A stretch of DNA of 64,000 nt. Source: Bryum argenteum (Eukaryota > Streptophyta > Bryopsida > Bryales > Bryaceae). This document shows positions 1 through 64,000 of this stretch, piece after piece. The position numbers were made by a program, and so were the translations under genes. Under the pieces are notes generated by a model that saw only the letters and a program-made list of their open reading frames with translations, ran no database searches and was not told the origin of the DNA. The stretch is from the NCBI GenBank assembly GCA_037043015.1, contig CM073321.1, positions 27,393,010 through 27,457,009 on the forward strand, read 5' to 3'. The first letter of the stretch is position 1, and the number at the start of each line of letters is the position of its first letter.

Positions 1-750
1 CGCCTTAAAAAAATAGACTAGTACGACACCCTACGTTGCTATGGATATATTGTCTAGAATTAGATCATATTCGTAATTTTTGGTGATTGGGAGCCATAAA
101 TTCCTCAAAATTCAATATCTTGGGAATTGTCGACCTCTTGTGCGAATCCATCGTTTTCTAAACTCCACAAAAAAAACTGCTACCAACGACACTTCATACG
201 GCCTGATTTGACCAACAAAACAAAACAGAACCAAGTACTTGCCTTAAATAATAAATTTCACTCTAAAACTTGAAATGTGTCTACACATATAGGATAGATA
301 CTAGAGACTACAATCATATTCTTCAATATTCATTGAAATTTGAAATTTTCACCTCGCAATGAAAAAGGGTACCGTACCATCATAGCACGTTCAGTCCTGA
401 AGAAATGAGTATATATTTATTTTTGAAAAAATAATTTTTAATTACCAAAAATAGATTTTATTGAAATTTGTTCTTTTGTTTTTTTACGTATCTTCCCAAG
501 TTTTGGATACCCTTTCGTCACCGCAAAGCGGTTTTTGAAAATAATATAATTTCCTAACTTTTCGTTCCTCTCGGCTCATAATTTTAAAATTTTTTCATTT
601 TGTAAAAATAGAATTATTTATGACCAAACCTGCTATGGTGGTACGGTAGTCTCGAGGCCTTTTGCCCTGTAGGGGTAAAGAGCTACATTCCCGACAGGCC
701 AACAAACCTGCAGAAATTCGGAAATTTAAGAATTTAAGGAAGAATTTGCC
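1..750. other. AT-rich flank, no gene recognised
   Basis: This stretch is AT-rich, with stops in all frames and only short chance open frames. I see no conserved domain, tandem repeat or RNA gene. It ends at the target duplication of the large MULE. Confidence 0.5.
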
Positions 751-759
751 TGCTCGTTG

Positions 760-1233
760 GCCGCTCACTAAGTTCAATCCGTGTTCGAATTGTCAAGCCC
801 TGTAATAGCATTCTTTCCGCGACCTTTGCTAGTGAAAGAAAGACGGTTTTCTCCTTATCACTCGAGTCTTTCCCTTTCCGCGCGCGTCTTTCCCTGCCCG
901 ATACGCGACCCACCCTCTATCGCTCTACAGCGTTATCGCTACCCGATAACGCACATCTCGCGTCTATCCCCATCGGCCATGTGGGGCCCACTACCCGATA
1001 ACATCTTAATCTACCCGATACACTTTCTCCTCCCGCACACTCACCCGCCTATCCCTCTCTGCCCGATACGCCCCACTTTCAGCCAGATCCAATCTTTTCG
1101 GCACTGTGGGGCCCAGTACCCAATATCATCCTACCCTACCCGATGCACCCCATCCTCTCGCGCACGCACCCGCCGTTCGCTCCCTGTCCGATACGCCCAA
1201 CTTTCATCCATATCCATTGTTATCGCATACATA
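760..1233 (+). repeat. Left terminal inverted repeat of the MULE
   Basis: It matches the reverse complement of 11640-12115 nearly base for base as far as a shared TATCGCATACATA. It is dense in CCCGATA/TATCGGG motifs. Relative to the right arm it has about 20 extra bases after the first 20 bases (about 780-799), and it lacks one copy of a short CGCGCG-rich unit. Confidence 0.93.
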
Positions 1234-1314
1234 GGATTCTCGCTGCATCCCATACTCGGAATTCAACGCCGCAGTTGGTTGTTTTTGCGCCGTTTGCCGC
1301 CATTGAGCTTATTG

Positions 1315-3739
1315 ATGGAGTACCTTGACCTAAATCTTCCACCAGAAGTGCCCGCTAGTTTGGGATCAGCTGAGGATGTTTTTGTGTTTGCTGCGGGGAA
1401 TGCAACAGGAACACAGCCGGGAAGGCTGCAGGGTCGTCGGAAGTTAGAGGGTGTGCGCGAGGAGGGCATTCCAGATCTGGAAGCTGCTTCGAGAGAGGGA
1501 CCGCATTCACGGTACTTGAAGAAGCACGGACACAAGTTGTTCAAAATTCGCCACGCCTTGCAGATTCCACCTCCCGGGCCTTTTACGTGGAAAGATCTCC
1601 AATGGAACGTGGAGGCCGAGGGAATTTCGAATCCTGTTCCACACGAGTTTGCATATGTCGTTAGAAATGTCAAATTCAAGAAAAAGCAGTCTAAGGCTCC
1701 TCGGTCACGGGGATATAACCGCAAAGGAAAACAGATATATTCTGGGCGTGGTCAGAGAGGTCCTCGTGCCACAGCAGCAAAAGAGGGAGGCTCTATGAAG
1801 GTGGGGTGCCAATCTAGGTTTTTTGTAAAAAGGTATTACTTCTTACCTTCAATTGCAGAGATATCGTACTATGTGAGAGACCACGTTGATACGGACGGTG
1901 TTAACGTTCACAATAAGCTCAATGCGCATATTGGGAGGCTTCGATTCCGCAAATACATATCGGATGAAGTTCGAGACTGGGTACAACGCCAGTATGATGA
2001 GGCCGTTCCTATGGAATCAATCAAACAAAAGCATCAGAGACTGGTTCTGAAAGCGCGCGATGAAGGCACACTTACGGCATCACGCGATTGCTTTCTCAAC
2101 ATGGAAGATATCCGGAACATATGCGGAGTTCGTTCTCAAGAATTGTACAAGAAGCATGAGAATGATGCGGAGAGCGTTCGCATGTGGGTGAGAGAGAACC
2201 GCGACATGGCCTTCTACAACCAAGATCCTGGCACAAAGATAGAAGGGGTCATGAATTCTGAGAACGTACCTTTCGTGATAGGGATCCAAACGCCATTCCA
2301 ATTGAAGATGATGCTGGAGTATGGGCATCATAGCATCATCGCCATTGACGGTACTTTCGCTACAAACAACAAAAAGGTTAGATTCATACATCCCCTGAAA
2401 AACAAACCTTCAAGCTCCTCGTAACACTAATACTAATGTCGTGTCATGCCGTATCCACTCCCGCCTACAGTATCCGCTCTTTACAATGATGGTGTTCGAC
2501 GAGTGGCGAAACGGAGTCCCCGTGGCATTTGTAATCACTGCAAAATCAAAACAAAGTGACTTGGCTCCATGGATGCATGCTCTCAATCAGAAGTTGCGAA
2601 TGAATAATCCAGAGTGGAGACCCACAACATTTGTATTAGATGACGCCAACAATGAGATAAACTCCCTCCGGTAAGCATCAAATACTACCCTATATTGAGG
2701 AGGAGCCAATAGGTAGTGATAGCCAGGTGTCATGTATCGGCTACTACGTCATACTAGAGTATTGGTGATTAGCATGTACTTTATCGTGTAACCGATATCG
2801 TTTATCGTCTATCGCCTAGGGGATATCGTATACATGCCACGCGACGATCTTTGACGATGTGTGATGTGTACGTACCTCAGGGAAGTGTGGCCGAATTCTT
2901 CGTTGTTTCTTTGCTTATGGCATGTCCGTCGAGCGTGGCAGAAGAACGCCTGCGCTAAACTGAAACACATGGAGATGAGAGCTGTTGTTTTACGAACTAT
3001 AGGGGACCTCATGTACATGTCCGAGACCCCAAGCGATATCGAGGTACCCTCCCAAAGGAGGCCATTGTCCAAGATTTGGACACTAGTGGAGTGGGTACAA
3101 CACGTATACAACGAAGCAAAGGCCCGGCTTCCAGCAGCAGAAGCGTATTGGAGGTATTTTGATGGTGAATGGATTCCTAAAATCAAAATGTGGGTGGTTG
3201 GGGATAGGAAAATACCCCATGCTGGGCAGGAAACCACAGCCGCGAAAGAATCTTTTCATTCTAATATGAAGGCCGTCCTACGGCAATCTAAGAAGAAGCT
3301 TATAGGTCGCAGAATGGACTGGCTTATCTACGAGCTCGTAGGAAACGTCATCGAGAAATATGAATATTCGCATTGGAGCAAGCAGAACGGGTTCGTGAAG
3401 AACAAGAAGCTTAGAGAAGTGATGGTGAGTTCTATCATCCAAGCCAAAAGCATTCCCGATAGGAATGTAGTTCTCCCAGAATATCCAGGAGGGCCTGCCA
3501 TAGTCAGATCATCAAAACGAGGTCATATCGCCTACGCTGTGCACAATCCTTGCACTGAGTGGGCAGTATGCGAGTGTGTTTACTCTCAGGAAGGCAACAT
3601 CTGCAAGCATCAAGTCAAAGTTCTGTCATTAGTAAGACCTGACCTAGCCGAGGGCACGATAGCGAGGTTTCTGAGTAGTTTACAAGGTACAACTCAAGGT
3701 GGAATGGGGAACCTGCTGAAACATAATCTACCACATTAG
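1315..3739 (+). CDS. MURA-type MULE transposase, three exons
   Basis: Exons are 1315-2376, 2471-2670 and 2881-3739. Both introns (94 and 210 bp) have GT-AG ends and join in phase, giving about 706 residues. I chose the ATG at 1315 because the upstream open frame only translates the inverted repeat. The DDE-type core is visible: first Asp in AIDGTFATNN (crossing into exon 2 as YPLFTMMVFDEWRNG), second in FVLDDANNEI, and the likely Glu in TAAKESFHSNMK. A SWIM zinc finger follows near the end, CEC then CKH. In-frame TAG 3737-3739 ends the frame, but the same frame then stays open for 142 more codons to 4165, with acidic and coiled-coil-like sequence. The TAG may therefore be a C-to-T change of a CAG codon. 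The enzyme would cut and paste the element by binding its terminal repeats. Confidence 0.85.
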
Positions 3740-4165
3740 GATAGGCAAGAGAGACCTGTCTTTGACATAACTGATGTTACAGACGATAATCTGCCAACAC
3801 CAGAAGAAGACATGGAAGGAGATGTACCTATCGGAAATTCTCCATCTCGCATCGACTTGGGAGAGGCGTGGGAAGACGATTTCGATCGTATGCATCAAAC
3901 GATCATTAAACTTCTGGAGAAAGCATATCGGGAACCACTTCTGGCTAGACATGTTGATGCTGGTCTCCGGAGTTTGGATGCAACCGTATCAAGGTTGGAG
4001 GCCGAAATGGATGCAGGAATGTTCCATCCTCTCCAGGGGATTGTTGCTCCGTTGCCTGCTAACGGCGACGGGTTAGGAATGAGATCTCGGAGACTCACCG
4101 ATTTCTTAGAATCTAGAGGTTATTGGGTGAGATCCCATCCTCACCCTGAGAACTTAACACAATGA

Positions 4166-4673
4166 GCAGAAAATTTAACTTCTTTGCTCCATTATCGGCA
4201 TCAACATCGATCAAATCCTATCCTCCTTAGACTGTCGTCAATATAGTCTTGCGTATGAGTCACTACCATTCGTCTAAGAAGTATCGTCCATACCTTATCG
4301 GGTATCACTCACACCCTTTCGTGTATGAACTATCGTCCTTACAACTTGGATATTGCCCACATCTCTTCGTGTATGGAAATTGCCCTTACACTATCGGCCA
4401 TATCCTCTCGTCGATACCGTATCGTCCATATCTTCTCGTCCACACTCTTTCGTCCATTTCTTATTGTCCACAGTCGCCCATTCAAATTTCTCGTGAAACT
4501 CTGGACCCCAAAATTTCTCAAAAAACAACCACTCTTTATATATTTCTGTGAATTCTTGTCTTTATACATGTGAGATATACATACAAAGTATTGGCCTCGA
4601 AGTTCATACACTGTACAGGTAACCACTCAGCTGTGTAGATAGCACCTATCGGCTATCTGCTATCGCCTATGAC
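4166..4673. other. Intergenic TATCG-rich segment between convergent MULE genes
   Basis: No coding potential is seen. Pyrimidine-rich sequence with repeated TATCG, CTATC and TCGTCCATA words separates the 3' ends of the transposase and the Ulp1-like gene. Confidence 0.6.
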
Positions 4674-7600
4674 CTATCCCCTATTGTGCGCCTTCTTGGG
4701 CTTCAACTGAGTTTCTTTTCGTACACGGTGATGCGGCTTCAAGTCTCTTGCTTTAGTTTTCTTCAGCTTCGGTTTCAGATAAGGTGCGGACAACGGTTTA
4801 CTCTCTTCCGCATCTTTAGCTTCATCGGTCGGGCGCTGTACAAGAATCTTCTTGATGTCGCGGGTTACTGTATCTGCTATACCCACCCACGGTTTGGGGA
4901 GTTTAATGGATCTCCTCGCCGAGTTAGGACTGAGTATTGCGATATCGCAGGGCAATTCTTCATCCATCAAGGTTGAGGGCTGAAATGCATTTGGCTCGTA
5001 GATGGCAGGTCGCTGGAATCTGTTGCCGAGCCATACCATTTCCCTGTACAACACCTGCATAAGCCATAGTCGGGCCTGCCTCCCGCTCCAGTCCTGCCAT
5101 TTGTATGTCTCCAGGAGCGCTGCATTCAAATGGGTGCTCTTCCCGCGGATAATCAGGTATTGCCAAAACGCGAGGCTAGCAACATAACCGCACTCCCACA
5201 ATTCCCCTTGTTGAGGTACATTGAGCTTAATCACCTTCCGCAATTGCCACTGTTTCCAGGTTTCCGATCCAACTCTCACCTTCCTCACTAACGCCCACGC
5301 CATGTGCACGATAAATTCGAAGTGACTTGCTCGTGAGTCATTGTGCAGGTCGAGCGTGTCGATGTGATACGTCGCTGTGTCCTCGAATATGTAAAGGCTC
5401 CAATGTCCCTTGTTATTGTAGGGGACAACTAAGGTGTTCTCCCTTCCATCACAAGTCCGCAATGTCCTGAAAATGGCAACGACAACAGTATCCCATGTCG
5501 CGTCTTCCTCCCGCAATTGCGACTGGATGAGATTCGATATCCAATTGTGGGTTAGGTGGTACTGCTTGCGTATGGCGGTGGTCGCCCGATAAACGACGTG
5601 TCGCAACAATAAGTCCATAAACAAGCCGTCCAACTCTCGCTTACCGTCTATAACGCACGCCCAGCTCGAGAGCTCAGTAGTTAACCCTACTGCTTTCCTG
5701 TTATTAGGTCCAAGAACCATCATCGACCAAGTGATATCTTCGTATTTCCTACCCTCGGATCTGCGCACAGTTTTGAAATCAACATGTGCACGATAAGTAA
5801 ATAGCACATTCAGGATAGTCACCGCAGTTATCACATATACGATAATCATACCGATAGCATACCGATACCAGTAGTTATCACCTACCCGATAGCATATCCG
5901 TTATTGAATACGGGACAAAGAGAGAACAAACCTTTCTTTCAGAAGCTGCAATAGAAGTCCCATGTTTTTCTCCACTTCGGGGGCCGAATGCTCGGCTGCC
6001 TCAAAGCAAAGACTAGGCTCAATCGCCCAAGACGGCTCTTCCGAAGTACGTCGAACAGCATGATTAAAATTCATACAGGCATAAAGAGGCTTCCGACGTC
6101 TTCGCACCGGTGATTCCAATTGTGGAATGAGTCCCGGCCAGAATGCTATCGTCCTAAACTCTTTGCTGGCAATGCCAGCCTTAATCGCCGCCAACGTCTC
6201 TAATCGCCACTCCTCCGATACCGGAGCCTCTTCACAAACAGGAGTATTATCCTTTGATTCAGACGGAGAATCAAGGATGATGTCCGACCTCTGAATTACA
6301 TCCGCTCCCGATAGCGGGAAGGCGTGCTCCAGCACTTCTCGGTTATGTTGGTGGTGGGAATTGTAATGATGCGTTCGAACCTGCTCTCGGTCAAAGGCAT
6401 TGTCGCGCATTGCGATAATTCAAAAGCGGAACCTAGACTGCGGGATGCCCTTGGAGTGCGCAAACCCTCACCGAGGGACAAATCATGCATTACCTGAGTC
6501 CACCCAACGGGCGTCGACTCGTCGGAAGAACAAGCGGCAGTAGTAGGGAGTACAACCTCCGATGCTACCTTCTCCAGTAACTTCTCCACCACGACTTCCT
6601 CTACCCTCTCGGGTACCTCGTCCATTACTTTGTTTGCCCTCTCGGACTCCACATGCATGGGTGTGACTGTATCATCTCTTCTCTCGGCGACCTCCTTCGA
6701 TTTGCACAATTCCGGCTCTGCCCTCTCGGCCGCCTCATCCATGGGCGCCATGCCATCGTCTTCTCTCTCGGCGACCTCCTCCACCAAATCGCCTGTCGGG
6801 AGCACATCTCCCTCTACCCTCTCGGGTACCTCCTCCACCAAATCGCCTATCGGGAGCACATCTCCTTCTACCCTCTCGGGTACCTCCTCCACCAAATCGC
6901 CTATCGGGAGCACATCTCCCTCTACCCTCACGGGTAACTCCTCCACCAAATCGCCTGTCGGGAGCACATCTCCCTCTGCCCTCACGGGTACCTCCTCCAC
7001 CATTCCGCGTGATGGGAGCACATCTCCCTCTTCTTTCTCGGGTAGCCTCTCCTCAGCTTCCACTCCCGTGTTGGTTGCTTTTGCACCGTTTGCCCTCTCG
7101 GTCTCCACGTCCATGGGTGTAACGGGATCATCTCCACTACCAGCGACCTCCTTCGTGTTGCTCAAATCCTGCTCTGCCCTCTCGGGTACCTCCTCCACCA
7201 TTCCGCGTGATGGGAGCACATCTCCCTCTTCCCTCTCGGGTAGCCTCTCCTCAGCTTCCACTACCGTGTTGGTTGCTTTTGCACCGTTTGCCCTCTCGGT
7301 CTCCACGTCCATGGGTGTAACGGGATCATCTCCACTACCAGCGACCTCCTTCGTGTTGCTCAAATCCTGCTCTGCCCTCTCGGCCGCCTCCTTCATGGGC
7401 GTCATGCCATCGTCTCGTCCCTCGGCGACCTGCTCGGTCAGACTCGCTTCCTCCTCTGCACTATCAACATCCTCTTCCAAGTGCTCTCCATCAACATCAT
7501 CGCCTTCTCTATCCGCGACCTCGTCCGATGTGGTCACATCCTTCTCTGAACTCTCGATCTCCTCGTCCATTGCTGTCACGCCCATGTGTTCTCTCTCAGC

Positions 7601-8492
7601 GCCCCCCTCTGTTAGACTCACATCTTGAGCTGCAGTACCTGTGACGTCCTCCGTCGGTCTGTCCTGTCCCATTGTGCTCGCGGTCGCCTCTTCACTGTTG
7701 GGCACTATCGCACCCACCTCGGGAGTTTCAGATGCAACTTCATTACTCCCGTGCACAGCGATCAGTGCTTCCCCTCCCTCCACATCCCGCGTTTCCATTG
7801 ACACTTCTCTGCATTCTTCTGCTACGGGTTTAACTTCCCACCGAAGCCATTTGTTGTCGCAAAGCGTGGTAACTGCATTTCGGCAGTCAGTCACGTCCTG
7901 ATGACGAGCAAGCACTACGGGGTGTTCGTACCACCTAGTCGACCCGTTTGGTGATGTTACTGGTGGCAGTGGATCGGGTATATCTGCAAATATTACGCAC
8001 ATCAGATACAGGAGCTTCCGTATACGTTTATCGGAAATTCTCGACAACAAAACCGAATGTGATAATGAGGAAAAAGGTTAACGGCGTTTACATGATGCGC
8101 ATCCAATGAAGTGGAGGTCGAGGTCTTCTCGTAGTAAGCACATATCGTCTAGGATATGCCAGGCCTGACCTGCACTAGGAAGGCTTCCGGTGACCCACTT
8201 CATCAAGAACTCGTTCTCGTGCTTGCTCACCAACTCAATAATTGCCCTTGCTTGAACGTTTGTGATGAACAAAGTCAAGAACTCTCGCCGATCGTCCATA
8301 CTGCCATGAAGGCGGTCGAAGAGAGCTTCAACTGCGGGATCACCGTCGACATACTGGACATCGCCGGACATCATCCATCCCAATTTATCGTACAGGTGAA
8401 AGGCGCCTTCCCATCCGTTAACTCCCCTGTCGCGCAATCTTCCTAATTGCTGTCCGCTAATATCGGAGCGAGGGTGACACATGTTCAATCCC
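4674..8492 (-). CDS. Ulp1-like (C48) cysteine protease gene of the MULE
   Basis: Likely exons, in transcript order: 8492-8092, 7983 to about 6411, about 6410-5932, and 5760-4674. The introns at 7984-8091 and 5761-5931 have GT-AG ends and join in phase. The last exon holds the protease: His in GHWSLYIF, Asp in HIDTLDLHN, and Gln plus Cys in QQGELWECGY, which is the Ulp1/SENP arrangement. A basic Lys/Arg-rich tail follows. The middle of the protein is acidic and repetitive (Glu/Val-rich). Around 6296-6410 the reading frame changes; I found no good intron there, so a frameshift is possible. The 5' end is unsure: an acceptor at 8493-8495 implies an upstream exon that I could not join. Ulp1 enzymes cleave SUMO; the role of such proteases in transposons is unknown. 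Confidence 0.75.
6780..7382 (-). repeat. In-frame tandem repeats in the Ulp1-like gene
   Basis: About four 54-bp units (18 residues, core EGDVLPTGDLVEE) lie at about 6790-6990. Two 198-bp units (66 residues) follow at 6987-7184 and 7185-7382 and are almost identical. Both unit lengths are multiples of three, so the frame is kept. Confidence 0.85.
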
Positions 8493-8710
8493 CTGCAATT
8501 TGTTACGGGATACACGATAAGTACTACAGTATCGGTTATCCGATAGTCAACAAAAACAGTCTAGCTTTATCAAGTCATTTCATTTCGGATACGGAAGAGA
8601 ATAACCAAAAATGAAGATCAGGGACTACGATAGGTGATTGCTTACCGAAAATTCATGCCTTTGATGATGAACCAACACTTCAAGAGTCTTGCTTCTCGCG
8701 GGGGCAGTAA

Positions 8711-10362
8711 CTATTCAACGCGCGCTTTGAAGAGTGTATCCACTACCACCTGCGCCACGTCCACATCGTGTTTCCATGGCGTAGGCGGCAACTTCTCACG
8801 AATAATGTCGTTTGCAGCAGTGTAGTGGAAGAGTAGGTTGTGATCCCAATGCAACGCCTCCCACTCGAGACCAAACCGCTTATCATACGCAGCCATACGC
8901 TCGAGGAAGACAAGTTCGCGCGCTTTCAATAGTTCCGCAGCTTTTGCCTTCCCAGATACCTCCCAGTCGTGCACATCAATCTCGCGTTGCAGGAAGGTCC
9001 ACGTGCTGCTTATCAAGTTTCTCCAGAACTCAAGAGGTGGTTCCTGCCATGGCGACTTCGCGTGAGCACATATTACTTTGCAGGCGCCTAACTCGTTGTT
9101 TGGTACATCGGCAAGAAAAGCTTGACCGATAGCTGTCTCGAACGTCTTCGCATTCCCCTCGTCCCCCACTACTTCTGCGACCATACGTTGCAGGCCTTCC
9201 ACATCGTGCAGAGTGGACAATGCTCCATCGGCAACTAAACCTTGCGTGAGGAGGATGTAGAGGGCAGTCCTAGGGAGCGGCTCCGGATTCTCCATGCTAT
9301 ACCCCTCGAAGACCTCCTCTCGTAGACGCTTCAACTCTTTGCTACGTTGCTGGTCTAGCTTCCTAGCTTTTTCCCGGAAGTTTGGGTCTTCCCACCTGGT
9401 CTTACCGACGACTGTCTTAAACTGCTCCAAATACTCTGAGATATCGGCGTCGGCGTCACTGCTTTCGGATCGACCTTTTTGGGATCTAGTGACAACCTTG
9501 CATGCACTCTCCTCTAGATCCGAACCCCCTCGTACACGACCACCACGTAAATCTGTTTCTGACCGCGGTTGCACTATCGCCAAGGCCGACACAGTTCTCT
9601 CAGAACTCGCCGGTTGATGGTCGTCCTTGCCGAGAGCGGCATCCTCTCTATTGTTAACGATAGCAGCCGGATAAGTGCAGTCCCCGATAGCCTCCGAACC
9701 ATTACTGGGCTCGTTATCGTGCGTTGGTGAGTCATCTCCTTCATGTTCTGTGTCGTCGTTGGCGGTGTTCACATCCTCCTCGGCCGCTTCGTCGTCTTCA
9801 GATTCCTCCCTTGCCCGAGAGGCAGAACTACGCGTCTTGCGTGGGCAAAAACTCTCCGTGCTCTTTTCTTCGAAGCGGTTCCCTTCCGCGCCCTAGACTG
9901 TTTTACCGACTCCGGCAATGCCCAAAAAACCGATATAATTTGCGCTTTGGTTCTCGCCTGCTCGAGTTCCTTCAGAAACTTATTGGTCGCCGGAAAATCA
10001 AGGTTGGGGTACGTCTGGCATTTATCTGGTTTCACTTTGCACCTCCCATGGTTGAGATGAACGTTGAATCGGTGCTTCTGGAAGGCGTCATGACAATGAG
10101 GACACCTGAAGTACTTCACCTTTTTCCCTTTCGCGTCTATTCCGTAGGACAACATTTTCGACTCAGTACCATGCATATCGACGATGAGTTGCCTCGCTGC
10201 GGTCGGTGACCACTCCTCCTTCCAGTAGTGTGTATTCTCCACCCCATAGACTTGCTCCACCTTCTTCGTAGTGGGGTTGTAGTGTATACGAGTCGCAATC
10301 AATTCGATGCCCTGTTTCGTTAATATGTCCTTGCACGCGCACGTTGATCCTGCCTTCGGCAT
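8711..10362 (-). CDS. Zinc-finger plus acidic-region gene of the MULE, function unknown
   Basis: The start codon at 10362 opens a frame of 197 codons with a finger-like CPHCHDAFQKHRFNVHLNHG (C-x2-C, then spaced His) followed by a Lys/Arg-rich stretch. Before that frame ends (stop at 9769-9771), a second frame takes over. It runs without a real ATG to 8711 and begins with the acidic run EESEDDEAAEED. The switch lies around 9800-9880. This looks like one gene broken by a one-base shift, or joined by an intron I cannot place. The second part has charged, helical-looking sequence (about residues 110-350) but no domain I recognise. It lies in the same orientation and just upstream of the Ulp1-like gene, so the two may form one transcript. 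No function is assigned. Confidence 0.55.
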
Positions 10363-10369
10363 AATTGCA

Positions 10370-11639
10370 GGCCTACAAAAGCACAGATATCATGATGCCC
10401 ATATATCAGTGCATGATAACACCAATTAACTACAAGCTAAACCTAAACCTACATCATGACCTTCGATAGACTATGGGCGATAGACGATAGCAGATGATGA
10501 TAAAAGACCGACTATCGACGATAGACGATAGCAGACATACGATAGATAAAAGACAGACTATGGACGATAGGCGATAGCAGACATGCGATAGACGATACAC
10601 GACCGTGCTTAACTGTATGGACGATACACAATGCACGAGGATTTCTCTCCCACAAGCACAGTTCCGCATCAAACTCCTCTAAAAATGCTACACATTTTAG
10701 CAAAAAGTATTCCAAATGAGAGGAGGTGCATAAACAAAACTGGAATGGAAACGAGCTCCAACGATACACGACAGACGAAAAGAATGCACAATAATGCACA
10801 AGAACGCACGCAGAGCTCTACGAGAATAGACAATGAACAAATGTCTACCTACGACAACAATTTATACAAAACAACTATCGACTTCAGAGACAGAATCCAC
10901 ATTCTTTCGAGACATGAACCAACATTCTCTCGAGACATGAACTAACATTCTTTGGAGACAGAATCAACAACCTCCGAGACAGTCTCCACATCCTCCGAAA
11001 CAGAATCCACGACCTCCGAGACAGAATCCACGACCTCCGAGACAGACTCCACATCCTCTGAGACAAAATCAAATTTCTTTCAGCTGGTTTTAGTCGATAA
11101 ACCCTAAATTGCGCAAATCATTTTCTTCTCTGCTCGTTCGTTCGTGACAATCCATCTAAACCACAATCCATAGTAATGCGCTAATCACATGAATAAGTGG
11201 AACTGCAAACTCACCGGAAAGCAGCGTCCGAGACAGAAATGGTGGGAGAGTTATCTGCGATCGAGGAAGCGTAAGCGCAGCGCCACAGGAATTCCAGGGT
11301 TTGCGCGAGAACCGCAAATGAAGATGATAATTCGCGAAAGGCGAACATTGCCATTCCAGCATTCAAAAACCTGCATTTGCGAAATGGTGGGCGCAATGAT
11401 GACCCGTACCTCGAGCGTCGACCTCGTACGTGATAGCCGCCACTTCAGTCTATTGACACGAGACCTATCAAATATTATTATCATTTCCTCCTCATCATCA
11501 TGCGTTCTAGAGCGCCTCAAGATCTCCATTCACTCAATTTTCCATCATATTTTCTACTAAACCTTCGATACGGAAATCTTTCGCATCGCAAGCGCATCTG
11601 ATGTGACAAGTTGATAAAGGTTTCCACGATGAATGAAAA
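10370..11639. other. MULE non-coding segment with CGATA motifs and a 21-bp minisatellite
   Basis: 10460-10620 is packed with GATAGACGATAG-type words. About 10895-11070 holds degenerate tandem copies of a roughly 21-bp unit, ACCTCCGAGACAGAATCC. No gene is recognised up to the right inverted repeat. Confidence 0.6.
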
Positions 11640-12115
11640 TATGTATGCGATAACAGTGGATATGGATGAAAGTTGGGCGTATCGGACAGGGAGCGAACGG
11701 CGGGTGTGTGCGCGAGAGGATGGGGTGTATCGGGTAGGGTAGGATGATATATCGGGTACTGGGCCCCACAATGCCGAAAAGATTGGATCTGGCTGAAAGT
11801 GGGGCGTATCGGGCAGAGAGGGATAGGCGGGTGAGTGTGCGGGAGGAGAGAGTGTATCGGGTAGATTAGGATGTTATCGGGTAGTGGGCCCCACATGGCC
11901 GATGGGGATAGACGCGAGATGTGCGTTATCGGGTAGCGATAACGCTGTAGAGCGATAGAAGGTGGGTCGCGTATCGGGCAGGGAAAGACGCGCGCGGAAA
12001 GAGAAAGACGCGCGCGGAAAGGAAAAGACGCGGATGATAAGGAGAAAACCGTCTTTCTTTCGCTGGCGAAGGTCGCGGAAAGAATGCTATTACAGGATTG
12101 AACTTAGTGAGCGGC
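11640..12115 (-). repeat. Right terminal inverted repeat of the MULE
   Basis: This is the inverted partner of 760-1233, ending at the target duplication at 12116. It contains a duplicated GAAAGACGCGCGCGGAAA unit near 11990-12020 that is single in the left arm. Open frames read through it are not genes. Confidence 0.93.
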
Positions 12116-12124
12116 TGCTCGTTG

Positions 12125-12358
12125 CAGGTAGCGCCCCCGTCCCTGTCCTCCATGTCCTTGCGCGCCTGCTGGCACTTGCCCTCATGTTTTTGCCCATCGT
12201 TTCTTGGCCATCGCACATGGCAGGGGGTTGGCGCCGGCGGCAGCGCCTGGCAGCCTATTTTGGGCCAGGTGCCGACCGGCCAGCCAAGCGCCGCCCCTGG
12301 CCGCCGTGAGACGCGGGCAGCCAGCAGGGCTGACCCGCTTCGCTTTTTAAAAAAAAAT

Positions 12359-12396
<38 letters not shown>

Positions 12397-12774
12397 GAAT
12401 TTTTTTTAAACTTATTCTCAGAGAGTCTTTATGTACTTAGTACTTGGAATCATTTTGACTCCTACTTTTTGACTTTTTGATACCGAATACAAAGTAGATA
12501 TTTTAAAATTTGATTAATGAATGGGGCCACTTAGTACTTGGAATCATTTTGACTTCTACATTTTGACTTTTTGATACCAAATACAAAGTAGATATTTAAA
12601 TTTTAATTAATGAACGGGCCCCATTAGAATTAGTCTTGCTTACTAATTAATGCATGGGTTCAATTTACTTCTAGGTTTGGCATTTTGTTTTGCTTCTTTT
12701 TGTTTTTGAGTCCATTTCGCGTCCATATTGTTTGTAAGTTAGTTTTTATTTTTTTATAGTTTTCGTTTTCGCAA
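12125..12774. other. Spacer with A-tract and short tandem duplication
   Basis: A GC-rich part (12125-12335) is followed by an oligo-A tract of about 28 bases (about 12366-12393). A duplicated block then carries CTTAGTACTTGGAATCATTT (first copy near 12436, second near 12529). It may contain the left end of the Harbinger element, but I could not fix its terminus. Confidence 0.45.
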
Positions 12775-14121
12775 ATGGCGGATCCTACAATCGCCGAGAT
12801 AGTCGGCGTTTGGTTTCTTTTGACGGTCTTTTTCACAGTTCCTCGACCCTTGAGGGCCAAGAAGCGTTTTAGACCCGTTCGATTTCGCCCGTTTCGTATT
12901 ACCCCTAGGCCGATTCCATTCACTGACGAGCGTTCCCTCTTACAGCGAGATTTACTTGCATTGACCTTGTTACTTCCCAGTGAGATAGAGGAGCTCCAGA
13001 GGATGTGGTGGAAGATTCCTAGACAGAGTATACATTATGATATCATAGAGAGGGATGTGTGGTTTACATCGCCAGAGTTTCTCGATAGACAATACTTATC
13101 TTCTTACCGGATGACTTTTTTTGCTTTCGAGCAGCTCATGGCTCTTATCACCCCCTTCTTACGTTTTGCACCTTTCTATGTTCGCTGTCTGTTATCCCCT
13201 CGTACCATTCTGAAGATTGTTTTGTATAAATTGGCACACGGGATTAGTCCAGAGCGTATGGTAGATTTGTACAACGTAGGCGCTTCCACCATCAGGAAGT
13301 ACACCGTCATTGTCTGTGATATTCTCTCTGATAGAGAGAAATTGTTCGGTTTATACGTCCAGATTCCGAGTGGTGCACGCTTAGCTTCTACTATTGCTAG
13401 GTTTGCGGAGATGACTGACATTTCTCAGATTTGTGGGGTTATTGATGGGACCCACATCCAACTAGCTGCTAAACCCCCTCTCAGACTCACACTCGCTGCC
13501 GCTGATTTCTACAACCGTAAGAGATTTTTGAGTGTGGTTGTGCAGGGCGTATGTGATGCAGATAAGATTTTCTGGGATAAGTCTTGTACGCAGCCTGGAG
13601 GAGTACATGATGCATGAGCGTTTAGAGCTTCTGCTCTAGGAAAGATGCTAGCTGCTGGATCTATTCTGAAGGAGCCCGTTGTTCGTATCGGGGACGTGGA
13701 GGTTGCCCCGTTTCTCTTGGGTGATTCGGCTTACCCTTTGCGCCCGTACCTGCTGAAAAACTTCAAGATGAGGACTCCGCAAACAATAGACGAAAATAGG
13801 TTTGATTCTTCCATGAATGTAGCTAGGGTTTTGATTGAGAATTGTTTTGGTTCTCTCAAGAACCGTTGGAGGATTTTGCGTCTGTTCACTCCTATGATAG
13901 ATAGGGCAGGATCATATATTTTAGCTTGTTGTGCATTCCACAGTTTTTGCCAGCTACAGGGCATGCCCGAACCAGTTGATGGATTTCCTCGTGATGTAGA
14001 GCGTAACCACATACCTTGCCATCAACCTGTGATTGACGTTGATGCTGCTAGGGTAGCTGGTGGGCGTGTTAGAGATGCGATTTTTGCATCTTGGTTAGCT
14101 AGTCATCCACGTCAGGAGTGA
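12775..14121 (+). pseudogene. PIF/Harbinger transposase with one in-frame stop
   Basis: There are 448 codons in a single frame from the ATG at 12775. The first catalytic Asp is in CGVIDGTHIQ, the second in LLGDSAYPLRP, and the Glu in VLIENCFGSLKNRWR: the full DDE set of the HARBI1-like family. The only visible lesion is TGA at 13615-13617, directly after GGVHDA. Family members usually have Arg there (HDAR), so one CGA-to-TGA change explains it. No intron is needed. The stop falls before the second and third catalytic residues, so any product would be inactive. Confidence 0.88.
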
Positions 14122-14526
14122 TCTGTATTCATCTTTTATATACATATATATGATTGTGTGATTTCCATATTATACGTGGTATTTATTCAAATGTCTCACA
14201 TATATTAGATATACTTATAATAACAAATAAGTTAAAATTAAATTTCGGTTTTATATACAATTATAGCTTAAGAGATTTTAATGTGTAAAATTATATAGTA
14301 CCAAACACAATGCAATGTAAGTAAAATTTTATCAACAAAATATACTTATATATATATATATATATAAAACCAAATAAAATAGTTTGTTTGGTAAATACCA
14401 AACATACAAAGTAAATCATATAATAAAGATAATACATATGTAATATATATATATATATATCTATATAGATAATATAAATAACCCTATGCAAACATAATAG
14501 TACGTATAAAGTAATAAATAAAACAT
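14122..14526. other. AT-rich segment with TA microsatellites
   Basis: Alternating TA runs lie at about 14346-14366 and 14446-14463 in strongly AT-rich sequence. No gene is seen between the 3' ends of the two Harbinger genes. Confidence 0.6.
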
Positions 14527-15312
14527 CTAGGCGCTATATCGGCTTCCTAGCTTGTAGAATACTAGCAGCAAAAGCTTCGCCATTTCAGTGCCCGCGCTAA
14601 GAAACCGATCGGTGATGCGCTCTTGGACGCCATTGCCTCGCGAACGACGCTCTTCCATCTCGATCGCTTCGCGGCGGCTCCGCTCCTCCATCTCCAACCG
14701 CTCTCTCTCAAAACGCTCACCCGCTCCCGAGCGAGTATGGGCCTCAAACCTCTTGCGTTCAAGATCGACAGAGGATTTTGCATAGTCGACAAATAAATTT
14801 GTTGCAATCGCGAAATCCACACCGACCTTCCGACGCTTGGAATTTGGCTTGCTCGAAACTCTGTGCCTCGAAAGCTGCGCAAAGACGGGCGATGGAGGAG
14901 TGTGGGTCGGCGTGTCTCGTCATCGATAGGTACCAAGGGTGTTCGGGCGTGCAGTTTGATTAAGTCGGGACGCCATTGTCAATCCCTCCCAGATGCTATC
15001 ACTTTGGCGGTGCCTCCGATAATCTCGTTTATCTTCTCGAAATGACACCACCCTTCCGCAGCAGCTCCTGTCTGGCCCATCCGATCAACCATCCTCTTGT
15101 GTCTATCCTTCAACTTGCGTATCTTATCAGAACAAGTCTTGTGATTGCGCGCGGGAAAACACGGGTGCGAAAGATTCAAAGAATCAGCGATGTCTATGAA
15201 GTGCTTCTGTGTCAAAGTCCCCCGACCAATGTTGAAATACGTCTCCGCATACAATTCCAACAAACGTTCCTCGCAGGAGGTATCCCATACACATCGAGGA
15301 GTTTGCGAATCT
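14527..15312 (-). pseudogene. Myb/SANT-like gene of the Harbinger element, broken
   Basis: Read on the minus strand, the start shows a SANT/trihelix-like stretch, CEERLLELYAETYF, then CSDKIRKLKDRHKRM. The frame continues to TGA at 14979-14981, reads on for about 50 codons, and is then overtaken by another frame holding a charged coiled coil (ERERLEMEERSRREAIEMEE) that ends at 14527. So there is at least one stop and one frame change (about 14820-14930). In this family the Myb-like partner binds the element ends and brings in the transposase. Confidence 0.6.
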
Positions 15313-16285
15313 TAACATCTTCTAAACTTGAGAAACGGGAGGAGGAGAAGAAATGGGAGTAATGTCCATGGAAGGGGCCCCCTCATAGCTAGAAAGAAGT
15401 AGAGAAGTGTAATGGTTGGCCATGGTAGGAGAGTGGAAAAAATTAGCAAGAAAATGAGAAGAGACAAGAGGAAGTAGGAGAGAGATTGAAAATGTGTGTA
15501 TGTTTGTGTCCATGTTTGTTTTATGGGCATATTTTGGATGATTGTTGAAATAATTTGGTTATGGAGGAAGAGGAAGAGGCCAAAGAATAATGGCAATTGC
15601 AAAGGAATGAGGAAAAAATAGGAAGGGGAATACTATGAAAAAGCAAGGGGTAGGTGGGGTCATGGGGTGTGGGGATAAGTGGGAGTGACCCAAGTAGATG
15701 GGTCACTTTTGTTTTTTGTTTGTGGGTGGGGCAGGTGCTGCAGCGTTTGGGCAGGGTGACGCAGAGACGGGCGCTGGCTGGCGCAAGGTTTTCCCGAAGC
15801 CTGCGGTGAGCCTCCACCTTCGGCGTTTCGGGCGTCAGCGTCGGCTCAACGCCTCATGTGCGAAGGCCTTCTTCTGTGATCCTCACGCGCCTTCTTCTTG
15901 ATGCGCTGGGATTTCAATGCAGTCAAACCCTTCTGGCCTCTTTCCTCCTTGCCCGCCGCTCTTGTAGCTTGTTGTCTGCTTTAGGGCATTCTGAGCACCA
16001 GCTGCCTCCGATTTCGTGCGTCCACGTGACGAGGTCATCGAGAATTTTGTCCCTGACTTCTTCCTGTGTAGCCTTAGCATGGCCTGCGATTTTGATTGTA
16101 TCTTGCGAGTGGACCCTCGCGGAGCTTTTCTCTCTTGATCATTGAGCCGACTGGACGGGGATCCATCATCTCTCCCATCGTCTTCTAAGAGTCCAATTGA
16201 TCATTTCTACCTGGGCTTTAGGAGACGACCATTAGATTGGGGTGGTGGAACCACTCCGACGTAGATGTGTTGAAGCCGATTTGAT
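15313..16285. other. Spacer upstream of importin-11; possible minus-strand exon
   Basis: About 15360-15700 is purine-rich on the plus strand without a gene. About 15880-16130 read on the minus strand gives a basic, Ser/Lys/Arg-rich open stretch (for example KSGGQGGKRPEG) that could be an exon of a divergent gene. I do not recognise it. The importin promoter should lie in this spacer. Confidence 0.3.
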
Positions 16286-19200
16286 ATGGCGCTTACTTCC
16301 GCAGAGGACCTTTCGAGAGTTTATGGTCTGCTTCAGGACGCCTTGCGACAGGATGAGTCTGTGCGGAAACTTGCAGAGGCTATGTTGGCAGCTTGCGAGA
16401 GTCGACCCGGTTTTTGCTCTTGTCTTCTGGTGAGAATTTTTCCCACGTTAAGGTTTACGCCCTTTCTTTTTGTGAAGCTCTTTCATACATTTCATTCAAG
16501 AAGTCGGCCAAGGAGGACCGCTCGCTTGATTTAGGCTCTGTATCACACCCGCTTTCGATTTGCTTGTCAAAGACGCTCTTACATGTGCCACTGATGGATG
16601 ATGTGATGGTGCAGCTCTTCTTCTGGTACCATTCGCATTCACGGGTTATCTGGGCTGTAACCGATGCTTATCACTTATCTTGATGTGCTTGACGATCAAG
16701 ATTCTTGTTGATGGAAACTCAGTCGCTTTCGTATTAGAACTTGTACTTCTAGTTTGGATATCCGTACCCGGCATCATGTCTTAAAGTCTCCAAGTTTGGG
16801 GCTCTTTCTATGAATTGTCGGTGTGATGATCGCGTTTTTGCCTCGATGAGGTCTCCCAGGAACTTCCATGGGCTTGTTGGCTTGTCAAGATTTTCTTGTC
16901 GAGCATGTTTTCCTTCCACCTCATCCATACCTGGCTTGCAATATCGGCAAGTCGAATAGTCATGATTGTGTATCGCCTCCATGAGATACACACAAATCTT
17001 TGTCTAAAGTATTTTGTAGTTGAAGCTTCCTTGTTGGCATGGAAGCAATTCAAAGAGAATTGCGACAGGTTGTGCAATAACAACTTTGCCTGAGTCAGGC
17101 CTCACACTTGGGAGTTACTGCTAGACCGATTCCGCTTTTGCATCATTACTGGTTCAGTTTGGGTTTCTGCGTTGTCAATCTCGTTTGTGCAAATTCTCTT
17201 CTGATTTTGCCACTCTCTAATGCATACATAGGAGATTATTGGTGCCAAGGATCTGGAACAGCAAAGCGACGCCCGGTGGCTGGCTTCAGTGTATTTTAAG
17301 AACAGCATAAACCGATATTGGAGGGCACGTCGAGATTCTCCGTGAGTGCTCGCTTGATGAACGAATTGTCTCGTTTGACGTTCCTGAGGTTTTTCGCAGT
17401 CGCTGTTGTGATGCATTCGTTTTTGAGTGTCTAAGCACTTCCCTGAGGCCACGTTTTTTTTTTGTTTTGAAAGGCTGTTTCTTTGAGAATCATGCGTCCT
17501 CTTGTCGTTCTAAATAACCTCCTGATGATTGTCGCCTCGCTGTCATCATAAGGCTCTGTTGCAAAATTGGGCACGGCCTGGTTTAGTTTTCAGGCAGCAG
17601 CGCTATCCGTATTGAGAGAAGTCTTGACACTTATTGGGGCTCACAGGGGCATAAGGGATGCAGAAAAACCTCATTTACGGAACCGGCTGCTTGACTTAAT
17701 CAGAGAGGAGAACAATCAGGTCAATTTTATCACTTGTTATTCCGGCTTTTTCTACTTGTTTGGTTGGCTCATCTTTTTGCACATTTTGTGTGAGTCAAGC
17801 CCAATTTACTGAACCGTATGTTCATAGTGACAGGTGGCCGTTCAACTTGCACTTCTTATTTCAAAAATTGCCCGATTCGATTATCCTCGAGAATGGTAGG
17901 TGGCGGTGGTCAATTCTAAGATGGTTCGCATGACGTCTAAGAGGGTGGACAGAGAGTGAACAATTACATTTCACTTTTTTTATATAGCCTTTAACTTGTG
18001 CTGGATGGCTTGATCGTCAAAGCGTGTTCATATTCTTCATATTTCTGCTGTATCGTCATCCTCTTGTTGGCTGATTTCGCTTGGTTAATTTCTTGAGCGA
18101 TCCAATAATTCACCTTTATATGGTCGGCAGGCCAGAGCTATTTCCCGCGTTGCTGCGGAAGTTGCAGTCTCCTGATATACTTACTACTCAACGCGTATAC
18201 TTGGTGCTTAATCAAACTCTGAAGGAGTTGTCTACCAAACGTTTAGCAGCAGATCAACGCAATTTTGCAGAGGTGTGTATCCTGAATGTTCTTCGGGTTT
18301 ATTTCTTTCAGAGAACGTATATCAGATGTCCTCTGAAATAGTTGTGATGTTCTGAGTTGAGTCGGAGGACCAGGTTCAGTTGCATTTTGCCAATTTATAC
18401 CTTATTTTAATCGCTTATTACTGTTCCTGCTGTCGTTTTTTTTGGGAAGGATAGTTTTTGTTTCTTATCAATCCTACTTTCATTCATAGGTGGAACTGCA
18501 TGACAGCGAGGACATTTAAATTTTTTAAGAGTGGTTTGACACATCGCGATCAATTTTTTTCATGATTTTTGGAAGCGTCATGGTGTGGTTGGAAGGACTG
18601 ATTTTCTTTGATACTGTAGCGCAATATATCAAATTGTGAGTGATAAGCATATCTTAGAGCTTGTCGTGTATTTCCTGTCATTCTTATCGCAGGTTACAGC
18701 CCAGTATTTTGAGTACACCTGGCATCATTGGTGTACGGATACTCAAGGTATTCTTCAAGGTCTTCAGCGACTTCTTGCAGGCCCTCAGAGTTCGATTCTC
18801 ATTGCAGACCATGATCAGTCCCTTCGGTTGACCTGTGAACGCTGGATGCTTTGCCTGAAAGTACTCCGTCGGATGTTAGTACATGGGTATCAAAGCGATG
18901 CCAAATTCGTTCAGGTCTACTACTGACGTCTTGAGGTTGTCAGAAATGATCTGTTATGTTATGAAGTGCTTGCAATTTAGGTATTTCGATTGAATGTCAT
19001 GATTCCATTTTAAAACAACCACATCAAAGATTCAGCCCGTTGCATTGGGATGCAGTTGTGGAGTGGTTGTGGAGGTATCTTCCCAACGCTCATCTGATTA
19101 ACCGAAGGATTGTAGATGCCTGTGCTTTAGAATGGATAATGATATTGTCACGAGTGTCTGGAAGATCTACTGCATGCCTATTAATTTCGTACCCTTCTCA

Positions 19201-22200
19201 ACTTAGTATGTGGGTTGCAGGAAGTGGGTCCAGTGAAAGATGTTTGTCCTTCGTTTCTACTAGCAGTTAAGGAATTACTGCGATATCGTAAGTTCCATTC
19301 TATCGAGTCGGTAGCGTAGACTATCCTGATGCCTCGACCACAGTGATGGCACCATTTTGAACTCCGTTATATGTTATATTTATCATTGGCAACAGTGAGC
19401 AACCTGTCTCCGAGACGTTTAGGAGATACTTTGTTTATCTTGAATAGGCTGTTGCTCTATTGCAGTGTCTATTAGTAGTGACACATGCTCCTCTGTGGTT
19501 GAACATGTACAATGTTGTGGACATTTATCTCTTGTAGTATCTTTCGCGAACTGTAAGAACAGCGACAGCAAGAACGTTTGTCCTTTTAGCTAGTTCTGAA
19601 TGCAGCAATTGTGCATGCAGGTACTGCGTTGAAACATGGCCGAACTTTGCATACGTTTTTGAATAAGGCATGCTTAAGATTAATGAAGATACTCATAGAA
19701 GTGCAATTTACTCATCCTTATTCGTTTAGTAACAGAGAAGTGCTCCCGCCAGTGCTAGACTTCTGTTATATACAGATTACAAAGTCTACGGAGGAGAGTG
19801 AACCATTCGAAACTTTCGTCATTAAGTGTATGTTCTTTCTTCAGAGTATTATCCAGTGTGTCTCTTACAGGCCCAGCAAGTCCGGGAGGGTTGTTGGGCA
19901 GAGTACTCCTACTCTGGAAGAAGCCAAAGGGAATCTTGCAAGACAGGCTGATGCTATTCTTATGTCTCTATTGGACAATCAGCGATTGGTGTTACTTTGT
20001 GAAGTCTTAGTACGAAGGTATGTGAAATTCTTTCAAATCCGAATATACGCAATTGATCTTCTCCTTAAATATGTAAATTTTTCGCAGTATCGGAATTGCT
20101 CATTTATTTAACTATACTGTATCACAGAGCCAGTGATAGTGGCATTCATATACCTTATCATACATCTACTTGGATCATGCTTAGACTCATATGCGATGTG
20201 TTTCACCTTCTGCATAAGTTGATCGGCCTTTACCTTATATAGATATTTCTTGCTCAAACCTGTGGACTTGGAGGAATGGGTACAAGATCCTGAGTTATTC
20301 CACCATGAGCAAGATCTCGTTCAAGCCAAGGATAAGTTGCGGCCTTGTGCCGAAGCCCTATATCTATCCCTATTTGAGTCTCATCGGGAGGTACTCGTTG
20401 TGCACATTTTCTTTGTAGTACATATTCTGTCTTGCTATATATGATTCAATACATGTATAGTCAATACAAATGAACGAACAAGTTCTTCGATATCTACTGT
20501 TTCTTGAAAAAAACTGGTCCAGAGAGGTTCAGTATTGTTAGTCTCAATCTGTTGGTAAGAGGCCGTATCCGGTATTTGCCTATTTCTGCTCCGTCTCTTT
20601 TCGAATGTGTCTATGCTGGACCAAGTTTCGTGACACTGAATCTTTCATTTGCTGATGCTGATTCTAAGAGTGTAATAAATGCAGCTTATAGCTCCTGTGG
20701 TGGTCAGTATACTGGAACAAGCGTCTGATGGATGTCCTCCTTCTGCTCCTGGGACCGATATACAAATCACGCCAGCTCTGCTATTTAAAGAAGCATCATA
20801 TAATGCAGTGGGGGCGGCTTATTATGATCTTCATGACTACATTGATTTCAAATCTTGGTTTGTATCCCTTCCATCTATCATGTGCCCTCACGTCCTCCAT
20901 CGTTCATATTTCAAGATCGAAGTATCAAAACTATCACTGAATGTGGTTAGTCCAGGATTTTCTGTTCACTTGACGGTCCCTGTACCTAATATCTTGAAGG
21001 TAGCGAAGTGCAATATTGGCACATGATCAAATGGTTTGGATTGATGGTCTTACGGCGAGTCAATCTTTTATGACTTCTGGAAAGGGTCCATCGTTTCGCT
21101 TAAAAGCATAACGTGGAACCGCATCGTTCCGAAGCTATTTGAGCTGTAACATACTTGCGCTTACGGACTCTACGTGTGCTTTAGGTGGGAAGGTGCTCTT
21201 GTGCATGAAATGAGTAATCTTCATCCAAATGGCCGTATTCTTCGACGAAAAGTTGCTTGGCTTGTGGGGAAATGGGTGAACAAGGTTATGTGAAAGCAAT
21301 GCTTTGAGGTTTTATGTTTTTGATTGAGTTACGGAAATCAAGATTACTGGCAGCTTCATTATAAGTTTGTCAGTTGTCGTTTATTTAATCTACATCATTT
21401 CAGACGTAGTCATGCTTGCCTGTTGTTGCCGGTGCATGACTTGAACCAACACCTGTTTTAAGCCAGTGGTGTTACTGCCAGCTGATAATGAAAACTCCTG
21501 ATATGTTTGGACCAGATCAAGGACGAGCTGAGGAAGCCTGTTTACACTGCGTTGATGAGACTTCTTGCAGATGGCGACCTAGCAGTCCAAGTGGGGATCT
21601 CAAATTTCATTACGCAATGAGTTTTTTTAACTCTGAACATTTGCAAATGGAATTCAGGATGCAATGATCAGTGTGTAGTCTTGCTGAATCTAGCCTTCCC
21701 TGTCTGGACTTTCAGCAACTAATAGCGGACTTTTTTGGTGCAGCTCGCAGTATGCTTCTCATTACAAAATTTAATTGACGATGTCCATTTTTACGAAGAG
21801 GAGTTTGTGGAGTACGTGCCTACATGTTTGGGGCTTTTGATACAGTTCATGCAGAATGCACAAGAGTTTGATTCCAAGGTGTTTCCGTCAATCCTGCCGT
21901 CATCTGTGATTTATAACGAGATCCTACCTTTATTAACTGTTCAGATATAGACTTAATCACTGAACGAAAGTGCATTATCCTCCGCAAGGTGCAAAATGAA
22001 TTTAAGTAGTCGAGGAGTGTCTTCAGTTTATTCCTAATTTTGTCTTCTTGCAGCTCCAAATTTTTAACCTTGTGTCGCTCATTATCGATCGTCTCGGTGA
22101 GAAGATCGTTCCCTGCGTAGAGAAGATTCTGGCCTTCCTACCTCGGGTAGTGCAACTTGCCGAGTGCTAGTTCTTCGTCAACTTTTTGTGTTTGTTGATT

Positions 22201-25200
22201 TGTTTCTTCTGATCTTCCGCTTATCATCATTTGTCATTGACTTGGAATACTTATACTGATTCATCAAACCACCCGTCTCAACATATTACACATTGTTATG
22301 ATGTTTTTTGTTGTTTATGACAAAGGTTTGGCAAGGCTCAGAGGGGCAAAGCCTGCTGCAAATCCAAGTGATGCTTGCACTTCAGCGTCTTCTGGTGGCA
22401 CTTGGTCCTCGCTCTCCAATCTGCTATGACATCCTTTTTCCAATATTGCAGTATAGTACAGATGTGAATCAGCCCGATGAGCTCAATATGTTGGAGGACG
22501 GTATGCAGGTACTGAAAGCCTAGTCTTTCTGTTACTCGCCGGAGTGCTGTATCACTTCATCCACTGTGTCCTTGGTTGGTCGGTCGTGCTCCTCATTACT
22601 CATTATATCTTTCATTCCTTCGTCATTCCCCTGTGACGTGATCAAGTTCAGAATGTTGACAATTCGTAGTAGACAATTTGGTAGCTAGTGCTACGGGCAG
22701 TATGTTGTTTTTGTGAAAAGAGTGACTTGGGAAAGAGTGCTTTGATCTTCCTTTGCCTGTACTGGATAAGAATGTAACAGTTAGTCCTTGTCGTAGGAAC
22801 TGAATCTTGTTTTCTGGATTTGCAGTTGTGGCAGACAACGCTAAGAACTGCCCCTGTCATGGTGCCCACGCTAATGGATCTTTTTCCTCATCTTGTGTCG
22901 GTTATGGAGCTCAACTTCGAGCATCTTCAGGTGAGCTGTTGTATTGCCGTAAGAAGGCGTAGAAGGACTTTGTTCCGTCTTTATCAATTTTCTTCTGTCA
23001 GCTTTTAAGTAACAAATTTTTAGTATGGAAACCAGCAACTTCGGATTTACATACTTCGGTATGCCGGTCGAGGAAGGATTTTCGAACTTCCTTTGAATTG
23101 GTCTTTCTTAGCATTGGTCGCACTCTTGAAGCCCGCCGCTGCTCAAGTAATTTACCAGTTTTCGACGTTTCTGTTCCTAATCAGACGTGTTTCGGACCTG
23201 CAGGCTGCCATGTGTATCATACAGAGTTACATTCTTCTTGGTGGGGCTGATTATTTGAGGTTGCATGCAAGTGGTGTTGTCAAAGTTTTTGAGATTGTTG
23301 TCGGGAATGTGAAAGAGAAGGGGATGTTGTGTACCCTTCCAGTTATCGACTCTCTTATTCAGGTGCATATTGGAGTACATTTCCCTTAATCGATTTTGTG
23401 TGGTTTGAGTTGACATGTACATTCTTTAACTGGGAAACGTTTTCAATGCCTACTGATGAACGCTGGAAAAGAATCCGCCTTTAATGACGAATTGTTGTGC
23501 TCTGCTTTAAGTTCATCAAGTATGAGTGTAGAAATAATCGATGGTTGTTCCGGAAGTGGTCCTTAAATTTCATTTGTGGTGGTACAGTGCTTTCCTATGG
23601 ACGCGCCTGCGCTTTTGGAGGGGATCTTGCAGGTATGATGAGCTGATATTTAGGGCGTTCTGGGAATTCTGAACATCCACCTCCTTCACAGTAATAAGCC
23701 CATCTGCTCTGAGTGGAGGTTTCTTTCCTGAGCGTGCGACAGGATCGCCGTAGCTTATCATATATTTATTTCTCATGAGATGGGAGGAGGGGAGGGGCGT
23801 GCGTATAAAGCTCGTGTATGTGCCGAATATTTCAGCGTGCGTCGTTCCAAAAGTTTTTCCGGCTACTCTGTCGGCTGTTCCTGCGCCTTGCACTTAATGA
23901 CTTCGATGAACTGCAGAAACTTCTAATATTGGTGGTAAATGGGCACGATGATGGTGACCTGGTGAAGGCAACCGCTGGAGCTGTGCTAGCTAGAGTGTTT
24001 GTTCAGAACAATGCGTTCTTTGCATCATTTGCTTCGCAAGCATCGCTTTCGTTTGCCCTTCGACAGTCAGGGGTGGCCGTCTCGGAACAGAGTGCCCTTT
24101 TTATCTTCTTTGATGCTTGGCTGGACAAGGTAATGGGCTTTCTGCTTTCACTTTTACTCTCAAGTTCTTTGTAGCAGGACCGAGTACTTCAGGATTCTCT
24201 CAAGTTTTTCATGCTACGTGTTTTCTCTTTCTATTTCAAACATCTGCATTACGGATAGTATTTGGTCCTCAGGTCGATTCCTTGACGAGCTTATGCAAGC
24301 GAAAATTATGTTCTATTGCTCTTTGCATTCTGCTCACAGTCGGCCAGCCGCAAGTCTTGGACAGACTCGTACAGATCCTCAGGTATGTCACAACATCCTT
24401 TCGTAGTTGAGGGGTGAATTTATTGCCGTGGCGGTACCAAGAGCGTTTTGGAGCTCTCATCCACTGCGAGGAGATGATTCTGTCCTTTGGTTGACCAACC
24501 GAGATTATTTTACTTTGGTTTGTCTTTTTATGTTTTCCGTGATTACAAATTGCAATCAACTTCTGCTCGGTTTCTTGCCGACTTTCAGTGTTTGCACAAG
24601 CGTCCTTAATGAGACAGAGGAAGACTACAATGACTGTGCATCAGGGTTAGATGACAGACTCAACCTTATTTATTTGTGGATTTACACATGTTTCGCAATG
24701 TATTTCATGCAGTTCATGCAGTTCAATGCCATTCAATGCAATTTAATGATCCACTTTGTTTGCGATTGGCTGTCGTGTTGGAGCGTCTATTCTCAGTAAA
24801 TTTCATGTACCGCAGTGACTACTTCGGCAGTGAAGACGCTAGGTCAATGGGACTTATTGTAAGCGAAGATTCTCGGAAAAGACAGGTTGGCTTTTATTCC
24901 TTCAGTATTGCTATAAAGTGGTTTTAGATCTTTGTGTGTATCCCTTACCTCAAGAAAACATATCACATATTTCTCCTCATGTCTGTTTCCGCAAGTCTTC
25001 TCTTTTATATTGATTTCTGCCGACCTTAAAACCTTTTGATTCATCTTTTGTCTAACGTAATTTCTTTTATTACTTTTTGTGCATCCAAATATTCAGGTTG
25101 TTGTTGCAGATCCCATTGGCAAGGTCCCACTGGCTCTTTTTCTGAAAGAGAAGCTTCGCATATGTGCGCAACTTCATGGAAATGCTGCCTTTGATGCGGC

Positions 25201-25258
25201 AATGACTCGACTTCATCCAGCTCTATACGACCAGCTGCAGCAGCTTATGCAGTCATGA
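16286..25258 (+). CDS. IPO11: Importin-11 (plant KA120-type nuclear import receptor), complete, 23 exons
   Basis: Exons: 16286-16429, 17232-17341, 17647-17719, 17834-17895, 18131-18272, 18693-18914, 19221-19287, 19621-20017, 20243-20390, 20685-20857, 21185-21284, 21516-21590, 21744-21878, 22054-22146, 22326-22508, 22826-22930, 23204-23362, 23588-23632, 23917-24129, 24273-24382, 24589-24645, 24816-24885, 25097-25258. All junctions are GT-AG and in phase, giving 3045 bp and 1014 residues, close to the usual plant length of about 1010. The N-terminus (ESRPGFCSCLL, then ASVYFKNSINRYWRARRDS) is the importin-beta N-terminal domain, which binds Ran-GTP. The rest is HEAT/ARM-like, with family signatures LRPCAEALYLSLFE, VVVSILEQA and LHPALYDQLQQLM. 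The protein carries cargo into the nucleus. The donors of exons 12 and 21 (at 21591 and 24646) are the weakest. No stop or frameshift was found; it looks functional. Confidence 0.94.
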
Positions 25259-25906
25259 TTTACTTACGAAGAGTTGCTATTGCATTCGTCCTCATTCGCG
25301 TTAAGCAAAGCAGAAAATTCTACCTCAATGACACAGCAAATTTTCACCTTCGACTTTGTTAGACTGGAGTGGGGTTTTGATATTTCTGATATCCCTATCT
25401 CTTAATCCGAACGGAAGATGTTATTCATGAAGCGCCCACGCATGCCCCTAGGGCAGGGTCCTCACACAATTCTTACTGGTGTACCTCAATCTAAATTTTC
25501 ATGAATTTTTTTAGGTCTCACTATTCGTTGTTGTTTGATACCTTCAGAAACTGAGGGTTCCTTGTTCCATTCAGTATTTGTATGAATGAACTGGGTTTCA
25601 AAAGGATTCTAGGAAGGATTCTCAAAAGGGTTGTGGTAAGGATTGTCAAATGGATTGTGATAAGGGCTCCGGTAGGTAAGTGTAAGGTGTATATTGATGT
25701 TTGAGATGTATTTTGAGGTTAGAGGTTGGAAAAGGTAGCAAGCTCATCATTGTTCCCGATGAGAGTGTGTAATCTTTACTTTGCTATGCAATCTACTTTC
25801 GTTTGTGCCTGACAATTTTTCTAAAATGCAGTACTCACCAGCCTCCGTTAAAAAGGTCCAAGAATCCAATTGGGGGCTGTCCGGTGGGAACAATAAGGGC
25901 CTTAAG

Positions 25907-27046
25907 GGTTAACCCTGGAACGTCGGAGCGGCCATTTTATGTCCGATGAACAGAACATTTTCACTGTAACCTATTATTGGGGGATGAATTTCATTATCAT
26001 GGAATTCATTTGAGGTCATTTAACCCTTAAGCGCCCACGGTGTCGTTTTTCGACATTTTGGATGTGAGGCTCCGTCTTTGGTGCACAACCCCGCTTTCAT
26101 CCCATCGATTTTTCATCCGCCGTTTTTTTTTGCTCAACTCCTTGGTGGGTTTACTCTACTCCCTCCTTGGATAAATAGTAAAAACCTTGATCCTCAATTT
26201 GTGAGAGTGGGCGAAAGAGATTTTTCATGAAAGTTTTGGTGGTGTGATCTTCACCCCTTTTTTGCATGGATCTTGAAATCCATACCTCCAAATGGCATGC
26301 AACTTGGTGGTCGTAGTAATTGCCATGCTACAAAGAGGATCCTACGGTTGGATTTTCCATTTTCATCTTTTATTTGTTTTTACACAGTTTTGAAAAAATC
26401 AGCATTATTACCAATTGTTAGGAGCTTTACCCCCCCTTGGGCGTTTAGGGGTTAAGGTATTTCCTAAGATCACATGTGGTATGAAAGTTGAAAGAATGGT
26501 TAAAAACAAATCACCACAAAGTGCATTTCTGCAACTTTTTCCTACTTTTATTAAGTCTCAAATTTAGGCAACTAAATGATCTCTTTTGAGTTCAAGCTCA
26601 ATTCATAAAATGAATCTTACCAAGTCTTGTTTCTACTCCAAGTTAGAATTTCAAGAAATTCCTAATATCTAGTGATTTACTGACACCTTGAGTTTACATG
26701 CCTATATGGTCTCTTTCTCAATTTTCAAATATAGCATGACACGAAACCATGGATTACACCATGCTATTCTTCACTACAATGTCCCTTTATTCTAAAAATT
26801 TCAGATTTTTTGAAAGTGATTTGTATTTGATATGAATTATTTTTGGTCTTTCTTTGAAAATTCACTTGAATTTCAAATCTTCCCAAAAAAATCTGAAATT
26901 TTTACAGCATATGAAAAGCATGTGATCACATCTACGAAAAATAAAATAAAATATTTTACTTTCAGGTAAAGTGGCGAAATGGAGGATTCAGAGTAAGACA
27001 TATCAAAGTTCAGGCCACGGTTATGGGCTCCGACGTTCCAGGGTTA
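25907..27046. mobile_element. Non-autonomous inverted-repeat element, outer member of a nest
   Basis: The left end GGGTTAACCCTGGAACGTCG (from 25907) is matched in reverse complement by GGCTCCGACGTTCCAGGGTT (27025-27044). The interior is AT-rich and has no gene. It encloses the element at 26023-26457. Confidence 0.65.
26023..26457. mobile_element. Small TTAACCC-ended inverted-repeat element nested in the above
   Basis: It begins TTAACCCTTAAGCGCCCACG and ends CTTGGGCGTTTAGGGGTTAA, which are inverted and imperfect. Near its left end is the palindrome-like GTCGTTTTTCGAC. It has no coding capacity and is a MITE-like copy. Confidence 0.6.
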
Positions 27047-27235
27047 ATGAACATCATAAACTTGAGAATTGACCTTCGTCAGTAATGTCTCCGCATCAAT
27101 GCTCTGTACTTGTCCACTATACCGTTGTTCTTATATCTTAGCAAATTTTTCAAAGTGAGTATTAAAGTTTATCTCAAAGTAAGTATTAAAGTTTATCTTC
27201 AGTTATCCACATATATTATAATGTGATTCATTTAA

Positions 27236-27479
27236 TATGCAATCAATTCACAACCCAAGTATGCATGCATGTAAAAGATGAGGCTACAAGTTGAGCAATG
27301 CAAGGTAATTTGAGAAAGATGTAGATGAAAGTAAAATACCTCGAAAAGTCACTCTTGTAATATGCAATCAATTCACAACCCAAGTATGCATGCATGTAAA
27401 AGATGAGGCTACAAGTTGAGCAATGCAAGGTAATTTGAGAAAGATGTAGATGAAAGTAAAATACCTCGAAAAGTCACTC
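27236..27479 (+). repeat. Tandem duplication, unit 125 bp
   Basis: Two nearly identical copies, starting at about 27236 and 27361, each run from ATGCAATCAATTCACAACCC to AAATACCTCGAAAAGTCACT. Shorter duplications with TATTAAAGTTTATCT lie just upstream (27153-27199). Confidence 0.9.
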
Positions 27480-27518
27480 ATGCTGACTGGAAGTCCAAAA
27501 GGGGAGGAGCGGGCAGAC

Positions 27519-27725
27519 TTTCGGTGCAGGAGAGGAAATTAGAGAGGGGTAGGGGGCTTAGAGTGTGCTTATGCTAAACCCGGATTTCACAAACGGTGGC
27601 AGGCCAACTACCATCTCAAACTTTGGGTGTAGGAGAGGAAATTAGAGAAGGGTAGGGGGCTTAGAGTGTGCTTATACTAAACATGGATTTCACAAACAGC
27701 GGTTGGCCAACTACCATCACAAATG
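27519..27725 (+). repeat. Diverged tandem duplication, unit about 108 bp
   Basis: Two copies of a block run from GGAGAGGAAATTAGAGA to GGCCAACTACCATC, with several point differences. This is older than the 125-bp pair beside it. Confidence 0.85.
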
Positions 27726-28024
27726 CAAAGAACGTTTGCATCAATCTCAATGCACAACTGTAGAACGGTAATTTTTGTGGCTCAGAAAGATTTATATTGA
27801 ATTCAAATTGCTCATCGGTACTTAAGTATTGATGAACACTGCCAAAATGGATTCTTTGCAAACATTCTCAACTTACTCTCATGAACTTTCGAATGAGAAT
27901 GGAAGTGGCTAATACCTCATGCTGTAACCAAATTAATTTGCACACTAGTGTCAATTAGTGTGCTGAGAAAGTCCAAAGTGCAAAGCTGAGGAAATATAGT
28001 GCGAGGGAAGTGCGCTGCAAGTAA

Positions 28025-29007
28025 GTTAACCCCTAGACGTCCTTGGGGTATTTTTAGCCAAAAACTCATTTTCAAAAAAGGTGATATAGATGAAAATAAA
28101 GATAAGCTATTCAGATCCCAACTGTACAAACTTGTAATAGATTTGTAGTAGATCAGGTGGACCAAAACTTGACTCATGGGACCTCATAGATTGCGAGATC
28201 ATAACATATTAGTGCGCAAAACAGGCTACAAAATACCATCATTTCCACTTTGAAGTGAAAATACTACCAACATGAAATTTGCAATCAAAAAATCAGCAAC
28301 TAGAAAGTTGTTCATTTTCATCTCAAAGACACCCTTGTACCAAAAAAATTCATCAAAAAAAAATCTTGGCTAAAATAGTAGCCTTGTAGTCGTGAAAACT
28401 GCCAAAAATTTTACAAAGGAAAAATAGTCCAAAACTAGACCCCCTCGCACTCATATCCATGCCGTTTCTTCAATATATCCTCGATTGGGTCAAGGTTTCT
28501 ACCACTAAAAATAGACTATAATTGGAATTCATCCCAAGAAATAAAGTCAAAATCTAACGATGGATGAAGGAGATCTAGCTCTTCAAAAATCATCCATTTT
28601 TCATTGTTTTCATCGTAGAAACATCATTGCAAAGCCAATACCAAAGTTATTTAGATCAAAAAACTTCCAACTACAAAGTTGTTGGGATGCATCTAAATAT
28701 CAAACCTATGAAAAAAAATTCATGAAAAACTATTTTAGATTTCACATTATTGGCTTGCAATGGTAAAACATGCCAAATGTTTGAAAACCCAAAAACAAAA
28801 GCTGCCTTCACTAAAATTCATGCCATTCAATCGTACTTTATTTTATGAGTACGCAATTTTTACTACATAAATTAGACTTGATTTGTGACCTAACCCAAGT
28901 GATTTCATCAAAAACGGAATTCGCATGAAGAAGTTATGGCTCTTCAAAGTTTCTGCCCTTCATCCAAGATGTCGTTTTCCGACACTAGGGACGTTTAGGG
29001 GTTAAAG
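28025..29007. mobile_element. TTAACCCCTA-ended non-autonomous inverted-repeat element
   Basis: It starts GTTAACCCCTAGACGTCC and ends GGGACGTTTAGGGGTTAA, which are inverted. GTCGTTTTCCGAC lies at the inner edge of the right end, like the motif at the left end of the 26023 element, so the two belong to related families. The interior is AT-rich and non-coding. Confidence 0.65.
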
Positions 29008-29459
29008 CAATCGGAGGCATCTAGGAGTTCAAGCCAAGCAGCTGCACCAATAATCAAATAAAACTGCCACAGTGAGATTACACACTGCCGCGCACTGTTC
29101 GGGAAGTTTCTGACACAATCCAGTTATTATCCCCTTTCTCATAAAAACATTTGGTAATTTTATATGATACCTACATGATACTTGGGTGATACCCATGTGA
29201 TACTTAGGTAATATTTAAATCACGAGTTGGAAAAAATCCTAACTCTTTCAAATTGAATCGGTAATCTGACAACTTCATTCGGCTGATTTACAATTGACTA
29301 CCGGATCTCCCCGATCATTGCTGCCGCGGAAAGGAGGTTGTTGGCTGCTGTGACGATGTCATTGACGTGGGCTGTAGCACGGAGACGCTAGGTACGGGTT
29401 GACGCATACGAAGCAACATCAATATGTGTGTCGCGAGCAGCTTGCACAACTAGAATGTA

Positions 29460-29910
29460 ACCCATGAAAAATGGTGATTTTCATGGAGAGATGACATGAA
29501 TATCTTCATTTTTTATGAGATTTTCTCCTCATGAAAAATGATTGCTTCATGTCATGAATATCTCATATATTTGGAGTTTCTCGTCATGAAAAGTCAAGAT
29601 TTTAATGGGAATAGGGGAAGTGGTTCCCCAAGAAATTGAATCATTTTCATGAGGAAAGGCATGAAATTTGAGATTTTTCATGACAAGAATATCATTTGAT
29701 TTCACGTAAGTTTTTCTCATGAAAAGCACATAAATTTATGTTGAGACTCATCGTTTCCTCATGATTTTTGAGATAAAAAATGAACAATTTCATGAATTTT
29801 TGCTATCCTTAAAGCTTGAGTATTTATTAACATGGAATAGAGTTTCCACATGAAAAATGTCTTATTTCTCCTCATGAATATTTATCACAACATGAAAATT
29901 TTGCACTTTT
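29460..29910. repeat. Cluster of CATGAAAA / TTTTCATG words
   Basis: A dozen or so copies of CATGAAAA or its complement occur within about 450 bp on both strands, many part of short palindromes around TCATGA. No open frame is supported. It may be the decayed interior of a foldback element. Confidence 0.6.
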
Positions 29911-30499
29911 ATGTGTAGAAACAGCCCAGCTCTGATGAAAAGAAAACACATGTTTTTTTGTAGTACAAAAGATTCAAATTTTCATTTCATAAAAATAGAG
30001 CACATTGAGGCAACTCATGTTGTCTACCTAAATACTAATCCTACTACATGTGTCTATATCTATCAATTGACTAGTTCTACTATCCAATATCAAATTCAAG
30101 TATGTTTGTCCTATCTATTGAAAATCTCAAGCCCATCTCGACTGAAGACTGATCAAGGCAGTGCAGAAGCTCAAAAATCTCCTCAGCATACATAGGTGCC
30201 CACCCAAGAACCTAGGACACAAGAGCATTGAGTTAAGATTACAAGATCACTCATTGATAGGTGCCTTCTGCAGTTCTCTAAAATCAGATCCATCACCCGT
30301 CTCTGCTCATGCAGATTCCATTCCATGCCTGACACATGCTCATTCGTGTGAGGTGAACATACAATTGATGATTCAGAGTAAATACATCAGAACTTCAAGC
30401 TTACATATTATCTGGGACGATAAATTAATGTTATATGCGGCTTCTCTGTAGAACTTTACGAACTCTAGGTATATAGTAGTGTTGTGAAGAATTACCAGC

Positions 30500-33400
30500 C
30501 CAACAGTATTCAAAACAGAGGGAGGGTAACTCCAAACCACAGTGTCAATCTGTTTGCGCTTAGTCACATCATACTCGGTATATCCCATCACTTGCTCAAT
30601 GACTTCAAGCTGGACAGGTACCACCAATGGTGCTCAGGGCATTCGAGATAAACGTAGAAAAGTTTATAGCTACAGACTATCCAACTATTAAAAGAAGGAG
30701 CTCATTGCCTTGCTTAGGAACTGGTGACTCAAAATTCTGAGTGAGATGAAAAATACCTTTCCTAAGTGAACACGTGATCCCGACGTCACTCGAGAAGCTA
30801 GCTTTTCCAGTATGTGCACTTTCGTTTTCACAGATGCCTCTAAGAAGACATCGTATCACAACATTAGCATCAAGGGGGTACTCAAAACCTCTCGCAGCCT
30901 TCAGTTCGGACTAAAATGACTTCTTTAGCTTCAATTGCCTTATATTATGATGGTAACTAACATCTCACAAGACAGAAGCTTGAATATACACCATACCTGT
31001 CATGTGGTGTAGTTCGTATAACTCCCCATATGCTTTCTTCATTTCGAGGTCCAGGCGCTTTATCTGAGAGCAAAGCAGAAAAAGAAATATACATAGTCAT
31101 CGAATAAGACTAGCAGGTTCACATTGGTGTACCATACTCAATTACCATCCAACTTACTAGTCATATCTGTGTTCTTACGTCACAATCAGATCGTAACATA
31201 TAGCATAATTATCTGAAAGTTCCAACATCTACGCCTGGGAGACATGATAGGATATAAAGACAAAGTCATTGAAATTAGGTATGAGCAAAACCAGAAGTAT
31301 ACAAGATTGAGTAACTGACTCTGTAGGTATCACTTACATGACGGCAAATTGCTCCTTCGTACAGAACTTTGAGGGCCATCTTTTCATCAACTTCTTCCAC
31401 GATCTCATTGTTCCCTGTTATGAGCTGTTCAAGTGCATAAACAATGCTAATGATTTTCGTTATTGAAATGAGTATGACACTCGTAAGCTCAGTTTAAAAT
31501 TCTACCCTGCAGGTCATTGCGACTTCATACCTGGAAATTATTTCCAAATATTCCTCGTATTGCCATTTCACCTGCTGGATTGCCATCAGAACTTAATCCG
31601 TATACGCTGTTCATTGTCGGACCTGACCTGTGCTGCAGGATTTCTTTAGAAAGAAGGTCGTCTCTTATCTTTGTGAGGTTTTCCCCGAAATACTGCACAT
31701 CCTCCTCTGGGTAGCCACAGGATCATATGAGGCATCTCATTAAAAGGGTAGAGTAAGTACAAACTATATCGAATTTACAAAAAGAACTCAATGTGAATGT
31801 TTGTCCCTGCTCTAAACATACCACAGAGCGGGATCTCGTTGGCGGCACAACGAAGGTGCAAGCGCAGTAGGTGCGGATTAGTAGGATTGCAAACTACCTG
31901 CTCCACATCTCTGCTAAAGAGCTGCTAATCACGAAATGTCCGTGAAAAAATATGGTCAACGAAGGTGCCTGATTACCACTCAAACGATACCACAATCGCA
32001 GAGTTTCAAGACTATGGAAAGTCAAACAGATGTGAGGAATTGAATCGAGTGGCAGGTGTAAGAGCGGACCTTTTCAGGATTTTTCATATAGAAAACGTCC
32101 AGCTCTCTCCCGCGGCCTACAATTACCGCCAAGGATGCTCCATGCCTTCTACCCGCTCGACCTGCCTATAAACACAAGATTAGAATTGATCAAATCGAGG
32201 CTAACAGAACCGCTTGCGATAGTACTAGTCGAAGTGAAGTACACTCGTTATTGTTGGCACTAAATTTTTTGATATCTGAGAAGAAGTAACTCAACAATCT
32301 CAACGAGCATCAATAGATACTACAGTAGCAAAGCCCTATCATCATCATAATTTGGAGATTCCATTCCGAAGATCAAGAATCCGCTACAAATTCCGACCTG
32401 GTGCCACAGACTACACATACTATCTGGCAATCCCACATGAACAGTCGCATCTAGATTCCCCACCTATATTCACAGACAACAGACTTTAAGTCTTTAGTAG
32501 GCTCAATACCTGTAGGTCATCAGAAGAGAGGGTGCACTATCAATGCTGATTATACTGGGTTATCAATTGTCGGGTTCAAAAAACAGAAATTCTACAAACA
32601 TCTTCTCAGCCGGATCGGGTACACTTCTTTCCCACAAGATTCGTCAGATGAATGGCAGGATCTGCAGCTCACATCAATGCCTAGTTCCAGGGCATTAGTG
32701 GTCACAAGCGCTCGTAACTGTCCATCTTGCAAGCGCTGCATCATGAAACCAATCGAAACCAAGAGATATCAATATCAGCAAGAGAGACCATGAAGAACTC
32801 CTAATTCCCTTTTCAGGAAATCGAGTCCACAAAGAACTATGATCGATTTTGTGTAAGCTCAGGTGGCCAACTGGCAAGAACGACATTACAGATCTTCAGA
32901 CACGAATTGACCTTTTCCAATGAAATTATTTCCACTTGTGTGTAACCTGCCCTGTACCTATCGACTTTTTTCACAAAATCAAATCGCTTCTGCCCAATCA
33001 AATCAAGCAGACGTGAATAGTCTTTGCTCCTTATATGCAAACTTTGACATCATGATATAAATATTTCGGAGAAATAAATATTTCGGAGAATCGAGCTGCA
33101 CGATTGGGGGATTAATCGCACTTCTGAATCAAGGCTGTTGAGTGGATTAGATTGAGATTACCTTTTTAGAAAGTTCCTGGCGAACCATCTTGCAAATAAT
33201 TTCGGAAGACTTGCGATCTTCCACAAAGACCAGAATCTGAAGGTCTTCTTGCATCAGTGTTACCTGATTACAGTTCAAACAAATATCAGCATGTTTGACT
33301 GCTCTGGTTCCCAGTTTAACTTCTCGAATGTGCTGGCAATTTATGTGCTGGCAACAACCATTTCCTCCATACCACAATCCTGACAGTGTCTTTGTAATCG

Positions 33401-33522
33401 CTGCGCTGGTTCCCATTCACTGTTTCAGGTGGCAACCAGCACATGACTTGTTTTTCGCCAGCCGGTGCACCAGACCCATATATCACCTCCATGTCGATTG
33501 TGGTTAGCTTCTTCACATGCTC
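30500..33522 (-). CDS. HRQ1: HRQ1-type RecQ4-like DNA helicase, C-terminal part only
   Basis: Exons in transcript order: 33522-33373, 33263-33162, about 33031-32935, 32735-32673, 32463-32398, 32165-32070, 31921-31822, 31706-31531, 31424-31338, 31063-30997, then about 30614-30507. Most junctions are GT-AG and in phase. Helicase motifs of the second RecA domain are clear: ILVFVEDRKSSE (motif IV), ALVTTNALELGID (V), SLWHQ joined to AGRAGRRHGAS (VI). The HRQ1-specific part follows: EEDVQYFGENL, NNEIVEEVDEKMALKVLYEG, GYTEYDVTKRKQIDTV. The first RecA domain (Walker A and the DEAH box) is not found in the roughly 800 bp upstream. About nine expected codons are also missing after YRAGYT (32935). HRQ1 helicases unwind DNA in crosslink repair. 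This copy is partial: its 5' half lies far upstream across repeats, or is lost. The 3' end below about 30500 is unresolved. Confidence 0.8.
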
Positions 33523-34320
33523 CTGGATAAACGGAGATACGGAATGTTCAGACTTATGAATCTTTAAGCATCTGGACCTATACAAAATTTCTAAGTCAAT
33601 TGTCGCCTGTCTTTGGTATCAATATATATGGCTTTTAATCTCCTCAAAAAGGTTCCATCAATTATGAACAAGGTACTCAAGGATTTGCTAGCCATTGTCA
33701 GCAGTGTGTTCTATTGGAAATCTGAAGGTCAAGTATGATTGAGTGTGATCCTGTTGCTAAAAAAACTCTATCATTGCCTGAACAATCAGAATCTGCTGCA
33801 ATCGGTGGTTGGAAGGTGAGTTGCGAAAATGAGGCACAATGTTACCTGACCGCAGATATAATTCCCAGCATGATTGCGCACGCAAAACCCCACTGTGCTC
33901 CAGCTTCAGGCCCTGTGGTACCACATCGACGTACGTCACTGCCTGTTGCGAATCTTATTGCAGACCAGCATTTGACCATCACTAAATGTACCTGCTTGCA
34001 GGAACTTCAGAATCTGGTTAAAAAGGAGTGGACTCGTGAATGCCAGAGCGCCATTGATGAGCTGCAAATTGGATCATCGTGCAACCATATGAGCGAAGAC
34101 GATCGATGACTGCTACAGGAGTCAAGACACCATAGTTGGTAGTCACCACGATTGAATTCATTCGACCACATGATTTCACGTAGGAAAAGGGATCGAGAAC
34201 CTGAAACAGATAAAAAACAGATGTTTCAGATGCCAAGAAACAGGTAACTCCGACCACAGGCATGAAAAATAGCCCATACAAGTGACGGGCCACTTTGTCT
34301 ATTACGTGCGCGTTCTTGCT
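33523..34320. other. Segment upstream of the HRQ1-like exons, unassigned
   Basis: On the minus strand, about 34204-34050 (VVTTNYGVLTPVAVIDRL) and about 33930-33830 (YVDVVPQGLKLEHSGVLRAQ) look exon-like and have plausible splice signals. They do not match HRQ1, and I cannot assign them. No Walker A or DEAH motif is seen. Confidence 0.3.
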
Positions 34321-34321
34321 C

Positions 34322-34632
34322 CCAGCGGAGGGAGGGAGAGCATTAACGTTTACGGTACTCTTCGCACTCCTGGACGACCTCGACCATCCCGTTGCTACCT
34401 TCTCTTCATCCCGTTGCTACCTCTCTTCAACCTCCGGCCATGGCTACCTCGAAACCCTAATCTGTTCTCTCCGCTTCTTCTACCTCTGTAAGCTATCAAT
34501 GCACGAAAGGAATGCAGCAATTAGGGTTGTGGGCTTAAACAATGAATGGCTTGTGATGATATGGAATGGAGCGCCGCACTGAGCGTGTGTACCGTAAACG
34601 TCAATGCTCTCCCTCCCTCCGGCGCTCAGTAC
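34322..34632. mobile_element. MITE-like element of about 310 bp
   Basis: The left arm GGAGGGAGGGAGAGCATTAA then CGTTTACGGTAC (34326-34357) is inverted at 34590-34622. The interior is short and has no gene. Confidence 0.65.
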
Positions 34633-36960
34633 TGATTCTGCGAGGTTACTGCACATCGGGATTGGACTCCCGTTCAAACAAAATCAAGACCATCCACAAT
34701 CTTGGTTAAAACCAAATCAAGATCAACCACAATCTTGGCCTCAGCCCTCCGTCGCCGCAGCCGGTCCCTACGCGCCAGGCGCCGCTTGCTCGTAACCCGA
34801 CATTCCCGGAAAAGCGCAGCAGAAAATGACCACATTTCTCCTCATGAATTATTCCTGCAATTAAAATTGTCAATATTCTTGTAAGGAATTTTTAATAATT
34901 GCTGAATTCTAGCTGTGTTGCGGACGAGTCCCTGCAGCTCCATCAGTGTGCTGTAGCGAGGATCCGTGCAGGTTCCGAATAGAGGCTCTGCGCAGTCGCG
35001 TTGGAGAGGAGGCGGGTGAGAATTTAGTGGTGGCAGGATCCATCAAGACAGCGGCGGTCAAGCTTCAGAGCTCTGACGCTACAGATCAAAGTTGGAGGTC
35101 CGCAAACTAGGTCAAACGTGGATTATCAGCTGTAGACGAGGATAACACACCAATTCGATCAGCAGCCCCATCAGCAGAAGGGGATAGTAGACTAATCACC
35201 AAGCCAACATGGCAATTCCGGGCAGCCTAGATGGTTAGAAGTAATATTTTTGCCTAAGAGTTTAATTAGGTCCTCCTTATACTGCAACGTGTATGTGGTA
35301 AAATTTGTAAAGTCAAATTCCAATTTTTGAGTCTTCTAGGACGAACCTTGGGTTGCGAGTCGACATGGGGCAGCTTAAAAAAGTAACTTTTTTGAAATTT
35401 GTTTTTAGAAACATGTTCATTACTAAATCACTACTCAAATTTCAAAGTGACTCAAGTCAAAAAGTTTACCAATTTTACAAGGGCAGTCTCCAGAAATTTC
35501 TAAAGCAATCTTCGCAATGCCCAAAAAAACTTGGGAGACAAACTTTGAATGTTATGATCTCTCAAATGGTAAACATCCAACGGTCAATTTTTTGAACACT
35601 AATCAAGCATATTCTTAGGTACAAGATCTTACGGTTGGACGTTTTAAAAATGGAAAAGAAATTGGTTCACACCCCCAAGAGTGCTTAGAGGTAGATAATT
35701 GCAGTTTTGAGGTTTCAAGCTCACAAAAAACACCAAGGAGATTTAGGGGTTAAAGACTGCAGAAGCAACAACATTATTTTTCGCATCAGCCTCTATAGAA
35801 GTCACAAATTTGTGTAGAAGATTAGAATTGTGGACACAGACTAGGAACTTGAAGAAAGAGAAAATTTGTAGGCTACCCTTCCAACTAGATCCATATTAGT
35901 TGTGTAGTCCTCCCTCTTTGCCGAAAAACGAGGGCTTGGCCTAGACCACTCATTGCTAAAAGCTATCGCTACCAATTCTACAGACATGCAGCTTATGTAT
36001 TAGGGTGGCGAGAGCAACACAAATCTGACGACGAGATTATTAGTATCGTGAGATCTTGTTGGCAAGATTAGAAAGATGTCACGTCGGAAATCTAGCAAAC
36101 AAAGCAAAAACTTATAATTTTTTTCTATTACTTTGAATCAGAGATGAAGTTTTATGAGAAATTGTAGAAATTGGTATAGAATCTTCGGTTCTTACATTTT
36201 ACAGATGGAGAGGGATCGAATCTCAATTCAAAGAAGTTCATGTTTGCAAGTTCAGCCACCTCTATCGCCACTTGTTTCTAGCCCAACACCTAAAATTCAC
36301 CCTCAGATGTATGAAGTGCAGAAGCTTCCAGATCTTCGAACCGACGTGCAAACTATCCTATTGCTTGATATGGAGATCAAATTCAATGGAGATTACCGCA
36401 ATTCCCAAGAAGAATCTCGTGGACAACACTCAAGCAAAGAATCGACCTACACAGAGGTATGAAACCTTGATTCTTAGAGTCGAGGAGGATTAGAAGATAT
36501 ACTTTGGCCTCTAAAACTCCTCACGCAAGCGAGAAGTTATAACAAACAAAAGAGAAATAAACAGAGAATACAAGATAGATCTGAACTGCAGTCGTCGCAA
36601 GTTGATGAACGACAAGGAGGAGCTACTACAAGTAGAGAAGGGGTGCTCAACGGTAACGGATCATCACACGAGCATGTGCATGCGGAGCATCTTCCAGAGA
36701 ACAGTACTGAGCTTTTAGCAGTCAGCACAATTTGTTTGGTTATATGCATGGACTGAATGTAACTTGCTTTTGGCAATCAGCGGGCAAGGTTGTCAAACCG
36801 GGCGCGATTAGGTGATCAGGCGGGCAAAACGGGCGTACGAGTTGTCCCAGACGGGTCGGCGTGCCTGCCCAGTTTGATTTTAGGGGGGTGTGTAATTTTT
36901 CGTGGGTAACAAACTTTGTAGTAAAAAGCCACATAGGATGTGACGTGTAAGTCCACCGTG
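34633..36960. other. Non-coding segment with one possible small exon
   Basis: A short direct repeat (AAATCAAGA and CCACAATCTTGG, twice) lies at 34679-34742. A TTTAGGGGTTAAA end like those at 26-29 kb occurs near 35742, without a clear partner. About 36205-36460 (plus) is open between an AG and a GT and could be an exon, but I do not recognise it. Otherwise no gene is seen. Confidence 0.4.
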
Positions 36961-36961
36961 G

Positions 36962-37480
36962 CGTCGAGGCGGGTGAATTCATATCAAGGCGGGTGAGATT
37001 TTGTGGGGGCGGGTGAAATTTTGTGGGGGCGAGTGAAATTTTGTGGGGGCGAGTGAAATTTTGTGGGGGCAGGTGAAATTTTGTGGGGGCGGGTGAAATT
37101 TTGTGGGGGCGGATGAAATTCTGCCAAGGCGGGTGAAATTTTGTTAGGGCGGGTGAAATCTTGTCACGGCGGGTGAAATTTTGTTAGGGCGGGTGAAATC
37201 TTGTCACGGCGGGTGAAATACTGGTAGGGCAGTTGACAGAAGTCGTAGGGCGGGTGCAAAACGGGTAGTGTGGGTGAAAAAAGGGGTAGGGCAGGTGCAA
37301 GAGGGGTAGGGCGGGTGACGAAATGGGTAGGGCGGGTGACATTTGGGCGGGGCGAGTGATTTTTTTCTTTAATTTAATTTATTTTTCTAATTTATTTTGA
37401 TTTTTTTCCCTTCTTCTTAAGATCAGTTCAAGGGCGGGTGAACAAAGTAGTAGGGCGGGTGCAAAAGGGATAAGGCGGCT
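36962..37480 (+). repeat. 20-bp minisatellite, GCGGGTGAAATTTTGTGGGG type
   Basis: About a dozen 20-bp units run from 36967 to about 37220. They then degrade into looser GGGCGGGTG-spaced units up to about 37480 and beyond. No coding capacity. Confidence 0.9.
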
Positions 37481-37619
37481 GACATTCGGGCGGGGCGGGT
37501 GATTTTTATTTTTATTTTTATTTATTCATTAGATCAGTTCAAAGGCGGGTGCAAAAAGTGTTATGACGAGTGCAAATACGGTATGGCAGGTGAAAAAAGT
37601 GGTATGTCAGGTGACATTT

Positions 37620-38240
37620 GGGCGGGGGGGGGTTTTATTTATTTTTTAATTTTTTTTGTCTTTCTTGTTTTTGAAGGGGCGAGTGAGGCAGGAGGGGGCG
37701 GCGGCGGGAGGGGGCGGGTGAGGCGGGAGGGGTGAGTGAGGCGGGAGGTGGGGGTGAGAGCGGGGGAGGCGGGTGAGGGACGAGAGGGGCGGGTGAAGGG
37801 AGGGAGCTAGTAAGGTGGGGAGAGGGAAAGGAAAGGAAGTGAAGGGAGGAGAGGAAAGGGGGGGCGAGTGAGGGTAGGTGCGGGTGAGGTAGGGGGAGGG
37901 AAGGGAAAAGAAGTGAAGGGAGAAGAGGGGAGGGGGGGCGAGTGAGGGTAGGGGGCGGGTGAGGTAGGGGGAGGGAAGAGAAAAGAAGTGAAGGGAGAAG
38001 AGGGGAGGGGGGGCGAGTGAGGGTAGGGGGCGGGTGAGGTGGGGGGAGGGAAGGGAGGAGAGAGAAGAGAGGAGAGAGGAGGAGGGCGAGAAGGGAGGAG
38101 GCGGGTGAGGTGGAGGGAGGGAAGAGAGGAGAGGGAAGAGGAGTGAAGGGAGGAGAGGGAAGGGGAGTGAAGGGAGGAGAGGGGAGAGGAGGGGAGAGAA
38201 GGGGATGAGGAGAGGGAAGGGAAGAGAAAGGGAGGAGAGG
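37620..38240 (+). repeat. G+A-rich tract with GGGA/GGGCGGGTGA repeats
   Basis: The plus strand is overwhelmingly purine, with many runs of three or more G and two or three near-copies of a block of about 75 bp (37857-38050). The Pro-rich open frame on the other strand is a by-product. Such tracts can form triplexes or G-quadruplexes. Confidence 0.85.
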
Positions 38241-38279
38241 TCAATCCAAACATAGCGAATCCAAACATTCTCCCACGAT

Positions 38280-38784
38280 CACTACTAGAAAATTTAGCGT
38301 CTGAATCAACATGAAAACGTTGATATTTTCAGTTGATTCGGACGCGTTGATGTGGACATTGATCAACAGAAAAGTGTTGATATTATCTGTTGATTCGGTC
38401 AAGGATATATTTTGTTTTTCTATAGATTAAAATTAAAATTAAAACTATTGTCCCAAGAATCCAGGAAGCAAATTTTGCCATGAAAAAGAAAACACAATTT
38501 CCGCAACAACCGGTGGGGCCCACCTCAAACCCAACCGTTGCACTAGTAGGGCCTGCCTCATACCTATCCGTTGCGGCAGCCAAGCTCGAACCCAACACGT
38601 CCTAGCTCCCACCCCACATCTTTTGCCACCACACCTCTTAAATCCATACATGCACACAACTGTTTTAATTTTGTACTTGTAAGAAAACTTAACCATTGGC
38701 TATTAATTTGCCTTATAAAAACTTTTTTTTTTCAAAAATCTTTTTTTGCACTATTCCATGCAGGGTGTTTTCTACATGTAGAAG

Positions 38785-38828
<44 letters not shown>

Positions 38829-39321
38829 AGGCTGGGGCGTCTCTTTACTGCCCAGCAGACTTTGAATATTTTTCAAGATGTAAAAACTTTTTTTTTTCAA
38901 ATTTTTTTTTGGCAATATTTCATGCAGGTATTTTTCTACATGTAGGAAAAATATCAAATTCTTTTGAATTTTTTCTTTTGAAGAAGTGATGATGCCCCAA
39001 AGCCTCTTCGTTTTTCATTTTGCATTTTAATCAATGTCAGAAAAAGATTCAAAAGATTCCCAAAAATTCCCAAAGATTCTAGAAGATTCCAAAAATATTC
39101 CATAATTATTTCCTAAGATTCCAAAAATATTCCAAAAAGATTCCATATTTGATGAAATTTTGTTGATTCGGTCATTACACTACTCAAATCAACAAAATAT
39201 ATTTAACAAATTGTTGATTTTTACAAAAAGCTCAAAAATCAGTGAATACGGTCAATGCAATGCCCCAAACAACAAAAATCAGTTGATTTTATGTTGATTC
39301 GGTCATAGTTTTCTAGTAGTA
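38280..39321. mobile_element. Non-autonomous CACTA (EnSpm) element, 1042 bp
   Basis: The left end is CACTACTAGAAAA and the right end TTTTCTAGTAGTA, inverted apart from the outermost base. GAT is duplicated at 38277-38279 and 39322-39324, the 3-bp duplication typical of CACTA elements. Subterminal TTGATTCGG/GAATCAAC motifs occur repeatedly in both orientations, as expected for transposase binding sites. No transposase is encoded. Confidence 0.85.
38717..38946. repeat. Direct repeat flanking a long T tract inside the CACTA element
   Basis: Two copies of a block of about 65-70 bp ending TTCTACATGTAG (38720-38782 and 38885-38944) flank a run of about 39 T (38789-38827) and a short GGCTGGGGCGTCTC segment. 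Confidence 0.8.
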
Positions 39322-39324
39322 GAT

Positions 39325-40353
39325 ACCCGAGCAAATCCAAATCTCGGTTTTTGTGGAGGCATGTTTGGACTTGCTTACTCCAAAAATATCCGGAGTTTGG
39401 GAGAAGGGGGGATTCAACGAGCGATTCTTTTAACCTATTTGCCCTGGAGCGCAAGAGGCGGCCCACCAACACTCGGTGTAAGTAAATTTGGCGATTTAGA
39501 GTAAATGGTAGTAAATTATTGTGGCTCCCATTCCAACTCCTAAATTACTGTAGTGACGATTCCTATTTTACGCTTGTAAGTTCAACACTTGAATTTGCAG
39601 GCGCCTCCCTCGCTCAACACTAGCGGTTTTGGCGACTTGCAACTCTAATTTCTAGCGCATGTGGCGACAACTTCATTCTAAAACTCAAACACTTTGAAAA
39701 CAAATTTGGGAGAAAATCTGAATACATTCAACAAAAATCTTAACTCAATGTAAAAAGACAGTCAAACATTCACATTCACGGTTTCACTCACATTCACAGT
39801 TGCACCATTCACATTCGGAATGTGAAGTCAAAAAGAGAGTTCACCATTCACATTGAGCCCCTACCATGAGACAAAAGAAAACACCTTCATGGCATAAGGC
39901 CATGCCCAGAGAAAAACAAACACCATGGCATAAGGCAAGGCCCAGAAAGGGGTTCAAATAAGGCACATTTACATTCAAGCAAGGCATCATTCACATTTAA
40001 TCAAGGCACATTTACAAGAGCGCTGCAGGTTTCACCATTTTACCTTCGCTCTTCTTGTTGAAACCGTGACTCCTGATCATCATTCAACCTTTAAGAAAAA
40101 AAATTGAACCGGAATGCAAAGTCATGAAGCCAAGAACCTACTGTTGTTAATTGCTCTCCAGCCCCCACCTAATGTTGTTAAGGATTCACGGTGGTTTAGT
40201 GATGCCCCGGCTTGAACGAGTAAGAAAACCTGCAGATTTGAATCTAATTTGCATGGAGGAGTCGAACCTCGGCATTTTCAGCCCTGCCCTTTGCAGCATG
40301 CAAACCCCCCACCCCACCGTACTTAGAAACTGACCACAAAATCCCAAGCCAAT
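39325..40353. other. Non-coding segment with short CATTCAC repeats
   Basis: Degenerate CATTCACATT words recur at 39765-40020. No supported gene. Confidence 0.4.
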
Positions 40354-42254
40354 TCAAGATGTTGTCATCATGGAAACAGAAGCGTACTCGTCAGCTTCCC
40401 TCCTCTCACGAGCTTCACTCCATGTCTTTATTGCTGCAGAGTACGGGAAAGTCTCCAAGGTCCACCACGGCTGAGCAAACACCTTCACACAAGTATCTAG
40501 ATGTCCACTAGGACGATTGCGCACCTTTGACTTCATATAAGCCAATGTCAAGAACGTACGCTCGTCTTTCACGCTGCCAACCACAACACAAATGGCTACT
40601 TCACTGAGTCTAATGTATTCACTCAATCTGAGTTGCATAAGCGCATTCTGGCCCACTTTGTCCCACAACTTGGTTACACGGGTTCAGCTCTCTAGGCTCA
40701 GCCATGGCATCCTTAGAGTTGGACTTCATCGTCATCTTGAACAAGCTCTTTTGGAGTCCCAACAGCCGGACATCAAACATAGGATCCAGCATGTGCACTT
40801 CAGGTTCTTCTGGCGTTCCTCCACTGACAGATCTTGACACACAGAAATGGGCCCAAATCACCTTTATGTGCATGGAGAACAGTTCGTGGCAGTTGCCCTG
40901 CAACCAAAATTGTGAGAATACTATTGATAATGCATTTATCAAATCTAGGTTAGGGTACCATTTCTCCAATTTGGAGATCACAAGCTCAGCTACATTCCTC
41001 CATTGCCCTTTAACAGAGGCCACAACTACCTCAAAGTTTGCCTTTGACACGGCCAGCTTGCTTCCGGTTTGGTTGCACAGCTTATGGGCAGCGTACGTCT
41101 GGCCCCTAGAGCGGAATCCTAGTCATTCAAGTCATTCAAGTCGACGCTCTACTCCTGAGAAATGGTGAAAGAGTGGTCCACCACGACATCACAGAAGTGT
41201 TGAAAATGGGAAGGCTGGAAAGATTTGTCACTGTCTACGTACATCATGTGCGATTCGCCCTGGCATATTTTGACAGTTGCAAGATAGTGTGAAACAAAGG
41301 CATGTGTAGATTGGCTGAACTTCATGAGGAGATTTACATATTCCAACAATGGCATAAGACAAGGCAGGGCAAGTAAATCCCAATGTCACAGAAAAGCTCG
41401 TAATTGAGTCTGGCGGCCTCACGCGCAGCAGCTTGCCTACTCGTCATCTGAGGCTCCTTGAGGTTGGAATCCTCACACATCCTCGCCATAAGAGTCTTGT
41501 ACTCCCCCAAAACCCTCTTGAGTGGCTCCAAGAGAGATATCCACCGTGTGTTCACGTTCCTGAGCATTTTCAGCCCTTCTGTTTCCATGAGGTCAGCAAG
41601 CTTGACAAACTCAAGGTGTTTTTTCAGAGATGCAGAGGACTAGAAGTACATTGCCTGACATAAAGATTCCAATTTTGCCACAATCAGCAAATTCGAGATT
41701 AGTTGAACTGCGAGGTTGGTCCGATGGGCCATGCAGTGAACTCCTATTATGAAAGGCGCATGCTGCTCCTTGAGCTGCGTCGTGACTTCTGATTGTGAAC
41801 CCTGAAACACACGCACGCCTACGCCCCAAACGACACAAGCTTCCCAACAATCTGGGCTTGATCCAACCCTCCATGGTACATCATATGGGCCACAATAGCC
41901 TCTCTCACAGCTACAACCCCATTTCCCTCAAAAAGCCTTTATAACCCCAAAAGAATTGAGAGGCGCTTGTTTTGAAAAGAAATGTAAACATGCAGTGAAA
42001 GCCAAGATTCATGGTCTATCGTGGTTACCTCATCTGCCGACATGCTGAAGAAATTAGCACCTGCCAAAGCCGCCTTTGTTTGATGAGCCAACACCTCCGC
42101 CATTGCACATGCGATCTTCCAACTGCCTGAAATGCTCCAATGCTTTTGCGCCATATCAAGCACACGAAACTGCTGCAGAAGCCGCTGCTGGTCCTCGTAG
42201 TCTGACATAAGACGGCCATAGGAGAGCCAGGAAAATACAACTCGAAATTGCACA

Positions 42255-42286
<32 letters not shown>

Positions 42287-42740
42287 CTCATTAGTCTTAC
42301 CTTCTGTGATCAGCAGCATTAGAGTTTCGCTCCCCATGCGAGCAAAGTAGATCCTCTCATTTCTGACATGCGCGCAAGTGTTCAGGAAGAAATGCTTACA
42401 TTTCTTGAGCTTCTCCAAATAAGCAAGGGCTTTTCTTCGGCCTGCGTGCTTCCACAGAGAATCGAGTTCCGGCAAAAGTAGCTTCTCGCGGCTCTCCACC
42501 TCGCTGCAAACATTGCAGCGCACTTGACAAACTTGCCCATCTTTATCAACCACAGACTCAGCCCATGGCAATCGAGCCGCCCAAGTGTCCCGGAATTGGC
42601 GGTTGTGCTCGTAGCTTTGCCACTAGAGCTTTGCAGCCTCCATCAAGGGACTCGCCACAACCGGATCTAGGACCTGTAGGTAGAAGTCCAAAGAGTCAGC
42701 AGGTTTAACTGTGCCCAAAAGCACGTTCTCTCCGAAGCTT
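40354..42740 (-). pseudogene. hAT-family transposase, decayed
   Basis: On the minus strand the N-terminal part (VCQVRCNVCSEV, a degenerate finger) is followed by an intron at 42202-42300 with GT-AG ends and correct phase, then the hAT core with MSADEVTTIDHESWLSLHV, GVHCMAHRTNLAVQLIS and MLRNVNTRWISLLEPLKRVL. The C-terminal dimerisation (hATC) region is LSEVAICVVVGSVKDERTF and following, ending near 40354. It resembles the ZNF862/C17orf113-like hAT group. Damage: in-frame TAG at 42623-42625, TAG near 41640, and frame changes between 41880 and 40620. No intact start is seen. Element ends were not identified. Confidence 0.8.
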
Positions 42741-43731
42741 TCACTCCCGCCACTTGTCGTCTCTACACCTGCACTCTGCTAAACCACACCCATTTTCAAG
42801 AGTGTCGCTCAACTCAACAATGCCACTGACATTTACTCTACCTCCGTAGAGAAATTTGGACAAATTTGTTTGCTTCGGAGGCATCTTCAAACCACATGCA
42901 TGCACAAACTACAGACTCACACTGATAAACAACGAACCCAAAGTGACCCCTCACGAGACTCAACACTGAAAGTAATGATCCAAAACGAGAAAGCAAATCG
43001 AACAAACGAGAAAGCAAATGGAACAAACGAGAAAGCAAATCGAGAAATCAAAAGCGTTCAAATGCTTCTGTGGTTTGCACAATGCAAGACTCCCGTTATG
43101 AGCAACCAACCGTGCCTCCATGCCACTACACAATCGCCACCGCTCAATGCACTCACTTAACAACCTCAATGAACACCGATGAACACAACTTTAGCGCAGC
43201 ACCGAAACCTCACCGAAACCTAAAATTTTAAACTCGACTATCTCGATCCTAAATCCGCAGAACTGAGTGGCAACCCACCTCCCAAATCCGGAGCTGCATT
43301 GACGAACACATGCTTAAACCGATTTAAACATGGCTCAAGAAGACTGGCGAAAATGCAAAGGCCAACAATCCAATTTGGCGAGGCCCTCTCGAAGTGACTG
43401 AGCAATGCGGGCGAAAAGATGGCGTCGATGGGCGGCCGGTGAGGCGACTACACAAGGGCATCCGATTGTGTCTGCCTAACTCATGATTTTTTTAAAATTT
43501 TTCTTTAAGGGGCAGATCGCCCTGCCCAAAAAAAGGTAGGTTGTGGCGAAAGTTCGCCAATAAAATTTTTGCTGGATCCAAGGAGAGGGAGAATCCAAGT
43601 TTTCCTAATCCCCCCTCTTATTTGAATTTGTTCCACCACATGCCAATTGCCCCCTCCATTTCAAATTTCAGCTACCACATCCTGATCTAACCCTTGTTCA
43701 AAATTTGAGCTATCACACTCCAATCCCCCCC
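42741..43731. other. Spacer with short tandem units, no gene
   Basis: Three copies of AACAAACGAGAAAGCAAAT lie at 42983-43040. Imperfect repeats of a TTGAGCTATCACA motif start at about 43640 and lead into the foldback element. Confidence 0.5.
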
Positions 43732-44719
43732 TCTTTTATTCAATATTGGAATATGAAAAACCAACCCTTGTTCAAAGTTTGAGCTATCACACACCAATCC
43801 CGCCCCCTCTCTATTTCAGATTTGAGCTAGCACATCCCAATTCACACTCTTGTTCAAGATTTAAGCTCCAAAATTATAACAATATTACAAATATTACAAA
43901 GCACATACAAAAATTTAATTTTACTTCCCAATACTATATTATGATTACAATTTACATCATACGGTGATGGCGATCGTATAGCAAACCAATATATACTAGA
44001 ATAGCACAAACAATATATATGTAAAAGAACTTGTTCATAATAGAGTAGGCAATGTTATCATATAAGTATAAAAATTGTAGCTCATAAATATTATGATATT
44101 TGTAATGTAGAGTTTGTTGTCAATCTATGTCTTTTCTTAAGCTTTTGTTATACGTATTTCTACACAATTAAATAATTTTATATTATTTAAAAGTTCAAAT
44201 ATTTGAATTAAGTAAACACCCTAGAAAATAAAATGTATTCCTAACATAGTACTGGGAAGTAAAATCAAATATACGTGTAAATCCTATTATCTTTTATATA
44301 TTTCTAACATAGTATTGGGAAGTAAAATTAAATATATGTATACAACCGAATGATTTATTATATAATCCTAATATAATTTTGGAAAGTAAAACAAAATACA
44401 CGTATAAACCATATGATGTAAAATGTATTTGTAATATAGCATAGGAAAGTAAAATCAAACTAACTTATGTTATTCTAGTATATATCGGTTTGCTATACAA
44501 TCGCCATCACCTTATGATGTAAATTGTAATGACAATATAGTATTGGGAAGTAATATCAAATTCTTGTGTGTGCTTTGTAATATTTGTAATATTGTTATAA
44601 TTTTGGAGCTCAAATCTTGAACATGAGTGTGAATTGGGATGTGCTAGCTCAAATCTGAAATAGAGGGGGCAAATTTTGAACAAGGGTTGGTTTATCATAT
44701 TCCAATATTGAATAAAAGA
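43732..44719. mobile_element. Foldback element with arms of about 250 bp
   Basis: Left arm 43732 to about 44001 and right arm about 44465-44719 are inverted copies, starting TCTTTTATTCAATATTGGAA. The AT-rich centre (about 44220-44460) contains several diverged tandem units of about 60 bp with GGGAAGTAAAATCAAA. The matching open frames in the arms are not genes. Confidence 0.85.
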
Positions 44720-45990
44720 ACAATGTGATTACGGTGCGAGCGGTGAGCTGTGAGCGTGAGCAGTGAGCAGATTTTCACGAGCAGTGAGCAAATTTTGAGG
44801 GAATATTCTGGTCCAAAAGTGAAAATTAAATGATTTTATTCGAACAAATTCAACATTAGTGTACCCCTAAAAGCGTGGAAAATGTGCCGATACATAACAA
44901 TTTAGACCCTATAACCGTGGTGAATTGGAATTGGAATTTAGACCAATTGGCAATCTGCCACGGTTGTAAGGCCTAAATTCCAATTCAGACCCTACAATTG
45001 TCGCGAATTGCCTCGATGAATCTGTTGTTTGCCTCTTAATCCTTTAGGGCCAAGCTTGATTTTGAGGGCTGAATGAAAGTGGAGGGCACTAGAAGTGCGC
45101 AACTAATCAGCCCATTCATGGTGAATTTGAAGCCCACTTGGCCCCACTATGACAACAAGATGGTCCTCAGGAAGCACATGAAAAATATGAAGTCCAATTC
45201 GAAAAGGAGGACCTGCATACACACCTTTCCCACGACCGTAGTTTGGTGCAACAACGTTGTTTCTAGTCTCGGATTCTGTACGGCCCTATCTGAGTCTTGC
45301 CATCCGTATGATACACAACCACCTATCGTTCAGATCTTGTCAAACACATTGCTAGGGACCGGTTTGCCTTGGTATAGAGTTTACCAATTTATACGATCTA
45401 CCGACAAGCTCACACTTCGGCACCCCTAAAATGCTAAATTGGAGGGTCGTTGAGTTGAAACAAATTTCTTATTTTCCGTATGGAGGCCGGTCCCAACATC
45501 ATCGTTTCGTTTGTGGAGAGGGGATGGGTTGTCTCGGACTGTGTCATAAGGAGTGTCGGAGTGTCGGTGAGCAAGTCCCATGTACCGTGATGTTGGTGAA
45601 GTAACCAACATGGTCTCGGTACAAGATGTCGGTGCTTGTTGTTGAATTGATGTTGGACTTCATGAGAGAGGATGGGTTGTGTCATATGGAGTGTCAGAGT
45701 GTCGGTGAATCCCATGTAGCTGTGCCATGTCGGTGCCCATTGTGATGTGCTTGTAGAGATGGAAGGAAAGGATGCTGGAGTGATTTGATTTCTTGTGAGA
45801 ATGTAAGAAAATTGCAGTGTCGGATTCACTGAGAACTCACGTTGATTGTCATGAGAAATCGTGTCGGTGCAGTGCAGTGTTGGTTTCTAATTTGTTGAAA
45901 TGTTGGTGCCTGCGAGAGTACAGTGTTGCAAAAGCTGAAAGGTGCTGCCGGTGCTGTCGGCGCTGCCAGTGATGGGAAGACGGGTTAGTG
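44720..45990. other. Non-coding segment with GTGAGC and GTGTCGG repeats
   Basis: GTGAGC/GTGAGCAG words cluster at 44738-44790. Two diverged copies of a block with GGATGGGTTGTCTC and GGAGTGTCGGAGTGTCGGTG lie at about 45517 and 45668. An open stretch at 45073-45429 has no recognisable domain. Confidence 0.4.
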
Positions 45991-45993
45991 AGG

Positions 45994-46696
45994 ATGGATG
46001 GACTCCAAGGTGAGATCAAGGAAATCCAGTGTGCTCTCCTTTTATACAAGAACAGAGGAGCAGGAAAGCCAGCATCTCAAAGCTCGGACTCTTGGGCCAT
46101 CTCTAATTCGAAGTTTGTTAGTCTTGCATTGTTAGTGGATCAAATGGCGGGGCATTCAGCCGATTTCGATCCATTGTATTTGTATTCCTGCATTGCTTGT
46201 GGAGAGAGAAAGATCTGTGCTTGTTTGATGGAGCATCCTTGTCTCGGTGTTGGAATTTGCATTTCGTGCAAACTTTTGTTGGACAACGTTGTATTCACGA
46301 AGAACGCCCAGTACGATGATGAGCAATGCAATTGGTGTGGGGGAGTTGAGTTTGTGATCCCGTATGATTATTGTAACAAGGTGTGGTGTGCAGCGTGTAT
46401 AGCACGGAATAAAGGAGACAGTACCCGGTCAGGTCGTTATTGTATAACAGCCTGCATCGCATCACAGAGAGTGAGTGCTGCGGCGATATTATTGAACATA
46501 ATCGATTCGAACACTTTTTATCCAACTTACATTCGGCTTATGTTCCTCATGTTTCTCCACGATGGAGGGAGCCCACCCCAAAGCGTGCTTGTATGCATAT
46601 TCCTGCAAAAACACCACAAGTTGCTAGTTGCTATGAAGAGAAGCCAATCGCTCCTGAAGTTGAAGTGAATCATAATGTGAATCATATTTATCACTG
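45994..46696 (+). CDS. ADD-like (ATRX/DNMT3-type) zinc-finger gene, copy 1
   Basis: The Cys pattern is that of an ADD domain: a GATA-like part (CIACGERKIC, then EHPCLGVGICISC) followed by a PHD-like part (CNWCGG, then DYCNKVWCAACIARNKGD). One PHD-like Cys position is Tyr (PYDYC), so zinc binding may be weakened. The gene appears as one open exon. After about 46420 the frame probably shifts or splices to another frame that stays open to 46696 (ESECCGDIIEHNRFEHF). Domains of this type read unmodified histone H3 tails. This copy lacks the intron that copy 2 has at the matching place. It could be a fragment; the start at 45994 is a guess. Confidence 0.5.
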
Positions 46697-47925
46697 AAGG
46701 CGACCTCTGTTTTTGTTGATGTGGCATTTGAGAGAGAAAAGTGTTACCCTAGCTGCAGGTTCAAATCGATTCCTTCCATCTAAGAATATATTTGCGATGT
46801 TGGAGACACTACCATTTGTACCAAACTGGTTTTAGAGCTGCATTTCAGAGAGCATTTGCTTCTGGAGGCAAAATCAAATTTTCGGATAAGCGTGTCAGGA
46901 CTTGAGATGGAAATGAAAGAGTCATCACATGTACCTTTAGTACAGAGGTGGATGCAACCCGGGCGCTGGATGCAGCCTGAAATTTTTTTGTGTGTATGAG
47001 AGCTAACGCAAGTGACCTTGCATGTCCGTACATGACTCAGGCCCAGCATGCGGTCAGTTCCGGCATTCGGTCAGCCTTAGCACGCGCCTACCCGGCCACT
47101 CTTAGCACGTGCCAAACGTCATAAGAGTTTGGCAATTCAACAAATGCCTCCACTTCATAAGTCCCGACATTCATAAGTAGTGTTCCCCAAGTCTCGGCAA
47201 TGTGGCCGTCCGAGAACCCGACAGTCCCGCAAAGTCCCGGCAGTGGCCGAGAAAAGGGCCGCGCATCCACCGCCGGCACCCTCAAAATGTCTCTTGCAAC
47301 GACAACCTCTCCTTGACAGTCCCGCAAAGTCCCGGTACTGGCCGTGAAAGGGGCCGAGGATCCACCGCCGACACACTCCAAATGTCCCCTGCAACGGCGA
47401 CCTCTTCCCAGAACCCGTAAAGTCCCAAGAGTGGCCGTGAAAGGGGTCGAGCATCCAGTGCCGGCACCCTCTAAATCCAAATGTCTCCTGCAATCAGCCA
47501 AGGCACCCGCCGCCAGTGATCGTGGGCCGGCAAAGTGCGGGGAGCACCCAAATGGGGCACCCACCGGCGCCGGCTCACCATCTGTTGCACCGGCGGACCC
47601 ATAGCTTGCCCCGGCGAACCCCATGGTGGCCACGGCTGGGACTGTTGGAAGGGCCGGTGCACGACGCGATGGACGTAGCGCGTGTTGGTGGGGCCGGCTT
47701 ACAACGCGGTGGACCTAGCGCGTGTTGGTGGGGCCGGCTCACAAGGCTTTGGACCTAGCACACTTGAAAATTGTAGAAATCTTCGTGGGAGATCATGATC
47801 TTCTGACAAATAGATATTGTCTGACGAAGGAGTGGTTGAGAGATCATATTACATAAGTATATAGAGTGGCAACGGAATGTTCATTTTTGTATGTTGTTGC
47901 TGCGAGAACGCTGGGTTTCTTTAGT
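46697..47925. other. Spacer between the ADD-like copies, with tandem repeats
   Basis: 46697-47200 has no clear gene. 47217-47770 is repetitive (see the separate entry). About 47770-47925 leads into the second ADD-like gene. Confidence 0.4.
47217..47770 (+). repeat. GC-rich tandem repeats, units of about 95 bp and 40 bp
   Basis: Three diverged units of about 95 bp (CAGTCCCGCAAAGTCCCGG, then GGCCGTGAAAGGGG) lie at about 47217-47500. Two to three units of about 40 bp (GACCTAGCGCGTGTTGGTGG) lie at 47666-47760. Confidence 0.8.
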
Positions 47926-48328
47926 ATGGCTTCGGTCACTCTCAGTAGTCCAACCTACGATTGTTCCGCTTGTGGGGATACTAGGTTTCATATTTCCTTT
48001 AAGCAGCACCCCCGTCTCGCAGTTGGTCTCTGTTGTAAATGCCGTGCAGACTATGCAAAGAAGAAGTGGACAAAGGTAGGAATGTTACAAAATGGAATGT
48101 GTTGTAGACGTCCTGTTGTTTGATGTTACAGTTTCCGTTGAGATCAATGAACGCTCACAATTGGTCTGATTTGTGTTCCACTTGTGTTTGGCAGAATGAG
48201 GATGGAAAGGAAGAGTTCTGCAGTTGGTGCTTCGACCATCACTAGAATATGATCAGCTGTGGAACGTGCCCGAAGGTGTGGTGTATTGGTTGTGTATCGA
48301 ACAACAAAGGTGACGAGTACATACTAGA

Positions 48329-51300
48329 TGTCGGACCCCGTTTTTTCGATTTTTGGCCATTATGTTTTAATGCGCAGTAAGAATAAGTATAGTGTTTAGA
48401 ATCCGACCTATGTATTTGCTAAGCCGTATAGTATAAGGCAATTACGTTTTTACGAATAAAGGAATTAGTTAAAATCTAGTTTGTGTTAAGTAGGACGGAT
48501 TTGCCAATCCGCACTCTCATCCCCGTCACGGCTAGGAGCGTCTTTGTCGGAAGAGGACGGATTAGGAGTTATGATGGTAGGTGAAGGACGGAGCGGCGAA
48601 GAATTTAATAAAGGCGAGAAATCTAGAAGGCGACTCCGTACGGTGAGGATAATGATGGCGGCGGACCATGTCATGATGGTCGGACTTAACTCCGCCCCCT
48701 CGATATAAGGCAACCCGTCCGCCCCTTGTCACCACCGCCTCCTCGTTCGCGCCCCTTGTCGTCTTGCGCTCCTGTCCTCCGTCTTTCTGCTTTCCGTCCT
48801 TAGCTCCGATCCGGCCCATTGGCCGATCTCAGCCCGGCGACTCTCTATTTCCTTGCGCACTTCTTTCCGATGGCAGGAACGGCGTCCACTTCCGCTCAGG
48901 AGCAAGAGGAGCTGAAGATTTCCATCAAGCTCGTGTCGCCGTGTATTCCGATCGAGGAGGATGAGAAGAAGTCCTTGACGGAAGACCTCGAGAGGATGGG
49001 GTTAGCCGGCCTGCTGGATACGCCCTGGGGTTTGCGCGACGCGGAGATGGTGCGCGAGATCAAGGTCGGAGCGCCAAACCAGTTCGAGGGGACGGTTAGA
49101 GGGAAGCCGGCTTCCTGGACGGCCGACCACTGGAGAGCTGTTTACGGCCTGACCGTAAACAACGGAGTAGGGTTATGCGGCCGGAAACACAAGTGGGCGA
49201 AGAAGGCGTTCCACGGGGATCCGCACAAGAACAATGGCTACTCGATCGAGGATTGCAGGAATCGGAGGGAGCGCGCCGTCATCAAGTTCTTGGCGCCGAT
49301 TATTCACGGAGAGAAGCCGCACCGGATCACCGTACGGCTAGCCAACACCGTCCTGGGCTCCTTGCGCGGCGAACGGGAGGCGGACTGGGGGATGATCATC
49401 CGCGACTTGGTCGCCCGGCTTGCGGAGAACGTAGGTAAAACCCGTCCTAGCCCTATTACTCCTTTCCTTTACCACCTGTACAAGAAGGAGGAGGTGCTGA
49501 CGGAGGAGGAGGAGTCAAATTATGAGATCGCGGTATCGTCGCAAAACAACGGTGTGTTCGAGTGGGAGGAGAGTACGGATAGCAAGGCCGTGTACTCGGA
49601 AGAGGAGGAGGACGAGGTCGGATCAGACGACGGGGACGTTCCACCCGACACACCAGAGGAGCCGGCTCCGGAGGCAACCCCACCGCGGACGCGTCTAGAG
49701 GTAATCATCCTTCCGTCCCCGTCCCCTCCCACGAACCCGACCGAGGCCGGAACTCAGACTGAGGGAGGCCAGCCTTCGAGGCCGGTGGATGAAGGGGAAG
49801 TTACGGCCGATTGGGAGAACCCCATGAATCCGAACGACCCCCGACTTCCCCCACCTCTCAGTCCGTCCGCCAATCACCCGGATCCCATGAGGCGAGCATG
49901 GCACCACTTCACGGAGGCCAGGTGCCAGTACTTCTTCTACCAAGGACTGCTGGCAAAGCTATGCCAAGAATTTGGAGTGAAGACGTTGCTGGAGGTCAAG
50001 GCGAAGTGGGAATCCAAGCCGGACGCGGAGCAGTTTCGACAAATGGAGAAGCAAGTGACCAAGCTGATCCTGGAGAATAGACGTCTTTGTGAGACGGTCA
50101 GAAGAAGGGAGGAGGAACTCCTGGTCGGAAGGCAGGCCGTAATCACGGCAAACGAGCAGGTCGTAAAGCTCGTGGAAATCTGCGAGATTCCGGCCGAGGT
50201 ACTGCAGAGGGCGAACCTGTTCGAGGCCGGAATCCTGGGTCGGAGGTTTTCAAAGCGGAGACGTTCAAGAAGTTCCTCTTGGCGGCGAAGACGTACGCCA
50301 CGAAGGTAGAGAAGAGCAACGCCGAGGTCAAGGTGCTGCTCGACGCCGTCCGGGAGCAGATGAAGGAGGTAGTGATGCCGGCCTTCACTTCTACTCCGGC
50401 CAAGACCCCGCGGCCGGATACTGGCGAGGACGGATCTTCGGGCCCTCGATCCGACCGACACGAAGGGCAAGGCGAAGGTGAAGACGGAGCTGGACGCACC
50501 CGCCCAGCCAGACTCGCCCGGCCAAGAACACGCGCACGCGAAGAGGAAGCTCACGGCCGAAGAATACGAGAAGTCCCGGGCGCGAAGCTTCACGACATCG
50601 GCCTCGAGCATTCGAAGAGGAAGAGTTGAAGAGCGGGGACGAGACTAACTCCGGCCGAGGACGAGTACGTGATAACTAGTACGGGCAAGAGAGTGAAGCG
50701 GGGACGTATCGCAGCCGACGCCATCAAGCGGCGAAGCACGGAGTTAGTTCGCGAAGGAAGAGGTAGGACGTCTTAGAGGACGGTTGTCGCAGAACGGTTG
50801 GGGGTTAGGAGGCCGGATTGGTATCCGTCCTAGCCCGATATAGTATTTTCTTTTTGGGGAATGCGTGCCGCTTTTTGAGGAGTAGGCCTGATAGGCCGGC
50901 GCCGCAATCCAGTTAGGGATCTAAGTCGTTGACTTAGAAGTACTTATAGGTGGGAGTTTTGTCCACCAAAACATTCCTTGCTTGAGTGTTAATCGAACCT
51001 TCTTATGCGCATATTCGGTGTGATCATTTCCCTGTCTCCTTTTCAGTTGAGTGCTTGGAAAGCCGGATCTACTTTTGTGTGTTATGAGTTGGGAGTTAGG
51101 AATCCGGATTCTTTGCTAGATCGTTTCTCTGGAGTTGAAGTCGGGTTGGGCGTATTCTTGAGTGCCTTGTGTCTTGGACTAGTCTAGGTGTCTGAGAGAG
51201 GGAAACTGCTGTGGTAAACACTTACGGTCTGGGAGGGTCTAGGAGTATAGTGTGTGAGGACGGATTCCAATCCGGCCTCCACCGCCTGACTTGGGTTCCT

Positions 51301-51769
51301 CCTGTGGTCTCGCAGGACGGATCGGATCAAGCGTAGTACGTGACCAGAATACGTGTAGACGTCTTCTAGCCGGATTCGGAGCTCTTGGAGTCTGTCATTG
51401 TAGTAAGGGTGATAGGGTAACCAGGACGGCCTGCGTGACCTGCTAGTTCGGACGGATAGGACGGATTAGTTGTGAGGACGTAATGTGTGCCTTAGTGTGT
51501 GTGTGTGTAGAGTCTAAGTGTGGAAGTTTCCGCCACGATAAACATAAGGGAAAGAGTCTTTGTGCATCCCCTCTTGCAAAGGGATACCCTTGCCCCGCAA
51601 GGCTAAAACATGAGTTGGGACTAGGAAACGTTTGTGGGTTTGGTTGTCTTAGCACTACTTGTCTTGGTCACTTCACAGAATCCCTGGAACGATACACGAG
51701 TCACCTGAACACGGGTTTTACACCAATAAACGTGTAAGGGAAGATAAAGTAAATACATGGCATCCGACA
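48329..51769. mobile_element. 3441-bp insertion of unclear class (5-bp duplication, TG...CA ends)
   Basis: CTAGA flanks both ends (48324-48328 and 51770-51774). The termini are TGTCGGA and TCCGACA, a 7-bp inverted pair of TG...CA form. I see no long direct repeats inside, and no primer site or polymerase gene. A TATA-like CGATATAAGG at about 48698-48707 precedes the gene, and AATAAA lies at 51725-51730, close to the right end. GACGGATT-type words recur in both flanking non-coding parts. A very long solo LTR carrying a gene fits the ends and the 5-bp duplication. A DNA transposon with short termini is the alternative. Confidence 0.82.
48870..50638 (+). CDS. Plant retroelement-type protein gene carried by the insertion
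   Basis: From the ATG at 48870 the frame is open for over 450 codons. A conserved-looking globular part (about residues 60-210, with VRGKPASWTADHWRAVYGL and PFLYHLYKKEEVLTEEEES) is followed by an acidic and Pro-rich linker and a C-terminal coiled coil. Near 50240 the coding signal moves to another frame (EVFKAETFKKFLLAAKTYAT). Near 50460 it moves again (KRKLTAEEYEKSRARSF) and runs to about 50650, so two frameshifts are likely. The first part recalls proteins found in plant retroelements (gag or 'putative plant transposon protein' type). I am not certain of that and assign no activity. Confidence 0.5.
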
Positions 51770-51954
51770 CTAGAGATCCAACGCTCTGCAGAGATTTGGA
51801 AGTGCTTCAGTTGTGATAACAACACGTACACCAAATTGACCAAAACATGGGAAGAGTTCCGTGACACAGCAAAGAACTACGACCCTCCACTATCACCATC
51901 CATTTGGGAAGATGCCGTAGAGGAATGTAGTGAAGATAATAGTATCCGTTGGTG

Positions 51955-52017
51955 AGAACAATTTCAATGTGAATGTAGAGGTGTGACGTATGTCAGTCAA
52001 CATAAAATAGTATGGAT

Positions 52018-52064
<47 letters not shown>

Positions 52065-52281
52065 GGTATAAGCTGACTTGATATCAAAAGAGGCGCAACA
52101 TTTTACTTTTAATGTGGAATGTTGTTTAAACCACAATATCAACTTAAAGCTCTCTACGTTGTCGTACATAATCTCTAGAAGAGCATGAAGCCTGTGGAAC
52201 ACATTGGACAATTCCACCTAGGAGAAGTCGCTTGATCTCGTTGAAGCTAAGAGTTGGAGCATGGACAAACAGATCTTTTTC
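51955..52281. repeat. Spacer with a TA microsatellite
   Basis: An alternating TA run of about 42 bp lies at 52019-52061. The rest is non-coding. Confidence 0.8.
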
Positions 52282-55005
52282 TCAATCAAGGCCATAAACC
52301 ACACGGTAAATGTAGTACATGTGCTTGCAATTAGCATAGGATCCACGCAACTTGAACTTGACGTACATGCTTGTAAAGCTAGGGCAAGTACTTTCAGGAA
52401 ATGTACTAATGCTGACCTTGTAGTTTTGAGCATCCTTTTCGGGACCCTTCTTGGAAATGAAATCGATGACGGCCCCGAGTCCCGGGCTTGGCACCAACAT
52501 AACCCGTGTTAGCTGGACATTGAGTAGCATTGCCGATTCCCACTTGTTTAATTGCTCAGTTGCCACCCTCTTTATAGCGTTGCGACAACAGGGAGGAGAG
52601 CTTCGTATGTTGAGGAACTTGTCGGGTTTCTCCGGTGCAGGAATGCTTGCAATACTCGCGGCAATCGCCAAGTCATCGCCAAATTGCCTCTCGCTTGGCA
52701 TAGGAGGTATCTGTTGCAGCTAGAATCTTGCCTCCTCCAATGTGAAAATCTTGCGCGTTGTGAGGTTAGTTCCCTTTAACACCGGCCAGAGACGTAGAAC
52801 CTTGGGCAAATCAGGGAACTACCTCCGCCGCTTCCCCGCTACGCACCCTGCGACATTGTGTGCATAGAAATAGAAGAACTGTGGATAATTCTTGTTCTTA
52901 GAGCGAACATGCTTCACGCCGTGGATGCAGGAGCAGGATCATCATTTTGAAGCCCACGATTGCACTTGCGGTTGGAATCGGGAATTATGGCGGTACAAAT
53001 CCGCGAATCCACTGAATGCATGCGTCAATTTAAGATAACTGAACAACAAACCCGGGACCATATTTCTAAGTGATGTATGAAATGACTGAATATTCACAAT
53101 TAAATGATGAACCGCGATAAATCGTACCATGTTCATGTATCCGCCCCACTGCCAATATCGAAAGTGCCACCATGTCAACCAATTGTCCAGTGCAGGGATT
53201 TCAGAGTCACTTGCTGCTCCACTCATAGACCACCATGAACGAATCCCCATGCATCGAGATTCCGCTTCATTAGTTGTGCGCGCGTCCTTGTACTGGGTGC
53301 AGATTCGCTTGTGCTCGTCTCGTAGTTCAAGCTTAATGTAAGAGTTTGTTGCTCTCTGCACGCAAGTAGTCCAATGTAGTAGACATGAGCATTCCTTATT
53401 TGGCATTGGAACGGATTTATCACTTGAATTGTAGATCTCTCGGACAGCATTCCAGTTAGCCTGCGCGCTGTCAGCCATGAATCCCGCAAAATTGATGTTG
53501 TGAACCCCGTGCTCAGCCACTACGGCATCGATCCCTCTCCACAGGTATGATTGAGCATCTTAGGTTTCGGACATCATGTCGCAAATTGCAATCGTCATCA
53601 CCTCGCGTTACGCTAAGTCGTAAACGTGGCAGACAAAAGTTGTGTACCATTTGATGCGCTTGACGTGATCAAACATCACCCATGCGTATTCTAGATCCCC
53701 TTTAGGTTGCATTCTCTAGACGAGATCAACGCCAGATCCGGGTCCAGTCTCCGACATTTTGAAGACAAACAGCTTGTCGGTCTTACTACCTTGGCGAGGA
53801 AATCTGTTTTCTTGCACATAGGGCCACCGAGAGGTGCCTCTCAATTCGCACACTCCATCGATTATGCCCTTCCTTCCCATCCTTCTGAAGTGAGACACAT
53901 TGTGTCGAATTGTGGAACTCGTGAAGCTCTCAAACTTAAACATAACATCCCGCATTTCAGATTCTGTCAAAAATGACTGAGACTCGCCATCCTTCTTCAA
54001 TAGGTAATCCCCAAGGAACTCAGAGCTTGCAGACAGTGCAATTGCAGAGGGTGAGGCCTTTGGTGATCTTTCAAGCGCACCCTTTAACAAATGGTCGCCG
54101 AGTTCTAAGGACTTCCTACAGGTACCTTTTCCTACCGGGTGAGTGTGCTATCCAATGTGGATACATGCTCTGGTTGTATTTGTATCACCTGTGACATAAT
54201 ACATGATAGCAGAGCATTGCAAAATACAAGTCGGTGGTGCCTTGCATATAGCGCACATCAGTGTCAACTCAGAGTCTGGGCATTTTCCAAGGAACGGCTT
54301 CTTTGCAAAGCCATCACACAACTTCTCATTAATCTCGTCCGCACGCCCCAGCCTGCGAAGAAATCTGCACTCTGGATTCTCACATTGCAAATGACCAGCA
54401 CAAGAAGCTGTGCGGAATGTAGGACCATGGTCATTTTGAATGTTACGAGTCTGCAAATGGCACCATGTGTGACCGTCGTATTGCTTGTCCATCCCCGACA
54501 GTCTCTTCGCGGAGTTTGTCTTGGTGTCCATAGGTGGGGGCGGAAACTCAAAAATTACATTGCTGTCATACTGGGCCGGCAAGAACAAAACAAATGAGTA
54601 CTGATACATACTTTGATCTAAGCTACTGAGTTCGCTCTTGGCCCCCTTCGTGAACTGCAGATTGCGAATGCATGTGACGGCACTGACAGAATCTGTGTTA
54701 AATGGTGGACGCGGAGGCTTCCGGCTTAAACTGTCGTACTTAGAAAGAGACGGTGTTACCGACGTAGTCCGATTAGTCTCCAATAGCTCAGAATCCTGGG
54801 AAGCTGGTACGTCGGTCTCCCTTGTAGCCTCAAGATTACTTTCATCTAATTTGATAATAGGAGTCATCGTTGCACATGACGGGACGACCTCACACTCCGA
54901 CACGGACATTGCAACTACCGGATGAGATTGGATGACAGCACCCTGAACACGATATTGCGACGATTGTAATATCCAAAATACATCTTTCTTAACAAAGGGC
55001 TCCAT
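52282..55005 (-). pseudogene. MULE transposase with GCM1/WRKY-like finger and SWIM-like motif, eight internal stops
   Basis: One frame can be followed from the ATG at 55005 to 52282 (about 907 codons) without a single shift. It is interrupted by TAG 54148-54150, TAG 53716-53718, TAA 53608-53610, TAA 53560-53562, TGA 52942-52944, TGA 52939-52941, TAG 52819-52821 and TAG 52720-52722. Order of parts: a low-complexity N-terminus; a GCM1/WRKY-type finger (DGHTWCHLQTRN, CAGHLQCENPECRFLRR); a conserved ACIHIG...HPVGKGTCRK stretch; a catalytic core with candidate Asp in VMFDHVKRIK and FMADSAQANWN and Glu in NEAESRCMGIRSW; and a SWIM-like CPSF...NCKHMYYIY. MULE transposases with WRKY-GCM1 fingers are known in plants. 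Terminal repeats were not found. Confidence 0.75.
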
Positions 55006-55011
55006 GTGCAC

Positions 55012-57828
55012 ACTCTAAAACAACTTGCCGACATCATCCATGACTTCTTCCTCTAGGAAGATTGAATCTAATTCCAAATTGAACTTTGCAAACAACATTC
55101 TAGCAGTCACAACAATGCAACCATCAGATTGCGGTAGTATACGTAAAGGGGCTCGCCAGCATCTACTCGAATTGTGGCCATTCGTGACTTAAATACTAGA
55201 CGCAAAGAAGCCAAGCAATAAGCACTACTGAATCAGGTACGCTGTTCATTCGAAACAGGTTAAAATTTTGAACAATAGTACGTAGCCGACGAGGATAATA
55301 AGTGCTTAAAGTGGTAGTACTATGAACGATAAAAATGGAGGCTCCACTGACATTGATGGCCTAGGAAGCATACTCTATAGACGTCATGCTGATGATCTGA
55401 CAGATCAGACAATTAAGCATGGGCCGCCAAAGGTATTAAAGGGGCTATGGCAAAAAAGAGGATGTGGGATACTATGGCTTAATAAATCCCATCGGCAGTT
55501 TCATTTCATATCTTGTCATTGATGGCCCTATATGCAGAGTATAAAATATTGAGGCCTTACGGACAAGGACGGCTACTTAGAAGTGTTAATGTGAGTTGGG
55601 TAAAAGAGGTGGTGGTTTGTTATAAAGACGCCTCGTAACTAATAAGAAAACTGCGCCGTTTTAAAAAAAAACGTCTATGGAATTAAAGGCTTCAGTCCAC
55701 GTAGTGTCAGAAATTCTTATTGGGCATCTCCTAGAGTTAAGAATCCGAGCATCTGCCGGGCTTTGCACATTAGGAGGTATGTCTTAGTGATGCCGCAAAA
55801 TATAGCTGAGTATGATCAAAGTAACAAAAGTGCTAGAAGTAAGAAGCGGAAAAAGAGGGTACCTGGGGGACGCTTGTATTTCTCCAAAAAGCAATTGAGT
55901 GCAAGGCAAATGAAGAACAAAGACACTCGAGGCAGCTCAGTCGTTCTAGGCGATACAGCGAAAGCTTTACTTCCGATTTTGGAGAACATTGGATCGGATT
56001 CAGTGATGGAACACGCTACGAAGGGGCGCGCTTGAACCACCTACAGGAGGCGCAAGAATCAGACATGACTGCTAATATTGTCTAATATATGGGAGTAAAT
56101 GTTAGTAAAGATAGACTAATTTGATAAATGATATGCAGGATAGTGAGGTAGACCTTGAAAACAGTCTCATCATGGAGAATCTGAAAGATGAAACTAGTAA
56201 CAACGAGGACAATGAAGAAGGTAAGTAGCATCCAAAGCCTTCTCAGTCAGGAGGAAGTAGGCCATAAATAAACTTGTAGATTTCTTGTTAGTCCTGGATG
56301 ATTGCTCGTAGAAAAATTCAATATCGATATACGTGTTTACCTTGGACAACATCATCACTCGGCACGGAGCACGGAGGTGGCTTGCATTTTGAAGCAAAGA
56401 CCTATCCGCTCAAGGCGGCCCACTTTCATCGGCATCACTCGAGCGAACGGCATCGCAGTCGTCGTGTTCACCAGCGGCGGCGCACGAGAGAGCGCAAAAT
56501 ACTCGCGGCAGCCCTTCGCACGTCCCCTTGGCACAACCTCGATTGGTTCCTCTCACAAGAGGACCTCACACTGTCCGAACAACCTCGATTGGTTCCTTGT
56601 ACAACAGGACCTCACAGTGTCGGCAGAACAAGACCTCGCAGTGTCGGCACACTAGAACTTTGAGAGTGGAAATCGGCTGTGGGGTTTAGGGTTTCTCGGT
56701 CAAAAGCGGCGGCGCAGTCGCAGAGGAGGTTTACCTTCAAATGGCATTCATCCTCATCGCGATCGCAGCCGGAGAAATCGTGATCATCGTCGCCTGCTGC
56801 ACATTGTGATAATCGTCGCCATCATGATCATCGTTGCCGCAACTCGCCGTTCTGGTGCCATGGTCATCATCTCGCCAAAGTCCGCCTGACAACTCGCCGT
56901 CGCCAACTGCACATCGTGATCAACTCGCCATTCGGGGCAAACTCTAGGTTGGGGAGCACTTCGCAGAGGTTTGAAACGCATTCTTGAAATCAATACGTAT
57001 ATTGATTTTGAACTTGGGCTCTTAGATTTTACTCTGATGTATTTTGTTCTCGTGGCTCTGCAGGTTTCGAGCGAGAATTGACTGTCGCAAATTAGTAGTC
57101 GAGTGACCTAGCATGTATTTATGGGCAACTTAAAAGGTACCGTTGACTTCTATGCAGGTCAAGCTATGACGCAGGGGTCGCCGCTCGATGAAGACCCTGC
57201 CACGTCGAAGGATCCATTTCTTGGATCGCCTGCTCTATCGGGAGAGGACGCCGAAGACATTGCCTCACCTGGAGCAACTACACCTATCCCACGTAGAGTC
57301 ATTTGTATTTACGACACGCCATATACTACTCCTGGTAAGAACATTGAATTCCATCATGTCTTTTTACTCTTGTTGTAAATTTAGATGGCTGGGTATGTTG
57401 CCGGCACTCGGGTCTGCGAGGGCCAGTAGTACTCGTCGGATGGAAGCCCGAGTCCTTCGGGACACTATCAAGAGTTGGCAGAGGATATGTTGGCACTTGC
57501 AACGGTGAAGAACGCAGCGAAATGCAATACGTAGTATGAACTGCAGAATTTAGCAAATCATCGAGGGCATTTTGAGGGCAAGTTGATCCCGCCGCTTGTC
57601 CGAGGGCATTTTTGCTTGAGCGTCACCGCGCCCCCCACCACAACTCCCAATTGCAAAGTTTTGACTCGAACAAGCCGTCCCGGCAATCGGGCTGCGTGAA
57701 ATAGAGGGAATTTGGCTAGCTGCATGTTCCCGGTACTACTCCGGTACTCTATAGAGGTCTAGCTGCTAGAATGGAGGATTCTCAAGTCATATAAATACTC
57801 CAAGCTGAGGAGATGTTACCTAATTGAT
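55012..57828. other. Mostly non-coding, two unassigned open stretches
   Basis: An open stretch at about 55763-56035 is Lys/Arg-rich (SKKRKKRVPGGRLYFSKKQL). 57121-57333 is open from an ATG and ends at a plausible donor (GGTAAGAAC). I recognise neither. Otherwise no gene is seen. Confidence 0.35.
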
Positions 57829-58888
57829 TTAGAATTTGGTTACCCAAAGAGTTCGAGTGGAGCACAAGGGAGTATTATGCAACTGGCTTCCGTGCTACTC
57901 GTGTCAAAAATGCCCTAGTGCAAGCTTCTCCTGAGTGGTGCATAACAAATGTACTGCCGCTCATGCTAAGGTATGAGAGTTCCTTTTAAGCAACAGATTG
58001 TATGATCTTTTGAGGAGGATAGTATTTTTCTCTGACATTCCGTTGTGGTGGATCATTGGCAGCGCTCGGGTGGTTGCAGTTGCCTCTTTCACACCGACTT
58101 GCCTCGCATGATCTCCCGGATGAGATCCACTGCTCGCGTTGCAAAGTGAACTTTGAAAACTTGCGATTCGTGCCCAGAATCCATAACTAGGGGAAGATTT
58201 TGGTGGAAAGACTACGTAAGTTGAAAGCACGGAACGTGGATGGTGGTGCTGGGAAACACAGGTACTTGGCTCTACACCTTCATTTTGACAAGGTATGTTT
58301 GCATCGTGCATCATAATACTTTTATGTGCAATTCATCACCAGGCATCCATGATTGAACAGAAGCCTTCTTTTTAATCAACTATTAATGTGGATTGACTCC
58401 ACAAGTAAACAAGGTGTTTGACTTGGTTTTGCTCCGCGTAATTTTTTTTCGGAGAACATTGGGGCACATTCAGCATGTGACGTTGGCGGTGGCAGGGCAG
58501 AAAGAAGAGCGCTTGCGAAATACCGTAGCGTGGTTTGGCAAGGACGTGTTGGTAATGCTCTTCTTTTAGACAAGGAGTTCCGTTATAGGGACAAATGCCC
58601 TATGATACCTGAGGAGGTCGGCATAATTTTGGCAGCTTTAGCCTTCCTGAGCCTCATACACGGCGAGTATTTAGCTAGTTCACGATTCCTGAATTTTCAG
58701 AAGTTTCAGTGGCATTGTATGCTCAAAAACATCCCTCAGTTTACATTGGGCAGTTTTTGTCTAAAAAGGACTGGTTTTCCAGTCGGCCTTGTTTCTTAGG
58801 GCCTTGGACTTCTTTGTTGCAGGTTCATGGGGGCTCTGTGAGGATGGATATTCTCCATACCTTCTTCCCTGACATTCGACCAAAGTCC
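57829..58888 (+). pseudogene. Plant-type O-fucosyltransferase gene fragment, broken and truncated
   Basis: Four exon-like blocks match the plant GDP-fucose protein O-fucosyltransferase family in order: about 57834-57970 (LPKEFEWSTREYYATGF, ITNVLPLMLR), 58063-58292 (HRLASHDLPDEI, CSRCKVNFENLRFVPRI, YLALHLHFDK), about 58455-58682 (SACDVGGGRAERRALAKYR, CPMIPEEVGIILAALAF) and 58823 to about 58888 (VHGGSVRMDILHTFFPDIR). Damage: a one-base frame change near 58093 just before HRLAS, in-frame TAG at 58188-58190, and loss of everything after FFPDIRPK, where a minisatellite begins. The N-terminal part is also missing or unrecognised. Active relatives are Golgi membrane enzymes. This copy cannot make a full enzyme. 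Confidence 0.7.
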
Positions 58889-58889
58889 T

Positions 58890-59360
58890 GACGTACCCTC
58901 TGCGTCCCGAGTCACGGCTTGCCAGCTGCATCGCAGGTCCTGGCGTGCCAGCAACGTCACTAGTCTCGGGGTGCTTGCTCCGACCAAAGTGTTGGCGTGC
59001 CCGCTGCTACAAAAGTTTCGGCATACCTGCTGCGTCCCGAGTCTCGGCATGCCTGCTGAGTCGCGAGTCCCGGCATCCCAGGGACGTCATTAGTCCTGGC
59101 GTACCCGCTCCGTCACAAGTCTTGGCGTGCCCGCTACAATGCAAGTCCCGGCGTACCCACTTCGTCACCAATCCCGGCGTGCCCGCATCGTCGCGAGTCC
59201 CAGCGTACCGACTGCGGTGCGAGTCTCGGCATGTCGGCTGCGGTGCGAGTCCTGGCGTGCCAGCTGCGGTGAGAGTCCCGGCGTACCCACTGCGTCACAA
59301 GTCTCGGCGTGCCCGCTACGATGCGAGTCCCGGCGTACCCACTCCGTCACGAGTCCCGGT
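58890..59360 (+). repeat. 27-bp minisatellite, GAGTCCCGGCGTACCCACTG type
   Basis: About 17 diverged 27-bp units alternate GTCCCGGCGTACC and GTCTCGGCGTGCC forms. Because 27 is a multiple of three, long repetitive open frames appear on both strands; they are not genes. The array starts exactly where O-fucosyltransferase homology stops and runs up to the LTR. Confidence 0.9.
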
Positions 59361-59361
59361 G

Positions 59362-60947
59362 TGTCACATCCCTTTGCAAAGGATGCCCGAACACCGTGGT
59401 GAGCCAAGAGGACCCCGGGAGTGACGTCCCGGGCTTGGCAAGAGTCAAGGTGAAGTGACTAAGGGGAGTCCCGAGCAAACAGCACGCAATGGCGTCGTGT
59501 TCGGGACGAACTTGGTGGTGTGCTTTACATGGTTGGAAACCTTGTTCAAGCACGCACCCATAGGTCCAAAGAACGCGCGATTTGGAGTTGTGAGTCATGA
59601 GATATGGCTCTCCAAAGTTGGAGCGCGTTCCGGGACACTCTGGGACTTGGGAGTGTTGCCTTTCAGGACTCAAAATGTCGCCCTTCTTGGATGGCGGCAT
59701 GTTGCATGTCTTTGGAAAGCTCTAGACAAGAGTTTTCCAAAATGCTAAGGCTCGTGAGGAGCAAAGCAATGCTTTGGGAGATATGGCTCTCCAAAGCATT
59801 GGGACTTCGGGACTCCGGGACTGCTGCCTCCCGGGACTCCCGAATGTTCAGAGGAGCATAGCTCCCTCATTGAAGCTTTAATTGGGACAAGTAAGGAGTC
59901 TATCGACATCTACTCAAAGAGTAGATGTCGAAAATGGGCTCGCACGTCCCATTTAGATAACTGAGCTACAAATTAGCCCGAGAAGAAGATACGGCCCGTT
60001 TTTGAGACTAAGGCAAAAACGGGTGGTCTTCCAAAACAAAAGTGTGTCACGGAAGGCCCCTCAACACAAGAGGGGGGGCCTACCGAAGACTCCAGAGAGT
60101 ACTATGAGGAGGGGTGGTCTCCCTCCTCACTTGCACATGGTGCCTTGAGGAGCCGGGGTGGCTCCAAGGGGTGAGGCTTGGGATGGGGCCTCACTCCCGC
60201 ACCTTGTGGAAAGTAGAGAGTGCTTTGGAGCCTCTCTAAACATGGGGTTGGGAAGTGTCCCTCTCCAAGTTAGTCTGCGTGATAAGTAGTGCCGGTTCCT
60301 GGGAGTAACCGGGAATGGCTCAAAAGGGTGAGGCATGGAAAAGAAGCCTCACTCCCACACCTTGGGCATTGTGGGATGCTCGTGAGCATCCCGCAACATT
60401 GGGTTGGAAAGAGTCCCGCTCCAAACTAGTCCCCGGGAAAACTAGTGCCGGATTCCGGGAGGATTTCCGGCAATGTCCCAAATGAAGTGAGAGACGAGAG
60501 TGGAAGGGGGACTAGTGGGAAGTTGGACAATGGATAAGGGCGGTTAGCTCCGGGGGTGATTAGTAGCACCCTTGGGAGCTTGGACATTTGTGAAAGGCCG
60601 CCCCGTGCCACCAAGTGGCATGCCCATGTGTTGGTGGGAGTTCCGGGTTGACATGCCCATGTGTTGGTGGGAGTTTCGGGTTGGCATGCCCATGTGTTGG
60701 TGGGAGTTTCGGGTTGGCATGCCCATGTGTTGGTGGGAGTTCCGGGTAATGAGTACCGGATAATGAGTTATGGAGTCAAGGTGGGTTGGACACCTTGACT
60801 TAGAATGGTGCTAACATTGTGTGTGTGGGGCACATGCAAGTGTTAGCAAAGTCGTGGCCGGTTGCTACCAACTAAGTGAGCCGGGATTCCGCTACCAAGT
60901 AAGGCTCACTAAGAAAAAAATGTGTTGGAGTAATTAGTGTCGCAACA
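59362..60947 (+). repeat. 5' long terminal repeat (LTR) of a decayed retrotransposon
   Basis: It begins TGTCACATCC and ends GTGTCGCAACA (TG...CA form), directly upstream of a primer-binding site. About 1.59 kb. The right boundary is well supported by the primer site; the left one is inferred from the TGT start next to the end of the minisatellite. The second LTR is not in the window. Confidence 0.65.
60617..60750 (+). repeat. 33-bp tandem repeat inside the LTR
   Basis: Four copies of a 33-bp unit with GCCCATGTGTTGGTGGGAGT are nearly identical, so they are younger than the surrounding decay. Confidence 0.88.
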
Positions 60948-60949
60948 CT

Positions 60950-60961
60950 TGGTATCAGAGC
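60950..60961 (+). other. Primer-binding site, initiator tRNA-Met type
   Basis: TGGTATCAGAGC is the sequence complementary to the 3' end of plant initiator tRNA-Met used by many plant LTR elements. It lies two bases after the LTR end, as usual. Confidence 0.92.
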
Positions 60962-61104
60962 AGGCTACGTAATGGGATCCAGTCAAGAGTAGGATGGCAT
61001 GAGAGGCCGGAAGCTCGTGATGTGGCCCGAAGACACGTAGTTAAGCCTTTGTGGCCGGGGGTGCCCCTCATGAGGAGTCTTCTTAAAGTCCATCGGAGGA
61101 GCCG

Positions 61105-62313
61105 GTGGAAATAAAAGGGGACCAAGGGGACCAAAGAGAAGTTGCTACTTGTGAGGAGGACACTCACCATGAGGAGGAAGAAAATCCTCTAAGTCCCGTT
61201 CTCGGGAAACACGGCCACAAGCGGAAGGCACGAGATGAATGGTTCAATGAGCTTGTCAAAACTCTTCAAGTCTTGGAAGAAGAGATTAAGGAGCTCAAGG
61301 GAAGGGCATCATGCCCTTCTTCCCGCAAGTTGTGCAAGACCAACTTGCCCTCTTCCTTCACGGGATTGGGCAAGGTAAACAAGGTCAAGGACTTCATTGT
61401 GGAACTTGAGCTCAACTTTGAGGCCCAAAGAGCTCGTGAAGAGGACAAGATCAACATTACCGTGACCTTCTTGAAAGAGCATGCTTTTTTGTGGTGGACT
61501 TGTTACCGGGATGAGAACGCGGCAGTGGTGAGCAACTTGACTTGGACCGGTTTCAAGGGGATCCTAAGTGATCGCTTCACCCCAGAGTACCAAGAGATTC
61601 GGGATGGCATGGCCCTTGTGCAATTGAAGCAAACGGGCACTCTTCATGCCTATGTGAAGGATTTCAATGCACATTTGAATGTGCTCCCGAAGTTAGATGA
61701 ATTGGCCAAATAGGTCATTTTCTTCAATGGACTCTAAGTTGGGTGGAACGGGCATTATTCAAGATGTCGAGATTGCCGGAGACTTGTGCCGAATTGCTCA
61801 AGTTGGCAAAAGGGATTGGTGATGATGAAGGTCACCAAAAGGCCTCTAAAGAGGAGGCCTCAACCGGAAAGCAAGGCAAATTACTATCCAAGAGCCAACA
61901 TAAGAAAAATGGTTGGCAAAAGCTTTAGGGTGGTGAGAGTAGGCCTTCCAAGGATGGGAAGGACAAGTTTGCCAAGGACAAGCCCAAAGTGGGGACAAGT
62001 CCATAATAAAAAGAGACAAGTTACATTACTTGTTTGAATTGTGGTGAAGAGGGCCACATGGCAATGCATTGCTCCTAACCAAAGGGGCAACCGACTCCTT
62101 CATAAGTCCCGAAGCATCGAAGAGGATGGACTTGCATTTGAGTAAGCAAGCTCATCCAAGTGAGGTTTGCAAAGAGGCAAGCCTCACCAAACGTTTCTTG
62201 TAGCAACGGAAGTAGAAGTGAAGTGCCAAAACTTCACCCTTGTGGAAAACTTCAAGGTTTGTGAAATGGATGGGATTGGTCTCATCTTATGTAAGACTTC
62301 CTTTGATACCTTT
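61105..62313 (+). pseudogene. Gag and protease remnant of the LTR retrotransposon
   Basis: The open frame 61105-61713 has the gag core (VKDFIVELELNFEAQRAREE, then LKEHAFLWWTCYRD and WTGFKGILSDRFTPEYQ). After a TAG at about 61711 it continues in broken form. A CCHC zinc knuckle, CLNCGEEGHMAMHC, is near 62030-62078. Further on, VEVKCQNFTLVENFKVCEMD, then GIGLILCKTSF, matches the aspartic-protease region of Ty3/gypsy-type polyproteins, with the usual LG-NTFL altered. Sequence identity to the element stops near 62313, so reverse transcriptase, RNase H and integrase are absent. Confidence 0.8.
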
Positions 62314-62314
62314 G

Positions 62315-64000
62315 TGTGAACCCGCGAAACGGTTCACTCTAGCGGGAATACATTCCCCGCAAGGTTTAGCGCGTAATTGTCAGGTTTCCATGGTTTAATT
62401 AGACTTTTTAGCTCATTTCGTGGATTCACGGAATACCCGTGGTCTCAAAGGGGGTTTTGGCACAATCGTCCGTTCTTGCTCTAATTTATACCAAATTGGT
62501 ATTTTTGATGAACGCCAATATATTAAATGGCGAGTTTTTAGGATGTTTTAGCGATTACGTATTCCTAAGTAGGGGTCGGGCTGCCCCATTTTGCCCTTAC
62601 CCTCTACAAAACCCCTAATGTGAAGTTTGGTGCCTTTGTCTTGCCTAATTGTTTAGGAAAAAACTAGGGATAGAAGTCCGTTCAACTGGACGGATGAAAT
62701 CTGCCCAACTAGACGGATGAAGCTTTTTGCTTCAACCTCCCTGGATCAGCCAGGGAGGGGAGAGTGAGAGGAGGGGCCGTTAGGCTAGTTTTTGTGTGTG
62801 TGTTTTGTGAAGCGACTTTTTGTGAGATCTGGGTTGTTGTCGCGAATTCATGAGTTCTAGCTAGTGTTGGGGTGAAGAAACCCTAGTTGTGTTCAAGTAG
62901 TGGAAAAAAATCCACGAAATTAGGTTGTGTTCTTTTGGTGGGAGTGTGCATTGGTAAGGACAGTGTGGCTGCAGGATTGGAGGTTCCCTGGTGCAACTCA
63001 GATTCAGTCGGAGGTGTGGCCAGTAGATCTGGCTGCGAGGTTGCGGAACCAACGCCGAGGCAGCGTCACCCAAAGTGGCCAGCATCACGTCAGGGGAACT
63101 GACAGCCGACAAGGAAGGAGACGAACTTGCTGGAGTCGGAGGTGGGCGGACAGCTCCGCAACGAAGGGCCGGCCATGAATCCCAGCTCGGTAGATCCGGC
63201 TGCCGTCGGTAGTTCAGCAGGGAAGCTCCAGTGAGGCCGCACGACGGAAGGGACGACACAGCCGGCAGATCAACCGACACCAGCGAGCTGCGACAAACTC
63301 GGAGGTTCAAGCAGATCGGGGGCGGGGTTTACACGGCAGCAGGTGCGTGATTGCCGCGCCAAGGAATATCGAACCGGCGAAGCCAACTCGGCAGGCGGAC
63401 GTCCATTTCCAACGACACCGAGCTGTCAGAAGCTGCACTAGTGTCGAAGCCGGCATCGGCCAGCGGCGCCGAAGATTGACGGCCCAGGAGAGCTGCTCGC
63501 CGGCAGCACCTCGGTGAGCCTCGCCAGGGCCCGGGCAGGAGCAGCATCGTGATCATGACAACAACGAGGAGGCAAGGAGTCGGAAGCCGCAGCGACAGAG
63601 GTTAACACCGAGCAGACATTCACAACGGCAGCTTCGACGAGATCGGCGATCAGCCTGCCGGAAGACCAGCCGATTGGATCGGCCAGGAGCACGTGATTCA
63701 CAGCAACCAGCTCCGGCAAGGTGACCACGAGGGCCAATCAACGACGAGTGAGGAGGGCCGATTCTACTCCGGCCTCCACGGCAGACACGGCGGTATTTGG
63801 GCGGCATCAACGTGTCGGACAACATCGACGCCGACATCGGACCGGTCTTGAGCCGGTGTCGGCGTTGGCCGCCATTCCTTGCGGCATTGCTCGATCCGTG
63901 AGAGGAGTCCTCCTTTTCACGGTCCTTCAATTCTTGCTCTTTTCCTCATCTTGTTGGACTCTTCAGTAACTTCTAAAGTGCTAGATAACTCAATTAGTAA
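62315..64000. other. Unidentified sequence with two tandem hairpins at its start
   Basis: It starts TGTGAACC. Two hairpins follow: TGAACC/GGTTCA (62317-62336) and GCGGGAAT/ATTCCCCGC (62342-62360). The rest is non-coding at first and then GC-rich with chance open frames; no domain was recognised. The abrupt start inside the protease remnant and the TG beginning suggest another inserted element, possibly an LTR, running past the window. Confidence 0.4.

Follow-up and report, generated by a model that had tools for sequence, protein, structure and literature searches.

A 3,441-bp insert (48329..51769, plus strand) interrupts the second exon of an ADD gene in the window, the 64,000-nucleotide stretch of DNA analysed here. 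What is this insert, what did it do to the host gene, and does it carry a gene of its own?

The insertion and its empty site

The insert begins with TGTCGGACCCCG and ends with GGCATCCGACA (TGTCGGA...TCCGACA), and CTAGA lies on either side of it, at 48324..48328 on the left and at 51770..51774 on the right (read from the sequence, no strand assigned). An earlier note on this DNA had described a 3441-bp element within an ADD-like exon, with CTAGA on each side in the same codon phase, and both observations were borne out. Paralogues without the insertion were searched for and found: 12 of 12 fetched loci are continuous through the empty site and align across the join without gaps at 92-95% identity. 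At the target itself, the window differs from them by one or a few bases. The frame agreement across the insert is likewise real, with ...SNNKGDEYIL on the left and EIQRSAEIWKCFSC on the right in the same phase. The earlier note had staked its reading beforehand on intact homologues continuing with the sequence found after 51774, and since they do, that reading passed its test.

The host ADD gene belongs to a dispersed repeat family

The first host exon (47926..48075, plus strand; coordinates read from the sequence) carries a GATA-like finger (YDCSACG...HPRLAVGLCCKC) and is followed by a predicted GT...AG intron (48076..48194, plus strand), read by eye. The PHD-finger exon consists of a left part (48195..48328) and a right part that reaches the stop codon TGA (51775..51955), both on the plus strand and both placed by paralogue alignment and the match to ATRX ADD. 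Joining exons 1 and 2 of an intact paralogue gives a sequence whose residues 12-116 match ATRX ADD (phmmer, E 2.1e-10). This match spans the insertion point, and the ADD reading, with its GATA-like and PHD-finger cysteines, is correct. The Pfam ADD_ATRX model alone scored below its cut-off on the host ADD exons.

At 48243-48245 the window copy reads an in-frame TAG where the 12 fetched paralogues, to which this comparison applies, read Y; it is therefore non-intact even apart from the insertion. The claim that the two flanks pin the pre-insertion gene exactly holds for the frame and the domain, which are restored on joining, but the restored copy belongs to a dispersed family and has its own stop. 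Neither the TAG nor the identity of the element appeared in the first reading.

The host ADD gene is a member of a dispersed repeat family. When the joined exon served as query in a six-frame search and the best 150 of 231 candidates were scored, at least 40 matches were obtained, with 80-92% identity across 92-103 of the query's 103 residues; each of the 40 is a single match across the insertion site. The ADD exon is constrained among paralogues, with a pN/pS of 0.30 (66 pairs, 12 paralogues). Similarity among the paralogues extends over as much as all of the 3.3 kb fetched and takes in a convergent frame; its counterpart in the window (52282..52719, minus strand) has a 425-aa homologue in paralogue L034, and the window copy diverges from the paralogues at ~53,024. 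A second ADD-like exon lies ~2 kb upstream (45994..46668, plus strand; placed by eye) and has no Pfam match of its own. Similar ~2-kb pairs of ADD-like exons occur in the paralogues, in several genomic places. The host ADD gene is likely transposon-borne. For a Mutator-like host transposon no transposase was identified, the only match being that of the C-terminus of the 425-aa frame, which resembles a SWIM finger below threshold (Pfam, E 0.49).

Identity of the insert: a Ty3/gypsy solo LTR

No direct terminal repeats were found within the 3,441-bp element. When the best 40 of 667 candidate copies were scored, at least 29 beyond the window's own spanned the query from position 6 or earlier to position 3446 or later, at 89-96% identity. 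We examined the ends of 21 copies and observed perfect 5-bp target-site duplications (TSDs) of differing sequence in 19, a match at four of five bases in one and none in the copy L026, where the LTR runs on into an internal region, which accounts for the missing TSD. Perfect TSDs were also found in nine of ten further copies, so that the total stands at 28 of 31, with one at four of five, L026 without a TSD and one other without a match. The duplication thus has a fixed length of 5 bp, and the window copy and 27 others with perfect TSDs are solo LTRs. Among 20 copies with 3-kb flanks, the family's internal sequence was present in L026 only. The flank of another copy, L028, contains one weak 65% pol match, which comes from another element.

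At L026, the same LTR is directly followed by TGTAAAATTTTGGCGCC, and the continuation TTTTGGCGCCGCTGCCGG is PBS-like. The internal region matches Retrotrans_gag (3e-9), zf-CCHC (3e-11), RT (7e-22), RNase H (5e-37) and the integrase zinc finger (2e-16) in Pfam, the last covering part of the integrase only. A protease-like stretch between gag and RT was seen by eye only; with it, the order across L026 and L041 is PBS-gag-PR-RT-RH-IN, that of Ty3/gypsy elements. The L026 element is broken on its 3' side, with a truncated integrase. We considered the downstream LTR piece in L041 as the partner of the L026 LTR and rejected it, as it is 79% similar and has no matching TSD.

The same LTR end lies directly upstream of the other leader matches at 10 of 10 loci fetched, at 93-97% identity (at one locus the LTR match covers 108 of 180 bases only). 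Full elements have the anatomy LTR (3.44 kb), PBS-gag-RT-RH-IN internal region (~6 kb), LTR (3.44 kb). An LTR at C1:2724278-2727716 is 3,439 bp long, the distance from internal start to next LTR start is 5.98-6.01 kb at four loci, and LTR ends are spaced by 9,412-9,435 bp in at least five cases; the pairing of LTRs is known from such spacings and from short-pattern sites rather than from base-by-base reading of a pair. Because of the L026 anatomy, the LTR ends found before the leaders and the LTR and internal spacings, we assign the insert to a ~12.9-kb Ty3/gypsy element, of which it is a solo LTR. Its PBS, TGGCGCCGCTGCCGGGGA, is presumably of tRNA-Asp type, which is suggestive of an OTA non-chromovirus (Tat/Athila).

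Pattern counts across the genome gave 324 LTR 3' ends (100 of them with positions listed), 43 PBS/leader sites, and 161 and 220 sites for two 26-mers from the LTR reading frame described below, with 0 for each control. These counts suggest roughly four to six unpaired LTRs per internal region, if each region has two LTRs and the regions are counted either as the 43 PBS sites or as the 52 distinct starts obtained once the leader search is added. Of the 31 copies with examined ends, 30 are not followed by internal sequence, but we rejected 30:1 as a genome estimate of the solo ratio, as the ranking favoured solo-like copies and the pattern counts say otherwise. An LTR-int-LTR-int-LTR array, with LTR ends at C1:17479083, 17488518 and 17497938 and ORF sites in all three LTRs, is the expected leftover of reciprocal LTR recombination. 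Inverted LTR pairs were seen in a few cases.

For the 52 internal starts (the 43 PBS sites plus 38 of 41 leader matches, two late-starting ones and one second piece being left out), we used the best 100 of 161 and best 100 of 220 ORF sites. At least 10 starts have an ORF site in both LTRs at the expected spacing, and at least 19 have one in at least one LTR (at least 22 with looser spacing). The remaining 30 have no ORF site among the matches listed, and their LTR ORFs may be diverged, truncated or absent. LTRs bearing an internal region are rare among the ORF-ranked matches listed.

The LTR contains a reading frame under purifying selection

An ORF of 633-636 aa (627 in one copy) occupies LTR positions ~539-2440, and 13 of 21 copies keep it intact. 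The window copy reads 479 aa from the ATG (48870..50309, plus strand), its last ~23 aa being shifted out of the frame of the intact copies; the intact homologous frame would end near 50766. Since ~1.3 stops per lineage are expected under neutrality, 28% would escape stops by chance, and intactness alone is weak evidence of selection.

Divergence at the three codon positions was 0.038/0.023/0.121 across all 21 copies, and a third-position excess was consistent only inside the ORF. No codon-phase signal was seen in a 115-aa frame that lies further upstream in the LTR. The ORF alignment comprised the window copy and all intact copies but L014, 12 in number. By the NG86 method, limited to the 13 intact copies (78 pairs), dN was 0.027 and dS 0.206, for a pooled dN/dS of 0.146. 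We also compared changes shared by at least two copies with private (singleton) changes among 15 copies, leaving out the window, L014, L015, L020, L024 and L025 for indels against the L011 frame. The pN/pS was 0.088 for shared versus 0.333 for private changes (nonsynonymous/synonymous 35/121 vs 112/102; Fisher p 5e-9), and the closest copy pairs had the highest ratios (0.33 vs 0.13-0.15). Because the shared ratio is low and the private one high, we conclude that the ORF was selected while the element replicated and underwent relaxed decay after insertion.

Signals, a repeated motif and the predicted protein

A TATA-box-like CGATATAAGGC (48701..48711, plus strand) lies ~165 nt before the ATG of the ORF and is exact in 15 of 21 copies, the other 6 being one-base variants. 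An AATAAA (51725..51730, plus strand), 44 nt before the LTR end, is found in this position in 20 of 21 copies. A single repeat may thus combine a promoter, a gene and a poly(A) signal. The motif GGACGGAT, first picked by eye in the window LTR, has eight sites there (48493, 48555, 50428, 50823 on the minus strand, 51258, 51315, 51450 and 51459; 48493..51466, annotated on the plus strand). The window has nine sites in all, whereas 1.57 would be expected over its full 64 kb. There are 5-8 sites per LTR in 21 of 21 copies, mostly outside the ORF, and none in the 12 host loci (39.7 kb).

The protein encoded by the LTR ORF has no Pfam family at a convincing score. At E<=10, 13 members gave weak matches only, to NEMO (0.011; in 10), Csm1_N (0.24; in 9), Herpes_DNAp_acc (0.0051; in 2) and DUF6505 (in 1). 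A PDB profile search returned nothing at E<=1, no transposase family was matched, and AlphaFold on the single sequence of the window ORF (residues 1-461) gave a pLDDT of 42. Our likeliest guess is a nucleic-acid-binding or regulatory factor that would act on the element's own DNA or RNA.

Course of events and alternative explanations

The account we favour, and hold to be very probable as a whole, is that of a long-LTR Ty3/gypsy insertion in an ADD exon that left a solo LTR with a selected, LTR-encoded accessory gene. A Ty3/gypsy retrotransposon with unusually long LTRs of 3.44 kb landed, in sense orientation, in the PHD half of the exon and duplicated CTAGA; LTR-LTR recombination would then have removed the ~6-kb internal region, leaving a single LTR. 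This LTR would be an apparently complete transcription unit of TATA box, 633-636-aa ORF and AATAAA, its signals being recognised by their letters only. Because the ORF is under strong purifying selection in a replicating element, the family probably makes an LTR-encoded accessory protein, which would aid the element's own propagation. The ORF would be present twice per full element, and would stay in solo LTRs and decay there.

The short inverted ends TGTCGGA/TCCGACA, the TSDs, the single ORF and the fact that most examined copies stand singly could also describe a self-contained mobile element, either a non-autonomous DNA transposon or a single-gene retroelement, whose adjacency to gag-pol is secondary. 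This reading, however, leaves unexplained why the same LTR end directly precedes the PBS at 10 of 10 leader loci and at L026, why LTR starts follow 5.98-6.01 kb past the internal start at four loci, and why ORF sites flank at least 10 internal regions at the expected spacing. The LTR-int-LTR-int-LTR array exists, the TG...CA ends with a 5-bp TSD fit an integrase, and the ORF matches no transposase family. We regard a self-contained unit as largely refuted and highly improbable. The ORF might instead have arisen by chance, as a long frame in an LTR rich in G+C, with no protein product: its GC is 0.60, compared to 0.49 outside, which lengthens chance frames, and the missing family and structure matches and the poor single-sequence fold agree with this. 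The dN/dS of 0.146, the confinement of the third-position excess to the ORF and the shared pN/pS of 0.088 speak against it, and unless the alignment misleads, a chance frame is largely refuted and highly improbable.

The two readings above concern the insert; a further one concerns the host, namely that a working ADD gene was lost through the insertion, with consequences for the organism. The PHD finger is indeed split, and the exon is constrained over the 12 paralogues. Nevertheless, at least 40 further matches at 80-92% identity lie elsewhere, and this copy has the TAG at 48243; both point to a redundant, broken copy of a transposon-like repeat, in which the TAG may have arisen before or after the insertion. 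We therefore consider harm to the organism very unlikely. If the long-LTR Ty3/gypsy account is true, the recombination that removes the element leaves the LTR gene in place, and annotation of the internal region alone would miss the protein. The usual view is that LTRs are control regions without coding function and that solo LTRs are inert remnants, whereas a 633-aa LTR gene at a pN/pS of ~0.09 would make solo LTRs gene copies. The full elements, tandem array and hundreds of LTRs in this same genome offer a testable setting.

Comparison with known systems

A retroviral precedent for a protein gene in an LTR is the MMTV superantigen. MMTV is a vertebrate retrovirus, and its likeness to the moss LTR lies in gene position, with no sequence relation expected. 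A search for coding LTRs in plants at the level of titles and abstract openings found none; some of the papers it turned up contain wording such as 'within the LTR'. The consulted part of a moss retrotransposon study (PMC7466625) mentions solo LTRs and no ORF.

The OTA non-chromoviruses (Athila, Tat/Ogre/Retand) resemble the present family in their Ty3 gag-pol, large LTRs of up to ~5 kb, common extra ORFs and a PBS that is not of tRNA-Met type (Neumann et al. 2019, PMC6317226). In the sections of that work used here, the extra ORFs flank the polyprotein region on its 5' or 3' side, and none is described in an LTR, whereas the present one is inside the LTR. Retrosat2, RIRE3 and RIRE8 of rice are also alike, with LTRs of >3.2 kb, an ORF0 of unknown origin and many solo LTRs. 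Gao et al. 2012 (PMC3485330) report 429 solo against 162 complete Retrosat2 copies, a ratio of 2.6, compared to our roughly four to six unpaired LTRs per internal region. Retrosat2 ORF0 is described there as lying upstream of gag-pol and diverging fast between species (PMC3485330); in contrast, the present ORF lies within the LTR and shows strong conservation among the copies of a single genome.

In Arabidopsis, VANC proteins encoded by transposons recognise short motifs that recur in the non-coding DNA of their own elements, and they relieve silencing, according to the portion of PMC5735166 used here. VANDAL21 with VANC21 is similar to the present family in combining an element-encoded accessory protein with a short motif repeated in its own DNA; it differs in being a DNA transposon whose VANC-motif binding is proven (PMC5735166), whereas binding to GGACGGAT is only a guess. 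Since VANC proteins bind motifs repeated in their own non-coding DNA, a self-acting factor on the GGACGGAT motif is a reasonable idea, offered as a guess by analogy. A more far-reaching reading, which we consider unlikely, is that a retrotransposon lineage moved an essential accessory gene into its LTR, so that each full element has two gene copies and each LTR-LTR deletion sets free a gene unit with promoter, ORF and poly(A) signal, and that solo LTRs would serve the family as helpers instead of being dead remnants. The protein may then act, for example in anti-silencing, on GGACGGAT sites in the same LTR and leader.

Genomic distribution and arrangement of the LTR family

We observed that the Ty3/gypsy family whose solo LTR lies at 48329-51769 in the window looks enriched on contig C1. 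This contig makes up 44.1 of 258.8 Mb, or 17% of the genome, yet among the matches listed it holds 38 of the 92 exact sites for the first of two 26-mers taken from the LTR open reading frame (ORF) and 56 of the 89 tblastn loci of that ORF. C1 is possibly a special chromosome, such as a sex chromosome. It also carries a tandem LTR-internal-LTR-internal-LTR array with 9.4-kb steps (C1:17479083-17497938), and a second array was detected by its LTR ends, in 17.2-kb steps, at C3:685331-719711. Among the matches listed, four pairs of LTR ORFs lie in inverted orientation 5.8-9.5 kb apart: at the LTR copy L028 (C6:11792494-11801946), C1:20409661/20417501, C1:35606132/35615491 and C16:7159/18013. These same matches include no same-strand pair at full-element spacing; same-strand pairs were found by pattern searches only.

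The non-coding parts of the LTR diverge by 0.043-0.057, less than half the value for third positions of the ORF (0.121), and on this comparison they seem to be under constraint as well.

The host family and other features of the window

The ADD-domain (ATRX-like) gene, with its convergent SWIM-like frame, is present in at least 40 dispersed copies, including the window unit (~45994-53020) and loci L029-L040. A histone-reader domain on a transposon would be unusual in its own right. Similarity of the window unit to the 12 fetched paralogues breaks off abruptly at ~53,024, which may mark a further insertion or rearrangement.

Downstream, a forward-strand 5.8S rRNA match (57470-57625, 80.7 bits), degenerate by eye, is probably a dispersed rDNA fragment. 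The Ty3 capsid-like gag frame at 61087-61713 (+; Ty3_capsid, 3.6e-12) apparently belongs to a different element. At 12775-13617 (+), a DDE_Tnp_4 transposase frame scores 24.5 bits, slightly below the Pfam cut-off of 24.8 bits.
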